Below are positions 1 to 64,000 of a stretch of DNA of 64,000 bases, piece by piece. The translations under genes and the position numbers were made by a program. Where the stretch lies: contig CAIKAD010000001.1 in assembly GCA_903825315.1 (NCBI GenBank), positions 248,001 through 312,000 of the forward strand, written 5' to 3'. Numbering within the stretch: the first letter of the stretch is position 1; each line of letters opens with the position of its first letter. The DNA is from an uncultured Candidatus Peregrinibacteria bacterium. GTDB taxonomy: Bacteria; Patescibacteriota; Gracilibacteria; Peribacterales; Peribacteraceae. The notes under the pieces are model-generated. The model saw only the letters and a list, made by a program, of their open reading frames with translations. It was not told the DNA's origin and did no database searches.

Positions 1-92
1 ATGCTGGCTTCCTCGAGAAATTGGCGGCGGCTCATGGGATCCTCAGGATTGTGATGGGATGATTCCGGGTTTTCCTTCATGATTTCGGACAT
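1..92 (-). CDS. N-terminus of a protein with a twin-arginine-like motif (partial, runs off window)
   Basis: Reverse strand reads MSEIMKENPESSHHNPEDPMSRRQFLEEAS..., an SRRxFL Tat-like motif; open to window edge. Confidence 0.4.
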   Translation of the reverse strand, partial: MSEIMKENPESSHHNPEDPMSRRQFLEEAS

Positions 93-235
93 AGGGTGTG
101 GGTAAAGATTGCGAACCAGAGTACGAAAGTCCGTCTAAAAATCAAGGCTCTTAAGAGGTTGGTCTGTCGGGGGAGAATCTCAAAACTAAACCATTTCTTT
201 GACCTCATTGGCGGGATGGCAGAAACTGTCCATCT

Positions 236-493
236 ATGATGAACTGGTGGTACGGTTACGGCGGTCCCGGTATTGCGGTCTTCGGTGGGATCATGATGAT
301 CCTCTGGTGGGCGCTGATCATCATCGCCATCGTTGCGGTAATCCGGTGGATTCGGTGGAACACGCCCGGTGGGCGCGGCCATCATAACGGCTGGCGTTCA
401 TCGTCTGCTTTGGAAATCCTTCAGGAACGTTTTGCGAAAGGGGAGATTGATGAAAAGGAGTACGAGCGGAGGAAGAAGGTGCTGGAGGAATAG
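236..493 (+). CDS. small membrane protein with C-terminal SHOCT domain
   Basis: TM segment followed by ALEILQERFAKGEIDEKEYERRKKVLEE (SHOCT signature). Confidence 0.8.
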   Translation: MMNWWYGYGGPGIAVFGGIMMILWWALIIIAIVAVIRWIRWNTPGGRGHHNGWRSSSALEILQERFAKGEIDEKEYERRKKVLEE

Positions 494-529
494 TGTGGAT
501 CTTCGGTCCACGGTGAAGGAAGTTCGTTC

Positions 530-1255
530 TCACCCCGCAAACCGGATAGCGAGGTAGAGTACTGCCATGCCCGCGATGGTCATGGCCGTCGTGAGGAACT
601 TGGGATGCCGGTGGTGGCTTTCCGGAATGAGGTCGGAAGCACCGATGTAGAGGAAGAATCCCGCGAACAGCGCCAGGAGAAGGCCGAGCGAATCCTGCGT
701 AACACGGAAGAAAAGCGTCACGGTGATGCCAAGAAGAGGCGCCAGTGCATCGACCACGAGCCAGCGCAGCGCCTTGTTTACGGTTCCCCCGTGATGGACG
801 ACGACCTGCACGGTGTTGATTCCGTCGCTAAAATCGTGCGCGAGGACGGCGGCGGCGACGATAGCGCCGACAGAAGTGGAAACCTGAAAGGCCAGGCCGA
901 CACCGAGGCCATCAAGAAAGGAGTGGACGGCGAGCGACCCGGCGCGCACGTGCCCGCGCGATTCCACGCCGAGTTGTTCTCCCTCTTCGTGGGCGTGGTT
1001 ATGGAGCAGGATGACCCGGTCGAGCACCAGGTAGAGCAGAAAGCCGAGTGCGGTGAAGGACAGCACAGTGGAGGCGTCGTACGTGTTGCTGCTGAGTTCC
1101 ACGGCTTCGGGTATGATGTCAAAAAATGCGACAGCGACTACCGCCCCTGCGCTAAACCCCAGGATGAGGTGCATTTTGTCTCGTAGCTTCAGCGCAAGGC
1201 ATCCGCCGATCATTGTGGCAATGAACGCAGCGCAACCCAACAGAAATGCTGTCAT
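530..1255 (-). CDS. ZIP family metal transporter
   Basis: HSFLDGLGVGLAFQ and DFSDGINTV motifs, multi-TM topology. Confidence 0.8.
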   Translation of the reverse strand: MTAFLLGCAAFIATMIGGCLALKLRDKMHLILGFSAGAVVAVAFFDIIPEAVELSSNTYDASTVLSFTALGFLLYLVLDRVILLHNHAHEEGEQLGVESRGHVRAGSLAVHSFLDGLGVGLAFQVSTSVGAIVAAAVLAHDFSDGINTVQVVVHHGGTVNKALRWLVVDALAPLLGITVTLFFRVTQDSLGLLLALFAGFFLYIGASDLIPESHHRHPKFLTTAMTIAGMAVLYLAIRFAG

Positions 1256-1413
1256 AGGAGGAGGGTAATTGATGATGTCCCCAGCCCGTGCTTCGCTCTG
1301 TGAGCATGGACCATTTCGATTGCTTGCTCTTTTCAGGATATTTCGGGGGAGCTACGCAGGGCATCGGTGGGGGCATCTGAATTCTACATCGACGGTTCCG
1401 CATGAAAATATTC

Positions 1414-1490
1414 TGGTACCCCCGGCAGGAGTCGAACCCACGACCTCCTGGTCCGAAGCCAGGCGCTCTATCCAGCTGAGCTACGGGGGC
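1414..1490 (-). tRNA. tRNA-Arg(TCG), CCA encoded
   Basis: Cloverleaf on minus strand; anticodon stem CCTGG/CCAGG, loop CTTCGGA; TTCGACT T-loop; 3' CCA in DNA. Confidence 0.93.
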
Positions 1491-1672
1491 ATGCGGGAGG
1501 AAGTATATTCTTTCTTCGGAGAACGCGCAGGCGCTTTTTGAATACGCTTTCGCAAACGAACGCTAGGCCAGCTGCCTGTCCACCATAGCTCGCCGCAGCG
1601 AGCAAAGGTGGAAGCTACGGGGTATGCAGGAGGAATATTTTGCTGTTGTTCGCGCAGAAGAGTTCCTTTCCG

Positions 1673-1700
1673 AGAAAAACCCCCAACTTGCGGTTGGGGG
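1673..1700 (-). terminator. rho-independent terminator downstream of the 1733..2263 gene
   Basis: Minus-strand CCCCCAACCGCAAGTTGGGGG followed by TTTTTCTC. Confidence 0.85.
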
Positions 1701-1732
1701 TCGTTGTTCTTCCTGTGCAGGGATGGAAGAAA

Positions 1733-2263
1733 CTACGAAGTGGTGACGGGCTCGTGTTTCCGCATGAACATGCGGACGGTAGTGTTGGCTCCGGAGATGA
1801 GGATCTCGTCGCCGAGGACGTCGATGCGACGCACCGGCTGCTGAAGAGCCTGAGCACGGTGGACAATGTACCCTTCGTTGTCTTTGGCATAGTAGATAAC
1901 GTTTCCCTTTTCCGTGCCGACAACGATGAAGGGCTCCACAATGGCCACGGCTGTGGGCTTGCTTTCCAAAGCCAAGCAAAACCGAATCATGGGGTTCAGC
2001 TCGTTGCTGGAATCGTAGATGTATGGCCCCATGTTGCGGAAGTTCCACACGCACGCCCAGTTAAACCTAACGGAGCAAAACTCGTCACCGCCCGGACCGA
2101 AGCAGGCGACATCGCTGATGCCGCTGCCCCAGAGCCGGAGCGGTTCCTCGGCGTCCTTCCTGTAGAGATACAAAGAGTCACGTACGAGGATGACGGTGCA
2201 TTGGTTCTCGTAATGTGCAACCACTTTCCCGTCCCGCCCGCTCACTGGCGTCAAGCGAATCAT
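1733..2263 (-). CDS. hypothetical protein, possibly beta-propeller-like
   Basis: Intact 176-aa ORF followed by terminator; repeated beta-rich segments. Confidence 0.6.
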   Translation of the reverse strand: MIRLTPVSGRDGKVVAHYENQCTVILVRDSLYLYRKDAEEPLRLWGSGISDVACFGPGGDEFCSVRFNWACVWNFRNMGPYIYDSSNELNPMIRFCLALESKPTAVAIVEPFIVVGTEKGNVIYYAKDNEGYIVHRAQALQQPVRRIDVLGDEILISGANTTVRMFMRKHEPVTTS

Positions 2264-2444
2264 CCCATATTCCTTTCTAAAAGGATGTCCAATTCCTTCC
2301 CGCCCTGTGCTGAGAAAGAACTAAATATAATTATAAGATAATATTAACTACATAGCAAATTATCAGATTTTACGTTTTATCCGCTTATCTTCGTGTGTAT
2401 TTCGCAAGTGAACACCGAAAATCCTTCAATGCTACACTGTTTTC

Positions 2445-2804
2445 ATGCCCCTATCCGACGACGACCAGGACGAGCCGCTCAGTAGCCGCCGGGCGCTGGA
2501 GCGGGCGGACCATGGCAAGCAGGAGAAGGTGGAGCAGAAGAAAAATCAGGAACAGAAGCGGGAACTTTCCAAGCTCAAGTTGGATGTCCTCCGGCAGAAG
2601 ATGGCGCCGCAGCAACCGGAGGAGAAGAAGGAGGAAGAGAAGGGGGAGGGAGTGAAGACCAGGACCCGCGAGGAAGAAGCGAGACAGGGTGTAGATTCCG
2701 TGCATTCTAAACCTGGCGCCGAGACGATTATTAAAAAGGAGCAGCAGAAGGAGGAGGTGAAGAGGCAGGCGGTGTATGAGCAGGGGAAGGATCAGACGGC
2801 GTAA
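2445..2804 (+). CDS. charged (Glu/Lys/Arg-rich) coiled-coil protein
   Basis: 119-aa ORF of highly charged low-complexity composition. Confidence 0.55.
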   Translation: MPLSDDDQDEPLSSRRALERADHGKQEKVEQKKNQEQKRELSKLKLDVLRQKMAPQQPEEKKEEEKGEGVKTRTREEEARQGVDSVHSKPGAETIIKKEQQKEEVKRQAVYEQGKDQTA

Positions 2805-3976
2805 GGATGCGGATGGGACGACACGGGTTTGTCGGCCATCACTTCTTCGTACACGGAGAGGAATGCGGCAGTGACGGATTGCGGTGCATGGCTGTGTGCT
2901 TCCGTACGGCCGTGCTCTCCCATGGTCTTGCGGAGTGCGGGGTCCTTGAGAAGGCGGATGATGTGGCTTGCCAGTGTGTCCGTATCGCCCGGTTCTGCAA
3001 TGAAGCCGGTCTCTCCATCACGAATGACTTCCGGTAGTGCTCCTATCCGCACGCCGACAACCGGGAGTCCGCACGCCATGCTCTGCAGGGTGGTGAGGGA
3101 CTGCGTTTCCACCCTACTCGTGATCACCATTACGTCCGCTGCGTTCACGGTTTCCACCAGCCTTTCCCCATGGAGCGCGCCGAGGAATCGCACTCGGTCC
3201 AAAATACCCAGATGTGCGGCATGGGATTCCAGTGACGCACGTTCCAGTCCGTCCCCCACCACGAGAAGGGTGCAGGGAGTGCCACGGGCTATAACCTTGG
3301 CAGTGGCTTCTATTGTCTCCTCCACGCGTTTTTCCCGCGAGAGCCGGCCGAAGGAGAGAAGGGTTGGCCCTTCCAGGTCCAGTGCCTTCCGCACGGGGCT
3401 CTTGTCGGGCAGCGGACGGAACGCGCCGGTATTCAGTGGATTGGAAATCACATGAGGGACCAACCCCGGACGGAGCCGGAGCGTGGAAGCCATGGATTGC
3501 GAGGGGGAGGTGACGGCGGCGCAGTGGTTGTAGAACCACGACTCGTATCGGCGCGCGAAGAAGCGGGCCCACCGGTAATCGAGCCAGAAGAAATTCAGAT
3601 AGTCCGACGGCGAACCGTGGCTCGTACCGATGAGAGGAACGTTAAGGATTTGCATTGCACGTATCGCCATCACGCCGGTGGTCGCAAAACCATGCGTGTG
3701 GATCACGTCCGGCTGGAACGCACGGAGGTTTTCCAGCATGGCGTGCTTTCCCCAACAGATCCGGTAGTCCGGCATCCAGGGAATGCCGATATTGGGAAGA
3801 GGGAACGTTACTTCCCGCAGGGTGTCGTCAAAATCCCGCGCTGCGGCGTAGCGGGGGGCGTAGAGCCGGACGGCATGCCCCTGTTCTTCCAGTGTTTCCA
3901 TCAGCATGCGAACGGCATCGCTCACCCCGCTTAACTGGCGGAGGGAAAAATCACTGAAGAACGCAATGCGCATCAA
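2792..3976 (-). CDS. glycosyltransferase family 4 (GT-B)
   Basis: HTHGFATTGVMAIRAM, GRLSREKRVEETIEA, E(x7)E motif region MACGLPVVGVRIGALPEVI. Confidence 0.9.
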   Translation of the reverse strand: MMRIAFFSDFSLRQLSGVSDAVRMLMETLEEQGHAVRLYAPRYAAARDFDDTLREVTFPLPNIGIPWMPDYRICWGKHAMLENLRAFQPDVIHTHGFATTGVMAIRAMQILNVPLIGTSHGSPSDYLNFFWLDYRWARFFARRYESWFYNHCAAVTSPSQSMASTLRLRPGLVPHVISNPLNTGAFRPLPDKSPVRKALDLEGPTLLSFGRLSREKRVEETIEATAKVIARGTPCTLLVVGDGLERASLESHAAHLGILDRVRFLGALHGERLVETVNAADVMVITSRVETQSLTTLQSMACGLPVVGVRIGALPEVIRDGETGFIAEPGDTDTLASHIIRLLKDPALRKTMGEHGRTEAHSHAPQSVTAAFLSVYEEVMADKPVSSHPHPYAV

Positions 3977-3996
3977 ACCGAGAATACACCATCTGA

Positions 3997-4578
3997 TCAG
4001 GCAATGTCGTTCGGGGAGGGCGGAAGGGCCCTTTTGGCTATTCTGCTAACGAGGATGAAGCCTGTGACGAAGAAGACAATACCCAAAGTTACCACCACGC
4101 CGGCGATCTCGAGTGAATGATTCACCATCCTGTAGGAATCACCGAATTTGTAGCCGAGGAAGCAGAGCACGGAGTAGTTGGAAGCTGCAATGAACAGGGC
4201 AGTGGGGAGATACCGGCGCAGCGGTAGGCGGGCAAGCCCCGCGCTCATAAGGAGCGCCGGACTGAGGCCGAACGCCCATTTGCTGAGGAGCATAGATTTG
4301 AACGTATGTTCGTGCCAAAAGTGCTCTACGGCGTCGAGGCGGTTGCCGAGTTTCTTCACGAGTCGCGTTTGGTGGCCGGTCTTGCCCAGCCAGTACAAGG
4401 TGAGGTCGGGGATGATGTCGCCGAGGATGAGGATGAGGAGCGTGGGGACCAGTTCCAGCACGCCCATCGATACCAAGAAGCCCGCGATGAGCGCCACGGC
4501 CGGCCCCTCCACGACGGCGAGGGGAAGGAGCAGCCAATACTTGTATGCAAGGAGGAGGGCGAGCGGAGCGGGCGGCAT
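3997..4578 (-). CDS. DedA/VTT-domain family membrane protein
   Basis: Multi-TM protein with DedA-like GDIIPDLTLYWLGKTGH and KWAFGLSPALLMSAGLARLPLRRYLP segments. Confidence 0.75.
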   Translation of the reverse strand: MPPAPLALLLAYKYWLLLPLAVVEGPAVALIAGFLVSMGVLELVPTLLILILGDIIPDLTLYWLGKTGHQTRLVKKLGNRLDAVEHFWHEHTFKSMLLSKWAFGLSPALLMSAGLARLPLRRYLPTALFIAASNYSVLCFLGYKFGDSYRMVNHSLEIAGVVVTLGIVFFVTGFILVSRIAKRALPPSPNDIA

Positions 4579-4583
4579 AGGGC

Positions 4584-5294
4584 CTACCGGTAATCTTTAT
4601 ACTTTCGTGTTACGGGACGGTGCAGGAAAAACTCCGAGAAGAAGTTGAGGACGTAAACGGTTCCGGTCGTAAGCATACCCTGCCCATGGAACCGCCGCGC
4701 GGAAGAACTTACTCGGAAGGAGGGGAGAAACTTCACCGTTCCTTGTTCCCTGAGGCGGCGCGCGATATTGGTATCCTCGCCGTAGAATTCGATGGAAGTG
4801 TCGAAGCCTCCGATGGCGTCGAGCGCGACCCTGCGGACCACGAAGTTGCTGCCCATCACCAGTGCGCGCGTTGCGAAACTGAGCGAGTGAGCGATACGCC
4901 AGTAGGTGCGCACGACTACTTTTTTCCAGGAGGGCAGGTCGTAGTAATCGCAGGGACCGCTAAGGCAGACGAGGCGGGGATTTGCGGAAAATTCCTGCTC
5001 CATGAGCGTGAACCAGTTGGCAGGGACAAGCGAATCGGCATCCACATAAGCCAGCAGTTCTCCCTGTGCCGCATTGCGTCCTGCTTCACGCGCCCGCGTG
5101 AGGCCTTTGGCAGGCTCCTTCACCACGCGCACAAGCGGGTAGCTGCCTGCAAGTTCCGCTGTGCGATCCGTGCTCGCATTGTCCACCACGACGATTTCGT
5201 GCAGCGCAGCCGTCTTATGGCGCAGGATGCTCTCGATGCAGGCGCCGATGTACCGTTCCTCATTGTGTGCGGGGATAACAACACTGATGTCCAT
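4584..5294 (-). CDS. glycosyltransferase family 2
   Basis: MDISVVIPAHNEERYIGACIESILRHKT...EIVVVDNASTDRTAE...AYVDADSLVP. Confidence 0.93.
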   Translation of the reverse strand: MDISVVIPAHNEERYIGACIESILRHKTAALHEIVVVDNASTDRTAELAGSYPLVRVVKEPAKGLTRAREAGRNAAQGELLAYVDADSLVPANWFTLMEQEFSANPRLVCLSGPCDYYDLPSWKKVVVRTYWRIAHSLSFATRALVMGSNFVVRRVALDAIGGFDTSIEFYGEDTNIARRLREQGTVKFLPSFRVSSSARRFHGQGMLTTGTVYVLNFFSEFFLHRPVTRKYKDYR

Positions 5295-5604
5295 GGAGGG
5301 TGCGGGAGGAGGATCCGTACCAGATCAACCACAGGGCGCCGGGATCCCCGCGGTCTGTTAACAGCCGGATTCTACACTCCTTTCCGGTGATTTCATGTTG
5401 CAGAAGTGCAGTTTCTTTTAGCGGCTTCTCCGCACTTTGTGGTGCCTCTCCGGGCATAATTTCAAGTTCCTTGTATTATATTTCGCATTTCTCGTTCAAA
5501 GGGTACGTGCATTGTTGTTGATGCGTCGCTTGCACGGTCATGATGGTGAAGATGGAAAGCACAAAGTCATGGGGACGGGATAATCAAACCACGTACCTTC
5601 AGCT

Positions 5605-6123
5605 TCAAGAAGAAACCCTACTCGCAATATCACCCTTGGCGAGGTGCGCGGTCTTGGTGGCCAGCTTGGCGAGCTTCTTATCCGTTATGTTCTCTTCCTT
5701 GCGCGTCTCGTTGAGGAGGTCCGCAACCTGGTGGTACTGCAGGGTCTGCGCCAGCCTCCACGCGGAGGAGTAGCCTGCCATTTCGTAGTGTTCCACACGA
5801 CGCGCCGATGCGATGAGTGCCGTGTCAAACGCATCGGGCGTCGCGTCCTGCTCTTCCATCATTTCCTTTCCCTCCTGCAGGATGCCGCTTATGCCGGGAC
5901 AGTGCTCGCGCATGGGTGGTTCGCCGAGCGCTGCGAACGCTTCCTCCAGACGGCGCGTCTGCTCTTCCGTCTGGTTCAGATGATCGTCGAACGCTTTCTT
6001 GAGGTCTTCCGCATGCGCTGCGTCGCGCATTTTGGGAAGCACATCGGCAATCTGGTATTCCGCATCGTAGAGGTCGTGCAGTTCGTGCAGCAGGAGCGTA
6101 TGGAGGGATGCAAGATTTTGCAT
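5605..6123 (-). CDS. DUF892 / YciF-like ferritin-fold protein
   Basis: LHTLLLHELHDLYDAEYQIADVLPKMRDAA...EHYEMAGYSSAWRLAQTL...EEN. Confidence 0.9.
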   Translation of the reverse strand: MQNLASLHTLLLHELHDLYDAEYQIADVLPKMRDAAHAEDLKKAFDDHLNQTEEQTRRLEEAFAALGEPPMREHCPGISGILQEGKEMMEEQDATPDAFDTALIASARRVEHYEMAGYSSAWRLAQTLQYHQVADLLNETRKEENITDKKLAKLATKTAHLAKGDIASRVSS

Positions 6124-6199
6124 AAAAAAATGGGGAAGACGGCCTTTCTGACGTTCTCTTGGGGGTGAACTTTCTAGTTTTGTTCTTTCGCAGAGAACA

Positions 6200-6290
6200 C
6201 AAACCAATGATCCAAAATTCAAATCCCCAAAACGATTTTGAACAGGGACATTTTGGTACTTGGAATGTTGGAGCGTTGGTTCATTCGCCG
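6200..6290. repeat. word-type inverted repeat E1 (CCAATGATCCAAAATTC class)
   Basis: aaccaatgatccaaaattcaaatccccaaaacg vs reverse complement of cattttggtacttggaatgttggagcgttggttc. Confidence 0.75.
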
Positions 6291-6300
6291 TTCATTTCTA

Positions 6301-8097
6301 CTATCTGCGCGCTCTGCGACGGTCATTATCCGTCAGTAACTTCTTCCGCAGCCGGATCGACTCCGGCGTCACTTCCACCAATTCATCATCCGCGATGTAC
6401 TCCAGTGCCTGCTCGAGGGACATCGGCTGCACGGGCGTGAGGACGATCGCCTCGTCCGACCCCGATGCACGCATGTTCGTCAGTTTTTTCTCCTTGCATG
6501 GGTTTACGGTCATCTCCTCATCCTTGGCGCTCTCACCAATAACCATGCCCTCATACACTTTGGTCTGTGGCGTAATGAAGAGGCGGCCGCGCTCCTGCAA
6601 ACCCCACAGTGCGAAGGCCACGGCAACGCCATTCTCCATGGAGATGAGGGAGCCGTGCGACTGACCCGTGAGTTCGCCTTTAAAAGGCTCATACGTGAGG
6701 AACGAGTGTGTGAGAATGCCTTCCCCACGCGTTTCGATGATAAAGTCCCCGCGAAAACCGAGGAGTCCGCGCGTGGGAACCTTGTATTCCAGGCGCGTGT
6801 GTCCTTCGTGGGACTTCATATCGAGCATTTCTCCCTTACGCTTGGCGAGCATTTCAATCACGGAGCCCGTAAACTCGTCCGGCACGTCGATGATGGCGTG
6901 CTCAATCGGTTCCTTCTCCACGCCGTCTTCCGTGCGCATGATTACTTCGGGACGTGAGACCTGGAGCTCGAACCCCTCACGGCGCATGTCTTCGATGAGT
7001 ACGGAAAGATGCAACTCGCCGCGTCCGGAAACTTTGTACGCGTCCGTCCCGGGGATGTCTTCCACCTGCAGTCCCACGTTCGTCTCTTTTTCCTTCTCCA
7101 GCCTTGCTTTGATGTGTCGGGTGGTCACGAGGGAGCCTTCCTTGCCCGCAAAGGGGGAGTTGTTGACGAGAAAGTTCATGGTGATGGTCGGCGGGTCGAT
7201 GCGGATCGCGGGGAGCAGCTCCGCATTCTCATCCGTCGTGATCGTTTCGCCCACGTAAATGTCCGGGATCCCTGCAATGGTCACAATGTCACCCGCGTGG
7301 GCCTCATTCACCTCAACACGCTTGAGCCCCTGAGAGACGAGCACCTTTGTAACCTTTGCCTTCCGAACCTTGCCGTCCGTCGTTTTCACAAATACCTGGT
7401 CGCCCGGTCGCGCGATGCCTTCGTAGACGCGGCCAATGGCTAATCTTCCGAGGTAGTTATCATAGGAAAGAGAGCTTGGTTGCATGCGAAAAGCTGTATC
7501 AATTCTTTGTTCAGCTTCGGGGACATGTTCCATGATCAGGTCGAAGAGAGGCGTGAGATCCGTAGCAGTATCATCTAGCTTCCTCTTGGCAATGCCCTCC
7601 CGTGCGATGGCGAAGATGTACGGAAAGTCCGTCTGTTTATCGTTGGCGCCGAGCGCCACAAAGAGATCGAACACCTCATCTACCACTTCGAGAGGACGGG
7701 CGGCAGGCTTATCAATTTTGTTGATGACGACTATCGGAAACAGCCCTAGCTGAAGCGACTTTTTGAGAACAAATTTTGTTTGCGGCATGGGGCCCTCCTG
7801 CGCGTCCACCAATAGAAGAACGCAGTCCACCGTCCGCAGGATCCGTTCCACTTCGGAGCCGAAGTCTGCGTGACCGGGCGTGTCCACAATGTTGATCTTG
7901 CAGTCCTTATACTGGATGGAGGTGTTCTTTGCGTAGATCGTGATACCGCGCTCCTTTTCCTGTGCGTTGCTATCCATCATAAGTTCGCCTACCTGCTCAT
8001 GCGCGGCAAATGCGCCACCCTGTTTTAAGAGGGCGTCCACGAGGGTGGTTTTGCCGTGGTCAACGTGCGCGATAATGGCGATATTCCGGATGGACAT
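6301..8097 (-). CDS. typA: TypA/BipA ribosome-associated GTPase
   Basis: [29 protein letters not shown]-like domains; TRGLLGFRGDF. Confidence 0.97.
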   Translation of the reverse strand: MSIRNIAIIAHVDHGKTTLVDALLKQGGAFAAHEQVGELMMDSNAQEKERGITIYAKNTSIQYKDCKINIVDTPGHADFGSEVERILRTVDCVLLLVDAQEGPMPQTKFVLKKSLQLGLFPIVVINKIDKPAARPLEVVDEVFDLFVALGANDKQTDFPYIFAIAREGIAKRKLDDTATDLTPLFDLIMEHVPEAEQRIDTAFRMQPSSLSYDNYLGRLAIGRVYEGIARPGDQVFVKTTDGKVRKAKVTKVLVSQGLKRVEVNEAHAGDIVTIAGIPDIYVGETITTDENAELLPAIRIDPPTITMNFLVNNSPFAGKEGSLVTTRHIKARLEKEKETNVGLQVEDIPGTDAYKVSGRGELHLSVLIEDMRREGFELQVSRPEVIMRTEDGVEKEPIEHAIIDVPDEFTGSVIEMLAKRKGEMLDMKSHEGHTRLEYKVPTRGLLGFRGDFIIETRGEGILTHSFLTYEPFKGELTGQSHGSLISMENGVAVAFALWGLQERGRLFITPQTKVYEGMVIGESAKDEEMTVNPCKEKKLTNMRASGSDEAIVLTPVQPMSLEQALEYIADDELVEVTPESIRLRKKLLTDNDRRRARR

Positions 8098-8341
8098 TCT
8101 GAAGAATGGAGCAGGATCTGGGCGTAGTGGAGTCGATGTTGCGTTGCAAGGAGTGTGGAAGGGACACTACGAGACTTGAACACCGCGAAGCCAGGATCCC
8201 ATATACTTTACAGGAAAAGCTAAGGTTATGGAAGGGGGAACGTCTCCTGCCGTTCTACGATTATTGTCGTAATTGACTGTAGAGCCGCTTTCTTGGGTGG
8301 AGACGCTCACGTATCCATTCACATCATGCACGATCGGCCTC

Positions 8342-9379
8342 CTATCTTCTCCGCGAAGGCGGCCGGGAGACTGAGGAGGAGGACTGTTGCGCGGCGCTCC
8401 GTTTGAGAGAACGTGCGCGGGCGCGTTCCAGGAGGGATTGCCGTACTGGCCTGAGTGAAGCAGGACAGGAGAAGGTGGTGGTTTGAAAATTACTCGTCGT
8501 TATCGTACGAACGAGATCGGTGTTGGAAGAAACCGCGGTTACCTTCTGCTTTAACGGCAATGCGGTGCAGGATTGCACCGTAAAAAAGAGAGAGAAGGTT
8601 TTGGAGGTTCCGGCAGGGAGCGTGGAAATTGTACAGAGCAGGGTATCGTTCTTGTCTGCTGCCATCTGGCAGGCGCTATCGCTCTGTGTGGGATCCCACG
8701 CAAGGACATTCTGCAGAAAAGGGAACGATGCCGTAATGCCCTGGGCATCGCCGGGGCCGCTATTGGCAATGGTAATGGAGACGGGAAAAGCCGATCCGAT
8801 GGAGGCTTTGAGGGGTACGGCAAGCTGAGCAGTCATGCGCGTGCGGTTGTCCTGAGGATCTCCGGCATTCGGACCGCTCTCATAGGAGCAGGTGAATGTC
8901 GTTGTCACCTCGTTGCTCACGTTATTGGTGAGGTCAGGATCGGCAGTGAGAGGTTTGATGGTCGTCGTATGTTTCAGTGCGTCTGCATCGCACTGGTTGG
9001 ATGTGTAGGTGAGGAGCAGTGTGACGGAGTCGCCGCTTTCGATGGACGGAATGAGGCAGAAGATCTTCCCGTTGTACGTGTCCTTGGTGCAGGACGTATC
9101 CGATTCCGATGGTACAAACGTCAGCAGGGTAGGATCTGTCACATCCCAAAGGGTGATATTGTCGGAGCGGTCCGGGCCGAGATTCTTGACGGTCGCTTTA
9201 TACGTCAGGTATCTACCATTGCCCAATGTTGCTGGACCCTGCAGTGTGACGGAAACGTCGGCGGTGCCAAGGGGTGAAGAAAGGGCGCTCGCCGTTGATA
9301 ATCTTCCACTTTGTACTGTGCCAATGGCCACAAGCACACACAGGAGGACAGCAATCATCATCGAATGTTTGATGGGCAT
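8342..9379 (-). CDS. secreted DUF11-repeat protein
   Basis: Signal-peptide-like N-terminus; two repeats of the kind VKNLGPDRSDNITLWD / IANSGPGDAQGITASFPF. Confidence 0.8.
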   Translation of the reverse strand: MPIKHSMMIAVLLCVLVAIGTVQSGRLSTASALSSPLGTADVSVTLQGPATLGNGRYLTYKATVKNLGPDRSDNITLWDVTDPTLLTFVPSESDTSCTKDTYNGKIFCLIPSIESGDSVTLLLTYTSNQCDADALKHTTTIKPLTADPDLTNNVSNEVTTTFTCSYESGPNAGDPQDNRTRMTAQLAVPLKASIGSAFPVSITIANSGPGDAQGITASFPFLQNVLAWDPTQSDSACQMAADKNDTLLCTISTLPAGTSKTFSLFFTVQSCTALPLKQKVTAVSSNTDLVRTITTSNFQTTTFSCPASLRPVRQSLLERARARSLKRSAAQQSSSSVSRPPSRRR

Positions 9380-9440
9380 CATGAGTGGGAAAGTGGCCAA
9401 TACTGTAGCATTTATATTCTCGCCAGACGATAATCGGCAC

Positions 9441-9809
9441 ATGCAAAACGCTATCACATGGTTCGACATTCCCAGTACGGACTTTGAGCGGGCGGTGACG
9501 TTCTATTCTACGATCCTCGATGCTCCCGTGAGGGTGCAGGAATTCAACGGGCAGACGATGGGATTCTTTCCCATGGAAGGGAAGGAAGGCGTGGGCGGAG
9601 CGCTTATGCCGCCCATGGAAAACTTCAAGCCCTCCGCTCAGGGTACGCACGTGTTCTTCCCGGTAAAGGACATCGACAAGGCTGCATCCAAAGTGGAGCA
9701 GGCTGGCGGTAAGATCGCTGTGCCCAAGTACATGCTTCCCGATGTCGGCTGGATCGTGATGATCCTCGACACGGAAGGAAATTCGGTGGGGTTGCACAGT
9801 CCGAAGTAG
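9441..9809 (+). CDS. VOC (glyoxalase/bleomycin-resistance fold) family protein
   Basis: ITWFDIPSTDFERAVTFYSTIL...GTHVFFPVKDIDKAASKVEQAGGKI...ILDTEGNSVGLHSPK. Confidence 0.9.
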   Translation: MQNAITWFDIPSTDFERAVTFYSTILDAPVRVQEFNGQTMGFFPMEGKEGVGGALMPPMENFKPSAQGTHVFFPVKDIDKAASKVEQAGGKIAVPKYMLPDVGWIVMILDTEGNSVGLHSPK

Positions 9810-9853
9810 TCCAGCATTCACGTCCGGGGTATTTTGTGCAAAGATATTTGCCA

Positions 9854-11182
9854 ATGAATACCACGCGCAACAGAGTCCTCTGGTACGTATTCTACTGGGT
9901 CAACTGGGGGGTAATCCTCTGGTTCTGGTGGTGGATATCCGGGTCTTTGTTTTTGCAGGGGTCTGCATCTGCACTGGTCGCACTCGGGCGACTTACGGGG
10001 CTTGCGGCTGCGTACCTCATCTTGCTCCAATTCTTCACCATTGGCCGCACGCCATGGCTTGAGCGCACATTCGGGCTCGATAGATTATCGCGCTTCCACC
10101 ACAAATCTGGACAGTGGGGCTTTCTCCTCTTGCTCGCACATCCGGTCCTGCTTTCGTTCGGGTATGCAGGACAACTGCATACCGGCATCGTCGCGCAATT
10201 CCTGTCCTTCCTCTCGAGTGACGATATTTTACAAGCGGCGATTGGGCTCGGTTTCTTTACAATCGTTGTCGTAACATCTATCACCCTTGCACGCCGCCAC
10301 CTGCGGTACGAAATGTGGTACCTGGTGCACCTCATTGCGTATGTCGCAGTGTTCCTGTCGTTTTCGCACCAAGTGGAACTGGGGACGGACCTTACGGGCA
10401 GTACAGTCTTTATTCTCTATTGGATCGCGCTCTATGCAACAGTCTTCGCTAGTCACATTGTATTCCGCATCGTATGGCCGTTCATTCTCTATCGGCGCCA
10501 CAGGTTCCGGGTGGAGCGCGTGGAACGGGAGACGCATGATGTTGTGTCGATCGTCATCGGCGGGGAACAGATGGACCGCTTCCGTATTAAGCCGGGCCAG
10601 TTCATGATCCTGCGGTTCCTCGACCGGCACTGGTGGCAGGCGCATCCTTTTTCGCTCTCCAGCTTGCCGGACAGCAAATCCCTGCGCGTTACCATCAAGG
10701 CGGTGGGGGACTTTACGCGTAGGGTTGAGAAGATCGGTGAGGGGACGGGTGTGCTCATCGAGGGGCCGTATGGCATCTTTACGGACGGTCCGGACACCCG
10801 GCCGAAGGCATTGCTCATTGCCGGAGGCATCGGCATCACACCGGTGCGCGCGCTTTTTGAGCAGCTTGCACGTCTCGGGAAGGACGTTGTTCTCCTCTAT
10901 AGCAACCGGACGGAACGGGACGTGGCGTTGCGTCGGGAGCTGGAGGAGATTGTGCGGGAATGCTCTTGCGCCAAGGTGATTCATGTCCTCACTGAGCAGC
11001 CGAACTTTGCCGGGGAAAAGGGGAGGCTCGACGAGGGGAAGATCCAGCATCTCGTGCCGGATGCGTCGGAGCGCGAGGCCTACGTGTGCGGGCCTGTTCC
11101 CATGATGAACGCGCTCGTGCCAGCGCTCGAGAGAATCGGTATTCCCGCGGCGCGCATCCACCACGAGAAATTTGCGCTGTGA
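9854..11182 (+). CDS. ferric-reductase-like transmembrane flavoprotein (FAD/NAD-binding)
   Basis: His-bearing TM region; FRIKPGQFMILRF, HPFSLSS, GPYGIF, ALLIAGGIGITPVRALFEQL, YVCGPVPMMNAL. Confidence 0.93.
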   Translation: MNTTRNRVLWYVFYWVNWGVILWFWWWISGSLFLQGSASALVALGRLTGLAAAYLILLQFFTIGRTPWLERTFGLDRLSRFHHKSGQWGFLLLLAHPVLLSFGYAGQLHTGIVAQFLSFLSSDDILQAAIGLGFFTIVVVTSITLARRHLRYEMWYLVHLIAYVAVFLSFSHQVELGTDLTGSTVFILYWIALYATVFASHIVFRIVWPFILYRRHRFRVERVERETHDVVSIVIGGEQMDRFRIKPGQFMILRFLDRHWWQAHPFSLSSLPDSKSLRVTIKAVGDFTRRVEKIGEGTGVLIEGPYGIFTDGPDTRPKALLIAGGIGITPVRALFEQLARLGKDVVLLYSNRTERDVALRRELEEIVRECSCAKVIHVLTEQPNFAGEKGRLDEGKIQHLVPDASEREAYVCGPVPMMNALVPALERIGIPAARIHHEKFAL

Positions 11183-11368
11183 TCGTTCTAACATTACGGG
11201 ATTATTGCCTTCGGGCGGTCATACCTGCGACCGAAGGAGATGATGCAATGATCTGCGGGTCATGTGTGGCGGAAATCGTGCGCGCATGATCTATGCAGTA
11301 TGTGTATGACACGATCAGGAGAAATTATCTCCCAAAGATTGAACACAAAAGTTGTACAATAGCGCTCG

Positions 11369-11605
11369 TTACTCACGGCTCCTGAGCTCACCTTCATTGC
11401 TCTTTTCCATAAGGTGACGCGTCCGCGAGATTTCGTCGCGTGCATATTCATCCGCTTCCTGCTGCGTTTGGAACACATGCTCCTTCCAGCGAACGGTTTC
11501 CATGCGTCGCCGTCCGCTAAAGAGTATAGCTCCCGGATGATAGGTACCCTCGCCGGATCGGTACGTATCCAGGATGTAGGAATCCGCTTCCTTGAGTTGA
11601 GGCAT
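11369..11605 (-). CDS. hypothetical small protein
   Basis: 78-aa ORF, no recognised domain. Confidence 0.45.
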   Translation of the reverse strand: MPQLKEADSYILDTYRSGEGTYHPGAILFSGRRRMETVRWKEHVFQTQQEADEYARDEISRTRHLMEKSNEGELRSRE

Positions 11606-11642
11606 ACGTGGAGGATGAAGGGAGCAATAATCTGCTTTTTAG

Positions 11643-11830
11643 GTGGTTACGTCCATCATAAGGTCATAAATCTGGATTCTTTCCCCAAACAAGGGCTACC
11701 GGACGTGTTCTTCCACATGAGCGCGTGCGCGGATATTCCCTTTGATCAGTTGCAGGAGGGGCAGGCCGTGCAGTTTGAGATGGTTTCCGGTCCCAAGGGG
11801 CCCAAGGCCGAGAACGTGCGACCGGCGTGA
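11643..11830 (+). pseudogene. decayed cold-shock protein gene
   Basis: MVTSIIRS (frame 3), KSGFF (frame 2), then LPDVFFHMSACADIPFDQLQEGQAVQFEMVSGPKGPKAENVRPA (frame 1); collinear with the intact 14734..14931 CSP. Confidence 0.75.
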
Positions 11831-11951
11831 GGTAGCGCGATCATCGCTCTTCTTGATTTGGAGGCTTCGAAAGAGGTTCTGCGATGCGAAAGACGGATGG
11901 ATCGGAAATTCGTTCCTCTTCCATGCATTATTGGGGGAGTTCCGAGGACAA

Positions 11952-11982
11952 ACAAAAAATCCCCCGGCCGAGCCGGGGGGGG
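11952..11982 (-). terminator. rho-independent terminator downstream of the 12069..12515 gene
   Basis: Minus strand CCCCCCCGGCTCGGCCGGGGG then ATTTTTTG. Confidence 0.85.
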
Positions 11983-12068
11983 TCCTTGGTACATCTTGCA
12001 GTAGACAAAGCTACACCACTTTTCTGCATTTGAATACATCCATGACACAACAAGCGAATATACTCATT

Positions 12069-12515
12069 TCATTGTTTTGAGGGGTCAACGATGTAGCCTT
12101 TGCCATCGCAAAAGTAACAAGTCCACGGGCAATAGCTTCCATCCCATTCTATCTGCACTGTACCTTCATGGCATTCCGGATTGGGGCACGCTTTCAAATG
12201 GGGATTGTTTGCCAGGAATTCGGAAAAACTTACTTCCACTTTTACTCCACAACGAGTACAGGTACGAGTTCGCCCAGATAAATCCCCAAGTATATGCAAC
12301 ACATTCCGAGACTCTGTAGCGCCGCACTCCGTACAGCGCACCTGCGTTTGGCAACTGCCCTCTTCGACGTATCCCACCTCACCAAACGTATGTCGAATCA
12401 TTCGTTTCACTCGCAAACACCGAAGACACTTGCGTTCTTTTCCACAGGAAACCTTTTGCCATGGAGACCACTTGTGGAAGTCCATGGCACACAACATTGC
12501 TATTATCCATCGCAT
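12069..12515 (-). CDS. multi-zinc-ribbon / CxxC-rich orphan protein
   Basis: CLRC, CTEC, CTRC, CPNPEC and CYFCDGKG pairs; AAGAGGAG ribosome-binding site upstream of ATG. Confidence 0.7.
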   Translation of the reverse strand: MRWIIAMLCAMDFHKWSPWQKVSCGKERKCLRCLRVKRMIRHTFGEVGYVEEGSCQTQVRCTECGATESRNVLHILGDLSGRTRTCTRCGVKVEVSFSEFLANNPHLKACPNPECHEGTVQIEWDGSYCPWTCYFCDGKGYIVDPSKQ

Positions 12516-12786
12516 GTCTCACTCCTCTTGAAGTAGTAATGTAACTCGCACTGCCTTTGGACCTAAAGACCGCAGGCAAACTACAGAATGCAGTCTGCAT
12601 GTCTACGCTAGCAGCCGTACTGTTTCGGGCAACAATATTGTGTAGGACAGTCAACTTTTGCCCTATTGTCTGCTACATTGTGTGGTATTCTGCTCCAGCA
12701 TTTTGGGGAGTAGCCCCGCCTTCGGCGGACTACGGCGGGCAGGAGCCTTGTTCATTATCGTAGAACTCGTTAGATTCTTCTCATAT

Positions 12787-12861
12787 TGGGGAGTAGCCAA
12801 GTGGTAAGGCACCTGCCTCTGGAGCAGGCATTCGGGGGTTCGAATCCCTCCTCCCCAGCCA
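12787..12861 (+). tRNA. tRNA-Gln(CTG), CCA encoded
   Basis: TGGGGAG acceptor; anticodon stem CCTGC/GCAGG, loop CTCTGGA; TTCGAAT; 3' GCCA. Confidence 0.95.
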
Positions 12862-12880
12862 AATAGTCTATTATAGAAAC

Positions 12881-13375
12881 ATGAGTATCGGTCTTGTTCT
12901 TCAGATAACGGGGGCAACCATCCTTGTAATCGGATTAACTTTTTCTTTCTTTCAACGAACACCAACTATCTTTACATACATGAAAAAAGTCTCAGGTATT
13001 TTTAGCGATTTCAAAGGTGATAATTATTTTGAAAAGCCGAGAGTTGAAATTAAGTCACTAGAAATAAACAGTCCAAATCCGAGTCCGGAAATTGGATATG
13101 ATTCAGAATATAAATTAAACATCATTACACCAAATCCAATCGCAAGATTTATTCTTAATATTAGGGTTCCGGATTCAGCATGGAGACCAGAAGAACCATT
13201 TTCACTTTTTAATGACACTGTGACAGGTGATAGAGCTTGGTATGAGAATTACCAGAAATACCCAGTCAAAAATGGTTATGCAACCATTGAAATTCCTAAT
13301 GCTGCCGGGGAATACCATCTTGTTTTTGGAAATACAAAACCTGAAGAGCTTACAATCAATGACATTAAGTGGTGA
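12881..13375 (+). CDS. AT-rich orphan membrane-anchored protein
   Basis: 164-aa ORF with one N-terminal TM; visibly more AT-rich than its neighbours. Confidence 0.65.
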   Translation: MSIGLVLQITGATILVIGLTFSFFQRTPTIFTYMKKVSGIFSDFKGDNYFEKPRVEIKSLEINSPNPSPEIGYDSEYKLNIITPNPIARFILNIRVPDSAWRPEEPFSLFNDTVTGDRAWYENYQKYPVKNGYATIEIPNAAGEYHLVFGNTKPEELTINDIKW

Positions 13376-13480
13376 TTTCTAAAATCAACCACCAGCACCA
13401 GCCACTAGGTCCGGTGTTTAAATATCCAATATCAATAGCCAAAATAATAGAACACAAAATATGTTCAATATGTAGAAATC

Positions 13481-14728
13481 CTACCGTCTTCCCCCACGGT
13501 GGCGGCTTCGCCCCCAGGAGCGGTGGCGATGACGCGGTCCGGAATGGTGCGGAGGGGCAGAAGGTGTGGGAGCGGTGTGTGTGGGAAGCGTGGGATGGAC
13601 GGTGACGGACGAAGAACGGCGGCGGATGGGGGCACGGATCAGGCGTTCGATGTCCCGGATATTGCTCGTCTGTTCCGGTGTCGCGAACGAGATGGCCCGG
13701 CCTTCCTTTCCGGCGCGCGCCGTGCGTCCGATGCGATGCACATAGTCGGAGGGATCGTCGGGAAGATCGAAATTGATCACCACGGTAATGTTCGAAACGT
13801 CGATGCCGCGGGAGGCGATGTCCGTTGCGACGAGAATGCGGTACTTGCCCGATTTAAAACCCTCCAGTGCTTCCTTCCGCTGCGATTGCGAGCGATTGGC
13901 GTGCATCTCTGCCGCACTGTGTCCCATGCTTTGCACTGCACGGGTGATCTTGCGCGCGCCGTACTTGGTGCGCGAAAAAATGAGTACGCTTCCTTTCTGT
14001 TCTTGCAGGATCGATCCGAGGAGCGGGAGCTTTTCTTCCCGACGGACAATGAACAGCTCCTGTTCCACCTTTTCGGCTGCGGTGCCGGCGGGCGCCACTT
14101 CTATGCGGAGCGGCGAGCGCATGTGTCTGCTCGCGAGCCGCAGGATCTCCGGAGGCATGGTGGCGGAGAAGAGCATCGTCTGCCGTTCCTGCGGTACATG
14201 ACGCAGGATGCGCTCAATCTGCGGTTTGAATCCCATGTCGAGCATCCGGTCTGCTTCGTCCAGCACGAGGATCTTCACTTCGCGGAGCGTTACGGTGCCC
14301 TGTTCCAGGTGGTCATTGAGGCGGCCGGGTGTTGCGATGAGAATGCGGGGATTCCGTCTCAACATCTCCCTCTGCCGTTGCATGGATGCGCCGCCGATGA
14401 ATACGGCCGTGTGGATACCGAGTTCTTGCGCGAGAGGATGCAGTGTTTCTTCTACCTGGGCTGCAAGCTCTCTTGTGGGAAGAACGACCAGCGCCCGCCC
14501 TCCGTTCCCGAGATTCTGGAGTAGGGGAATGCCGAAGGCTAGTGTCTTCCCTGTTCCTGTTTGCGCAATTCCCACCACATCTTTGCCCTCAAGCGAGGGG
14601 GGAATTGCCTGATGCTGTATGGGAGTGGGTATAGAAAACCCCCGTTCGCCGAGCATCCGAAGCAGGACGGGTTGTATTCCGAGTCCTTGGAATGCTGATG
14701 CTGGCGAGCGGGGGGGATCCGTGATCAC
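13481..14728 (-). CDS. DEAD-box RNA helicase
   Basis: Q motif, AQTGTGKT, PTRELA, DEAD, SAT, HRIGRTARAG. Confidence 0.97.
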   Translation of the reverse strand: MITDPPRSPASAFQGLGIQPVLLRMLGERGFSIPTPIQHQAIPPSLEGKDVVGIAQTGTGKTLAFGIPLLQNLGNGGRALVVLPTRELAAQVEETLHPLAQELGIHTAVFIGGASMQRQREMLRRNPRILIATPGRLNDHLEQGTVTLREVKILVLDEADRMLDMGFKPQIERILRHVPQERQTMLFSATMPPEILRLASRHMRSPLRIEVAPAGTAAEKVEQELFIVRREEKLPLLGSILQEQKGSVLIFSRTKYGARKITRAVQSMGHSAAEMHANRSQSQRKEALEGFKSGKYRILVATDIASRGIDVSNITVVINFDLPDDPSDYVHRIGRTARAGKEGRAISFATPEQTSNIRDIERLIRAPIRRRSSSVTVHPTLPTHTAPTPSAPPHHSGPRHRHRSWGRSRHRGGRR

Positions 14729-14733
14729 GTTAC

Positions 14734-14931
14734 TCAGGCGGGACGCACGTTCTCGGCCTTGGGACCCTTGGGCCCCTGTCCCATTTCAAATTGCACGGTC
14801 TGGCCTTCGTTCAGTTGATCGAAAGGCACTTCCACGCAGGAGCTCGAATGGAAGAAGACGTCCGACGAACCGTCGACGGTGATAAAACCAAATCCCTTGT
14901 CTGTTTTCTTCTTGATCGTACCGGTAGGCAT
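14734..14931 (-). CDS. cold-shock domain protein
   Basis: MPTGTIKKKTDKGFGFITVDGSSDVFFHSSSC...GPKGPKAENVRPA. Confidence 0.95.
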   Translation of the reverse strand: MPTGTIKKKTDKGFGFITVDGSSDVFFHSSSCVEVPFDQLNEGQTVQFEMGQGPKGPKAENVRPA

Positions 14932-15290
14932 TGAAGAGGATGGGTAAGAAATGAAGCACACGATGTGCAGTAATGTCATCTTACCATGAAGGTGGAAAAG
15001 ATGCCATTTTTGGTGCTCAAATGCCCTGGAATGGCAATAGTGGGCTACAGAGCCATTTTGGAGAGCTATGGAAATGAGGAAGCTGTCATAGCTACGAAGC
15101 ACTGGAGAGCGGCAAGAGCCCATTGCAGAGTTGCCCTGGGAGGAATGGAAGAGTGCCAGTTCCTGGGTGGCCATTCACCAGCACCAATCGGAAAACGACT
15201 AGACCTATGGTCAGTCAACATCGTTCCTTCGTATGTTCGAATGAATTTTCCTGGCTAACAATCCAGTGCTGTGCAAATCACCTCGTAAGT

Positions 15291-15785
15291 TCAGCGACGT
15301 CCATTTTCCGTTTTCATATCAAGTGCATACTGTACTAATTGTTGCAGGACAGCAGCGAACGATGCTATCACTAATGGAGCACATGCAAACGCAAACGCCA
15401 TGAGTACCAGACCTGGGGCATCGTCCAAATCAGCGATGGATACGGCAAGTGGCATTGCTACGAGATACATGAATGTCATGGCAATCGCGCTTCCTGCAAT
15501 ATTTCTCAATGCTTTGATCGATAATTGTGAAAATGCATTGTTCGAATCAATGGAGTGGAGGAGCAGCAACGCCTGATACAGTGCGAAGAGAAATGGAATG
15601 ATCGTTGCATAGATGCCGATCAATCCGGGATACAGTACATACTTGGATATCGGCGATTCAGTTGCCGCGCTAACCCAGACATCCGGAAGTGAAAATATTG
15701 CGAGTGCAAGTGCTGCAATCCCTATGAGGACAATCACAGCTTTTAAGAATAGGGTAGAAGCCAGTTTGGTCATGGGAATATTCAC
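15291..15785 (-). CDS. four-TM hypothetical membrane protein (DUF2975-like topology)
   Basis: 164-aa ORF with four hydrophobic segments. Confidence 0.6.
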   Translation of the reverse strand: MNIPMTKLASTLFLKAVIVLIGIAALALAIFSLPDVWVSAATESPISKYVLYPGLIGIYATIIPFLFALYQALLLLHSIDSNNAFSQLSIKALRNIAGSAIAMTFMYLVAMPLAVSIADLDDAPGLVLMAFAFACAPLVIASFAAVLQQLVQYALDMKTENGRR

Positions 15786-16134
15786 AGAAAGGTAGAAATC
15801 AATGTGTTGCTCTGGACGGTCAAATCGTTTGCGGATGTACTTTCGACGGCATTCTCAATAATCAGTGTAAACATTGCTGCCGCGGTTGCAATAACGATCG
15901 AACCGAACGTGAGGAGGAAGCCCAAGAACACCCCGCCGTTCGAGAGATCGTCTATCGTTATGATGACAAGGCAATATAGCGCATCCCAAGAGAGCAGAAC
16001 CGGGCAGTTCGATGTGCATTACGCCATCTCCGATGACGCGAACAGAATCATTATCGCGCTAGTGCCAGGTTCATGGGAATGAGCGCGCCGATGAAGAACG
16101 CACTAGGGATGAAGTAGGAAGAGGGCGTGGGTGT

Positions 16135-18399
16135 TTAGGATACGGATGGATGCGTGCGTCCGTTGCCGTTCCTCGGACTCTTTTTGTACGGGGTGCCGTC
16201 CGGTCCCACACGCATCTGTACGTTAAGGATGTTGTCGGGATTCAGTTCCTTGTGGTAAATGCCATTAACCCGAAGGCTGCGGACTATGGTTTCGAAATTA
16301 TCGGTGGTGGAATCTCTCTGGAGTTCATCAATGCTTGCCTGCTGCAGAGCGAGGATCGTCCGTATTCCTTTTTCGAGGAGCGACTCCATGCAAAATCTGC
16401 CGAGCTCCAGGAAGGAGACGGGAGTTAGTCCGTCTATGGTATCCTCCCAACTTTCCGTTTCTTCTTCTTCTTGTGGCTGCTTTTTGTTGGACAACGGTAG
16501 CTCAGGATGGGGAGTTCCTGCCTTTGCCAGCTTTACTGCAATTTCTTCAATCATTGTGTTGCCCACACTGGGGATGTCAAGCAATGTCTCGGCATCAGTT
16601 TCGAGAAGGGTTTCTATTGTTGAAATTCCTTTCTTTTCCAGGATACTCTGTGTGCGTGCCTGCAGGTCGAGATTCACGAGGTTAGGCAGGGTACTTCCAT
16701 GCACTGGGTTCGGACAAGCGTCATCGCTTTCCCCAGACAAGTTTAGAAAGGGCTTTAACAGATCTGACCGCTCTTTCTTCATGAGTTTTTCGAGAGCCCT
16801 GCCTTCGATCTGGCGAACGCGTTCACGCGTCAATCCAAAGATTTTCCCCACCTCTGCCAGTGTATAGGTGTAGCCGTCTACAATGCCGAATCGGAGTTTA
16901 ATGATCTCCCGCTCGCGGTCATTGAGGGAATGGAGGACTCTTTGGAAGCGCTCCCGTAACTGCTCCTGTTTCATTTTCTCATCCGGCATCGGTGTGTTGG
17001 TGTCTGTTATCCAGTCACCGAATCTCTGGTCCTCGTCTAACTTCACCGACTGGTCCAAGCTCATGAGCGTGCGGCTCACCCTTCGGTAAATCTGCACAGC
17101 AGCTTCGGACATGTTCGCTTCCTGCGAGATTTCCTCGTCCGTCGGCGCGTGGCCTAACCGGTTTCCCGCACGGGTTTCCGCAGCCTTGATGATGGCAGGT
17201 GCGTTCTTGCCGTGCATGGGAATGCGGATGGTGCGCGCATGGTATCCAATAGCGCGCAGGATGGCCTGGTTAATCCACCACGTGGCGTAGGTGGAGAATT
17301 TGAAGCCGCGCCGGTATTCGAATTTGTTGATGGCGTGCATGAGGCCGATGTTCCCTTCCTGAATGAGATCGAGAAAGCCCAAGCCGTGCCGGCGGAATTT
17401 TTTGGCAATGGAGACGACCAGTCTTTGGTTGCCTTCCGAAAGCTGTTGACGCGCTTTTGCATTCTCTTCGTGAGCTGCCTTTGCAGTTCGCACGCGATTG
17501 CGGAGGCTCGTGGGGGATTCCTGTACTTCGCCAATGAGTGTCCGGTACTCCCGCACCAATGTCATGCGCTCTTCCGCGGAACCGCCGTTTTGCGTATGTT
17601 CCCGAATGCGTTGTTGAAGCGTGTCCAGGCGTCTGCTTGTCTCTTCCATAATCTGAATCCAGTGATTCGGCGATAGTTTTGGGGAGAGTTCTTCCAGCAG
17701 TCGCGCCGCGTGGCGCTTGCCTCGGCCTAAGTTTTTCCATTGGCTTGCTCGCTTTCCTGTATCTTCAGATTTCGAGAACGCATCGGCGCACGCTTCCCTG
17801 TTCTTGCGGCAGATGTTTTCGATGGTCCGGATGTTGGGCGCCATGCGTGCCAGAATCTGTTCCTTCTCGAGTGCTTCCGTGCGCGAAGAGCGGATGTGCC
17901 GGTCAAACGGGAGTTCACCCGTGTGTACCTGCCGAGCTGTTTGCAATCCGCTTTGCAACGCCGGTTCGAATTCCCAGATCAGTCGGTTGAGGCGTGTGCG
18001 TGATGTTTCTATTTGTTTCGCGAGGCGGTATTCCTCCGCACGAGCTAGGAGAGGAAGGTCATGTAACTGACGGAAATACATGCTGAGTGGATCAGCAGTC
18101 CATCCCCTCAGGGAATCCTCGGCAAACGCATCCAGTTCCATGTCATCATAGTTGTCTTGATCCTGTTTCTGGCTGCGAGGGGCAGAAGAAGTATGTTCCT
18201 CTTGCACGAAGAAAGGTGACCGGTGGCCGTTTCCGTTCTTCTTTCGTTCCCCGTTCATTTGCTTTCTCAAAGCGGTGTGGGGCGTGGAACGTTCTTCCGG
18301 CGCTGCATCTGCCGTCAGGTAGTGCAGCCTTTGGTGTGCTTTCGCACCATTGATCCGTTCGGGAAATCCGTTGCCGGTAGGGGTGATCATTTCTTCCAC
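16135..18399 (-). CDS. rpoD: primary sigma-70 factor with C-terminal alpha-CTD-like extension
   Basis: Region 2 [42 protein letters not shown]; region 4 [24 protein letters not shown]; then [55 protein letters not shown]. Confidence 0.95.
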
Positions 18400-18444
18400 T
18401 TGCCGAGATCATAAACCTGTTCCGCTATAGTACAAGAGGCTTTA

Positions 18445-19353
18445 TCAGGGACAGGGAGTTTTTGGCATTGGCGTCTGGGGATGTCCATGTTGGATCCACT
18501 GGCCGTTTTGGCAGGTCCAATCATCTTCCCCGGATGCGACGCGGATGGTGATGGCTATGGCAGCACCCACAAGGATGCCGATCACCGCGAGGAGGAGGAT
18601 GGCAGTAATTCCTTTCTTGGCGGAGGATTTTTCCCGCGGGAAGATGAGGTAGGAGTAGATGATGGGTAGGATGCCGATGAGCATTACGACGGCAAAGAAC
18701 AGCCATTCGACATGCCACCACACGAGCGCTTCGGCGAGAATCACGAGGCCGCCGATGACGAACATCCATCCCCCGAAGCGTTGGCTCTTCCGCCAGGTCT
18801 CCGGGTCCGAGAGCGTCCATGGTGTGCGCAGGCCCACGAACCAGTTCTGTCGGATTTTGCCCATGTAGTTGCCGAGGAGCACGAATAGCACGCCGATGCC
18901 AAACACCACATAGCGCCCCACCATGGCGGATTGTGTCGGGTCGATTGTGGCGAGCATTGTGATGATGAATATGTATCCCATGAATGCGACGATGGCCGTC
19001 TGTATTACGTCCCACGGATGGAGGAAGTCCTTGTAGCTGTCACGCTTGGGGTCCAGTTTCCTGAGGAGCGGGAAGAGGACTGCCATGAGGAAGGCGATCC
19101 CGGGGAGGAGCCATGTGCCGAACGCTTTGGGCGAGTATTGGTCCGGCTGTCCCGCGAAATTCCAGTGCGTGGGGATCTGTTCCGGCAAACGCGGGTAGAG
19201 GATGGCAGCCGCAATGAACAGCGCAGCCACAATGAGCCAGCGGATGGCCAGGAGGGGTCGGAGGTTCTTAGCAGAGTCGAGGGGGGAGGCCTGGGCGGGG
19301 GAGCGGGGTTGTTTCATGGGACGGGGGGGAAATCTGTAGAGGCACTTCTTCAA
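18445..19353 (-). CDS. SdpI/DUF1648-type membrane protein
   Basis: RLPEQIPTHWNFAGQPDQYSPKAFGTWLLP (DUF1648) and NWFVGLRTPWTLSDPETWRKSQRFGG (SdpI). Confidence 0.88.
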   Translation of the reverse strand: MKKCLYRFPPRPMKQPRSPAQASPLDSAKNLRPLLAIRWLIVAALFIAAAILYPRLPEQIPTHWNFAGQPDQYSPKAFGTWLLPGIAFLMAVLFPLLRKLDPKRDSYKDFLHPWDVIQTAIVAFMGYIFIITMLATIDPTQSAMVGRYVVFGIGVLFVLLGNYMGKIRQNWFVGLRTPWTLSDPETWRKSQRFGGWMFVIGGLVILAEALVWWHVEWLFFAVVMLIGILPIIYSYLIFPREKSSAKKGITAILLLAVIGILVGAAIAITIRVASGEDDWTCQNGQWIQHGHPQTPMPKTPCP

Positions 19354-19371
19354 CAGGAGTGCATCCTGAAG

Positions 19372-19632
19372 TTATTTCCGAAAGTAGGTATTGAGAGAGA
19401 GAAGAATGTCTTCAAAGACTGAGGTGTTCAGGGAGTAGATAATGAACTGCTTGCGCCGTTCGGTGACCACCAAGTTAGCGCGCTTGAGGATGTCGAGGTG
19501 GTGGCTAAGCGTAGGGCCGGTAAAGTCGAAGTGCAGCTGGATCTCCGAAACGTTCATATCCCGTTTCTTGAGAAGTTTGAGGATCTGGCGGCGCTGGGGG
19601 TCGGACAGTGCTTTGAAAACTTCGTCCATCAT
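19372..19632 (-). CDS. ArsR/SdpR-type winged-helix regulator
   Basis: MMDEVFKALSDPQRRQILKLLKKRDMNVSEI...GPTLSHHLDILKRANLV; adjacent to sdpI-like gene. Confidence 0.9.
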   Translation of the reverse strand: MMDEVFKALSDPQRRQILKLLKKRDMNVSEIQLHFDFTGPTLSHHLDILKRANLVVTERRKQFIIYSLNTSVFEDILLSLNTYFRK

Positions 19633-19764
19633 GGAAGAGGTGGTGACCAGTATTTCGATATTTCGATAATCATCTAAATAGTACTCCACACGCATTGTAC
19701 CGTCAAGAGATTCCCATTGATGGCATCCGGTTGCGCTTCGCGACGCTTTCCTTACACTGCCTCC

Positions 19765-20391
19765 ATGACGTCCGTTGAAACGGCCTTTTTGGCTCTTGGC
19801 CTTTGCATGGATTCGCTTGCCGTTGCGTTGTCGCTCGGGTTGCCTTTGAGCCAAGGCTCACAGTGTTCACGCCGCGTATTATCGAGCGGTTCACCTGCTT
19901 CAGGGCAAGCGATCCGCAACCTTCCGCTGCTGCCCGCGTTTAAAGTTGCACTCAGTTTCGCAGTGTTCCAGGCTCTCATGCCGTTCCTTGGCTGGTTGGC
20001 CGGTGTGCAGCTCAAAGGAATCATTCAGAGTATGGATCATTGGATTGCGTTCGGACTCCTGTTCCTCATCGGCGTGAAAATGATGTTTGAAGCACGCACA
20101 CAGGGTGCCGGCAGTGCGCATCAGGAACGTTCCCTCGCGTGGCGTCCGCTCCTGGCGCTCGGTGTGGCGACGAGCATTGATGCGCTCGCCGTGGGCGTCG
20201 GCTTTGCATTCATGTCTGTCTCCATAATCCAAACATGCCTCGTCATCGGGATGGTGACGTTCCTCGTATCCTTTATTGGCGTTCTGGTTGGCTGCAGGGC
20301 GGGGGACGCATGCGGAAAGGGTGCGCGGATTGTGGGGGGAACTCTTCTCATTGCCCTCGGGTTCAAAATCCTCATGGAGCACCTGCAGTAG
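19765..20391 (+). CDS. MntP-like manganese efflux pump
   Basis: CMDSLAVALSLG and ATSIDALAVGVGFAF repeats, six TM. Confidence 0.85.
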   Translation: MTSVETAFLALGLCMDSLAVALSLGLPLSQGSQCSRRVLSSGSPASGQAIRNLPLLPAFKVALSFAVFQALMPFLGWLAGVQLKGIIQSMDHWIAFGLLFLIGVKMMFEARTQGAGSAHQERSLAWRPLLALGVATSIDALAVGVGFAFMSVSIIQTCLVIGMVTFLVSFIGVLVGCRAGDACGKGARIVGGTLLIALGFKILMEHLQ

Positions 20392-20741
20392 TTCAGATCA
20401 CTAAAATTCCGCAATCTCAGCAGTTGTTCCTGGACGACGAGATGGTTGTGAAGCTCGTCGAGCGTGAAGCGAAATTCTTCGCGTATGTCCCGATGTTCCA
20501 CAACTTCTATTTCTACGGAACGCTACGATCCCCCGCCCCCTTCGAGGCCAGTCGCATGTCCGCTTCCGCTATGCTCCGCTGTTCAACCGGCGTCAGGATG
20601 GTTTGTGCGTGCCAGAAGGGGAAAAGTGGGCTTCGCGCCTATCCACTAAGGTGTGTTCCTTTTGGAACAGGGGCCTCGGTGGGTAGGTGCATAGTGAATG
20701 ACGAAGGTTTCTGGATTCTCTTTCAAAAATTACTCGTTTTT

Positions 20742-20820
20742 CAGGAAACCGATGAAACCGACGATCGCTTTTTACCACTTCCCTCGGATTCCTTGGTTTC
20801 TTCGGATTCTTGATTCTTTA
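20742..20820. repeat. word-type inverted repeat E2 (GAAACCGAAGAATCC class)
   Basis: caggaaaccgatgaaaccgacgatcg vs reverse complement of cctcggattccttggtttcttcggattc. Confidence 0.65.
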
Positions 20821-20858
20821 AGGGCGCCTTAATCTTCTTCCTGCTACGATGCCGCATT

Positions 20859-21704
20859 ATGGCACGCCTCAAAACCACCATTCTCCTCGCCCTCCTTACC
20901 GGCATGTTCCTCTTGGTCGGGTACTGGCTCGGCGGACAGCAGGGGGCACTTACCGCGCTCATCCTTGCAGTGATTATGAACGTCGGATCCTACTGGTTCT
21001 CGGACCGGATTGTGCTCGCCATGTACGGTGCGCGGGAGCTTCCGCCGTCACAGGAGCCGTGGCTCCACGCCATTGTGCGGGAACTGGCGCAACACGACAG
21101 CCTTCCGATGCCGCGCATCTATGTCCTGGATCTTCCCGTTCCCAATGCGTTTGCAACGGGACGCAACGAACACCATGCTGTTGTTGCCGTTACGCGCGGG
21201 TTGCTTCAGGCGCTGGATGACCGGGAGATCCGTGCAGTCCTTGCGCATGAGCTGTCGCACGTGAAGAACCGTGACATGCTGGTTTCCACCATTGCCGCCA
21301 CGCTTGCCGGGGCGCTCTCGTATCTGGCGCAGATGGCGTACTTTACCGGCATGCGCAACCAAAACGACCGCAGTGGTGGCAATGCTATTGAGGGGCTTCT
21401 GCTGTTGATCCTCTCACCTCTCATCGCCACGCTTCTGCACTTGGCCGTGTCGCGTTCGCGCGAATACCTTGCGGACGAATGCGGTGCCCGTCTCATTCGC
21501 GATCCTCTCGCTCTCGCGGATGCACTGCGGAAGATATCCTCCGCCTCGCGCACCCATCCCCTACTCGCCGGCCCCCGGTACGAGGCGTCCGCCCATCTTT
21601 TCATCGTCAATCCTTTCAAGCCGTCGTTCTTCCTATCGCTATTTTCCACACATCCACCCATCGAGGAGCGGATTGCAAGGCTGGAGGCTATGGCCAAGGG
21701 GTGA
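20859..21704 (+). CDS. htpX: HtpX-like M48 zinc metalloprotease
   Basis: AVLAHELSHVKNRDML; SREYLADECGA; STHPPIEERIARL. Confidence 0.95.
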   Translation: MARLKTTILLALLTGMFLLVGYWLGGQQGALTALILAVIMNVGSYWFSDRIVLAMYGARELPPSQEPWLHAIVRELAQHDSLPMPRIYVLDLPVPNAFATGRNEHHAVVAVTRGLLQALDDREIRAVLAHELSHVKNRDMLVSTIAATLAGALSYLAQMAYFTGMRNQNDRSGGNAIEGLLLLILSPLIATLLHLAVSRSREYLADECGARLIRDPLALADALRKISSASRTHPLLAGPRYEASAHLFIVNPFKPSFFLSLFSTHPPIEERIARLEAMAKG

Positions 21705-21737
21705 TATACTATTCCCCTGCAATTCCCCTTCCTCTTT

Positions 21738-22115
21738 ATGCGCAAAACCGCTGCCATCGTGCTCCGGGTCGCCCTGGCCCTCACGCTTCTCCTCGTCGGA
21801 GTGATGATCTGGATCAATCCATCCGTGTGGCATTCCTATCTCCAGCCATGGGCGCAGAGCGTCAAGGTAGCCGGCTCGTCTCGCCCCATTATGCAGGCGA
21901 TGGCGATACTGGATATCCTCCTCGGCGCTGCGATGATATTTGACCTCTGGACGTGGATCGCCGCACTCGTTGCCGCCATCGCGCTCCTCCTCGCCATCAT
22001 CGCCATGGGGTTGAGTAACCTATCAATTCTCTGTCTTGGACTTTTTGGCGCAGCGATCGCCCTCTGTGTTGCCAAGATGCCGGAACCCACGGCACGCAAA
22101 ATGGGGTTGCTGTGA
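21738..22115 (+). CDS. four-TM membrane protein (DoxX-like topology)
   Basis: 125-aa ORF, hydrophobic; follows htpX. Confidence 0.55.
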   Translation: MRKTAAIVLRVALALTLLLVGVMIWINPSVWHSYLQPWAQSVKVAGSSRPIMQAMAILDILLGAAMIFDLWTWIAALVAAIALLLAIIAMGLSNLSILCLGLFGAAIALCVAKMPEPTARKMGLL

Positions 22116-22141
22116 GCAACCTCAGGTTCTGAATCGATTGT

Positions 22142-23005
22142 TCAGGATTGCCGAGCGAGCGTTTGGGATGGCAGCAGGTCTACGCCGTACAGTTTCCACT
22201 TGCGCATCAGGTGCTCGCGGAATGCGGTGATACCATCGCTGATCATGGAGAGGAGCGGATGGCGGTGGTTGCGCCAGACGAATGTGCGTTTGTAGCGGGG
22301 AGAAGTGATGGTTCGGAACGCGTCTGCGTACGTCCGCGGTTTGGGGCCGTGGATGACGAGACAGCTTCCCATGTCCCACACGTGGTGCGCGTCGCTGCCC
22401 CCGAGGAACGTGAGGCCGCGGGGAATAAGCCGTACGGGGAGGCGTGTGGTGTTGCGTGCCGAAAGGGAGAGCTGACGGAGGACGCGTGTGAGGTGGAGTG
22501 TCGAGAGAAATTGCTCGAGTGCGGTAAGGGACGCGTTGTATTTTTCTACGAATCGAAGGATCGTCTCATCCTTGCGCGCTATCGCTTCGGAATAGTGCCG
22601 AAGTATGCCGGAATCACTGGGGGCGAAGGGGTGGGGGATGACGCCGTGGAGGCGGCGATCTTTCTGCACGCGGGAAACCAGCTGCTTGATGGTCAACCGG
22701 TACGGCGTGATGATGTCCCGTTGCGTGTACACGTACATGTCTTTGGAGAAGACGATCATGTCGATGCCTTCCCGGGTCAGTGCTTCTACGGCGGGAATGA
22801 TCTGCGTTGTCGCGCCCTTCGGCCGATATTTGAGGAGAGTCCGGTAGGACCGGAAGGGGTGTTTAAAGGCGTGCTCTGCTACAAACACCGCGTCGAGTTT
22901 TCGCTTCCTGAATGTCGCCCAGAGTTTTTCCGCATGACGCCGGACGAAAAATTCCGGTAAGAAGAACGGAAAGTTTGGATGTAAGTGACAATCTACACGC
23001 AGCAT
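22142..23005 (-). CDS. PHP-domain phosphoesterase-like protein (paralogue of 51025..51891)
   Basis: DCHLHPNF, AVFVAEHAFKHP, GSDAHHVWDMGSC. Confidence 0.75.
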   Translation of the reverse strand: MLRVDCHLHPNFPFFLPEFFVRRHAEKLWATFRKRKLDAVFVAEHAFKHPFRSYRTLLKYRPKGATTQIIPAVEALTREGIDMIVFSKDMYVYTQRDIITPYRLTIKQLVSRVQKDRRLHGVIPHPFAPSDSGILRHYSEAIARKDETILRFVEKYNASLTALEQFLSTLHLTRVLRQLSLSARNTTRLPVRLIPRGLTFLGGSDAHHVWDMGSCLVIHGPKPRTYADAFRTITSPRYKRTFVWRNHRHPLLSMISDGITAFREHLMRKWKLYGVDLLPSQTLARQS

Positions 23006-23055
23006 ATTTGTTTGATTTGATTATAACATAAAATGAAGTGTATTGCAATATTTGG

Positions 23056-23530
23056 AGTCGATCGGACAAATGATCAATTACCAATGAGCAATGATCAATA
23101 CTGGTGCGATTGCTTGGTATGGTTAGTGGTCTTGTTAATGATTGCTTGGAATATTTTGACGAGTTCATTGCTTTCTTCGAATAGAGAGACTCTTTCCGGT
23201 TCAAGTACGGACGGCGTTGTTGGCTTGAGGAGGGAGAACCAATATGCGCTTTCACGCGCCTCTTTGCGACAGATCTTTATCCTATAGATGAAATCATCTC
23301 TGCTCACCGCTTCTGTGGCTTCGAGACTATTTGCGCCAACGGAGCCAGTGGATTTCCAGAGCTGTCTGCAATCAGTGGAAGAAAGGGAATTTTTAGGATA
23401 GCGCTTGAGGAATTCCCGTGAGAGCAAAGCATATTGCATCGTTCTTTCTGCCAAATTGTATGGCTTTGGGTTTAGCTTCATCTTTGGTGCGTCTTTGATC
23501 ATTGATACTTGAGAATTGGTCATTCCTTTA
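23056..23530. repeat. word-type inverted-repeat arms E3 flanking and entering the four-helix-bundle gene
   Basis: caaatgatcaattaccaatgagcaatgatcaata (23067-) vs gatcattgatacttgagaattggtcattcc (~23497-23525). Confidence 0.65.
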
Positions 23531-23535
23531 GCCAT
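23095..23535 (-). CDS. four-helix-bundle protein (23S rRNA intervening-sequence protein family); true start may be internal
   Basis: YNLAERTMQYALLSREFLKRYPK...LWKSTGSVGANSLEATEAVSRDDFIYRIKICRKEARESAYWFSLL. Confidence 0.88.
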   Translation of the reverse strand: MAKGMTNSQVSMIKDAPKMKLNPKPYNLAERTMQYALLSREFLKRYPKNSLSSTDCRQLWKSTGSVGANSLEATEAVSRDDFIYRIKICRKEARESAYWFSLLKPTTPSVLEPERVSLFEESNELVKIFQAIINKTTNHTKQSHQY

Positions 23536-23948
23536 AACAAAAAATCCTCCTCTGTCGGCAAAATCGAGAGAAAATGTGTCAAAACCTTTAGCAGGGTCAC
23601 CCTCTCACGCTCCGTCAGCTCTACCGTTCGCAACGGGAACTTGCTCGTCAACAATTCCAATGTCCCGCACACGCGGCAGAAATCCGCTAGATGTGGATGG
23701 AGTTCGTTGCGCGCGATCATTCCCTTGATATTGAGAGGGAACACTGCCTCGCCGTGGAATGGCGTGAAGAGCGATGGGAGAGGCTCCGGGCACCGGCGGA
23801 TGAGGGAGAGAGCGGGACGGCTCTCGCGCAGGGCGTCCACGAGGAAGAGGAGGAAGATCTTCACTTCTTCCCGGGCGAAGGTCCGCCGGAAGGCGGAAGA
23901 GAGGTGGTCTCTGAGGAGGGTATCCGGCTCTTGCGGGCGGGTGGCCAT
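23520..23948 (-). CDS. hypothetical protein
   Basis: 142-aa ORF, no recognised family. Confidence 0.5.
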   Translation of the reverse strand: MATRPQEPDTLLRDHLSSAFRRTFAREEVKIFLLFLVDALRESRPALSLIRRCPEPLPSLFTPFHGEAVFPLNIKGMIARNELHPHLADFCRVCGTLELLTSKFPLRTVELTERERVTLLKVLTHFLSILPTEEDFLLWLKE

Positions 23949-24094
23949 GGGCGTGACTCCATCGTAAACCAGTGGAAACTTACGAAAAGGCTGCCAGCAA
24001 AGGAATATTTGGCAAGTATCTTTCTTTCATCTTTACCCAGCGGAAAAAGGAGTTCTTTGTCCTCATAGAACGTCCCTCCGAAAGATGTCTGGCA

Positions 24095-24514
24095 CTACTT
24101 GTTGGCGAGCAGTTTGCCAAAGTTCTTTTCCCATGTCTTGAGCAGCTCCTGGGCCTTTTGAACTTCGTCCACCACCACGTAGACCGTGGCTTCTTTGCCG
24201 AATGTTGTGGCGTACATGTTTCGGATGTTGATACCGGCGGCTGCGCAGGCGCGCGCAATAGCGGAGATGGCGCCCGGCTCGTTCTTCATTTTGAATGCCA
24301 GCACGTCGGTAGCAGTTACCTTGTAGTGCGGCTGCAGCGTGAGCTTGGCAGTTTCGGGGTCATCCACGATGAGGTGCACCGTGTTGGAGTCTTGCCGATC
24401 TGTAAAACAGATGGCGTTGATGTTCACCTCAGCTGCGCGCAGTTTGTCGCTGAGCTGGGCAAGCGTTCCCGGCACGTTGGCGATGGGGACATTGAGCTGG
24501 ATCGCGGTGCCCAT
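24095..24514 (-). CDS. tandem ACT-domain protein
   Basis: IANVPGTLAQLSDKLRAAEVNINAICFTD and KNEPGAISAIARACAAAGINIRNMYAT. Confidence 0.88.
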   Translation of the reverse strand: MGTAIQLNVPIANVPGTLAQLSDKLRAAEVNINAICFTDRQDSNTVHLIVDDPETAKLTLQPHYKVTATDVLAFKMKNEPGAISAIARACAAAGINIRNMYATTFGKEATVYVVVDEVQKAQELLKTWEKNFGKLLANK

Positions 24515-24750
24515 AAGAAGGAGGGGAAGGGACAGGGGGTTAAACGAAACCCGCCTCTCTTGCTGGGAAGGGAGGCTGAGCGTGGTTCCTTGTCCTTACG
24601 CGCACCGCCCTTCCGTCATCGTGCAGATGACGAGAAAGAGGGAGACGGTGGACATGTACATGGAAACCATGTGACATAATTATGCCTTACCTGAGACCAT
24701 TTGCAAGAACAAGAAATTTGTTCAGATAAACGCTCCCTATTCGGGGCTAT

Positions 24751-25803
24751 TCACCACTTCAAGGCACCCGTAAACGTCACAGTTTTCTGTCCTTTGACGA
24801 TTTCTCCAATGACGTAACTTTCCATTCCTTTCGTATCGAGATGGTTTTGGATCAATGGGGCGCTCTTGGGATCGACGACCAAGGTAAGTCCCACCCCCAT
24901 GTTGAACGTACGAAGCATGTCGGCGTCCGTCACGGCGCCCGCGGCGCGTATCATGCGGAAGATCGGAAGGATGCGGATGGAGGAGAGGTCAATGCGCGCG
25001 TCGAGGTTCCGGGGGAGAACGCGATCCAGATTTTCCGCGATGCCGCCGCCCGTGATGTGCGCCATGCCGTGGAGTTCCGGCAGGCCGAAGAGATCACGGA
25101 TTGCCGGAAGATATGACGTATGCGGTCTGAGGATGGCATCGAGAAACGTTTCCCCATCGTTGACTGTTTCCCGAGCGATCTCCGGTCTTGTCTCCATCAG
25201 TTTGCGCACCAGCGAGTAACCGTTGGTATGGAGGCCGTTCGATGCGACGGCAATCACCTGGTCACCTTCCCTAATCGCGGAGCCGTCGATGATCTTCGCC
25301 TTTTCCACGATTCCCACCACGCTCGAGCCGAGCACGTACGTTCCTGCTGCCAGTGTGCCGGGTTGTTCGGACGTTTCTCCTCCCGTAAGCGTGCAGCCAT
25401 GGATGCGGCAGATCTCCGCCATCGATGCAACCATCTCCCTGATCACCGAGCCTTCCATTTTTCCGCAGACAATCAGATCTTGCACGGTAAGCGGAATAGC
25501 GCCCATCACCGCAATGTCGTTGAAGAGGTGGTGGAGCATGTCTTCGCAGATTCCACGGACCTTGCCGTGTCTGATCGACAGCAACTGCTTGCTTCCCGGC
25601 TCTTCTGTTTTAAAGACGAGAACGGGATGTGTGTAGCCAGGGAAGGATGCTTCGAAGAGCGAGGCGAATGCTCCCACCTTGTTCAGTACGCGCGGATCAT
25701 CCGTCTTCATTGCTTCGGCCATTGCCTTTTTGGTCGCATTGGCAGCGTCGATATCTACGCCGGAGGCTTTGTAGGAAAAGGAGGCAAGAGGCTTCTTTGG
25801 CAT
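24751..25803 (-). CDS. purM: phosphoribosylformylglycinamidine cyclo-ligase
   Basis: SYKASGVDIDAAN; GGETSEQPGTL; HGMAHITGGGIAENLDRVLP. Confidence 0.95.
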   Translation of the reverse strand: MPKKPLASFSYKASGVDIDAANATKKAMAEAMKTDDPRVLNKVGAFASLFEASFPGYTHPVLVFKTEEPGSKQLLSIRHGKVRGICEDMLHHLFNDIAVMGAIPLTVQDLIVCGKMEGSVIREMVASMAEICRIHGCTLTGGETSEQPGTLAAGTYVLGSSVVGIVEKAKIIDGSAIREGDQVIAVASNGLHTNGYSLVRKLMETRPEIARETVNDGETFLDAILRPHTSYLPAIRDLFGLPELHGMAHITGGGIAENLDRVLPRNLDARIDLSSIRILPIFRMIRAAGAVTDADMLRTFNMGVGLTLVVDPKSAPLIQNHLDTKGMESYVIGEIVKGQKTVTFTGALKW

Positions 25804-25823
25804 AACCGGAGTGTAGCAGATGG

Positions 25824-25902
25824 GGAGGATGCAGAAGAATCAGAGAAACAGAAGGATGAAATCCTCTGCATCCTTTGCATCTTCTGGTTCTTCTGTATCT
25901 TC
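25824..25902. repeat. word-type inverted repeat E4 (GGATGCAGAAGAATCAGA class)
   Basis: gaggatgcagaagaatcagagaaacagaaggatg vs reverse complement of cctctgcatcctttgcatcttctggttcttctgtatcttc. Confidence 0.85.
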
Positions 25903-26737
25903 AGAGAGCTCCAATCGACGTGATCTTCACTTTGCTCATTGCGTTCATGCGCTCCGGGATTTTGACCGGTTTCTGGGCATCCCTTACCACTTTCTCGCGC
26001 GTGAGAAGCTCCTCAATTTTTTCGTGGTTGGTGGAGGGGGGTGATTCAGTTGCCGCCATATCGGTCTTTTCCTTTATTGTCTGAGTGTCGGAAACAAGGC
26101 GGCCGCGCTCCAGCGTCACTGTCCGTGCGTTGAGCGTTGAGGCAAGCGTCGCGTCGCGCGATGCGATGATTACGGAGACGCCGCTGGCATGGATTTCCTT
26201 AAGGAGTGAGAGGACGGTACGCGCTTCCTGAGCAGTGAGACCGGCAGTCGGTTCATCTGCCATGAAGATCAAGGGCTTGTGGATAATAGCGCGCCCCAGA
26301 GCGAGTTTCGCTTGCTCGAAGAGCGAGAGGTTATGCGGGAACGCCTGTTTTTTTTCCAGCAGACCAAGGTAGGCGAGCAGTGCGGGAACGCGTTTCTGGA
26401 TCAATCGTTCCGGAGAGCCCGTGACTTCCAGAGGAAACGATAAATTTTCAGACACGGTTCGCTGCGGAAGAAGCTTCCTATCCTGGAACATCATCCCCAC
26501 TCTGCGGCGGTAGAGTTGCAGGGCGGGTGGTGGGACGATCGTCAGATCTACCCCGTCCACTTCCACGGAACCGGATGTGGTCGTATCAGCTGCGATGAGG
26601 AGCGAGAGAAGCGTAGACTTGCCTGACCCCGCGCCGCCGATGAGGCAGACGAGTTCCTTGGGTTCAATGCGCAGCGACACGTTGAGGAGCGCTGCGGCAT
26701 TTCCAAACTTCTTCGTGATGTTCTTCAGGACGATCAT
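25901..26737 (-). CDS. FtsE-like ABC ATPase with atypical signature motif
   Basis: Walker A GGAGSGKST; Walker B LIFMADEP; signature position reads NLSLFEQAKLALGRAI. Confidence 0.85.
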   Translation of the reverse strand: MIVLKNITKKFGNAAALLNVSLRIEPKELVCLIGGAGSGKSTLLSLLIAADTTTSGSVEVDGVDLTIVPPPALQLYRRRVGMMFQDRKLLPQRTVSENLSFPLEVTGSPERLIQKRVPALLAYLGLLEKKQAFPHNLSLFEQAKLALGRAIIHKPLIFMADEPTAGLTAQEARTVLSLLKEIHASGVSVIIASRDATLASTLNARTVTLERGRLVSDTQTIKEKTDMAATESPPSTNHEKIEELLTREKVVRDAQKPVKIPERMNAMSKVKITSIGAL

Positions 26738-26780
26738 CGGTGGTGGAGTGTACTCTTTCTCGTTTGAGGTGTGTAGAGAT

Positions 26781-26870
26781 GCCATGACCAATGAACAAGT
26801 ATGCAATGACCAAAACGCTTCGTCCACCTGACCGTTTTTGGTTATTGGGATTTTGACAATTGGTCATTAT
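26781..26870. repeat. word-type inverted repeat E5 (CCAATGACCAA class)
   Basis: ccatgaccaatgaacaagtatgcaatgaccaaaacg vs reverse complement of ccgtttttggttattgggattttgacaattggtcattat. Confidence 0.85.
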
Positions 26871-27466
26871 CTTTTCTTCATCACCAAATACACCTCTCTG
26901 CTCCGGTCACGGCTGGCCTGCACCTTGGTCGCGCGGACATCACGCCAGTGGCCTGCGGTCTTGATATCGCGCAGGAGCTCGTCAAAGTCTCCGCCGCGGA
27001 ATACTTTGATCACACAGAAGCCGTCCTTTTTGAGATGTCGGGTTGCGACGGCGAGGACGGCATGCGCGAGTTCCACGGATCGCCACTGATCCACGTCCTT
27101 CACGCCGCTCGTGGAGGGGGCAATGTCCGAAAGGACGAGGTCCACGTACCCTACCTCCTCTTCCTCCAGCATGGTTTCAATCTTCGCGTCATTGGTAATG
27201 TCGAAGCGGTGGACGGACACGTTGGGCGCCACTTCATCAATCGCCTGCAGGTCCACACCAATCACTTTTCCCTGTCGGCCGACTGCCTTGGAGGCGTACT
27301 GAAGCCAGCTGCCCGGCGCGGCGCCGAGGTCGAGCACCATCATGCCCGGGTGCAACAACGTAAAGCGCTCATCGAGTTCCATGAGCTTGTAGACGGAGCG
27401 AGCACGATAGCCTTCGGCTGCGGCTTTCCGGCTCCAGTTGTCGTTGGGGGTGTAGCGCTTGGGCAT
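26867..27466 (-). CDS. rlmE: 23S rRNA (uridine2552-2'-O)-methyltransferase
   Basis: NDNWSRKAAAEGYRARSVYKLMELDERF; VLDLGAAPGSWLQYA; LVLSDIAPSTSG. Confidence 0.95.
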   Translation of the reverse strand: MPKRYTPNDNWSRKAAAEGYRARSVYKLMELDERFTLLHPGMMVLDLGAAPGSWLQYASKAVGRQGKVIGVDLQAIDEVAPNVSVHRFDITNDAKIETMLEEEEVGYVDLVLSDIAPSTSGVKDVDQWRSVELAHAVLAVATRHLKKDGFCVIKVFRGGDFDELLRDIKTAGHWRDVRATKVQASRDRSREVYLVMKKR

Positions 27467-27469
27467 GGG

Positions 27470-27592
27470 GAGGATGCAGAGGAATCAGAAGATGCAGAAG
27501 AATCAGAGGAATGAAATAGTACATCTTCCGTACCGGTATGTTACCACTCCTCTGATTCTTCTGAGACCTCTACATCTTCTGCATCCTCATTT
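27470..27592. repeat. word-type inverted repeat E6 (GGATGCAGAAGAATCAGA class)
   Basis: gaggatgcagaggaatcagaagatgcagaagaatcagaggaatg vs reverse complement gaggatgcagaagatgtagaggtctcagaagaatcagaggagtg. Confidence 0.92.
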
Positions 27593-28258
27593 CAAAGGTT
27601 TCTTCCCCGGCACCCCCACGTCCCGAGGATATTTATCCGACAATTTCCCAGCCTTCGTAAAGATCAGCAGTTGACGCTTCCCCCAGTCTCCCGGCAACTC
27701 ATAGGGATGCTGGCCGGTGAGATGGCAACTCAGTTCCGCGCGGGCGAGGAGGGAATCACGCAATTCCTGTTCCATATTCATGCTTTTCCAGAGGAGCACG
27801 ATACCGCCGGGTTTTACGAAGGGGCTCGTATACTCCAGCAGGACATTGAGCTCAGCGACGGCGCGTGAGGTTACGATATCAAACTGCTCGCGGTACTCCG
27901 GATTATGACCGTACTCTTCCGCCCGCCCTGCAACCACGCGGACATTGGTCAGTTGCATTTCATACGCGATACGACCCACCGCTTCCACTTTCTTCTGTAC
28001 CGAGTCGAGCCCCGTCAGCTGGGCGCGCGGCAGCGTGAGGGCGAGCGGGAGGAGGGGAAAGCCGCCGCCGGTCCCTACATCCAGGATCTTCGTCGCGGAA
28101 GTGACCTGTGGAAGATCGAGAGCTGCCAATGAATCAAGTACGTTCCCGATCCAGCATTGCTCCTCCGTGCGGAAGGCGCTCAGGTTAATCTTGGCGTTCT
28201 CTGCCAGGAAGACCGTGACGAGTGTGCGGAGACGGGGTTCGAGGTCGGAGGGAAGCAT
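27587..28258 (-). CDS. rsmG: 16S rRNA (guanine527-N7)-methyltransferase
   Basis: NLSAFRTEEQCWIGNVLDSLA; ILDVGTGGGFPLLPLAL; VTSRAVAELNVLLEY. Confidence 0.95.
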   Translation of the reverse strand: MLPSDLEPRLRTLVTVFLAENAKINLSAFRTEEQCWIGNVLDSLAALDLPQVTSATKILDVGTGGGFPLLPLALTLPRAQLTGLDSVQKKVEAVGRIAYEMQLTNVRVVAGRAEEYGHNPEYREQFDIVTSRAVAELNVLLEYTSPFVKPGGIVLLWKSMNMEQELRDSLLARAELSCHLTGQHPYELPGDWGKRQLLIFTKAGKLSDKYPRDVGVPGKKPLK

Positions 28259-28265
28259 GCGGACA

Positions 28266-29981
28266 TCATACTGCAGCTAAGGGCACTGTGGCAGGAACTT
28301 CTACGGTCGATCCCCGTGATTCCCTATGTCCTCCGGTGCGGTGCTGTTCCTTGTACAGCATGTAGTACATCGCATCGACGAACGCGGCTTGGCTTGCGTC
28401 AATGATGTTGCTGTCCATGCCTGTCGCGTAAAAGCATTCTTCGCCGTCCGTAAAATTGCAGACGACTTGCACGCGTGATGCTGTCCCTTCGCTGGATATC
28501 TCGTGCACGTTGTAGTGCCTCAGTTGCAGATTTTGTACGACAGGGAATTCCTTTTCCAACGCAGATGTGAGCGCGGCGCTTGCTGCGTCAACGGGCCCTT
28601 TCTTGTGGATCGATGGTGAATGGTGGTGATGATTATTCCGCCCGCCGTTCATTTCCACTTCCACGGTAGCGTCCGTCCCCGTTTTACTATCGGCATTCCA
28701 CTTGGTGTCCACGAGACGGAAGGGGGGATGGAAATACCCAAACTTCTCTAGCGCGCGCAAAAGAAAAGAAACTTTAGCCTGCAAGTACGAGATGCCATTC
28801 TCATGTTCCTCCTTGAGGAAGGTGAGAAGTGCACGCGCATTCGTTTCCTGCGAGAGCTCCTCCCGCACATCAGGGGGAAGTACGGTGCATTCATTCAGAA
28901 ACTCCACTATCGTCGAGACGCCCGCATCTTCACTGAGGATCACATATCCCGCATTGCCCACTTCCTCAGGACGAATATGCTCATATGCTTTCGTTCGTTC
29001 CTCTTTTGTCCTGGAGTTTCCCGAGGTGTGCATCCCGGCTTTATGGGAGAACGCATCGGGACCAACATACGGCGCATCGGGTCGAATGGGTATGTCCAGC
29101 AATTCCGCAGCACGGCGTGCGTTGGGTGTGAGTTCGCGCAGCGCTCCCGGCCGGAGAATGTCATATCCCATCTGTGACAAATTTCCCACAACAGCTTCCA
29201 GCTTTGCCATACCGGTACGTTCGGAGAGTCCGCCTCGTGTCACGTGGGCGTGATCTGCGCCTCCCGCAACTGCGGCACACACGTTTGCCGTCCCGCAGTC
29301 TCGGTCATTGTGGCCGTGGTATCCGAGATGCTTCTGCCATCCGAAAAGCCGGCGCAGTTTTCGGAATGTCTCATACACGCCGTCCTGCATTTTTCCATGG
29401 TCTTCACAGGGATAGGGAAAGTCGCGTCCTGTCGTATCGCAAACAACGAAAGTATCCGCTCCGGCGTCGAAGGCCAGTTCCATGAGCCGGTGGACATAAT
29501 CGGGATTCTCCAGGAGGCCATCGGAAGCCATCTCGCCGTCCAGAATGACGCGAGCGCCTGTCTCGCTACGTATGTAGCGGATGGAATCGGTGATGATCGC
29601 CAGGTTGGTTTCCGGATCCACGCGAAGTTCCTGGCGGGCATGACGGTCCGATGCTTTTCCCACGAGCGTGACGATCGGTGCGCCAACCTGGATGAGCGCT
29701 TGCATTCCGGCGTCCTCTTGTGCGGTTTTGTGGGGATGGCGCGTTTTGCCAAAAGAGGCATAGAGGGTGGGTAAGTAACGCTCCCGAAAGTCCGCTGCCA
29801 TGCGGAAGACTTTCTTTGCGGATTTGTTCGATTCGGGAAAAGCGAGTTCCGTGATGTCGATACCGAGTTCGGCATCCAAAGCCCACAGACCGATGCGTTG
29901 CTCGGGGGTGAGCTTGAGGTGCGGGGACTGCCCCATGTCCCGTACGGTATCCAGTAATTCGACCCGTCGACTGTGTTCCAT
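28266..29981 (-). CDS. cimA: (R)-citramalate synthase / isopropylmalate-synthase family enzyme
   Basis: VELLDTVRDMGQ; VTLVGKASDRHARQELR; VILDGEMASDG; HGHNDRDCGTANVCAAVAGGA; HKAGMHTSG; C-terminal LeuA-type regulatory domain. Confidence 0.78.
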   Translation of the reverse strand: MEHSRRVELLDTVRDMGQSPHLKLTPEQRIGLWALDAELGIDITELAFPESNKSAKKVFRMAADFRERYLPTLYASFGKTRHPHKTAQEDAGMQALIQVGAPIVTLVGKASDRHARQELRVDPETNLAIITDSIRYIRSETGARVILDGEMASDGLLENPDYVHRLMELAFDAGADTFVVCDTTGRDFPYPCEDHGKMQDGVYETFRKLRRLFGWQKHLGYHGHNDRDCGTANVCAAVAGGADHAHVTRGGLSERTGMAKLEAVVGNLSQMGYDILRPGALRELTPNARRAAELLDIPIRPDAPYVGPDAFSHKAGMHTSGNSRTKEERTKAYEHIRPEEVGNAGYVILSEDAGVSTIVEFLNECTVLPPDVREELSQETNARALLTFLKEEHENGISYLQAKVSFLLRALEKFGYFHPPFRLVDTKWNADSKTGTDATVEVEMNGGRNNHHHHSPSIHKKGPVDAASAALTSALEKEFPVVQNLQLRHYNVHEISSEGTASRVQVVCNFTDGEECFYATGMDSNIIDASQAAFVDAMYYMLYKEQHRTGGHRESRGSTVEVPATVPLAAV

Positions 29982-30002
29982 GTTGAGAAAAGTAATAAAT
30001 AC

Positions 30003-30025
30003 AAAAAATCCCGCTCGGCGCGGGA
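30003..30025 (-). terminator. attenuator terminator in the cimA leader
   Basis: Minus strand TCCCGC-GCCGA-GCGGGA followed by TTTTTTGT. Confidence 0.82.
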
Positions 30026-30051
30026 GGGAGAATGTGTGGTCAGTCAGCTCC

Positions 30052-30108
30052 TCACGCCGTGGTCGGGGTGATAATAATGATATTGGCGATGATTGCGCGG
30101 CGTTGCAT
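30052..30108 (-). CDS. Ile-rich leader peptide MQRRAIIANIIIITPTTA
   Basis: 19 codons including stop, six Ile codons, immediately upstream of the attenuator terminator. Confidence 0.78.
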   Translation of the reverse strand: MQRRAIIANIIIITPTTA

Positions 30109-30117
30109 GACAGCAGC

Positions 30118-30145
30118 AGTGTACTCAGGAACTAAACCCTGTCAA
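30118..30145 (-). promoter_or_regulatory. sigma-70-type promoter of the leader (TTGACA-16-TACACT)
   Basis: Consensus -35 TTGACA at 30140-30145, -10 TACACT at 30118-30123; ATG lies 9 nt beyond the -10. Confidence 0.65.
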
Positions 30146-30248
30146 AAACCCGGAAGAGGATATCGAGAATTTGCCTTGGGGCAGGGTAAAACTCACAGGA
30201 ATGCCCCTTGTATCGCAGGGGGGGAGAAGGAGTAAAATCAAAGCCTGT

Positions 30249-30752
30249 ATGAACACGCCCGAACAAGAATTTGATCTGCTCTCCCACTATTGCCGGATTA
30301 CCAATGGCGAATCCGCATATATTGCATACGGAAGGGACTACGTGGAAACGGTGCTGCAGGAGGTGTTTCGGAGTACAAGGGAAACGGACAATGCGGAGAC
30401 TGTCGCGGAGCTCCTGAGAGATCGTTGCTTTGATGAGACGTTGGCGTTACTGGGATATGCTCTGGTTTCGGATGACAAAGAGACACGTTTTGGGTCCGCT
30501 GTTCTCCAGCGCATTCGCGTGCATGACATTGGCCCAACCTTTCACCATCTTGCGCTAGAAGTTCCTCATATTAAACATGCCAAGCGATTGCAACAGGAAT
30601 ATTCCCGGGCTTTACGGCGTGTTTGCGAGATGATCCAAGTACGTCCTTTCAAGGAGCTCTTATCGGAAACATCCCGGCAGGATTGTGTGGGGAACATCAT
30701 CTCAAAAATGTGTGACTGGAAAGCGGAAGAGCAGTCCTCGCCCACCTGGTGA
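30249..30752 (+). CDS. hypothetical protein
   Basis: 167-aa ORF from MNTPEQEFD, no recognised family. Confidence 0.6.
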   Translation: MNTPEQEFDLLSHYCRITNGESAYIAYGRDYVETVLQEVFRSTRETDNAETVAELLRDRCFDETLALLGYALVSDDKETRFGSAVLQRIRVHDIGPTFHHLALEVPHIKHAKRLQQEYSRALRRVCEMIQVRPFKELLSETSRQDCVGNIISKMCDWKAEEQSSPTW

Positions 30753-30801
30753 TTGTGTGCTTTGCAGGGGCGCGGTATTCTTCTGCCACCTGCCTGCCCC
30801 C

Positions 30802-31443
30802 ATGCCTATGCCTCACGGTGAACGCATTGCCGAATTCCTCCTCAGTATCGGTGCGGTCAAGCTCCGTCCCTTGGAGCCTTTCACCTGGGCCAGCGGCATC
30901 AAGAGTCCCATCTACTGCGATAACCGGATGATCTACAGCCATCCGGAAGCGCGGGACTTTATCGTGTCATCCCTGGCTTCACGCGTGAAAAGTCTTCACG
31001 TTCCGGCTGACGTTATTGCAGGAACGGCCACGGCGGCCATCGGCTGGGCGGCGCTCGTCGCCGACCGCATGAAACTCCCGTTCATCTACGTCCGTGCCAA
31101 GGCAAAGGAGCACGGTGCCAAGAAGAGGATCGAGGGCGATCTGGCACCGCACAAGCACATTGTGGTCATCGAAGACCTGATCTCCACGGGCGGTTCATCC
31201 CTCTCAACAGTAGAAGCGCTGCGCAATGAGGGGCAGGGGACGGTAAGCGACATCGTGTCCATCTTCAGTTACGAATTCCTTTCCGCGCGGGAGAATGCTC
31301 TGTGCGATAACATCCAATTCCACCCCTTAACGACCATTTCCACCCTTTTGAAGGTTGCCCTTAGCGATGGGCGTATCACAGAAGAGGAATCGCGAATGGT
31401 TCATGAATTTGTGGAAGAACCGGAGAATTGGATGAAGAAATGA
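30802..31443 (+). CDS. pyrE: orotate phosphoribosyltransferase
   Basis: LRPLEPFTWASGIKSPIYCDNR; GTATAAIGWAALVAD; VVIEDLISTGGSSL. Confidence 0.95.
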   Translation: MPMPHGERIAEFLLSIGAVKLRPLEPFTWASGIKSPIYCDNRMIYSHPEARDFIVSSLASRVKSLHVPADVIAGTATAAIGWAALVADRMKLPFIYVRAKAKEHGAKKRIEGDLAPHKHIVVIEDLISTGGSSLSTVEALRNEGQGTVSDIVSIFSYEFLSARENALCDNIQFHPLTTISTLLKVALSDGRITEEESRMVHEFVEEPENWMKK

Positions 31444-31646
31444 TATTGTGTACTATTGTAGAATCTGTAAAGTTTCAGCTGATGTTCCTTGAGAGCATCG
31501 GCAAGGTTTAGAAGTCGTGAGGCAAGCATCCAGGGTATCGTAGGTACGTTGAGTGCTTGCCTTACAAAGGGTTTGGAAAGCCCGAACCGGCGGTATCCGG
31601 TTGTTGAGTTTTTCTATACCCGCCGAAGCGGGAAGGAGTATGTGCC

Positions 31647-32540
31647 ATGGAGAGAAGTGTGCAAAACTTTAGGAAACTGGCGAAGAAGACCGTGGATCAG
31701 GGTGAAATCAAACTCTCCCGTTTCATCTCGGCGCCCGAATGGCTGAGCATGATGAGTGCCGGAGAGGGGGCGATGATGAGGCTGCAGGAGGCGTGGCGAA
31801 ACATTTTCAGTTCCGCTCTTCAGGAAGTTGTGGAAATTCCCAAGCAGGAAATCCCCGACTCCGAGAGCCAGGCTCGCTGCCGTGCCCTCTTTGGCCCCAG
31901 AAATTTCTTCGGGATGCAGGAGGTGGCTGGGTCGTACGGTTACGCGTTCTCGGAACAGGAAATTGAGGAGCGGAAAGCCGTTCGGCTCCTCGACCGCAAC
32001 GGCATGCTCCTCTCCGAGGAGGAATCGTGGGAGCTGATCCAGCTCTGCCACAAGGAAGCGCCTGGAGAATTTGTATGCTGCACGGCCGTCCCGCATTCGA
32101 TGTGCGATGTCTACGAAAAGCATCCGGATGCGTTTCACCCGGAGCATCGCGAGTGGTTTTGGTTCTGCGATCGGGCACAACGGCAAACCTGGTCCGAGAA
32201 GAAAATTCCCGATTTCTGGTTCCTGATCCGCAAGGAACCGGTGCCGAAATCGTGGTACAAGTCGTCAGTGGATCAGGATGCCTGGCTTCTCGAGACCCAT
32301 TCCCATGAACGCTTCGCCCGTCCCGAGCATATCGTCTACGGCGATGTGCTCTGTGAGAAGGCGTCGAAGGGCAGTGTGCGCCTCTTTTGCAATGAATATA
32401 TGGGTCGAACCCTTGTGCCTACTGCTCAAGGTATTTTAGTCGCCGTATGTCGCATTCCGACCGGCCTTCTCGTCAACAACGTATTTGGCGAGCCGAGCTG
32501 GTCCTGTGGTGTTCCGTCTCTCTGGACTTCCGAGCCTTGA
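31647..32540 (+). CDS. orphan 297-aa protein
   Basis: Intact ORF with AAGGAG ribosome-binding site and downstream terminator; no recognised family. Confidence 0.7.
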   Translation: MERSVQNFRKLAKKTVDQGEIKLSRFISAPEWLSMMSAGEGAMMRLQEAWRNIFSSALQEVVEIPKQEIPDSESQARCRALFGPRNFFGMQEVAGSYGYAFSEQEIEERKAVRLLDRNGMLLSEEESWELIQLCHKEAPGEFVCCTAVPHSMCDVYEKHPDAFHPEHREWFWFCDRAQRQTWSEKKIPDFWFLIRKEPVPKSWYKSSVDQDAWLLETHSHERFARPEHIVYGDVLCEKASKGSVRLFCNEYMGRTLVPTAQGILVAVCRIPTGLLVNNVFGEPSWSCGVPSLWTSEP

Positions 32541-32584
32541 AATTTGATCTCTCGATGTTGTAGAACACGCGAGATCGAACCTAG

Positions 32585-32614
32585 ACGGGCTGCACGCGCA
32601 GCCCGTTATTTTGT
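32585..32614 (+). terminator. rho-independent terminator
   Basis: ACGGGCTGC-ACGC-GCAGCCCGT followed by TATTTTGTG. Confidence 0.85.
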
Positions 32615-32658
32615 GTTGTTCTTGCCCCGTAGTTATTTCATAGAGCGGCGACCACAGT

Positions 32659-32709
32659 TTAGAATTGTTTCAAAAACATCAGGTCACCGACGTAGAACGA
32701 ACGGAGGTC
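32659..32709 (-). pseudogene. relict 3' end of a second pheS allele
   Basis: Translates DLRSFYVGDLMFLKQF*, versus DLRSFYVGDLRFLKQF* at the end of intact pheS. Confidence 0.85.
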
Positions 32710-32736
32710 GTGCCTGCCGGCCGTAGCACCAACGGT

Positions 32737-33789
32737 TTAGAATTGTTTCAAAAATCTCAGATCTCCCACATAAAAGGAGCGAAGATCCGGGATCTGGTGC
32801 TTAATCATGATCATCCTTTCCACGCCGAAGCCGAACGCAAAGCCCTGGAACTTTTTGGGGTCGATGCTGCAGTTCTTGAGGACATTGGGGTGTACCATGC
32901 CGCAGCCCACCACCTCGAGCCACTTGCCCTCGCGGCTCTGCGCCTCATCACCTTGCCAGAGCATGTCGACTTCCAGTCCAGGCTCGACGAAGGGGAAGAA
33001 ACCGGTGCGGAAACGGAACTCCGCCTTGGGCGAGATCAGTTCCCGGATGGCAGTGATCATCACGGCCTTCATGTTGGCAAGAGACACATCCTCGCCGATC
33101 ATCAAACCCTCGAACTGGTGGAACATCGGGGAGTGCGTGGCGTCGGCATCTTTGCGGTATGTTTTGCCGGGACAGATGATGCGGAGCGGTGGCTGGTGCT
33201 TCTGCATGTACCGGATCTGCATCGGCGAGGTCTGGGTGCGTAACACATAGCGTCCTCCCGGCGGCATGGAGTCTTCTGAGATCCAGAACGTGTCCTGCGC
33301 ATCGCGCGCCGGGTGCGTATCGGGGATATTCAGCAGGTTGAAGTTGTAGTCTTCAGTCTCCACTTCCGGCCCCTGCGCCACCTCGAACCCCATGCGGCCG
33401 AAGACATCTTCTACATTCCGGATGAACTCCGGGATCAGGTGCAGGTGGCCGCGCTCGCGTTGCGGGAGCGTCAACGTAACGTCGATAGTGTCTGATTCCG
33501 CAAGTGATCCGAGTGCCGCGCCCTGCAGTTGCTTTCGTCGCGTATCGAGGAGTGCCGTGCATTCCTGCTTGAGCGCATTAAGTTCCTTTCCCTTTATAGT
33601 CCGTTCCTCCGGCTGGAGTGTCCCCAGCTCCTTTAGCGCAAGAGTGAGGTGTCCGTGCTTGCGGCCGAAGAGATCTTGCTCAAGCTTGTCCAAATCTGCG
33701 AGGGTCTTGGCGCTCGCTATGTCTGCCTTCAGGGTGTCGAAGGGGGAGGGCATGGACGTAGGATAGCGCTCTTTTGGGAGTTCTTCCAT
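32737..33789 (-). CDS. pheS: phenylalanyl-tRNA synthetase alpha subunit
   Basis: HPARDAQDTFW; RTQTSPMQIRYMQ; FHQFEGLMIGEDVSLANMK; GCGMVHPNVL; GFAFGFGVERMIMIKH. Confidence 0.97.
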   Translation of the reverse strand: MEELPKERYPTSMPSPFDTLKADIASAKTLADLDKLEQDLFGRKHGHLTLALKELGTLQPEERTIKGKELNALKQECTALLDTRRKQLQGAALGSLAESDTIDVTLTLPQRERGHLHLIPEFIRNVEDVFGRMGFEVAQGPEVETEDYNFNLLNIPDTHPARDAQDTFWISEDSMPPGGRYVLRTQTSPMQIRYMQKHQPPLRIICPGKTYRKDADATHSPMFHQFEGLMIGEDVSLANMKAVMITAIRELISPKAEFRFRTGFFPFVEPGLEVDMLWQGDEAQSREGKWLEVVGCGMVHPNVLKNCSIDPKKFQGFAFGFGVERMIMIKHQIPDLRSFYVGDLRFLKQF

Positions 33790-33794
33790 ATTGA

Positions 33795-33897
33795 AGGATG
33801 CTCGGACAGGAAACCGAAGAATCCGAAGAAACCAAAGATGATGTTCAACCCGCTCGGATTCGTCGGACTCCTCGATTCCTTCGGTTTCCCCCTCAGG
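33795..33897. repeat. word-type inverted repeat E7 (GAAACCGAAGAATCC class)
   Basis: ggatgctcggacaggaaaccgaagaatccgaagaaacc vs reverse complement of ggattcgtcggactcctcgattccttcggtttccccctc. Confidence 0.82.
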
Positions 33898-34255
33898 CGT
33901 TCAATGCAACTTCCACAAGGACAAATACGAGCACGATCAGCAATGCGATCCACCACGTGAGCGCTCCGACGAGGTGGAAGAGAAGGATGGCGGAAGTGCC
34001 GAGTCCCAAGAGAATGCCCTGGCGCACGGAGATGCCGAGAATCTTCCCCGCGTCCCACGTGTGCAGCGGGACGTACGTCCATAGGGTGAGGAAGAAGAGG
34101 GAGCTGATGGAGCTCACCGAAAGGAAGAGCGCGGCAAGAAAAGCGGGGAACGCGTAGCCGGGCGATGTGAGCGGACTTACGCGGAAGAGCACGACCAGGA
34201 GGGAGGTAGCGGAGAGCATGGCCGACACGATGATGCCGAAGACGAGTGAGCTCAT
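33893..34255 (-). CDS. four-TM hypothetical membrane protein
   Basis: 120-aa hydrophobic ORF. Confidence 0.6.
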   Translation of the reverse strand: MSSLVFGIIVSAMLSATSLLVVLFRVSPLTSPGYAFPAFLAALFLSVSSISSLFFLTLWTYVPLHTWDAGKILGISVRQGILLGLGTSAILLFHLVGALTWWIALLIVLVFVLVEVALNA

Positions 34256-34330
34256 ACGGCTTCGCGGTGGGAGATAGTCAGAATCATAGGAAGTACAAGG
34301 TGAATCAGGGTTGGCGATACCGCTTCGCCG

Positions 34331-34897
34331 CTATGAGATTTTCTCCTCTTTCAGGTATTTCCCCAGCGCCATGAAATCGTCGTAGAGGGCTTGGCGCAGG
34401 TTGCCATTATGGAGCGCTGCGGCGGGATGGAAGATGGGGAATGCCGTCACATTGTCCATGAGTTTCTGCGGTTTGCCGTGCGCGTTGGTGATGCTCAGCT
34501 TGGTAAAGAAGTGGCCCAGCGCATGGCGCCCGAGCGGTACGATCACCCGGGGCTTGATGAGTGCGATCTCCAGCATGAGCCACGGCATGCACTGCTCCTT
34601 CTCCTCGGGCGTCGGGTCGCGGTTCTGCGGCGGCCGATACTTTACGACATTGGTAATGTAGACATCCTCGCGCTTGAGGGCGATGGTCCCGAGCAGTTCG
34701 TCGAGGAACTGCCCCGCGGCTCCCACAAATGGCCGGCCGAGCTCATCTTCCTTTTGCCCCGGAGCTTCCCCGATAAACATGACCTTGGCTTTGGGGTTTC
34801 CTTCGCCCAGCACAGGGTTGGCGGTCTTGTGCAATTCGCAGCCCTTCCATTCCCTGAGTTTCTCTTTGAGGACATCGAGCGTGATCGGGTCGGTCAT
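34331..34897 (-). CDS. uracil-DNA glycosylase, family 4-like
   Basis: [60 protein letters not shown]. Confidence 0.93.
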
Positions 34898-34929
34898 GGA
34901 GGATATGGTACCCAACTATGTCCGACATG

Positions 34930-35343
34930 TCACAAATACCGGTTGATGCGGTTGGCGGGATCGCCGCTTTTGGAGGGACACATGATTTCGAGGAATTGCA
35001 ATTCCCTGTGCAGGTCCGCAAGTCGGACCGGATCAAACGCTTCCCCTTCCGCCGGAAGAGTCTGTTGTACGTCCGTGAGGAAATCGCGGAGCTCGAGTAT
35101 TTGCCCCCTTTCCCGCAATTGCCGGTGCGAAAGTGGCACTTGCTGACAACATTGTGCCATATCCGCGAGGGCATCCTCTGAGGCGTCGAGGGCGAAGCGT
35201 AACGTTGTCCTGAGCGTGTCTCTGAAATATTGGACAATGGCAGCATCAAGGCCCTTGTCGAGCTCTCGATTCCCCGTATGGCGGAGGCGGGGAAGAAGCT
35301 GCTCATCGACGATCATGCGAAGGTCCTGCGAATTGATGGTCAT
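34930..35343 (-). CDS. hypothetical helical protein
   Basis: 137-aa ORF, no recognised family. Confidence 0.55.
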
Positions 35344-35366
35344 GGAATGAGAATGGAGGGTGCACT

Positions 35367-35816
35367 CTAGTATCCCTCCTTGATCTTCTCAATCCTATTT
35401 CTCAGGAGCTGTTTCACTTCCGGGTTTCCCTCAGCAAAGATCCGGACAGCCGCAAGCGCAGCATTCTTCGGATGGAGCACGGTCATCACGGGAACCTCGG
35501 ACGGCATGCGGAGGCTGGAGTTCAAATCGACCATGTATTCTTCCAGGGACTTAAACGGCGGGCAGTTGAGAACCGGATGGACGGAACTTCCCGCTACCAC
35601 GCCGCCGAGCCCATTACTCATTCCCACGACCGTGATGATCACGCGGGGCTGAAGATCCTCATTCAGTTTATTGACAACCTCAATGACCTTCTCTGGCACC
35701 TTATGCGCGGAGGCGACGACGGTCTCGGAAGGGATATCGAATTCCTTCAAAACCGCTGCGATCTTATCGGCAGTATCCATGTCGGATTTGGATCCGAGGA
35801 AGAGGGTGACTTGCAT
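35367..35816 (-). CDS. purE: N5-carboxyaminoimidazole ribonucleotide mutase
   Basis: LFLGSKSDMDTADKIAAVLKEFDI; VASAHKVPEKV; VVAGSSVHPVLNCPP. Confidence 0.93.
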   Translation of the reverse strand: MQVTLFLGSKSDMDTADKIAAVLKEFDIPSETVVASAHKVPEKVIEVVNKLNEDLQPRVIITVVGMSNGLGGVVAGSSVHPVLNCPPFKSLEEYMVDLNSSLRMPSEVPVMTVLHPKNAALAAVRIFAEGNPEVKQLLRNRIEKIKEGY

Positions 35817-35859
35817 AGTGCAAGTATAGAGGATGTCATTGATTTTCACGAATGATGAT

Positions 35860-35936
35860 TGGTGGAGCTGACGGGACTTGAACCCGTAACCTCATGCATG
35901 CCATGCATGCGCTCTAGCCAGTTGAGCTACAGCCCC
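35860..35936 (-). tRNA. tRNA-Ala(GGC), CCA encoded
   Basis: GGGGCTG acceptor; anticodon stem CATGC/GCATG, loop ATGGCAT; TTCAAGT; 3' CCA. Confidence 0.95.
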
Positions 35937-36102
35937 AAAGGTGAATTGCAGACGAACAAGGAACGAAGTGACGCCGTGAGTCGTAAGATCCTTTGCCCTC
36001 CGTAGCTTTAGCGGAGGAGGGCAGTCCTCCTTCGCCCATGTCGGAGCTACGGAGGACATTTCACAGAACGTCCTCGGCTACACCTGCGGCGTTCTGGAGA
36101 AA

Positions 36103-36180
36103 TGGTGCGCCCGGCAGGATTTGAACCTACGACTTCCAGGTCCGCAACCTGGCGTTCTATCCGGGCTGAACTACGGGCGC
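36103..36180 (-). tRNA. tRNA-Arg(GCG), CCA encoded
   Basis: GCGCCCG acceptor; anticodon stem CCAGG/CCTGG, loop TTGCGGA; TTCAAAT; 3' CCA. Confidence 0.93.
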
Positions 36181-36290
36181 ACGAGAGAGGAGAAAAAGAT
36201 CGGGAGAACCCGTAGCAGGGACAGCCCGGAGGGCTGCCTGTCCCGCCGAAGCCCGAAGGGCAAAGGGGGAAACTACGGGCGCACGAGAGA
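36169..36290. repeat. dispersed palindromic element bracketed by 20-bp direct repeats, next to tRNA-Arg
   Basis: aactacgggcgcacgagaga at 36169-36188 and 36271-36290; internal gggacagcccggagggctgcctgtccc palindrome. Confidence 0.75.
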
Positions 36291-36358
36291 AAGGAGCGGC
36301 GTTCGCTGAGAGTAGCGTAGCATTGACCGCTTACCGAGACAATGCGTCGAAAGCCAAA

Positions 36359-36958
36359 TTATTGGCCTAAAACCGCTTCTACTTCCTTCAGCGTCTCTTC
36401 CAGCTTCCCCTCCCTGTTGAGGACCTGTGCCGTGCACAGTGGCGCAATGGAGAGCTCCCGGTCCATGCTCGCGATGCGGCGGGCGAGCTCTTCCTCCGAC
36501 ATCGGCGCGCGGTTCTTGATGCGTGTGATCAATTGGTCGCGGCTCTCCGGAAGGATGAAGATGGAAACGAGGGTGTACGGTGTGGGCACGCCCGAGAAGA
36601 GGGGATTGATACGGATGCTCTGGAACCCCTGAACGTCCACTTCGCGGATGACGGTTCTGCCCTCGCGGATGGCGGGGAGAATTTCGTCCTTGAGCGTTCC
36701 GTATCGCGCTCCGCCGTGCACCGTGGCCGTCTCGATAAAAGCGTCCTTCTTGAGGAATGCGTCAAACTCCTCTTCACTCAAAAAGCGATAGAGGTCTCCG
36801 CCCTCGCCCTGTCGCCGCGGCCGCGTGGTGGCGGATTTAGGAAAAGCCAGTTCAGGATGTCTCCTGCGCAATTCCTGCAAAATCACGCTCTTCCCCACGC
36901 CGCTTGGACCGATAATAAGAACCAATTTTCCGGAAGACGGGGCAGGGGAACTGAGCAT
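36359..36958 (-). CDS. gmk: guanylate kinase
   Basis: GKLVLIIGPSGVGKSVILQEL; FPKSATTRPRRQGE; GARYGT. Confidence 0.95.
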   Translation of the reverse strand: MLSSPAPSSGKLVLIIGPSGVGKSVILQELRRRHPELAFPKSATTRPRRQGEGGDLYRFLSEEEFDAFLKKDAFIETATVHGGARYGTLKDEILPAIREGRTVIREVDVQGFQSIRINPLFSGVPTPYTLVSIFILPESRDQLITRIKNRAPMSEEELARRIASMDRELSIAPLCTAQVLNREGKLEETLKEVEAVLGQ

Positions 36959-37050
36959 GGGGGAATGCTACAGGAAGGCCAAAGGAAGGGACAAATCGGA
37001 CACTATTCATGATTTATAATTAGTGGTATAATAGTAATTGAACACAAACA

Positions 37051-38208
37051 ATGAAAGTAAGTCCCGGAACCACAGGCTGGAATGCGGGCGAACGGCGGCT
37101 CCTCTTTATGGAGAAACGGGATGCGGAACAAGTTTTGGACAACGTGGGCAAGCCCCGCGTTGCGCTGCCGTCGGTGGAGAACAATGTGCAGGAACTTTTT
37201 AGGAAGATGGAAGGGAAACTGGGAAACATCGGCATTCTCCGGTCTATCGTGTCCGGGGGTGCCAACCGCGCCCGCGACCTAAGGGTCGAGTCTGTTCTCG
37301 ATGAAGCAGCCCAGCGCGAGATAGAAACGAGGACCAATGCGGCGGTATCGTGGATCGGTGGTTTTGTGAAGCGGCGCAAGTATCGCGAGTACGTCGCGCT
37401 CCGGCACGCGGTCAAAGAACGGATGCGTGCGGAGGTGGAGGAGTTCGTGCGGGCAAGGCAAGAGCGCCTGGAGTCGCTTGCGTTCGCGGCTGGGGTGGCG
37501 GCCAAACTTCGCAATGTCACGAGCTTTGTCTCCGCCAAAGGCAGCGAGGCAAACCTGCAGCTGGCGCTCGGCCGGGTGCGTGTTCGCCTGCAGGAGAAGC
37601 GGCAGAAGGACGAGAAAATGGGGATGGAAATTCCAGAGGAATGGCAGGAGGCAGCGCGGTCCGAAGCCATCCTCCGCCGGGAACTGCTCCGCTTCGGGGT
37701 CCTCGATCCCCGTAACTTGGAGGCATTCCTCCAGGGGAATGCGGATGGAAGGAAAGACCTCATTAATCACATTAAAGCCCATCCGTTTCTCGATCCTGAT
37801 GATCCTCCCCCACAGCGGTCCCATGAGCAGGAGAGGGCTCTCTGCTTGCAGATCGCCCGCAAGCTGCAAACCGGTTTCTGGAGCCGTGCCTCTACCGGCT
37901 ACCGCAATCTCCGGCTCACCGCGCAGAGCGGTAACGCCCTTCCGCTTTCCAGGCGATTGCAGGCGTTATCGGAGAGAGGGGATGCAGTCGGTTCCGTCGT
38001 AGAGTTTACCTGTCCCGGTATTGGCGTTGTGCAGGCGTTCGTGGTGGCGCGAGATGCGCAGTTCCCGGAGGCGCTCATTCTCCGCGGCGGAGGCTCGGCG
38101 CACTACGTATTGGATACCAAGACCGGACGGCTCACGTACCGGGACGCCGTCGGAGCGTACAAGCATTTCCTTCTCACCGAGAGCACCTTCTCCTTCCTTG
38201 CCTCCTGA
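37051..38208 (+). CDS. orphan 385-aa helical protein
   Basis: Intact ORF, 2 nt before next CDS; no recognised family. Confidence 0.7.
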   Translation: MKVSPGTTGWNAGERRLLFMEKRDAEQVLDNVGKPRVALPSVENNVQELFRKMEGKLGNIGILRSIVSGGANRARDLRVESVLDEAAQREIETRTNAAVSWIGGFVKRRKYREYVALRHAVKERMRAEVEEFVRARQERLESLAFAAGVAAKLRNVTSFVSAKGSEANLQLALGRVRVRLQEKRQKDEKMGMEIPEEWQEAARSEAILRRELLRFGVLDPRNLEAFLQGNADGRKDLINHIKAHPFLDPDDPPPQRSHEQERALCLQIARKLQTGFWSRASTGYRNLRLTAQSGNALPLSRRLQALSERGDAVGSVVEFTCPGIGVVQAFVVARDAQFPEALILRGGGSAHYVLDTKTGRLTYRDAVGAYKHFLLTESTFSFLAS

Positions 38209-38210
38209 CC

Positions 38211-38651
38211 ATGGCTCAGACAAATGTCACGATCGGCGAAGTGCTTAAGGCCATTGAAGTCCTGCCTCTTGCCCGGCAGGAGGAAGTGATTACGACAATC
38301 CAGAAGCAAGGTGGCATCACCCCGGAGTACGCGCAGAAGATCGCTGAACTGTTGGAGAATCAGGTACAGGAGGAAGCGGGATCCGCGCAAGAATTGGAGG
38401 AAGAACGTCGGCTTCTTCGGGAGGCGGCTGGAGACCTTGCGCGTGGTCGCAGGGACGAACAATTGCCTGCTGAAACCCCGGCTGAGAGCGAAGAGGAGAT
38501 CCAATTGCAGCAGGAGGCGTACGAAGAGTGGTTCGCCGGTGTGCAGGACATAGAACGGCAGGCTGCCAGGCGGGCGGAAGGGGCAAAGAGGACCGGTGAA
38601 GAAGAGGAAATGGCGCGGTTACGGAATATGCTCAAGGGCGAACAGGCATAG
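38211..38651 (+). CDS. orphan coiled-coil protein
   Basis: 146-aa Glu-rich ORF directly downstream of 37051..38208. Confidence 0.65.
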   Translation: MAQTNVTIGEVLKAIEVLPLARQEEVITTIQKQGGITPEYAQKIAELLENQVQEEAGSAQELEEERRLLREAAGDLARGRRDEQLPAETPAESEEEIQLQQEAYEEWFAGVQDIERQAARRAEGAKRTGEEEEMARLRNMLKGEQA

Positions 38652-38683
38652 GTTTACCTCAACAGAAAGGGCTCAAACCGAAT

Positions 38684-38711
38684 TGCAGAATACTGTTAAA
38701 TTTGGTATACT
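38684..38711 (+). promoter_or_regulatory. promoter of the structured ncRNA (TTGCAG-16-TATACT)
   Basis: -10 TATACT at 38706-38711; -35-like TTGCAG at 38684-38689; boxA-like TGCTCTTTGAAAA at 38721-38733. Confidence 0.65.
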
Positions 38712-38717
38712 TTACAG

Positions 38718-39160
38718 ATTTGCTCTTTGAAAACTCACTACCCTTGCCCTGCACCTGAGCGAAGCGAATGGTACAGGGCTGGCAGGGAGAGTGGAGAGGC
38801 GACGGAATCCGCCCTCGCTTCTGCACCCTCCCTGCCTCCTCCGCGGCATCTCGACTACCGCGATCCCGAGGCTCCCTCACTGAGGGACTCTCTCGCTCTC
38901 TCTCCACTGAGAGAAAGCACACAAACACAAACGTCCTGCTCCCGGGACAATGGGAGGTCGGTCCCGAACCATCGGGCGCCACATACACACACACGAGCCG
39001 CACACTCTCCAAAGTGCGAAGGGTAGGGAGTATGCAGCGACAGTCGCGCTGCACACTGCTCACCTCTTGCAGACCTTTACGGTCGCGAGGTGTGCGACAA
39101 GCCCCGTATCATTCTGTTCTTCCGGTCCTTGAGGGAGAGTAGGGTGATACGGGGCTTTAT
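38718..39160 (+). ncRNA. large structured ncRNA of unknown class
   Basis: Promoter and boxA, six or more strong hairpins (38747-38778, 38781-38836, 38838-38871, 38874-38886, 39034-39052, 39061-39092) and terminator GCCCCGTATCA...TGATACGGGGC-TTTATT. Confidence 0.72.
39101..39160 (+). terminator. terminator of the structured ncRNA
   Basis: gccccgtatca / tgatacggggc stem then tttatt. Confidence 0.8.
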
Positions 39161-39288
39161 TAAGGATGCAGAGGAAACAGAAGATGCAGAAGAAGCAGAA
39201 GAGAAACTGCTCAATGAGTTCTTGAGCGACAGTTCCTCTGCATCCTCTGAAACCTCTGCATCTTCTGTATCCTTCCCTTCCCGAAGGA
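39161..39288. repeat. word-type inverted repeat E8 (GGATGCAGAAGAATCAGA class)
   Basis: aaggatgcagaggaaacagaagatgcagaagaagcagaagag vs reverse complement aaggatacagaagatgcagaggtttcagaggatgcagagg. Confidence 0.9.
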
Positions 39289-39312
39289 AATCACTTCCAG
39301 TACTCTTTAACC

Positions 39313-40305
39313 ATGCCCCGAGCCAAAGTTGCCATTCTCTACGTTGGCGGGTCCATCGGAATGGTTGTGAACAACAAGACGGGACGCATTGAGCCGATGG
39401 AGTCGCTCAGCCTTATCCATCGCGCTATTCCGGAGATGCAGCGCGAGGTGTCGCTGCAGTTCTATTCATTGGAGAACATCGGGTCGTCGGAAGTGACGCC
39501 GGAGCACTGGGTGGATATTGCGGAGAAGATCCGGGAGATCTACAACCACTTCGACGGCTTTGTAGTGATCCACGGGACCAACACCATGTCCTACACGGCG
39601 GCGGCGCTCAGTTTTGCGCTGCAGAACCTTAGCAAGCCCGTGGTGTGTACCGGAGCGCTTTTGCCCATCAACGAACTCGCGGGCGACGGCCGCATGAATC
39701 TCATCTTTGCCATCCGCGCGGCCCAATTGGACCTTGCCGAGGTGTGCGTCAGCTTGGGGCCCAAAGTACTCCGTGGCACGCGCGCCAAGAAGGTGGAGGA
39801 TTCGCTCATGCAGACGTTCGATAGTCCGCGCTTTCCCGCATTGGCGGACTTTAGTACCGGTGTGCACCTGCATCCGTGGCGGCTGGTGCGGCGCAAGCGC
39901 ACACTCCTTTGCCGGCCGACGTTCGATACCAATGTTATTGTGGTCACGCTCACGCCGGGTATTTCCGATGCCTATCTCCATGCCGTCCTCGCTGCCAAAC
40001 CGCACGGCATCGTCCTGCGCGCCTACGGGCCCGGCATGCTGCCGGAGCGGCTCTTCCCGTGGCTGCGGGAGGTTAAACATGCCGGCATTCCCGTGGTGAT
40101 CATCTCGCAAACCTTGCGCGGAGCGATTGATCTCCACCGCTTCCGCAAGCAGCTCACCTTGGAGGAATTGGGCATCATCTCCGGCAAAAACATGAGCTTC
40201 GAATGCGCTACTGCCAAACTGATGTGGGCCTTGAAACAGGCGAAGACACCATTGCGTTTGAGGGAATTGATGGAGAGGAGTTTGGTGGGGGAGCTGGATG
40301 AATGA
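39313..40305 (+). CDS. L-asparaginase type I-like
   Basis: KVAILYVGGSIGMV; DGFVVIHGTNTMSYTAAALSF; GAL LPINELAGDGRMNL. Confidence 0.93.
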   Translation: MPRAKVAILYVGGSIGMVVNNKTGRIEPMESLSLIHRAIPEMQREVSLQFYSLENIGSSEVTPEHWVDIAEKIREIYNHFDGFVVIHGTNTMSYTAAALSFALQNLSKPVVCTGALLPINELAGDGRMNLIFAIRAAQLDLAEVCVSLGPKVLRGTRAKKVEDSLMQTFDSPRFPALADFSTGVHLHPWRLVRRKRTLLCRPTFDTNVIVVTLTPGISDAYLHAVLAAKPHGIVLRAYGPGMLPERLFPWLREVKHAGIPVVIISQTLRGAIDLHRFRKQLTLEELGIISGKNMSFECATAKLMWALKQAKTPLRLRELMERSLVGELDE

Positions 40306-40307
40306 AC

Positions 40308-40432
40308 CAATTCTTCAAAATCCTCAATGACCCTCCTTCGTCCGCCTCGGTGGACTACGGATGGGCAGGCCAAAGACGAACTTCGGTCGAGGCGTTTTGG
40401 TTTTTTGGAACATTGGTTCATTGGTCATTTCT
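40308..40432. repeat. word-type inverted repeat E9 (CCAATGACCAA class) with dispersed palindrome in its loop
   Basis: gaatgaaccaattcttcaaaatcctcaatgacc vs reverse complement of cgttttggttttttggaacattggttcattggtcat. Confidence 0.85.
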
Positions 40433-40595
40433 CGGATTCATCATCTTCCTCCTCCCGTTCCCTCTCTTTGTTTTCGAGCAGCTTGGCACCGATAATGGAG
40501 GTGATGGCGCCGCCGATCACAAGGCCTACCACAACACGCCGGGCAAGATGCCCTTTCTTCTTGTCCTCTTTTTCATGGCGGCGGAAAGGCCACAT
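40425..40595 (-). CDS. 56-aa single-TM protein MWPFRRHEKEDKKKGHLARRVVVGLVIGGAITSIIGAKLLENKEREREEEDDESEK
   Basis: Missed by the ORF track because of length; charged ends around a Gly-rich TM segment. Confidence 0.65.
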   Translation of the reverse strand: MWPFRRHEKEDKKKGHLARRVVVGLVIGGAITSIIGAKLLENKEREREEEDDESEK

Positions 40596-40647
40596 ATGTC
40601 TCTATTGTAGCAGAAGTTGGATGGGATGTTGTCTGCGAAAGTTTGGA

Positions 40648-40733
40648 GTGTAATGATCAATTCTCCAACATCCCAATGACCAAAGATGATCCACAACAGG
40701 GATGTATTTTGATCATTGGTCATTCCATAGTAC
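40648..40733. repeat. word-type inverted repeat E10 (CCAATGACCAA class)
   Basis: gtaatgatcaattctccaacatcccaatgaccaaagatgatcc vs reverse complement of gggatgtattttgatcattggtcattcc. Confidence 0.8.
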
Positions 40734-42101
40734 TTCCGGATACGTCTTCAAATGTCCAAGGATGATATCCTCCACCTCCTTGAGCTTTTCCGGTGATCGC
40801 GCTTCGACGCAGATCGAAAGTTTGGGAGCAGTGTTACTCTGTCGGATACCGGCCCACGCACCCTGCCCGAAGTCGATGCGCGCGCCGTCCAGTGTGATCA
40901 CAGGGTACGACGCCGCAAAATGATCCGTAACGCTCCGGACAATGGCGGCCTTACGGTCGTCGGGGCAGAAAGGACGACGTTCGGGAGCCTGGTAGACGGC
41001 GGGGAAGGCGGAGAGGATTTTGGTGAGCGGCTTGCCCTTGGTCTTTACGATCTGGACAAACCGCAGGGCGGCAACCAGAGCGTCGTCAAAGCCAAAGTAG
41101 CCTTCGGCCGGAAAGAAGTGGCCCGATTGTTCGCCGCCCAGGAGCGCGTCGTTCTCGCGCATTGCGTGTTCCACGTAGGAATGTCCAACTTTGCACATCA
41201 CGGGAAGGCCGCCGAGCCTTTTGATCTCCGTCTCCAAAATTCCGGAATTGCTGACGGTAAAGACGACGGTTGCCTCCGGCTCGCGTGTGAGCAGATCTTC
41301 CGCGAGCAGGAGCAGGACTTCGTCGGGAGTCCGGATTGTGCCCTTCTCGTCCACGAGCCCTAAACGGTCCCCGTCGCCGTCGAACGCCAGGCCCAGATGG
41401 GCACCGGTCTCCGTCACCTTTGCCTGAAGGTCCTTGAGCGTGCTGTGCTGACTGGGATCCGCTGCGTGGTTGGGGAACCTGCCGTCCGGTTCCGTGTACA
41501 GACCGATGACGTCGGCGCCTGCACGCTGTAATCCTTCCATGTACACCGGCCCTGCGATGCCATTGCCTGTATCCACCACGACCTTCAATCCCTTCGCCGC
41601 TCCGCCGAACATCTCTTCCAGAAACGCAAGGTACGGCGCCACGGCATCGATGTCCTCCAGGGAGCCTTCGCCTGTCACAACATTCCCCGCTTCGATGCGG
41701 CGAAGGAGGTCCTGCAGATCCTCACCGCTGTACGCTTCGGCGTCACGTACCTGCAGCTTGATGCCGTTATCTTCCTTAGGGTTGTGGCTTGCGGTGATTT
41801 GTATGCCCCCGTCGAGTTCCTGCGTGCAGATAGTGAAGTAATTGAGTGGGCTGGGCGTTTGTCCCATCACGAGGGTGTGGCATCCTGCGTTCAGGAGGCC
41901 TTCGATCATCGCCTCCGCCAGCTCCGGACTGTGTGTCCGCGCGTCCCATCCCACCACCACTTTCGGACGGTCGATCTGGTATTTTTCGCGGAGGACAGTT
42001 CCAAACGCCTGTCCGATTACGCGGCAGATGTCCGGCGTGATGTCCGTTCCTGCCTTGCCGCGGATGTCGTACGCTCGAAAAATATGGGGGTTGATGACCA
42101 T
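40713..42101 (-). CDS. phosphomannomutase/phosphoglucomutase
   Basis: IFRAYDIRGKAGTDI; ITASHNPKEDNGIK; LAFDGDGDRLGLVDEKG; GGEQSGHFF. Confidence 0.96.
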   Translation of the reverse strand: MVINPHIFRAYDIRGKAGTDITPDICRVIGQAFGTVLREKYQIDRPKVVVGWDARTHSPELAEAMIEGLLNAGCHTLVMGQTPSPLNYFTICTQELDGGIQITASHNPKEDNGIKLQVRDAEAYSGEDLQDLLRRIEAGNVVTGEGSLEDIDAVAPYLAFLEEMFGGAAKGLKVVVDTGNGIAGPVYMEGLQRAGADVIGLYTEPDGRFPNHAADPSQHSTLKDLQAKVTETGAHLGLAFDGDGDRLGLVDEKGTIRTPDEVLLLLAEDLLTREPEATVVFTVSNSGILETEIKRLGGLPVMCKVGHSYVEHAMRENDALLGGEQSGHFFPAEGYFGFDDALVAALRFVQIVKTKGKPLTKILSAFPAVYQAPERRPFCPDDRKAAIVRSVTDHFAASYPVITLDGARIDFGQGAWAGIRQSNTAPKLSICVEARSPEKLKEVEDIILGHLKTYPEVLWNDQ

Positions 42102-42226
42102 GCGTGAAGCTTAGCGCAGCGCGGAAGAAGTGTCCCGTTCCTTTGCTGGAGATGTGAAAAATTACCGAAAGAGAGAACTAGTCAATAATTAACAAATATG
42201 ATATAATAATACTAAAGACCCACACC

Positions 42227-43891
42227 ATGCCTTCACATCTCTCCGTCGCATACTTCACGATGGAAATCGGGCTGGAGAGCGCCATTCCCACGTACGCGGG
42301 CGGGCTCGGCATGCTCGCGGCGGACCTTATGCGGTCGTGCGCGGACACGAAGGTTAATGCCGCGTGTGTCACGGGGTGCTGGCGGTACGGGTACCTTCAC
42401 CAGGAACTTCATCCGGACGGAACGCAGAGTTACAGCGAGGTGCCGTGGAAGCCGGAGGACCATCTCACCAGGAGGCCCGAAACGGTGACGGTGCAGGTAG
42501 AGGGAAGGACGGTGAACGTCGGGTGTTGGGAACTTCAGCTCAAGGGGAGGCATGGGACGATTCCTCTGTATTTTCTGGATACGAACCTGCCGGAGAACAG
42601 CACGGCCGATCGGGATATTACCAAGAGCCTCTACGGCGGAGACAACGCCATGCGGATAAGGCAGGAGATCGTTCTCGGTATAGGCGGCGTGCGGATGTTG
42701 CGTGCGCTCGGCTATTCCACCATCGATAATTTCCATCTCAATGAGGGGCATTGCGCGTTCCTCACGCTGGAGCTGTTGCGTGAGCGGGGTTTTCAAGACG
42801 AAGCAGTGCGTCCTTCCTGCACGTTCACCACGCACACGCCTGTGCAGGCGGGGCATGACCGCTTTCCCTACGATCTTGCGTGGCGCATCGCGGGGGACCA
42901 GCTGCCCTGGCACATCAAGAAGCTCGCGGGAGACGATGTCCTCTCCATGACGCGGCTGGCCATGTCCCTCAGCCACAAAACGCTCGGTGTCTCCCGCATT
43001 CATGCCGCCGTATCCCGCCAGTTACTCGGCGATCCGGCCGTCGACTACATCACGAACGGCATCCACCACCTTCAGTGGGCGAGTGCGGAGATGCAGGCGC
43101 TTTTCGACAAGCGCATTCCCGGCTGGCGCGGGCACCCGGCACTCCTCGCGGCGCATTGCCGTGATCTGGCGGACGAAGAACTCTGGGCAGCGCATCAGGC
43201 CGGCAAGGTCCGGCTGATTGAGGCGGTGAATGCGCAGAGTGGCGCCCGCTTTCTCAATGACCGCCTCACCATCGTCAGTGCGCGGCGCATCGTGCCCTAC
43301 AAGCGTCCCGAGCTTCTCTACGAAAACATTGACCGCCTGCGCGAGGTTGCCAAGGGCAAACTCCAGATCATCCACGCCGGAAATGCGCACCCGCACGATC
43401 CTTTTTCGCAGGACGTCATCCGTCACATTATCGAGCGCTCACGAGAGCTCAAGGGCGCAGTGGACATCGCCTACCTTCCCAACTACAACCCGGACCTTGC
43501 GCGATTGCTCGTGGCGGGAGCGGACGTGTGGCTCAATACGCCAACGCGTCTCCACGAGGCGTCCGGCACGTCCGGCATGAAGGCGTGCCTCAATGGCGCG
43601 CTCAACCTTTCCACGCTCGACGGGTGGTGGGCGGAAGGCTACGAGATAGACCCCGAAGCCGGTTGGAGAATCGGGCCGCTTGTGGAGACGCTCAGCGACG
43701 ATGACACGCGCAAGGCGGATGCCGAGGATCTCTACACGCAGATCCAGTACGAAGTGATACCGGAGTATGAGTATCCCGGCCGCGCCCGCTGGATACGCCG
43801 CATGAAGCGGGCCATCGGCCTCATTGGCACGTTTTCGTCACAGCGGGCAGTGGAGGAGTATGTGGCAAAGGCGTGGATGAACCGGGAGTAG
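42227..43891 (+). CDS. alpha-glucan phosphorylase (short form)
   Basis: VAYFTMEIGLESAIPTYAGGLGMLAAD; NEGHCAFLTLELLRE; HTPVQAGHDRF; ASGTSGMKACLNGALNLSTLDGWW. Confidence 0.95.
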   Translation: MPSHLSVAYFTMEIGLESAIPTYAGGLGMLAADLMRSCADTKVNAACVTGCWRYGYLHQELHPDGTQSYSEVPWKPEDHLTRRPETVTVQVEGRTVNVGCWELQLKGRHGTIPLYFLDTNLPENSTADRDITKSLYGGDNAMRIRQEIVLGIGGVRMLRALGYSTIDNFHLNEGHCAFLTLELLRERGFQDEAVRPSCTFTTHTPVQAGHDRFPYDLAWRIAGDQLPWHIKKLAGDDVLSMTRLAMSLSHKTLGVSRIHAAVSRQLLGDPAVDYITNGIHHLQWASAEMQALFDKRIPGWRGHPALLAAHCRDLADEELWAAHQAGKVRLIEAVNAQSGARFLNDRLTIVSARRIVPYKRPELLYENIDRLREVAKGKLQIIHAGNAHPHDPFSQDVIRHIIERSRELKGAVDIAYLPNYNPDLARLLVAGADVWLNTPTRLHEASGTSGMKACLNGALNLSTLDGWWAEGYEIDPEAGWRIGPLVETLSDDDTRKADAEDLYTQIQYEVIPEYEYPGRARWIRRMKRAIGLIGTFSSQRAVEEYVAKAWMNRE

Positions 43892-43904
43892 ATGTTGGTG
43901 AGTA

Positions 43905-44000
43905 TGGGAATAACGGAATAATAGAATAAGCGAGTAACAGGGGGCAGAGCGCAGGACTTTCTCCTGTTATTCCGTTATTCTCTTATTCTGTTACTCCTCC
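43905..44000. repeat. word-type inverted repeat E11 (GAATAACGGAATAATAGAATAA class)
   Basis: gggaataacggaataatagaataagcgagtaacagg vs reverse complement gagtaacagaataagagaataacggaataacaggag. Confidence 0.9.
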
Positions 44001-44004
44001 CCAG

Positions 44005-44847
44005 ATGTATCTTCAGCTTCCATCCAAGGACCGTACGACAATCATCGGTGTCCTCAATGTAACGCCGGATTCCTATGTTCCTGAGAGCCGCGCATCGACA
44101 ATTGCGGAAGCAGTTGCGCGTGCGGGAGCGATGATAGGGGAGGGCGCGGATATCATTGAGATCGGCGGCGAGTCCACGGGACCGGGGTCGCAAGATGTCT
44201 CTGTGGATGAAGAACGCCGGCGCGTTCTTTCCGTTATTCAGGCCATCAGAAAAGCATATCCCGATGCCGTCCTTTCCCTGGATACCTACAAGGCAGCCGT
44301 TGCACGTGAGGCGTTGCAGGAAGGGGTGAGCATGATCAACGATGTAACAGCGGGAAGAGGGGATCCGGAACTGTTCGGCGTCGTGGCTCAGGCAGGAGCG
44401 ACCCTGGTCCTGATGTACGCCAAGGATGCCACAGCGCGTACGACGGTGCGGGATGATCAGTACGATGATGTGGTGAAGGTCATCAAAGAATTCCTGCGGG
44501 ACCGTAAGGAAGCGGCGGTGGCTGCAGGCATTGATCCTGCGACAATCATCCTCGATCCGGGATTGGGTCATTTTGTCTCGAGCGATCCCCGTTACTCCTT
44601 TGCCATCATCGCCCGGCTCCGGGAGTTCGACGATCTCGGGTGCCCGTTGCTCCTCAGTCCCTCCCGCAAGTCCTTTCTTGCCGGCGCGGAACAGCTTCCC
44701 GTCCAGGATCGTTTGCCGGGCACTCTCGCGGCAAGTGCCATTGCCATCCTCAATGGTGCCCGTGCGATTCGCACCCATGATGTCCGGCAAACGAAGCGCG
44801 TCGCGGAAATCGCGGAGCGCATTCTTTACGGGGGAGAAGGAGAATGA
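44005..44847 (+). CDS. folP: dihydropteroate synthase
   Basis: TIIGVLNVTPDSYVPESR; IIEIGGESTGPGS; SMINDVTAGRGDPELF; IILDPGLGHFV. Confidence 0.93.
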   Translation: MYLQLPSKDRTTIIGVLNVTPDSYVPESRASTIAEAVARAGAMIGEGADIIEIGGESTGPGSQDVSVDEERRRVLSVIQAIRKAYPDAVLSLDTYKAAVAREALQEGVSMINDVTAGRGDPELFGVVAQAGATLVLMYAKDATARTTVRDDQYDDVVKVIKEFLRDRKEAAVAAGIDPATIILDPGLGHFVSSDPRYSFAIIARLREFDDLGCPLLLSPSRKSFLAGAEQLPVQDRLPGTLAASAIAILNGARAIRTHDVRQTKRVAEIAERILYGGEGE

Positions 44848-44850
44848 TCG

Positions 44851-45738
44851 TTACGCCGGGACTACCGAGATCACAAATGCCACGATCATGTAGCTGAGAA
44901 TAATGACCGCCAATCCGATGAGGGAACGGATGAGGAGGCTCTTGCCCTTGGAGGCCTGTTCCTCATTTCCGAAGCTGGAGAGGTACAGGATGCCTGCGTA
45001 GATGACCACCGCAACAGCTGCAAGTGTGACGAATCCGAGAATGTACTCCACGATTGTGACGATAACAGTCACGAATTCCGTGGGAGTATTGGGGGCGCCT
45101 ATGGATTGCCCGTACCCGAACATCCTCCCCAGGACGAACCGCAGGAGGATGAGGAGGATGCCTGCCGCGATGGCGAAGATCGCGTTGCGCAGGTTGGTGA
45201 GACCCTGCTCGTTCCCTGCCGAATAGATAGCCTTGAGGCCCGTGATGACGATCATGAGCACGGCAAGGATGCCCACGAGGAACAGCACCCAGTCGATAAT
45301 GGCCATGATTTCGTCATTCAACACCTGTACGCCGGCGTCCGGATTGGATCCGAAGACACTGCCGAGCGCCCCTTCGGTGCCGTAGAATGCTTTGATGAAG
45401 GGGTTGATCATGTAGGCCATGATGATGCCCACGATGCTCATCGTGAGGATGTGCTTAGCTGTTTCCTTGGAATTGTCATCCTGTCCAATCACCATCCGGT
45501 ACCCTGCGTAGATGATCATGATGACTGCCACGATGGCGACGTAAGGCCGTGCCTGGCCGACGAGGATCATAAAGAGGGTATTCGCGCTTTGCGCCGCCGT
45601 TCCTCCTCCTCCAAAATCCGGAAGCCCGCTTCCGACACTATCGACCACGTCTTGGACGTTACCCAGGCTGATGGCAGCATGTGCCGCTTGCGGTAGCAAG
45701 AGCACAAGGAAGCCGATGAGGGAGGAGAGGAGTTTCAT
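44851..45738 (-). CDS. membrane protein with three tandem VirB2/T4SS-pilin-like modules
   Basis: Signal peptide; repeats IIYAGYRMVIGQDDNSKETAKHILTMSIVGIIMAYMI / VITGLKAIYSAGNEQGLTNLRNAIFAIAAGILLI / VIYAGILYLSSFGNEEQASKGKSLLIRSLIGLAVIILSYMIV. Confidence 0.75.
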   Translation of the reverse strand: MKLLSSLIGFLVLLLPQAAHAAISLGNVQDVVDSVGSGLPDFGGGGTAAQSANTLFMILVGQARPYVAIVAVIMIIYAGYRMVIGQDDNSKETAKHILTMSIVGIIMAYMINPFIKAFYGTEGALGSVFGSNPDAGVQVLNDEIMAIIDWVLFLVGILAVLMIVITGLKAIYSAGNEQGLTNLRNAIFAIAAGILLILLRFVLGRMFGYGQSIGAPNTPTEFVTVIVTIVEYILGFVTLAAVAVVIYAGILYLSSFGNEEQASKGKSLLIRSLIGLAVIILSYMIVAFVISVVPA

Positions 45739-46514
45739 GGGATGATGTCCCTGAGGCCGATGAAGGTGTTCACGAGGACGTAGGAGATGAGGATGACGAT
45801 GAGCGTGAAGATGGCGGTCTTGATGACGGTCTGCGCCTTTCCCTTGAGGGATTCGTCCACGGACACCACAAGCATGATTCCCGCCACTATCAATGCAATC
45901 ACAATGGAGATGCCGAGGATTGTGAGAATGAAGTTGATGATACCCTTCGCCTCTGCCGTCAGGAGCTTCAAATCGTGGCCATGGCCGGGGTCCACCGCCG
46001 TCACGATGATGTGGGAAACGAGCACAAGGACGATACCGATGAAGCTGTAGATGAGGCGCTTGCGTGCGCGCTCCACGTACTCCTGCTCGCCGCCCGAGAA
46101 GATGAGGCGGAACCCCTGGATCACGATGTTCACTATGAGGGCTATAGAGACAGCGAGTTGCGCGTAGGTAATCACATTTCCCAGCGCGGTATCTGCATAA
46201 GCGCCTCCCCCCGATCGAATGGCGTTTGTTGAGCCGGGCGCGACGGAATTTACGAGCATTGTTGCCACGGACACCACAATGACTCCTGCCACCGCGTAAC
46301 TGTACGAGTGCTTGGATTCCGCCATCGCACTCTCATCATGGCTGTAGAAGACCATGATGACGGAGTAGATGAAGAGGAAGAGACCGAGGACACCCCAAAA
46401 CAGGACGCGGGCTGGTTCCTCGAAAGCGCTCAGGTACCCGCTCAAGCCGACATCGACGGACACCGCCAAGCCGGGGTTGGTGGGCTGGATCGGAAAAGCC
46501 CAGGCGTGTTGCAC
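45735..46514 (-). CDS. membrane protein with VirB2/T4SS-pilin-like modules, paralogous to neighbour
   Basis: IVIQGFRLIFSGGEQEYVERARKRLIYSFIGIVLVLVSHIIV and IVAGIMLVVSVDESLKGKAQTVIKTAIFTLIVILISYVLV. Confidence 0.7.
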   Translation of the reverse strand: MQHAWAFPIQPTNPGLAVSVDVGLSGYLSAFEEPARVLFWGVLGLFLFIYSVIMVFYSHDESAMAESKHSYSYAVAGVIVVSVATMLVNSVAPGSTNAIRSGGGAYADTALGNVITYAQLAVSIALIVNIVIQGFRLIFSGGEQEYVERARKRLIYSFIGIVLVLVSHIIVTAVDPGHGHDLKLLTAEAKGIINFILTILGISIVIALIVAGIMLVVSVDESLKGKAQTVIKTAIFTLIVILISYVLVNTFIGLRDIIP

Positions 46515-46584
46515 GAGAAGGCCGAGGATGGCGGGGATATGTGTTATCGATGTATTATAGCGGTTTCTCGGTATTTCTTGAAGG

Positions 46585-46680
46585 GTGGCGGTTTTGTCAT
46601 TTGGTTATTTTGTTATTTGGAATGGAAGTTGTTGTAGTATCGGACAAAGTAAAAAAATAACTAATTAAACAAATAACATT
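46585..46680. repeat. word-type inverted repeat E12 (GTTATTTTGTTATTTGG class)
   Basis: gtcatttggttattttgttatttggaatgg vs reverse complement gaatgttatttgtttaattagttatttttttac. Confidence 0.75.
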
Positions 46681-46735
46681 CTATAGGTCAAGAATCGCTT
46701 TACACAGCCCCGTAAATAGCATAACCTCCCCCGGC

Positions 46736-46921
46736 ATGGCAAAGCGTCCCACCCCCAAGAAGCGCAAACCCAAATCCGCAGGACGGATACAGCATTCCGT
46801 GTTCGTGTTGCAGGAAGTGCGCAGGCTTCGCAACCGTCAGAACTCACCGTTCGCGGTTCCGGCGTCGTCCAAGAACAAGGCGAAGAAGGCTCTCGAGGGC
46901 ATCACGCGCATCAAGGCGTGA
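46736..46921 (+). CDS. basic 61-aa protein, possibly ribosomal protein bL32-like
   Basis: MAKRPTPKKRKPKSAGRIQHS...; position before nusB-rnc recalls rpmF context; assignment uncertain. Confidence 0.5.
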   Translation: MAKRPTPKKRKPKSAGRIQHSVFVLQEVRRLRNRQNSPFAVPASSKNKAKKALEGITRIKA

Positions 46922-47018
46922 GGGAATATTGGAATACGAGAGTATTTGAATATTGGGGAAAGACGCTGTGTAGGTGCTATTTCCAATAGTCCCATATTCC
47001 AATACTCTAATACTTGAT
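46921..47018. repeat. word-type inverted repeat E13 (GGAATATTGGAATA class)
   Basis: gggaatattggaatacgagagtatttgaatattgggg vs reverse complement caagtattagagtattggaatatgggactattgg. Confidence 0.9.
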
Positions 47019-47019
47019 T

Positions 47020-47421
47020 ATGGCTCGCCGCCGACATCTCTCCCGCATCGCCGTCATGCAAGCGCTATTCGAGCGCGAAAAACATGAACGTACGGAGCCG
47101 CAGGCATCGCTTGAGCGCAATGCCGAGGAACTGGGTGAGGTGGATACGGAGTTTGCCGCAGTCTTGCTCAAGGGAGTTCTGTCCCGCGAGGGCGAAGTAA
47201 AGGCTGCCGTGCAGGAGCATGCGCCACAGTGGCCCATGGAGCGGATGGATCCCATTTCTCGTTGTATCCTGCTCATCGGCGCCTACGAACTTCTCTTTGC
47301 GAACGATGCCCCGCCGGCAGTGGTCATGAATGAAGCTATCGAGATTGCCAAGGAGTATGGGACCGACGAGGGTGGGAAGTTCGTGAACGGAGTGTTGAAT
47401 GCGATTGCCCATCGGAAGTAG
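47020..47421 (+). CDS. nusB: transcription antitermination factor NusB
   Basis: RRRHLSRIAVMQALFERE; ISRCILLIGAYELLF; VVMNEAIEIAKEYGTDEGGKFVNGVLNAI. Confidence 0.93.
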   Translation: MARRRHLSRIAVMQALFEREKHERTEPQASLERNAEELGEVDTEFAAVLLKGVLSREGEVKAAVQEHAPQWPMERMDPISRCILLIGAYELLFANDAPPAVVMNEAIEIAKEYGTDEGGKFVNGVLNAIAHRK

Positions 47422-47525
47422 GGATTAGGGATTGGTATATTGGGGATTAGGAACGAGGTGTTTCGTGCGCATATTCTTTTGAGGGAGTACTACTTCCATT
47501 CCTAATTCCTAACCCCTAATCCCCA
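47420..47525. repeat. word-type inverted repeat E14 (GGGATTAGGGATT class)
   Basis: tagggattagggattggtatattggggattaggaacg vs reverse complement gggattggggattaggggttaggaattaggaatgg. Confidence 0.9.
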
Positions 47526-47587
47526 ATCCCAAGTCAGTCCTCTCTCTTCACTTGGAACACTGTTCGAAAGCACGCTATCCTACGGTC

Positions 47588-48274
47588 ATGCCCGCCTCCC
47601 ACGTTCTCCTGGAAAAAGCCATTGGCGTCCGGTTCCGCAAGAAAGATCTGCTTCTGCAATCGCTCACGCACAGGTCTGCCGTGCGGGAAGCGGGAAGGCA
47701 TGGGCATAACGAGCGATTGGAGTTTCTCGGCGATGCCGTGCTGGAAATGGCGACCACGGAGTATCTGTTCAACTTGTCGGGACGCCCCGAGGGGGAGCTG
47801 ACCAATTGGCGCTCCGCGCTTGTCCAGGGAGATCACCTGGCCGAAGTTGCCAAGTCCCTCAAGCTGGGTGAGTACCTCTTCATGAGCCGTGGAGAAGAGG
47901 CGAGCGACGGGCGTAACAAGGTTTCCACGCTCGCCAACGCGCTTGAGGCGCTCATCGGTGCCATCCATCTTGACCGCGGCTACGAAGCGGCACGTCTCTT
48001 CTGCGAGCGCTTCATCCTTACGGACCTGCAGAAGCTTCTTTCACAGGGCAGGCATCGGGACGAGAAGAGTATGTTCCAGGAAATGGCACAGGAGAAGCAT
48101 GGCATCACGCCGCACTATGAGGTGCTGGAGGAAGTAGGCCCGGACCACGAGAAGATCTTCACGAGTGCTGTTTTCATCGACAAGGAGAAGATCGCCGAAG
48201 GCAAAGGCAATTCCAAGCAGAAGGCGGAGCAGGCGGCAGCGAAAGCGGCTCTAAAAGTGAAAGGCTGGAAATAG
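47588..48274 (+). CDS. rnc: ribonuclease III
   Basis: LTHRSAVREAGRHGHNERLEFLGDAVLEMA; EALIGAIHLD; C-terminal dsRBD GKGNSKQKAEQAAAKAAL. Confidence 0.97.
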   Translation: MPASHVLLEKAIGVRFRKKDLLLQSLTHRSAVREAGRHGHNERLEFLGDAVLEMATTEYLFNLSGRPEGELTNWRSALVQGDHLAEVAKSLKLGEYLFMSRGEEASDGRNKVSTLANALEALIGAIHLDRGYEAARLFCERFILTDLQKLLSQGRHRDEKSMFQEMAQEKHGITPHYEVLEEVGPDHEKIFTSAVFIDKEKIAEGKGNSKQKAEQAAAKAALKVKGWK

Positions 48275-48382
48275 AATACGGCGTACAGATGCCCCGGTGG
48301 AGCGTCTTCACCGTCACAACCACTTTCAGTCCGTTCACTTGGAAGCATCCTCTCTTATCTGCCACTTCGGAGAGGCTTTCGA

Positions 48383-48934
48383 TTACCCTCGTGCAATCAT
48401 TAACAGCACCAGTATTCCGAGCATATTGAAGAAGAAACTGAGGAGGGCGAAATGTTTTTCCTTTATCGTTGTGAGTCCTCCGATGATCGAGACACCGAAC
48501 TCGTCCGGTAGCGGGGAGGCGATAACGAAACTTGCCAAGAGCCATGTTGCATAGAATCGCATGCGCTCGGATATTGTTTCATGATGGAGGAGGCGGTGGA
48601 GGGTACGGATGAGCCGGCTCGTGCGGAAACGTTGGAGTTCCTCTTCAAAGAAGGGCTTTCGGAGGATGTGGAAGAGCATCAGATCCGAGGCCAACGCCCC
48701 CGTCCCTGCCACAACGGCTGCAGTCACCGGATGCACGTCCGGTGCGATTTCCCACAGGATCGCCGCACCGAACGGTGCTGTGAAACCGAAGGTGTACAGC
48801 ATGCCCCCGGCTACGACCGAAATGTACCCGTACCCCTTGAGCAGGTGCAGTACGTGCAGTGCTCCCGTGGCGTACAGGATATAGGCAGCGATACAGGCAA
48901 CCAGGAGCAGGAGCAGGTGGTTGTATTTGTTCAC
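48383..48934 (-). CDS. hypothetical multi-TM membrane protein
   Basis: 183-aa ORF with several TM segments. Confidence 0.65.
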   Translation of the reverse strand: MNKYNHLLLLLVACIAAYILYATGALHVLHLLKGYGYISVVAGGMLYTFGFTAPFGAAILWEIAPDVHPVTAAVVAGTGALASDLMLFHILRKPFFEEELQRFRTSRLIRTLHRLLHHETISERMRFYATWLLASFVIASPLPDEFGVSIIGGLTTIKEKHFALLSFFFNMLGILVLLMIARG

Positions 48935-48984
48935 AAAGATATTATAGCATAAATTATGATATAAGTCATATTTGAAGAATCAGG

Positions 48985-49072
48985 AAAGATTATTGGAATA
49001 TGGGAATATTGGATTATTGAGGTGCTTATGGATCCCAATAGTCCAATACTCTTTGTTACTCGAATATTCGGT
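48985..49072. repeat. word-type inverted repeat E15 (GGAATATTGG class)
   Basis: gattattggaatatgggaatattggattattgagg vs reverse complement of cccaatagtccaatactctttgttactcgaatattcgg. Confidence 0.78.
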
Positions 49073-49506
49073 CAGCCCATCTTGATCTCGATGTCGACGC
49101 CGGACGGGAGGCTCAAGGACTGAAGGCTTTCGACGGTCTTGAACGTGGTCTCGGTGAGGTCGATGAGGCGGCGGTGGATGCGCATCTCAAACTGGTCGCG
49201 GGCGTCCTTGTGGACGAACGTGGAGCGGTTGACCGTGAACTTGCGGATGCGCGTGGGGAGGGGGATGGGGCCGTGGACGATGGCGCCGCTGCGCTCGGCC
49301 GTCTCCACAATCTTCTGGGCTGCCTCGTCGAGTACGGTATGGTCAAAGGCGCTCAGGCGGATACGGATGAGCGACATCTTTGGGGTGGCTTTTTCCTTGG
49401 CGGGCGCTGTGTCTTTCTTTGCAGAAACAGCCTTGGATCCCTTTGCGGACGGAGGAGACTTTGTGGTCTTCTTGGGGGCAGATGGTTTCTTCGCAGCGGG
49501 ATTCAT
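49072..49506 (-). CDS. rpsJ: 30S ribosomal protein uS10 with basic N-terminal extension
   Basis: [71 protein letters not shown]; ~43-aa Lys/Ala/Pro extension precedes it. Confidence 0.96.
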
Positions 49507-49557
49507 AGGCTATGGGGGGAAAGAACAGGGGAGCGAATGGATGGAGAGGGTTGGGAG

Positions 49558-49613
49558 GGACGCCCCGACAGAGCGTCCCTCGAGAACCAACCGGACGTCC
49601 CATCGGGGCGTCC
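49558..49613. repeat. intercistronic hairpin between tuf and rpsJ
   Basis: ggacgccccga / tcggggcgtcc inverted repeat; no long T-tract. Confidence 0.75.
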
Positions 49614-49622
49614 TTTCAACGA

Positions 49623-50804
<1,182 letters not shown>

Positions 50805-51024
50805 ACGAAGGAGGGGTAATGGGAAGGGAGAAAGGCGCGGGAAAGCGCACGCTTCAAAAGCCGAAATAGTCTACGGAAGAAACTAGGGGGGCGTCAACAG
50901 AAGTTTGTACCTTGGTGGGAAGGATTGTCAGGTTTTCCTAAGGAAATACCGGGGGCAAGAAACAGTCCATGCATCAAGAAATGTGTGGTTTCATGGCGAT
51001 CTTTCCATCAAAAGAATGATGATG

Positions 51025-51891
51025 TTAGGCTCCTTCTTCTGCTGTCACCAGCGCGCTTTCCTCTGCATCCGAACGGCGAAAGCCTGCCCGCCGCATCTGC
51101 GATTCGTGCAGGCCCGTCATGCCCAGGTGGAAGAGGCGCCGGACGGAGTGATTGAAGTTGGGGAGGTAGATTGTCTGGATGTTGGTGTTGCTTGTCATGA
51201 GTTCCAGGGCATGGCGGCGGCTCTGTGCCTTGCCGGGGATCTCCACGCTGTAGCCGACGTCCTTGGGGCTGTGTGCGTCCGAACCGACGGCGAGGAACCT
51301 GTGCACTCCGTCTTTATAGTACAAGTCCAATGTAGGTTCCGCGCTGGCACGGAGATGGTCGCGGACCCGGCGCAGGAACGGTCGGATGAAGGGATTAGTG
51401 CAGTGGTACTCGATGAGGAGGTGCGTGCCGTTCCTGGCTTCGAAGGCGGGGACCGTGGCGAGAAATTCCTGCATCGCTTCCTGTGTGGGATACAGGGAGA
51501 GGAGGGGCGTGCGCATGATCGTGGGATGCGCAATGAACCAGTGAAGGTTGGAGGCCTCCAGGTAACCGATCATCTCCTTGAGGTTCATCGTGAACGGCTC
51601 GAGTAACCGGGGGTGTTCGTCGTACCAGTCGTGCTCCGCAAATGCGATTACATCCACTCCTGCACGTCCGTCGCCCGTCACGAGTTCGGCGCCGGGAAAG
51701 ACGTGCGTGCGCATGTGCTTCGGCTTGCTCTTTACAACTTGCCGATACGCGAACGCCGGATCCTTAAAGGCATGCTCGGCGCAGACGACCGCGTCGAGGT
51801 GGTGCTCCTCAAAGGCGTTCCAAATGGCCTTGAGCTTCTTGGCCGGGCGCCTCTCGTTGAGGTTGGGATGGAAGTGATAGTCGGTCCTCAT
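51025..51891 (-). CDS. PHP-domain phosphoesterase-like protein (paralogue of 22142..23005)
   Basis: DYHFHPNLNERRPAKKLKAIW; DAVVCAEHAFKDP; VGSDAHSPKDVGYSV. Confidence 0.75.
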   Translation of the reverse strand: MRTDYHFHPNLNERRPAKKLKAIWNAFEEHHLDAVVCAEHAFKDPAFAYRQVVKSKPKHMRTHVFPGAELVTGDGRAGVDVIAFAEHDWYDEHPRLLEPFTMNLKEMIGYLEASNLHWFIAHPTIMRTPLLSLYPTQEAMQEFLATVPAFEARNGTHLLIEYHCTNPFIRPFLRRVRDHLRASAEPTLDLYYKDGVHRFLAVGSDAHSPKDVGYSVEIPGKAQSRRHALELMTSNTNIQTIYLPNFNHSVRRLFHLGMTGLHESQMRRAGFRRSDAEESALVTAEEGA

Positions 51892-51944
51892 GGGACATCC
51901 CAGTATAGCGCCGTATTGGTACGGGTGGTAGTAATTCATCTATC

Positions 51945-52048
51945 TTTGAATGTTTTTCGTTTCTCGACCATTTCTCGTTTCTCGATGAGCAGAAAATTGC
52001 TCGATTCTTGAAATCGAAAAACGAAAAACGAGACAGAGTCGAAAAACA
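51945..52048. repeat. word-type inverted repeat E16 (TTTCTCGTTTCTCG class)
   Basis: gtttttcgtttctcgaccatttctcgtttctcgatgagc vs reverse complement gactctgtctcgtttttcgtttttcgatttcaagaatcgagc. Confidence 0.88.
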
Positions 52049-52049
52049 A

Positions 52050-53984
52050 TCACTCGGCTAGCATCCCCTGGCTCTGCAACTCCACCATCTCCTTATATAT
52101 GGGACATGTCTTCATCAGCTCCTCATGCGGCGCAAAAGCGATGAGCCGCCCCTTGTCGAGCACGGCGATGCGGTCAACGGTTCGAACGGTCGAGAGGCGG
52201 TGCGCAATAATCACAGCTGTCCGTCCCGTCACTAATTCTTTGATGCCTTCCTGAACCTTGCGCTCTGTCACGGAGTCCAACGCGCTTGTGGCTTCGTCGA
52301 GGATCACGATCGTGGGGTTCTTGAGGATTGCCCGCGCGATGGCGATGCGCTGGCGCTGGCCGCCCGAGAGGCGGATACCGCGGTCACCGATAAATGTCTT
52401 GTATCCTTCCGGGAGCGCCTCGATGAACTCCGCGGCCGCAGCCCGCCGCGCAGCATCCCGAACCTCCGCATCGGTAGCATTCCGCCGCGCGTAGCGGATG
52501 TTTTCTTCAATTGTGTCGTTGAACATGATGTTCTCCTGGAGCACCAGGCCGATCTGGCTGCGCCACCAGAAGAGGTCGAGCGTGCGGATATCCGTTCCGT
52601 CCACCGTGATGTGGCCGTGCGTCACGTCATAGAAGCGGTTGAGGAGCATGGCAATGGTGGTCTTGCCAGCGCCGGAGTGGCCCACGAACGCAATGTGCTC
52701 CCCTGGCCGGATGTTGAGCGTGATGTCGTGGAGAATCTCGCCGTCGTGCCGGGGCTTTTCATTGTTCATCACTTCGCGGACCGATTCGCGGCTTATGAGC
52801 GCGTCGGTGAGCGCTTCTTTGTCGTACGCTTCCGTCGTCCCGATCGGATTCACGGCCAACATGCCTTCTTCCTCCGCGGAAGGTTGCAACGCGGGGGACG
52901 GTGCGGGCTCCTTCGATTCTTTCCGTTCCGTCGCATGCACGAGCGGTGCGTAGTTGAAACATGTTCCCTCCAGGCGGATTTCTCCGCGCACGTCCGGAAG
53001 GATCACCGGATGAACCGTGTTCGCAATGAGCACGGGCGTATCCAGAATGTCCTGCGACATTTTCACTTTGCCCACTTTGCGGTTCCACTGCGGCAACACG
53101 TTGGCGAGGATCTCGAACGGCGTTAGCACGCGGAAGAAGGAGAATTGGAAGAAGTACAGACCGCCGAGCGTGAGGCGGTCATGGATGAATAACAGGATTC
53201 CCACGCCCACGAGCAGGAGACGCGTGAGCATGAAGAAGTTCATCGCCTCGATAAACGCCCACTGGCGGTTTACGCGCTGCTGTTTGCGGTGCGCACGCAC
53301 GCCCGATTTCTCCATGAGTTGCTGTTCATGCCTCTCCTGCGCGCCGGATTTGACCGAGAGGATGTTCGTCACGGCATCAAAGGCGCGGCCCACGGCTTCC
53401 ACCCAGATCTTGTTCACGTCGTGCTGCAGCTTGGACGTGCGTTTTACACCCACCACCACAATGCCGGTGTAGAGGAGGAGCGAAAAAATGAGAATGCCCG
53501 CGAGGAGCGGCTGAATGAGGAAGCTGATGACGAGAAAAGCCGTGGCGGAGAGCAGCGAAGGCCCCAGTTCCACCATAAGCGTCCTCTGGAGGTCGAGCAG
53601 GTTATCTGCGCCTTCGTCGAGCACTTTGACCGTCTCACCGGCTTTTTGCGATGTGTGGTAGGCGACGTCGAGATGGAGAGCATGCGCGTATACGTTCTCG
53701 CGGCGCCAGATGTAGAGGCGGTTGTCCGTTTCCCACGAGAAATACTTTTCAATGCCATCCGTAATGGAGATGACGATAAAGAGCCCGATCCACAACCCGA
53801 AGAGCCACGGCAAACTGATAGCAGCGCCATCTTTGATTTTGAGCAGCTGATCGATCGCAAAGCTGGAGTACAGCGGTTCCGCTACCCAGAGCCCCGCAAG
53901 GAGAAGGTGCAGGGTTACGGCGATGGACGTGAGGACCGGCTCACGTTTTGCCTGCTGCCAGAGAAGTTTGAGAATCAACCGCAC
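52050..53984 (-). CDS. ABC transporter, fused permease/ATPase
   Basis: N-terminal TM domain; FVGHSGAGKTTIAMLLNRFYD; LSGGQRQRIAIARAILKNPTIVILDEATSALD. Confidence 0.96.
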   Translation of the reverse strand: MRLILKLLWQQAKREPVLTSIAVTLHLLLAGLWVAEPLYSSFAIDQLLKIKDGAAISLPWLFGLWIGLFIVISITDGIEKYFSWETDNRLYIWRRENVYAHALHLDVAYHTSQKAGETVKVLDEGADNLLDLQRTLMVELGPSLLSATAFLVISFLIQPLLAGILIFSLLLYTGIVVVGVKRTSKLQHDVNKIWVEAVGRAFDAVTNILSVKSGAQERHEQQLMEKSGVRAHRKQQRVNRQWAFIEAMNFFMLTRLLLVGVGILLFIHDRLTLGGLYFFQFSFFRVLTPFEILANVLPQWNRKVGKVKMSQDILDTPVLIANTVHPVILPDVRGEIRLEGTCFNYAPLVHATERKESKEPAPSPALQPSAEEEGMLAVNPIGTTEAYDKEALTDALISRESVREVMNNEKPRHDGEILHDITLNIRPGEHIAFVGHSGAGKTTIAMLLNRFYDVTHGHITVDGTDIRTLDLFWWRSQIGLVLQENIMFNDTIEENIRYARRNATDAEVRDAARRAAAAEFIEALPEGYKTFIGDRGIRLSGGQRQRIAIARAILKNPTIVILDEATSALDSVTERKVQEGIKELVTGRTAVIIAHRLSTVRTVDRIAVLDKGRLIAFAPHEELMKTCPIYKEMVELQSQGMLAE

Positions 53985-54231
53985 AGGACAGAGAGAGGAA
54001 AGGGAATCGCGCCGCAGTGCATAAGAAGACGCAAGAAGAGGTGAACGTCTGACAACATCATTATTGTTTGAACAAATGATTTGTGCAATAGTCGGTACGA
54101 AAATAAATCAGGAAAATTATTGGAGGCAATAATTTCACCGAGCCCTCTATGAAGCTAAAAAATGAACACTCATCTTCAGGGATTTTTTTGCGAGAGCAGG
54201 GGAGGGGACACGCAGGGGAGGGAACATCTTA

Positions 54232-55254
54232 ATGAGTAAAAAAATAGTACATAAGTTCTCGCAGACAGAAGTCACTATCCCTACGATGAGAACCATGATT
54301 GAGAATGAATGTCACTCCATGTTCGCGGGACACATCTGGGGCTGGTATTTCCGTCATAAGCGATCGCTTCCATGGCGCGATGTACAGATTACAGACGACA
54401 CGCAGCGCGCGTACATGGTCCTCGTTTCCGAGGTGATGTTGCAGCAGACGCAGGTGCCGCGCGTTGAGGTCATATTCAAGAGGTTTCTCCGGGAGTTTCC
54501 GACGCTTGCAGATCTGGCGCGTGCGTCGAACCGTGACGTGATTCTTGCCTGGCGCGGGATGGGATATAACGCGCGGGCGCTACGGCTCCGTGACGCGGCA
54601 CGGACGGTGATCGAAAAATTTGACGGCGCATTCCCGCGCGATGTTACGTCACTCCGTTCGATCAATGGCATCGGCCCCTACACGGCGGCGGCTATTCTCA
54701 ACTTTGCCTTCAACATCCCCACGCCCTGCATCGATACGAACATTCGGCGCATTATCCACCGTGTTTTTACGGGACCGGAGAAACGTGACGGGACGTGGAA
54801 GAAGAATGACAGGATTCTGATGCGGACTGTTCATGTTGTCCTTCGGCACGCTATGAATCATCGGAAAGAACACGATGCGCGGAACTGGTCCGCAGCGCTC
54901 ATGGACTTTGGTTCGCTTGTGTGCACCAAGCGAGCGCCACGGTGCGATGTGTGTCCGCTCAGGAGCTCTTGCCGCAGTGCGGGAAAGGTCACCATCACTC
55001 TTCAGGCAACGAAGACAAAAGAACCGGGCCGCGAGATCGCCGGCCGTTTTGTCCCCAACCGCATCATTCGCGGCCGGATTGTTGAATTTTTGCGCGATCA
55101 TCACCTTGGAGCGTCCATTAACAACATCGGCGCGCACGCGTGCATCGATTGGGATGCGAAAGGGCATGGGCGCTGGCTACAACAGCTTCTCGAAAAGCTG
55201 CAGCGGGACGGGATGGTGAGCGAGAAGAAGGGGGCCTGGAAGCTGGCGGATTAG
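54232..55254 (+). CDS. MutY-like A/G-specific adenine glycosylase lacking a recognisable NUDIX domain
   Basis: LPWRDV; EVMLQQTQVPRV; INGIGPYTAAAILNFAF; CTKRAPRCDVCPLRSSC Fe-S motif. Confidence 0.88.
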   Translation: MSKKIVHKFSQTEVTIPTMRTMIENECHSMFAGHIWGWYFRHKRSLPWRDVQITDDTQRAYMVLVSEVMLQQTQVPRVEVIFKRFLREFPTLADLARASNRDVILAWRGMGYNARALRLRDAARTVIEKFDGAFPRDVTSLRSINGIGPYTAAAILNFAFNIPTPCIDTNIRRIIHRVFTGPEKRDGTWKKNDRILMRTVHVVLRHAMNHRKEHDARNWSAALMDFGSLVCTKRAPRCDVCPLRSSCRSAGKVTITLQATKTKEPGREIAGRFVPNRIIRGRIVEFLRDHHLGASINNIGAHACIDWDAKGHGRWLQQLLEKLQRDGMVSEKKGAWKLAD

Positions 55255-55305
55255 AAAAGACGCCCCACATGTACCCTGAGCAGAGTCGAAGGGCGGGGCG
55301 TCTTC
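55255..55305. terminator. shared bidirectional terminator between convergent mutY-like and rny genes
   Basis: agaCGCCCC...GGGGCGtct stem, A/T tails on both sides. Confidence 0.78.
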
Positions 55306-55320
55306 ATTGAACGTTTCTGA

Positions 55321-56877
55321 TTATTTCGCCATCTCCTCAATCCGCCTCTCGCGGATCACATTCACCTTGATGACACCGGGGTAGGTTAATTCCCCCTCAA
55401 TCTTCTTCGCGATGTCCCTCGCGAGCTGTTCCTGCTCCAGGTCGTTGATCTTCTTGGTGTCCACGTACACGCGGACCTCGCGACCGGCGGAAACGGCGAA
55501 GGCGCGCGATACACCGGTGAAGGTCTTGGCGGTGTCTTCCAGCGCGCGCAGGCGCTTGAAGTACTCCTCAATGCTCTCGCGCCGCGCACCGGGCCGGGCG
55601 CCGGAAATGGCGTCCGCTGCGGCCACCACAAAGGCCTCGGGCGATTCGATGGGCGAGTCCTCGTGGTGCGATGCAACACAGTGGATCACCTCGGGCCGCA
55701 CCTTAAAGCGCTTGCAGATCTCCACGCCGATTTCCACGTGGGTGCCGGTCACTTCGTGGTCCAGTGCCTTGCCGATGTCGTGCAGGAGGCAGCCCTCCGT
55801 AACCACCATGGCGTCTGCGCCGATCTCCTCCGCGAGCATGCGGCCGATCTGCGCCATCTCCACGCTGTGCTTGAGCACGTTCTGTCCGTAACTGGTGCGG
55901 AAGCGCAGGCGCCCGATGATCTTGAGGAGGTCCTGCGGGTAGCCCGTGATGCCCAGTTCCTCCGTGGCGCGCTTGCCGAACTCCAGCATCATCTTGCCGA
56001 CCTGTTCCTTCATCTTACCCACCACTTCCTCTATGCGTGCCGGCTGGATGCGGCCGTCCTGGAGCAGCTTCTCCATCGCCAGCTTGGCGACGTAGCGGCG
56101 CACGAGGTCGAAGCCCGACAGAATGATGGCGCCCGGCGTATCGTCGATGATCACATCCACGCCCGTCGCCGCTTCGAATGCGGTGATGTTGCGTCCTTCC
56201 TTGCCGATGATCTTCCCTTTTACGTCGTCGCTCGGGAGTGGCACAACCGTGGCAGTGGATTCGCTCGCCACTTCGGAGGCAAAGCGCTGCATGGCTTCGG
56301 CGAGCAAATTCTTGGCTTTGTCCTCGTACTCGTTCTCCATCTCCTGCTTCTTGAGCTTGATCTGCTTGGCAAAGAAACCGGAGAACTCCTCCTCCATTTC
56401 CGTGAGGAGCTGTTGCTTGGCCTGGTCCTCCGAGAGTTTCGCAACGTTCTGGAGCGCCTCACGGTGCTTCTGCGCGGACGAGGCGAGTTCCTCCTTCAGC
56501 TTTCCGGCGTCCTCAAGATCCTGCTTGAGGCGGCCTTGCTGTCTTTCAATTTCCTTCGCGCGCTCGTCAATACCTTTCTCTTTCTCTTCAAGTCTGCCTT
56601 GCTCCTTCTCAAACTTCGCTTCCAATTCAGAAGCCTGGAGCTTGGCCTCGCTGAGGATTTCCTTGGCAGCTACTTTGGCCTCGGCTTCCGCGGTTCGGAT
56701 TTGACCTTTTACTTCCGCAAGGCGGGTTTCCAATTTGTCGATGGAGCGTTCCTTTTCAGAAATCTCGGCCTGGAGTCGAGCGGAAATTTTCTTTCCTTTG
56801 CTGAACCAGAACCAACCCGCGAGTAAGCCGACCAATCCTCCGGCGAGGACGGCGAGAAAAATGATGATGTTGTCCAT
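55321..56877 (-). CDS. rny: ribonuclease Y
   Basis: N-terminal TM and coiled coil; KGKIIGKEGRNITAFEAATGVDVIIDDTPGAIILSGFD (KH); HDIGKALDHE (HD). Confidence 0.98.
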   Translation of the reverse strand: MDNIIIFLAVLAGGLVGLLAGWFWFSKGKKISARLQAEISEKERSIDKLETRLAEVKGQIRTAEAEAKVAAKEILSEAKLQASELEAKFEKEQGRLEEKEKGIDERAKEIERQQGRLKQDLEDAGKLKEELASSAQKHREALQNVAKLSEDQAKQQLLTEMEEEFSGFFAKQIKLKKQEMENEYEDKAKNLLAEAMQRFASEVASESTATVVPLPSDDVKGKIIGKEGRNITAFEAATGVDVIIDDTPGAIILSGFDLVRRYVAKLAMEKLLQDGRIQPARIEEVVGKMKEQVGKMMLEFGKRATEELGITGYPQDLLKIIGRLRFRTSYGQNVLKHSVEMAQIGRMLAEEIGADAMVVTEGCLLHDIGKALDHEVTGTHVEIGVEICKRFKVRPEVIHCVASHHEDSPIESPEAFVVAAADAISGARPGARRESIEEYFKRLRALEDTAKTFTGVSRAFAVSAGREVRVYVDTKKINDLEQEQLARDIAKKIEGELTYPGVIKVNVIRERRIEEMAK

Positions 56878-57546
56878 AAAACATGGGGGGCAATAAAGAA
56901 GTGCCTCCCACTCGAAGTTATCCTCGGAGCAGCCGTAGACGGAGTGTTGCTGTCATGCGGGAAGTGCGAAGAGGGAAATCAAGTGGGGTGAAGCAGATGG
57001 GATGGAAGTAGTGTACAAGTTCTTTTGGATTGAATCGAGTGGATTTTTAAAGATTGGCTTACACAAGGGCTGCGTGCGAATACAAGATTGTTGCAATATT
57101 GGCAGTTCTGCAGCGTGATAGAACTTAATTTGACGCATGGATAAGCCAAAAAATCATGGAAACCCAATTGATCACGTTTTGGGAGCCTACATAAGCCAAG
57201 TAAGAGGTGATGAAGTGTGGGTATGCAAAAGATCTCATCCTCACCAGGGTTCAGACGGGTAGACATTGCGATGCCTGGCCGCTCCGTCCATCTCTCATCT
57301 CCCCCCATCACCCAGCCTCTTCCCCCCGAGGGGGAAGAGGGGGGCTGCAAGCTGCGGTCGGAACAGGTCTGTACGTACAGGGTTTCTCAACATTGTCAGA
57401 CTTGCTCGAAGCCAGACAGCACACAACAGCAAACAACGACAGAACAGTACACATTCCCTTCCCCCGCGGGGGGAAGGGGTAGGGATAGGGGTAACAACAC
57501 ACACGAACAGGCGCGGAGAGGGAACGAAAAACGGGTGGTCCGCACA

Positions 57547-60354
57547 ATGCTCGTGTATGCACGCTCCATGCGCCAGAACCCGACGGAAGCAGAGAGAAAA
57601 CTATGGGAATATCTACGTTTCGATCAATTGGGCGTTCGTTTTCGAAGGCAGCACCCCATAGGAAACTACATTTTGGATTTTTATTGTCATGAAGCCAAAC
57701 TTGCAATTGAAGTCGACGGTTCTCATCATCTTCAAAAAACAAAAAAAGAGCAGGATTCGTTCCGATCGGAAGTGTTACTCGAAGGCAGTGGCATAACAGT
57801 ACTGCGGTTTACAAATGATGAAGTGCTGCTGGAAATGAATAAAGTTCTTAAAACTATTCGTCGATATTGTGATGTTTATTGTTCTATTTCGGCCTCACCA
57901 ACGAGCCATCCCCCGAGGGGGGAGTGGCCAGGGGAGAGGGAAAGAACAGCCCACAATAACAAATGGCAAGTGTTGCTTTGCATAGGATTCCTCAGTTTCC
58001 TTTTACCTGTCACTGCTCTCGCCCGTGCCCTCATCTCCGAGGTGATGTGGATGGGGAGCGATCTCTCCACAGCCGATGAATGGGTCGAAATTACGAATGT
58101 GGGCGATGGTCCCCTTTCGTTAAGCGGGTGGACGCTCACGTCGCTCAATGCATCCGGCGTGGAAGAGGTGCAGTACCGGTTTGGGGAAGGGGATATTCTT
58201 GCGCAGGGCGAATACGCGCTTGTGAGTAACGATCCGGCGGCTACATCGCGTCTGGCTGTTGAGCCGCGGTTTGTGAGCACGGCAATTTCCCTTCCCAATA
58301 CCAAACTTCTGCTTCGGCTGCGGGATGCCGGTGGCTTACTGATCGATGAAGTCGATGACGGAGTGGGTACGCCTTTTGCAGGAGCCAATCCATCAGGTGG
58401 CATCAAGGCAAGTATGGAAAGGGTGGAGCTTTCTGTTGCAGGGAACATACAGACGAATTGGGTAACGGCGCAGTGCGCGCGTGGTTTTGACGAGGGTTCG
58501 TCACTCTTGGGTACGCCGGGATATGCCAACGGATGCGCATTCGCGTCTTCATCAGCGTCATATTCATCGTCAGCGTCGTCAGAAAACAGCTCACAAGAAA
58601 ATATACAGATATCATCAGAGCCCAGCAGTAAAACACAAAGCTCGAACAACAATAGTGAACAAGGAAGTAGTTTGAATTCTTCGGATGGAAGCGATGGTTC
58701 GTCGTCTTCGTCACAGGAAGAATCATTGTCAGGCAGAAGCCCCTCGGATTCTTCGGTTTCCTCGGCTGCTTCGGTTTCATCTTCAGTAGAAGCTTCACAT
58801 ACAAACGGGACCGGCGCCCTCATACGCATTACCGAGCTCCTTCCCGATGCCGAGGGGAGTGATGATGCGTCGTGGATCGAAATCGGGAACCTGGGGAGCG
58901 GGAGTGTAAATATCACTGGCTGGACTCTGGAGTACGGTACGAAGAAGTTCGTTATTCCACAGCGGAATGGAACGGGGTTTGTTCTTCAACCGGCGGAGTA
59001 TGTGGCCTTCCGTAAGACGCAAACGGCGCTCGCTATGCTCCATGCGTACGGGACGGTAACGCTTAAGACAGGGACGGGCGTTCTCGATACGTTTACCTAT
59101 GGCGGATCGCAAGAGGGGATCAGCTTTGCGCGGAGCCCTGAGTATCCCTCGGATATCGTGCGTGCCTGTGTGCCTACAGAAGGCCAGCCCAATGTTGATA
59201 GTCCCTGGGATCCAATGATCAAGATCCAGTCCGGCAAGGTTCGCGAAGAGGTGCCGCTGTCGATCAATCTGGAGGCAGTGATCCCGGAGCGGTTTGCAGG
59301 CACACCGCACTGCACCTTCGATTTCGATGACGGCTTCTGGGTGGAGAGCTGCAACCCCGCAACGCATACCTACGAGCGCGATGGGCACTTTACGGTTCGT
59401 GCGGAGATGGTGAGTGCCTGTGGTAACACACGAACACAGACACTGACGATAGATGTGTTGCCCAAGCCATCTTCGTCCAGCGTGAGTGGGGGGACGACGT
59501 ATGTTGCTGCAGCATCAACGGTCACCGTCACATCCAGTTCGGCACGGTCGTCCAGCAGCTCCGTAAGCAGTGCCGGTTCTTGCCTTCGGGCGATTAACAG
59601 CGGGGTCATCATCAGTGAGTTTCTTCCGGATCCTGAGGGGAAGGACACGGAGGGGGAGTGGATTGAACTGCAGAACACGACGCCGGCAGATATTCCGCTC
59701 TGCGGATGGTCGTTGGGTGTGGCTTCGGGCACCAGGAGGTACCCGCTGGATGATTTGAGTGTCCCGGCCTTCTCCTTCCTTCTTCTCACGAGGGAGGATG
59801 TGAGCCTATCTCTTCGTAATTCCGAGGATTCTCTTCGCCTCTTTGCGCCGGATGTGACATCACCCGCTTCTCTTCTTGTGGATGAAGTGCACTACAGCAA
59901 GCCTAAAGTGGGAAAGTCCTTTGCAAGAACAGAAGATGGGACGTTTGCGTGGACGACGGAACTCACACCGGGAGGTCCAAATGCTTTTGGTTCCCTCGTG
60001 GCAAAGGCATCAGATAAGAACACAAAAACAGAACAAGGAACGAAAGAAGCATCAGGGACAAAATCGAAATCGGCTTCGTCAAAGAAAACTCAGAAAACCT
60101 CGGTGAAAACGTCAACTACTTCGAAGCGAAGTACGAATAAAAAGAGTTCCAGCTCTCGGGCCATACGGCCGCTATCGGAAGATGCGGTGCCGCTTTTGGC
60201 GGGATTGGAGGCGGAGGGGCAGGGGGGAGGGGTAGCCCTATCCTGGATAGAAGTAGTTTCGCTCGTTATGAACGGGATCTTCCTGATTATTCTGGGATGG
60301 TGGGGGATGAGGAGGAAAAGGGTCTATCCGGATGGGTCAGAGGGAAAGATGTAA
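57547..60354 (+). CDS. DUF559 (Vsr-like nuclease fold) region continuous in frame with a lamin-tail-domain surface protein
   Basis: RQNPTEAERKLWEYLRFDQLGVRFRRQHPIGNYILDFYCHEAKLAIEVDGSHH, then signal-like VLLCIGFLSFLLPVTALA, LTD repeats ALISEVMWMGS...WVEITN and IRITELLPDAEG...WIEIGN and IISEFLPDPEG...WIELQN, Ser-rich linkers, C-terminal TM; no stop between. Confidence 0.8.
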   Translation: MLVYARSMRQNPTEAERKLWEYLRFDQLGVRFRRQHPIGNYILDFYCHEAKLAIEVDGSHHLQKTKKEQDSFRSEVLLEGSGITVLRFTNDEVLLEMNKVLKTIRRYCDVYCSISASPTSHPPRGEWPGERERTAHNNKWQVLLCIGFLSFLLPVTALARALISEVMWMGSDLSTADEWVEITNVGDGPLSLSGWTLTSLNASGVEEVQYRFGEGDILAQGEYALVSNDPAATSRLAVEPRFVSTAISLPNTKLLLRLRDAGGLLIDEVDDGVGTPFAGANPSGGIKASMERVELSVAGNIQTNWVTAQCARGFDEGSSLLGTPGYANGCAFASSSASYSSSASSENSSQENIQISSEPSSKTQSSNNNSEQGSSLNSSDGSDGSSSSSQEESLSGRSPSDSSVSSAASVSSSVEASHTNGTGALIRITELLPDAEGSDDASWIEIGNLGSGSVNITGWTLEYGTKKFVIPQRNGTGFVLQPAEYVAFRKTQTALAMLHAYGTVTLKTGTGVLDTFTYGGSQEGISFARSPEYPSDIVRACVPTEGQPNVDSPWDPMIKIQSGKVREEVPLSINLEAVIPERFAGTPHCTFDFDDGFWVESCNPATHTYERDGHFTVRAEMVSACGNTRTQTLTIDVLPKPSSSSVSGGTTYVAAASTVTVTSSSARSSSSSVSSAGSCLRAINSGVIISEFLPDPEGKDTEGEWIELQNTTPADIPLCGWSLGVASGTRRYPLDDLSVPAFSFLLLTREDVSLSLRNSEDSLRLFAPDVTSPASLLVDEVHYSKPKVGKSFARTEDGTFAWTTELTPGGPNAFGSLVAKASDKNTKTEQGTKEASGTKSKSASSKKTQKTSVKTSTTSKRSTNKKSSSSRAIRPLSEDAVPLLAGLEAEGQGGGVALSWIEVVSLVMNGIFLIILGWWGMRRKRVYPDGSEGKM

Positions 60355-60405
60355 GCGGAGCACCGGTAGAGTGTCGTGGAGAGAGAAGTATTCCCAATTA
60401 TAGTT

Positions 60406-60795
60406 ATGCCCGTTCTAGGAATTGCAAATATATTTAATATATTGTACAATAGTTATGTTCCTATGCCAGAGACTCCAGAAGCAAAACCATCGGATGGGAA
60501 GCTCAAACAGAAGTACCGGACATTTACGAGTGTTCATAGTGCGCGTGGTATGTGGGGTTATAGTGTTAATGCGCTTCTTCGTCCCATGGAAGAGAAGAAG
60601 GAGCAGGTGCAAGCTGACAAAGAAGCTACTTCTGCAGGAGGGATGGAGGGCGGAAAAGAGAAGCAGACACTTGGAAAGGGAACGCCAAAGACAGAATTAG
60701 CAGAGAAAGCTGTAACAGAAGAGGCCAAGAAGAAGCCTTCCCAAACAGAAGCGGAAAAGAACAAAGTTGATCAGAAAGAACCAGAAAAAAAATAA
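60406..60795 (+). CDS. hypothetical charged protein
   Basis: Lys/Glu-rich ORF upstream of the giant orphan gene. Confidence 0.5.
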   Translation: MPVLGIANIFNILYNSYVPMPETPEAKPSDGKLKQKYRTFTSVHSARGMWGYSVNALLRPMEEKKEQVQADKEATSAGGMEGGKEKQTLGKGTPKTELAEKAVTEEAKKKPSQTEAEKNKVDQKEPEKK

Positions 60796-60890
60796 CAGGT
60801 TAGAACATTACTATAACCTGTAATAAATGCCTGTTAGAAGGGCTAAATAGGTATTACAAGGTGTGGAAAAATCTGATATAATACATAGAA

Positions 60891-63800
60891 ATGGCGAACA
60901 CGCCAAACACACAATCAACGCCAGATCCCCTTAATCAACCTGTCACACTAGACCGGGAGGATCGACAGGCGCAACGGACAAGTGTGGAGCAGCAATGGGG
61001 TGCATTGCGACACCTTCTTGGTTTGCCTTCATTTGAGGAGCTTCAGAATGCTGAACCTATTCACCGGCAAGTAGCGACACGGATTGCTGAAAGGATTGCA
61101 GTGGTGCGAAGGCAGGTGGCTGTTCGCCCTCAATTGGAGAATCTTCTGCTTACAGAAGTTAGGATGATCACAAGCAATGGCGGACTAGTACCTGGTGGTG
61201 CACCACCCGCATCTGAAGCAATTCAAGATGTGAATTATGCAGTGGCAGATGCGTGGCTAAAGATAATTTACCGAAATATTGGTGAGGCGGATGTAAGGGA
61301 GATGATAAATCAGTTACCGTTGGGAATACGACCTGTATTAAATGCAAACGAGTGGATAATCAAAGATGTAGATTTTGGTGTATCCCCAAAGCGTAGAATA
61401 ATAATTGATCTCCGTCATCCCATATGGGCGACAGGGAATCAAAATCAAATACGGCAGCGTTTGCAAGGAAGAACTCCGGATGAAGCGGGAATACGCTTAA
61501 GGCCACCGACACCTCCCATCCAAAATATTCCAGATACCGCAGTTAATGACATGTTCGCTGACAGCGATAACGCTAGACAGAATGTTATCGATTCATTTTT
61601 ACCATTACGAGAAGTTGAAGTGACCGTTCCCTTTGGGCATCGCACGATGTTAGATCTCCCTGCTCTTTTGCGTCTCAACCCACAGATAGCAAGTATGAAT
61701 CCTGCCGCATTCACTGCGTTTTTAAATGGAATGCCTATTGCACAATTGAATCAATTACTTCGTTGTGTAAACGTGACTACTGGGCAAAGAATTTTACCTT
61801 TTCCTGGATCTCTGAATAATTTGGTTCGTGCAGTATTCCGTGCCCTCAACCGCACACCAAATCCAGGCACAACACTTTGTCAGGTATCGATATCTCTAGG
61901 GGTAGCAATTACTCGTCGTGCTCGTATTGAACAACTTATTTCAGGTGCAGCTGACAATCGTGAACTTATGCTTGCATTGGCTGTTTCTCAGGGGGATCCA
62001 TCGTCCACAGATGTCTTGAATGCGACAACCGAACAGTTAAATAATTTGAATACGCGAAGGAGAATCGTGGAAGGTCTTGCTGACGTTCGAGCATTTCAAG
62101 CGGTACAACTTCCAACACAGGCGCCTCCAGGAGCGTCAATTGTGGAATTGCAGACCTTTAGGACAGGAGTAAATGCGCAGATCAGTACGATAGAAACCGC
62201 AGAGTCAGCTTGGCGATTGATTGAAGAACAGCATCAACGCGATGTGCAAACTGATCAGAGTGAAATGAGCGTATACGAATCAGAATTACGAGCACATAAT
62301 GATCAACTTGCTCGAAATCAGACGATTACACAGCAGGATGATGCAAGGCTAGCAGCGTATAATGCCGCAGTTATTGCTGCGACAAGGGCGGGCGCTCCTC
62401 CTCCAGGGGCTCCTCCTACTGCTACGCCGCTTACGGTACCGCCTGCTGTTAGACCGAAACCCACACAACATCCTGCGCCATTATTCACGCCTATTGTTGT
62501 TGGGGCACCAGTTGCTTGTACTATTCGGTCAGCAGACGAATTACGAACCAAACTTTCAGAATTTAGGAGCTTAGTGCGTGAAGTGGATCAGCACATTACA
62601 TCGCTTCAGAGAAGGGGGGGTAGACTGGAGAGGATTTGTGAAGAGTTACAGAGACTTCAAATACAAAATATTCCAACACTATTCCCTCTGTTAGTTCGAT
62701 TTGTAAATCCCGGTCCGCCACCAACTTTTCTCCCCAACGCCATTCGTGCAAGTACGGATTGGGATGCAATAGCTAGAGAAATTGAGAGATCGATTCCTGG
62801 TGGACTCAGCACACTTCAAGAGTATGACACGCAGATCCCCGCAGAGATTGCGCGTAGTAGGGTGCCAGAAGGATCCGATGCCTGCTGGGCAGTCATACGC
62901 AGAGGGTTGGCCAATCAAGGTATCCGTGGAACACAACAGGACAATACGATTGAGTATATGAAGGCGCGAGTAGAATTATCACCTGAATCTACTCGAGATG
63001 TAGAGACGCTGAGTGAGGCCGCATTTCCGTACATGCCACCCGCAGGGGTACAGGGAGTAGAGGAGGAGAGGAATGTTATGCGCGATTGGAACCAAGGCAG
63101 TAATATCCGTAGAATTCCCGTGATTACGAGGTTTAATCCTTGGGAGCAATATCGCGACCGACTCTTCACGCGCGAGCGGCTGGGTGTGGCATGGGCCGAT
63201 ATGGATGCGATACAGAACCGTCGGGATCTGACGATTCCCCAGCTTATCGACATCTACTTCCGCACCAAATACCTTTTGGAGTTACCCGTGGACAAACCTC
63301 ATCGCCTGCCTCAGACACGTGAAATCATTTCTTTTATGCGCCGCTTACACGGAACAATCCTTCAACGTGGTCGGGAAAATTTCGGCGTGGCAACCGGTAT
63401 GAAACAGGAGGAATTGAAGCGACTCTATGAAATGATGCACGTCGATGAGAAGCAGGCGCCTCAGATGACATCGGCAGAGCGGCTTCAGGCGCTGCATACA
63501 TTCCTCATGAGTGGGGGCGGGGCATATATGGAGAAGAACGGAGCCAGTATTGATCGCATGGCTACGGAGGCGTATCGACCAATTAAGGAGGTTATTGAGA
63601 ATCGTGAACGTCGTCGCAAGTTTGTGAGTAATGCTTTGTACGGGAATCCATATCTGAGTGGGTGGGGTGTAGTAAAAGGAGGCGGGAGAATTGTGAAGAA
63701 ACTTGCCTACAATCTTCCCGTTGGGGGTATAAAAAAGGTAGGAAAGGAACTTTCGGAGAACCGCAAGCCCATCGCACTCGGCGCAATAGCAGGGGTATGG

Positions 63801-63908
63801 ATGGGGCCGGCCGGGATGTTACTCGGTGCAGGCGCCGGTTATGCGTATGCCAAGATTTTCGGTAAAGAAGGCGGGGGAAACGGAGGAGGAAATAGCGGCC
63901 ATCATTGA
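60891..63908 (+). CDS. giant orphan protein (1005 aa), C-terminal Gly-rich hydrophobic segment
   Basis: Single uninterrupted ORF; tail GAIAGVWMGPAGMLLGAGAGYAYAKIFGKEGGGNGGG. Confidence 0.8.
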   Translation: MANTPNTQSTPDPLNQPVTLDREDRQAQRTSVEQQWGALRHLLGLPSFEELQNAEPIHRQVATRIAERIAVVRRQVAVRPQLENLLLTEVRMITSNGGLVPGGAPPASEAIQDVNYAVADAWLKIIYRNIGEADVREMINQLPLGIRPVLNANEWIIKDVDFGVSPKRRIIIDLRHPIWATGNQNQIRQRLQGRTPDEAGIRLRPPTPPIQNIPDTAVNDMFADSDNARQNVIDSFLPLREVEVTVPFGHRTMLDLPALLRLNPQIASMNPAAFTAFLNGMPIAQLNQLLRCVNVTTGQRILPFPGSLNNLVRAVFRALNRTPNPGTTLCQVSISLGVAITRRARIEQLISGAADNRELMLALAVSQGDPSSTDVLNATTEQLNNLNTRRRIVEGLADVRAFQAVQLPTQAPPGASIVELQTFRTGVNAQISTIETAESAWRLIEEQHQRDVQTDQSEMSVYESELRAHNDQLARNQTITQQDDARLAAYNAAVIAATRAGAPPPGAPPTATPLTVPPAVRPKPTQHPAPLFTPIVVGAPVACTIRSADELRTKLSEFRSLVREVDQHITSLQRRGGRLERICEELQRLQIQNIPTLFPLLVRFVNPGPPPTFLPNAIRASTDWDAIAREIERSIPGGLSTLQEYDTQIPAEIARSRVPEGSDACWAVIRRGLANQGIRGTQQDNTIEYMKARVELSPESTRDVETLSEAAFPYMPPAGVQGVEEERNVMRDWNQGSNIRRIPVITRFNPWEQYRDRLFTRERLGVAWADMDAIQNRRDLTIPQLIDIYFRTKYLLELPVDKPHRLPQTREIISFMRRLHGTILQRGRENFGVATGMKQEELKRLYEMMHVDEKQAPQMTSAERLQALHTFLMSGGGAYMEKNGASIDRMATEAYRPIKEVIENRERRRKFVSNALYGNPYLSGWGVVKGGGRIVKKLAYNLPVGGIKKVGKELSENRKPIALGAIAGVWMGPAGMLLGAGAGYAYAKIFGKEGGGNGGGNSGHH

Positions 63909-63920
63909 TATTTGAATCTA

Positions 63921-64000
63921 TGAACACACATCTCTATACACCCATTGGCCTTCCAGAAACGCTCTCGCGTATGGTTGCGGAGGCAACCATGGAGATGCCG
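63921..64000 (+). CDS. start of downstream gene (partial)
   Basis: ATG then MNTHLYTPIGLPETLSRMVAEATMEMP, open to window edge. Confidence 0.5.

Follow-up and report, generated by a model that had tools for sequence, protein, structure and literature searches.

A probable isoleucine-responsive attenuator with a putatively leaderless leader peptide upstream of cimA, conserved in front of changing enzymes in a family of CPR bacteria

In the proteobacterial attenuators, such as those of trp, his and ilv in Escherichia coli, the alternative RNA pairings 1:2, 2:3 and 3:4 are combined with a leader peptide that carries a run of the residue matching the pathway. Attenuators have also been described in Actinobacteria, upstream of ilvB, leuS and trpS (PMC1262725), and the same source describes the cysteine leaders of mycobacteria as having no obvious terminator. 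Leaderless short ORFs encoding polycysteine are reported to act as attenuators in mycobacteria (Canestrari et al. 2020, via PMC9031893), and transcription of the leader peptide of Corynebacterium glutamicum ilvBNC is reported to start one nucleotide from the start codon (PMC11857589, citing Morbach et al. 2000). The locus described here resembles the C. glutamicum one in having a branched-chain leader peptide (theirs is MTIIRLVVVTARRLP) and a predicted choice between terminator and antiterminator, and the C. glutamicum leader is described in that account as having no ribosome binding site. With the mycobacterial ORFs it shares a short ORF, probably leaderless here, and a residue run, which in mycobacteria is described as responding to the amino acid.

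The window, that is, the whole stretch of DNA analyzed, comprises 64,000 nucleotides (positions 248,001 to 312,000 of contig CAIKAD010000001.1, assembly GCA_903825315.1) of an uncultured Candidatus Peregrinibacteria bacterium, whose genome (G000; 1,289,142 bases, GC 0.557) is 99.6% complete. We consider it highly probable, from the sequence and its relatives, that a ribosome-mediated transcription attenuator with a leaderless leader, reading the supply of charged isoleucyl-tRNA, controls the citramalate-synthase-like gene cimA in this organism. A first-pass annotation had put forward the promoter, ORF and terminator elements of such a device, and all of them were found on the minus strand at the positions it gave:

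30118 to 30145, minus strand: promoter TTGACA-16-TACACT, matching sigma-70 at 10 of 12 positions (-35 TTGACA at 30145-30140, 16-nt spacer, -10 TACACT at 30123-30118).
30052 to 30108, minus strand: leader ORF MQRRAIIANIIIITPTTA, 18 codons, six of them for Ile (ATG at 30108, TGA at 30054-30052).
30046 to 30059, minus strand: segment 2 CGGCGUGAGGAGC, 5' side of the antiterminator, overlapping the leader stop codon.
30017 to 30027, minus strand: segment 3 CCUCCCGCGCC, with segment 2 (antiterminator) and segment 4 (terminator) as alternative partners.
30003 to 30025, minus strand: intrinsic terminator TCCCGC-GCCGA-GCGGGA-TTTTTT, the 3:4 helix (stem 30025-30009, T6 30008-30003).
28266 to 29981, minus strand: cimA, citramalate-synthase-like, 571 aa (ATG at 29981), with HMGL-like and LeuA_dimer domains (Pfam).
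27587 to 28258, minus strand: rsmG (TIGR00138), the downstream neighbor that genomes of the same genus keep beside the exchanged gene.

The ATG of the leader ORF lies 9 nt downstream of the -10 box, and the terminator sits between this ORF and cimA, whose best family is TIGR00977 (E=1.1e-85), with 287.9 bits against an equivalog cut-off of 450. The upstream position and the terminator are also features of T-boxes, which sense tRNA, and of metabolite riboswitches, in which case the ORF would be incidental. This explanation is extremely improbable: the search of the leader against Rfam, amino acid leaders, T-boxes and riboswitches included, returned no family at the gathering threshold and, at E<=10, only sub-threshold matches to unrelated RNAs with E>=3. 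Moreover, since the leader measures about 105 nt and the ORF takes up half of it, little room is left for the stem I of a T-box.

The whole genome was also scanned for the same architecture, defined as a promoter, a start codon 5-12 nt past the -10 box that opens an 8-40-codon ORF, and a terminator. Among 25 promoter-ORF combinations, three had a terminator (the cimA leader, a Val leader and an unconvincing one), and two of these three, the cimA leader and MRRSVVVSVLLTVAP, are enriched in a single branched-chain residue. In six size-matched Markov genomes the scan returned 18-33 combinations each, of which none or one had a terminator, and no single-residue-rich ORF; the architecture of the cimA leader exceeds chance expectation.

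From these parts we infer how the switch would start, sense isoleucine and choose between its two folds. The transcript would probably begin 0-4 nt upstream of the leader ATG, where the ribosome would initiate without a Shine-Dalgarno (SD) sequence. When isoleucine suffices, a ribosome at the stop codon would cover segment 2, and the 3:4 terminator would form ahead of cimA; when isoleucine is short, the ribosome would stall in the Ile run, leaving segment 2 free to pair with segment 3, and this 2:3 pairing would block the terminator so that cimA is transcribed. In untranslated RNA of most relatives, a third hairpin, formed by the Ile-codon region and the sequence after the stop codon, would hold segment 2; it is predicted to be weak in the window species.

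Folding with a simulated ribosome is consistent with this scheme. A ribosome at the stop codon left the 3:4 terminator in 11/11 leaders tested (-11.7 kcal/mol in the window leader), and in 9/11 the 2:3 antiterminator resulted from a stall at one or more of the Ile codons. In the remaining two (L002 and L007) the minimum-energy fold retains the terminator on an Ile stall, as it also does for some stall positions in the other nine leaders; the window leader, in which the 2:3 duplex has -17.2 kcal/mol, yields the antiterminator at every Ile stall position. The 1:2 hairpin of the conserved type, in which the Ile-codon region pairs with the sequence just past the stop, is weak in the window leader (-3.0 kcal/mol), and the minimum-energy fold of this leader with no ribosome is the antiterminator, so basal control may be leaky here. 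The complementarities ACGCCG/CGGCGT and GGCGTG/CGCGCC, to which the first-pass annotation had drawn attention, do exist, but the former, which it took for the 1:2 helix, differs from the 1:2 conserved in relatives and appears solely in short nascent RNA (-9.5 kcal/mol).

Covariation was assessed by an alignment-free partner-swap test, in which the pairing of a segment with its own partner is compared with its pairing with the partner of another species. Across 30 leaders the matched pairings were the stronger ones for 1:2 (-12.06 vs -9.83 kcal/mol, p=2e-5), 2:3 (-16.94 vs -15.69 kcal/mol, p=4e-5) and 3:4 (-12.38 vs -10.43 kcal/mol, p=2e-5), p values that take no account of kinship among the leaders, while five control pairings were flat (p 0.37 to 0.89). 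These comparisons support the three helices across the 30 leaders. When 13 leaders were anchored on the stop codon, 1:2 was weak (p=0.018) and 2:3 null (p=0.70), a failure explained by the stop codon lying in different frames between species. Re-anchoring the same 13 on the conserved GGCG of segment 2, invariant in the first 11 leaders, gave p=0.0004 (1:2) and p=0.007 (2:3), the anchor having been chosen after the stop-anchored result was seen; the 30-leader test reused it, falling back on another anchor for leaders that lack GGCG, and because 13 of its 30 leaders are shared, its independence from that choice is only partial. RNAalifold predicted the 2:3 antiterminator unprompted for the first 11 leaders; on the MAFFT alignment it returned this helix only and gave it no covariation support, because alignment gaps misplace the terminator arms.

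The start codon lies 7-12 nt past the -10 box in 30/30 leaders, and TTGAC(A/T/G)-16-TAnnnT precedes it in 29 of them (the spacer is 17 in one). Among the starts of 478 long ORFs of the window genome, 6.5% carry SD cores, as do 13.4% of control positions, and 22% have TAnnnT at a distance of 7-11 nt upstream (controls 2-5%), which suggests widespread leaderless mRNAs in this organism; because SD sequences are depleted and -10 boxes adjoin start codons throughout the genome, leaderless initiation would be ordinary here. An attenuator whose leader peptide has a longer 5' UTR ahead of it, with a start site further upstream, would fit a -10 box (TACACT) that deviates from consensus at two positions, and transcription starts are invisible in DNA. 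The promoter pair and start distance common to the 30 leaders and the genome-wide pattern of start sites nevertheless make that arrangement improbable, and they support the earlier suggestion that the leader peptide is probably leaderless. As separate observations on the window genome, -10-like boxes peak 6-9 nt before start codons, and an apparent 16S rRNA 3' end (L185, about position 7503; C5:105002, plus strand) reads GGATGGAACATCTCCTTACC instead of the usual GGATCACCTCCTT, with changes that include the anti-SD core (CACCTCC to CATCTCC).

Orthologues of cimA occur in the window genome and in 11 other genomes of the family, whereas the same-genus genomes have none; eight full-length orthologues are 31-37% identical to the window protein, and the best local match reaches 38%. 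An Ile leader with the same promoter geometry and a terminator is present at 12/12 of these loci (for instance MTNRSTIISIIIIQAPRR, MKRSIIIRSIIITRAPRR and MAQRAIISSIITPAQTA), a count obtained independently of any RNA search. The loss of the Ile run in relatives had been named at first pass as an observation that would speak against attenuation; the check was run, and the run is kept in all 12. The association appears to be family-specific, since cimA orthologues in the same class but outside the family have no Ile leader upstream (one of them, from a class-mate, holds 24 in-frame TGA codons, as in Gracilibacteria-type lineages). A covariance model built from 13 leaders and searched in 74 family genomes matched 31 of them at E<=1.1e-9; these belong to 16 genera, and 18 lay outside the training set. 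Strong matches are nearly always one per genome and, in the whole class (359 genomes), confined to the family, while weaker ones outside it include similar devices with other targets. An Ile-rich ORF is found in 30/30 homologous leaders, with 145 Ile among 547 residues.

What stands behind the leader varies. The cargo of the 30 loci read was cimA in 12, ilvA in 10, an HMGL paralogue in three and genes of unknown function in five; two of the 10 ilvA genes were compared with the IlvA/THD1 models and reached 360-391 bits, a little short of cut-off, and the other eight were identified by resemblance. In textbook metabolism the isoleucine precursor 2-oxobutyrate is reached by two entries, threonine deaminase and citramalate synthase, and the cargo consists mostly of entry enzymes to this amino acid. 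Because relatives keep the same switch while the enzyme behind it changes, it is very likely that the leader is a real isoleucine sensor. In four of the 10 ilvA loci (L260, L264, L274, L283) a small ORF lies between the leader and ilvA; two of the small proteins, tested against Pfam, gave no match, and those of G052 and G047 are similar by eye. In G012 the order is an intact leader, a small ORF, a second, degenerate attenuator with no usable ORF (L292, C18:16827-16933) and, directly after it, ilvA. In G057 (L300/L326) the Ile leader VNFKSAIISFIIVTAFKRS is followed by a small ORF and by genes that resemble, by eye, a branched-chain amino acid ABC transporter.

The change of enzyme can be followed at a fixed site. 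In G013 and G014, which belong to the genus of the window organism, the order is pyrE (on the opposite strand), Ile leader, ilvA, rsmG and a gene that we take by resemblance to be rlmE; G014 additionally has presumed pheS upstream and presumed ftsE-like and purM-like genes downstream, named in the same way. This order recurs in the window genome, except that cimA replaces ilvA and one extra ORF lies beside pyrE; its neighbors are 43-77% identical to their G014 orthologues, its rsmG being 62-63% identical to the G013 and G014 copies, and tblastn of the genome for ilvA found none (best E=0.32). Within this genus, as read from the sequences, ilvA was exchanged for cimA and the neighbors were kept. 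A similar pattern is seen in genus g32, with cimA in G051 vs ilvA in G050, G052 and G054 and with shared downstream neighbors.

Other leaders of the same build carry other residues. Leu runs precede leuA (2-isopropylmalate synthase), and the Thr run MHLLRTTTTTTTTPMRRS precedes thrS in G018 (TIGR00418, above cut-off); these residue-matched pairs support the specificity predicted for the Ile run. The Leu-run leaders (L249-L256, such as MHQRNLLLGLALLLLTAEGRLRA) lie before leuA homologues, and most share the promoter-to-start geometry; in several, an in-frame palindrome-like insert (CCCTGAGC..GTCGAAGGG) lengthens the peptide and leaves it unbroken. A second Thr-run leader, MNRLSFVTTTTTTTTSLRNRG (L306), occurs in G232, a genome of another family, beside that of G018 (L305). 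Val/Leu-rich leaderless leaders with terminators (L172:12330-12463, that is, G000 C2:285330, plus strand; L291; L310), namely the MRRSVVVSVLLTVAP mentioned above, MQSVRVVVSLVLVAVPRIGA and MSQLNTLISLVLVVVVP, occur in three genomes, ahead of a gene that by eye is a UvrD-like helicase; the window genome has between the two a 130-aa ORF with no match in the other family genomes.

It could be argued that the terminator is a constitutive one, the Ile-rich ORF a coincidence and cimA not regulated at all, since the case for regulation is drawn from sequence and low-complexity ATC/ATT repeats can come from slippage. We find this very improbable in view of the covariation of the antiterminator, the conserved presence of the device across 31 genomes and 16 genera, the match between residue and gene in the pairs just described and the fact that simulated genomes gave nothing similar. 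The Ile-codon attenuation put forward at first pass is thus supported by the 12/12 cimA orthologues, the presence of the same device before ilvA, the residue-gene matches and the helix covariation.

The metabolic setting is less simple than the fit to a citramalate/isoleucine pathway that had been proposed: the cargo does correspond to isoleucine entry steps, but ilvC and ilvD are missing. IlvD and a true IlvC are found only in G015 (IlvD being absent from 73/74 family genomes), the other IlvC matches being weak and probably general nucleotide-binding proteins; the controls of this search were positive in 14/14 genomes. A real acetolactate synthase occurs in 5/74 genomes, and leuC is above cut-off only in G015 and the window genome, being absent from the other 11 cimA genomes; attenuators before leuA, cimA and ilvA are common in the family despite the scarcity of ilvC, ilvD and leuC. 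With IlvD, IlvC and acetolactate synthase mostly absent, isoleucine synthesis by known enzymes is incomplete, and the entry step appears to be regulated as if isoleucine were the product, though the known route to it is missing. Few amino acid biosynthesis genes are also reported for the possibly related Ca. Peribacter (PMC4736985).

It is possible, if rather doubtful, that isoleucine is sensed but not for its own synthesis, 2-oxobutyrate or citramalate serving another use or exchange with a partner cell and isoleucyl-tRNA charging being a nutrient signal; such a reading bears on what the switch is for and not on how it works. The lack of ilvC and ilvD in 73/74 genomes, of leuC in 72/74 and of acetolactate synthase in 69/74 speaks for such a purpose, as does the G057 leader with its transporter-like genes, whereas the cargo enzymes are specifically isoleucine entry steps and the window genome pairs leuC and leuD with cimA. 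There, leuC and leuD are adjacent and both above their cut-offs, and a leuB-like ORF comes next, scoring 106.6 bits against TIGR00169 across just its C-terminal half; together they are what cimA needs, and they would make up the citramalate pathway to 2-oxobutyrate. We see about an even chance that this leaderless Ile attenuator, which is conserved and usually present as one copy per genome, marks a site of enzyme exchange in this CPR lineage (ilvA, cimA, an HMGL paralogue and unknowns), in cells that have no known enzymes from 2-oxobutyrate to isoleucine and would use either an unknown isoleucine route or the intermediate for another purpose or partner.

CPR cells are mostly uncultured and their regulation is little known. 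A switch of this kind may reveal which amino acids they monitor, and it points to a testable hole in isoleucine metabolism. The regulator would outlive the enzyme that it controls, and the residue code of the leaders can help to assign functions to unknown genes downstream. A full-text literature search, with subscription journals mostly outside its reach, found no paper linking CPR bacteria with leader-peptide attenuation and, for citramalate synthase with such a leader, only one paper, on metabolic engineering, in which the terms occur.

The 1:2 / 2:3 / 3:4 logic and the matching residue run are shared with E. coli trp, his and ilv, in which translation of the leader is SD-led and the sequences and target genes differ. 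The C. glutamicum system, as described, is actinobacterial, controls ilvBNC and has mixed Val/Leu/Ile codons; in the leaders of this family the runs are of Ile, the genes behind them are cimA or ilvA and the promoter spacer is 16 nt in 29/30, and we claim no sequence relation. The mycobacterial leaders use cysteine, while those of the family conserve a clear intrinsic terminator and antiterminator. The actinobacterial attenuators (PMC1262725) belong to another phylum and have another target set, although there, as here with the Thr leader before thrS, both biosynthetic and aminoacyl-tRNA synthetase genes are targets. Because leaderless attenuators are known in Actinobacteria, the Ile leader is of a kind already known; it is absent from Rfam and, in the literature searched, unreported for CPR-type bacteria, and the history of its cargo is unusual.

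Follow-up and report, generated by a model that had tools for sequence, protein, structure and literature searches.

Positions 38717-39159 on the forward strand of the window (the whole 64,000-nucleotide stretch that was analysed) hold a stand-alone non-coding RNA gene of about 440 nt, consisting of a promoter, a boxA-like 5' end, a multi-helix body and an intrinsic terminator (Table 1). The locus is almost certainly a genuine structured RNA gene, and the RNA class to which it belongs is apparently uncatalogued. The initial annotation had described a structured RNA with a boxA-like 5' end at this place, and that description is supported by the absence of an Rfam match and by strong covariation.

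Table 1. Features of the RNA gene and its neighbourhood, in window coordinates.
Feature	Position	Strand	Details and basis
gmk, guanylate kinase, conserved neighbour	36359..36958	-	Pfam
Promoter	38683..38711	+	-35 TTGCAG 38683-38688, 17-nt spacer, -10 TATACT 38706-38711; sequence
boxA-like 5' end GATTTGCTCTTTGAAAAC	38717..38734	+	Inferred transcription start 38717; core after -10 box in homologs
P1 closing helix, 5' strand CTCACTACCCTT (boxC-like position)	38734..38745	+	Pairs with 39019-39030; permutation test
P1a optional hairpin GCCCTGCACC..GGTACAGGGC	38747..38779	+	Missing from most homologs
P2 hairpin	38781..38836	+	Core GGCAGGGAG/CTCCCTGCC nearly invariant; upper stem covaries
P3 hairpin	38842..38862	+	Loop CGACT 38852-38856, kissing partner of P8 loop; helix covariation
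P4 hairpin region CCCTCA/TGAGGG	38868..38890	+	Conserved AGGYTCCCTC
Linker 1 ACACAAACACAAAC	38919..38932	+	Conserved, A/C-rich, presumably single-stranded; alignment
P5 and P6	38939..38976	+	P5 38939-38943/38952-38956; P6 38963-38967/38972-38976, CCCGA..TCGGG
Linker 2 ACATACACACACAC	38981..38994	+	Alignments
H-type pseudoknot	38995..39017	+	GAG 38995-38997 with CTC 39005-39007 in P7 loop
P7	39000-39003/39014-39017	+	All 5 modelled pairs covary
P1 closing helix, 3' strand AAGGGTAGGGAG	39019..39030	+	Permutation test
P8 hairpin	39033..39053	+	Loop ACAGTCG; AGTCG 39042-39046 kisses P3 loop; all 7 pairs covary
P9 hairpin, lineage-variable	39060..39093	+	Fold
Intrinsic terminator	39100..39159	+	12-bp stem AGCCCCGTATCA/TGATACGGGGCT, then TTTA; sequence and fold
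Asparaginase-family gene, usual second neighbour	39313..40305	+	Pfam, synteny
nusB, boxA-binding antitermination factor	47014..47421	+	TIGR01951 above cut-off
rnc, RNase III	47552..48274	+	TIGR02191 above cut-off
rpsJ, ribosomal protein S10 (NusE), NusB's boxA partner	49072..49506	-	PF00338

Both hexamers of the promoter proposed in the initial annotation (TTGCAG-16-TATACT) are present, but the spacer is one nucleotide longer than given there. A TTG-type -35 element and a TA-rich -10 element are found at the equivalent position in most of the listed homologs, and many homologs end in terminator-like stems. The GC-rich hairpins, at least six in number, and the terminator stem that had been read from the letters are likewise present in the sequence. 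ORFs of 99-134 aa overlap the RNA region. However, the homologs have lengths of 312, 313, 337 and 365 nt, with differences not divisible by three, and their helices covary, so that no reading frame appears to be conserved; a coding gene was therefore rejected, in agreement with the earlier judgement that no convincing coding frame exists.

A DNA search detected homologs in all three of the genus's other genomes and in several from the family. Two covariance models of the 3' domain were built, one (R1) from six sequences and the other (R2) from 33. At E <= 0.01, R2 has matches in 56 of 360 genomes of the class, of which 52 fall in the window's family (about 75 genomes searched), 49 of them at E < 1e-4; the four matches outside the family but within the class (E 0.001-0.004) are probably due to chance. 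In a sample of 389 genomes from the phylum, strong scores were obtained only for family members, with one outsider at E = 7e-4. Matches to R1 or R2 outside the family, with E values of 0.0007-0.07, look like chance and were not retained as homologs. Strong matches occur once per genome, and it is well supported that the RNA class is lineage-wide in Peribacteria, with dozens of genomes represented. Query bases 104-143 also had matches in further genomes; these were discarded, as they correspond to a dispersed CCTGAGCGAAGCGAATGG-type palindrome-like element (window 38743-38778), which recurs at unrelated places in genomes of the family and class and seems to have been inserted in a peripheral hairpin.

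The predicted fold of the RNA (38718-39160) has a free energy of -213.8 kcal/mol, compared to -156.0 +/- 6.7 for shuffled sequences (z = -8.6; 0/100 as stable). Within the body, P5 covaries, and P6 is conserved and missing in some homologs, while the tip of P2 ranges from a short loop to more than 100 nt, with a large extra domain in several genera. In L075, L080, L054, L079 and others, P2 is capped by a shared complex domain of about 100-150 nt (GAAGTGACRCC...GTCACTTC), which is found in several genera and is absent from the window's genus.

Covariation was assessed on alignments of different depth. In the 33-sequence R2 alignment, 96.9% of cells pair and both-side changes occur at 12/12 modelled pairs, with a covariation score of 0.806 versus 0.184 for shuffled and <=0.150 for slid alignments. 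The R2 alignment had been fitted to the model, so a cleaner control is provided by the MAFFT alignment of six sequences, in which 7/12 pairs covary, a result matched in 0/500 shuffles. For P2, P3, P5 and P8, a MAFFT alignment of ten sequences gives the same picture. For three contacts outside the model, one partner was redistributed among the sequences as a permutation test. With the reservation that permutation figures are not exact probabilities, since relatedness is ignored, the kissing of the P8 and P3 loops, with P3 loop segments hand-picked from the helix, gave 387 against 328 +/- 10 (0/10000 permutations), the pseudoknot gave 232 against 187 +/- 9 (0/10000), and P1, summed over 38 homologs, gave -562 against -478 +/- 13 kcal/mol (0/3000). 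Several distinct pair types nonetheless occur: AGUCG/CGACU, GGUCG/CGACC, UGGUC/GACCA and GUUGGC/GCCAAC for the kissing loops, GAG/CTC, GGG/CCC, AGGT/ACCT and GGGC/GCCC for the pseudoknot, and UACCC/GGGUA, UGUCC/GGACA and CACUCU/AGAGUG for P1. L077, L079 and L092 lack P8 and also lack the matching P3 loop, and a few homologs (L112, L077 and L089) have only a weak P1 5' strand or none. The covariation check envisaged in the initial annotation thus yielded covarying helices in independent lineages, comprising the 12 modelled pairs and the three permutation-backed contacts. The P3-P8 contact may form within one molecule or between two; in GOLLD and ROOL, kissing loops join molecules too (PMC12286853). 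Strand exchange between P1 and P2, which have similar GGGAG/CTCCC sequences, may also be possible.

None of the Rfam 15 covariance models reaches its gathering cut-off on the RNA, including those for GOLLD, ROOL, OLE, raiA and 6S that had been singled out for comparison, and the whole window yields only four tRNAs. At 20 loci with homologs, no family is above cut-off on the RNA itself, and the sub-threshold matches in the region are for the most part noise from eukaryotic miRNA or snoRNA families. A literature search on Peribacteria non-coding RNA found nothing relevant. That the RNA could be a diverged form of a known housekeeping RNA (SRP RNA, 6S, RNase P or tmRNA) is scarcely credible: the small SRP RNA was indeed not found in five Peribacteria genomes, but the RNase P model (RF00010) does not match at the RNA locus and the RNase P RNA of the genome sits at C5:147829-148207, no tmRNA (RF00023, tRNA-like ends) lies within the window and that of the genome sits at C1:210878-211293, and the SRP (RF00169/RF01854) and 6S models have no match in the RNA region even at E = 10. 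A multi-branched body with a pseudoknot and a loop-loop contact is also a poor fit to SRP helix 8 or to 6S. The same results bear out the earlier statement that RNase P, tmRNA and SRP features are absent here. 16S, too, is encoded at another place in the genome, in which RF00169 gives no match. As a separate observation, RF00169 at E <= 1 has no match in genomes G000, G190, G195, G015 and G182, while it matches 13/14 control genomes; the SRP RNA of Peribacteria may be very diverged or absent.

In style, the RNA resembles RNase P RNA and tmRNA, which are likewise single-copy, about 400 nt long and pseudoknotted with variable outer domains; the resemblance goes no further, given that both have separate copies in the genome and models that do not match the new RNA. 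No boxA is, to our knowledge, present in the raiA motif / ModT RNA (RF03072). That RNA is likewise an orphan trans-acting bacterial RNA conserved across many species, with eight paired regions and two pseudoknots (PMC11706538), a trans role being a proposal for the RNA described here; it differs in being found in Bacillota and Actinomycetota, and its model gives no match to the region. OLE, GOLLD and ROOL are large ornate bacterial RNAs stabilised by kissing loops and supported by covariation (PMC12286853). The new RNA shares the kissing-loop contact and the covariation, but is smaller and is not matched by their models.

The guanylate kinase gene gmk is the nearest conserved gene at 32/32 named loci with an R1 match, and R2 adds diverged copies in L076, L083, L086 and L091 that are likewise upstream of gmk. 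In the window's own genus, two genes are inserted between gmk and the RNA. These intervening genes (37051-38208 and 38211-38651) have no Pfam or NCBIfam match and, among the named loci, are both found only in L109, which belongs to the same genus. The constant adjacency to gmk, together with the RNA being read toward it in L064 and L066, might suggest a cis-acting, riboswitch-like leader of gmk or of the asparaginase gene. However, transcription is mostly away from gmk, the asparaginase gene is found past the RNA at some loci and past gmk at others, giving three arrangements relative to the two genes, and the RNA has its own terminator, which makes such a leader very improbable; a cis-regulator of gmk in particular was rejected because the orientation varies. 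The RNA's own promoter and terminator and its variable arrangement beside gmk indicate instead an independent gene.

Genes for the proteins that act on boxA are also encoded close by. In the window, nusB, rnc and rpsJ are about 8-10 kb from the RNA, within a common gene block, and nusB is near the RNA in 5/5 genomes tested (about 6.5-11.5 kb away), a linkage that may be plain synteny, since the gene block is generally conserved. The same block, across Peribacteria, keeps two adjacent T4SS_pilin-domain proteins (window 44851-46514).

The boxA-like core, G-N-UC-H-UU, lies directly 3' of the -10 box in 40/41 homologs, and the conserved letters of this 5' core are those of boxA. One homolog (L068) carries GCTCTTTAACAA, with 12 nt identical to the boxA of the E. 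coli rrsB leader, and another (L077) carries GTTCTTTAACAA, compared with GCTCTTTAACAA in E. coli rrsB. Within the window, GYTCHTT occurs no more than 20 nt after 8/309 -10-like hexamers, and with this background a boxA in one genome alone would be weak evidence, whereas its conservation makes it strong. The 16S leaders of the family contain GCTCCTTCACA or GCTCATTCACA, plus TATTCTTTGAAAA-like stretches, and in the 16S leader of L114, GAGCTCATTCACA lies close 3' of the -10 box, an arrangement shared with the new RNA. A 23S leader from a different family of the class has TGCTCTTTACA directly 3' of its -10 box. The resemblance to 16S leaders is supportive and not decisive, as GCTCCTTCACA belongs to the processing stem as well and the likeness is thus not independent. 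Regarding that stem, the 16S leaders L030, L116 and L117 share a conserved CACAGCATCGTGTAGTAGAGAA 5' of 16S, and a near-complement of it lies 3' of 16S in the window genome, which would form a long processing stem. The 23S rRNA genes of family members (L139-L142) span 3,675-4,918 bp versus 2,925 model positions, and therefore probably hold large insertions or introns.

The distance from the -10 box puts the boxA-like element at about +1 to +13, right at the inferred start of the transcript. The rRNA-type boxA resemblance noted initially is sustained by the conserved core and the L068 match, but not as an element well inside a leader. With respect to a boxA-directed transcription unit, a conserved 5' boxA consensus is found in the RNA and both NusB and S10 are encoded in the genome. 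The candidate NusB-S10 site would be GAUUUGCUCUUUGAAAAC, and the boxA of the new RNA is probably functional. boxA is known to act outside rRNA, and the published boxA survey did not consider non-coding RNAs (PMC5725501). The boxA of the E. coli suhB leader is likewise outside rRNA operons (PMC5725501), but differs in sitting on an mRNA leader and repressing suhB.

Two other readings of the 5' end were considered. The likeness to boxA could be incidental, with the 5' end having a role in initiation, in RNA stability or in some internal contact, and with an ordinary orphan structured RNA as the body. The element is short, and at +1 it could be constrained as initially transcribed sequence; in addition, for the ten closest homologs RNAalifold predicts a pairing of GCUC with GAGC close to the pseudoknot. 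This boxA-GAGC pairing was rejected, however, as it is not maintained by co-change in other genera that have GGG or GGU in place of GAG, and with the conserved letters being boxA letters and one exact 12-nt match to E. coli, an incidental likeness is rather unlikely. Alternatively, the RNA could be a regulator or sponge whose 5' boxA sequesters NusB-S10 and so tunes rRNA synthesis. 6S RNA acts on polymerase in a comparable sequestering manner, boxA is the most conserved 5' element, and nusB and rpsJ are encoded close by; on the other hand, protein sponges usually repeat their site, while this RNA has one boxA in about 440 nt, and the elaborate 3' structure would be left unexplained. A sponge is accordingly doubtful, and more so than an incidental likeness.

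On balance, and with some reserve, the locus is best read as a gene of its own in Candidatus Peribacteria, encoding a highly structured housekeeping RNA that would act in trans and would use a boxA/NusB-S10-modified polymerase mechanism. Sequence comparison is the basis for the promoter- and terminator-like signals, the boxA-like end, the P1-closed body, the pseudoknot and the P3-P8 contact; from these we infer that NusB-S10 binds, that the transcript is protected from Rho, that closure is assisted and that the RNA acts in trans. NusB-S10 is brought in by boxA in E. coli, where a published proposal has the bound leader strand kept at the exit channel until the trailer appears (PMC10250234). 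The same use is inferred here from the same order of parts, namely boxA, P1 5' strand, body, P1 3' strand, P8 and terminator. As the polymerase leaves the promoter, NusB-S10 is predicted to capture the 5' boxA of the transcript and to stay with the polymerase, and the complex would shield the long untranslated transcript from Rho. The 5' strand of P1 would be kept tethered next to the RNA exit for about 280 nt of transcription, until the partner strand appears, and the body would be looped out and closed by P1, as proposed for pre-16S rRNA. Transcription would end at the intrinsic terminator, with RNase III trimming possible, and the finished RNA would form the core of a ribonucleoprotein or of an RNA-only complex. 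Bacterial pre-rRNA units likewise have a 5' boxA followed by a strand that closes the body by pairing with a partner far to the 3' side, and encode no protein; the new RNA differs in containing no ribosomal RNA, in its intrinsic terminator, in having boxA at +1 and in its body of about 300 nt.

Through this finding, a group of uncultured, genome-reduced bacteria gains a well-supported structured RNA class of lineage-wide distribution, and the covariance model, alignment and pairing predictions make this RNA directly testable. Only tentatively can it be suggested from the sequences that a Peribacteria-wide housekeeping RNA, as the core of a particle or enzyme, borrows the rRNA route of transcription and folding (boxA, NusB-S10 and closure by a long-range end helix). 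More generally, boxA antitermination may serve stand-alone non-coding RNAs, a case that falls outside the published boxA survey (PMC5725501).
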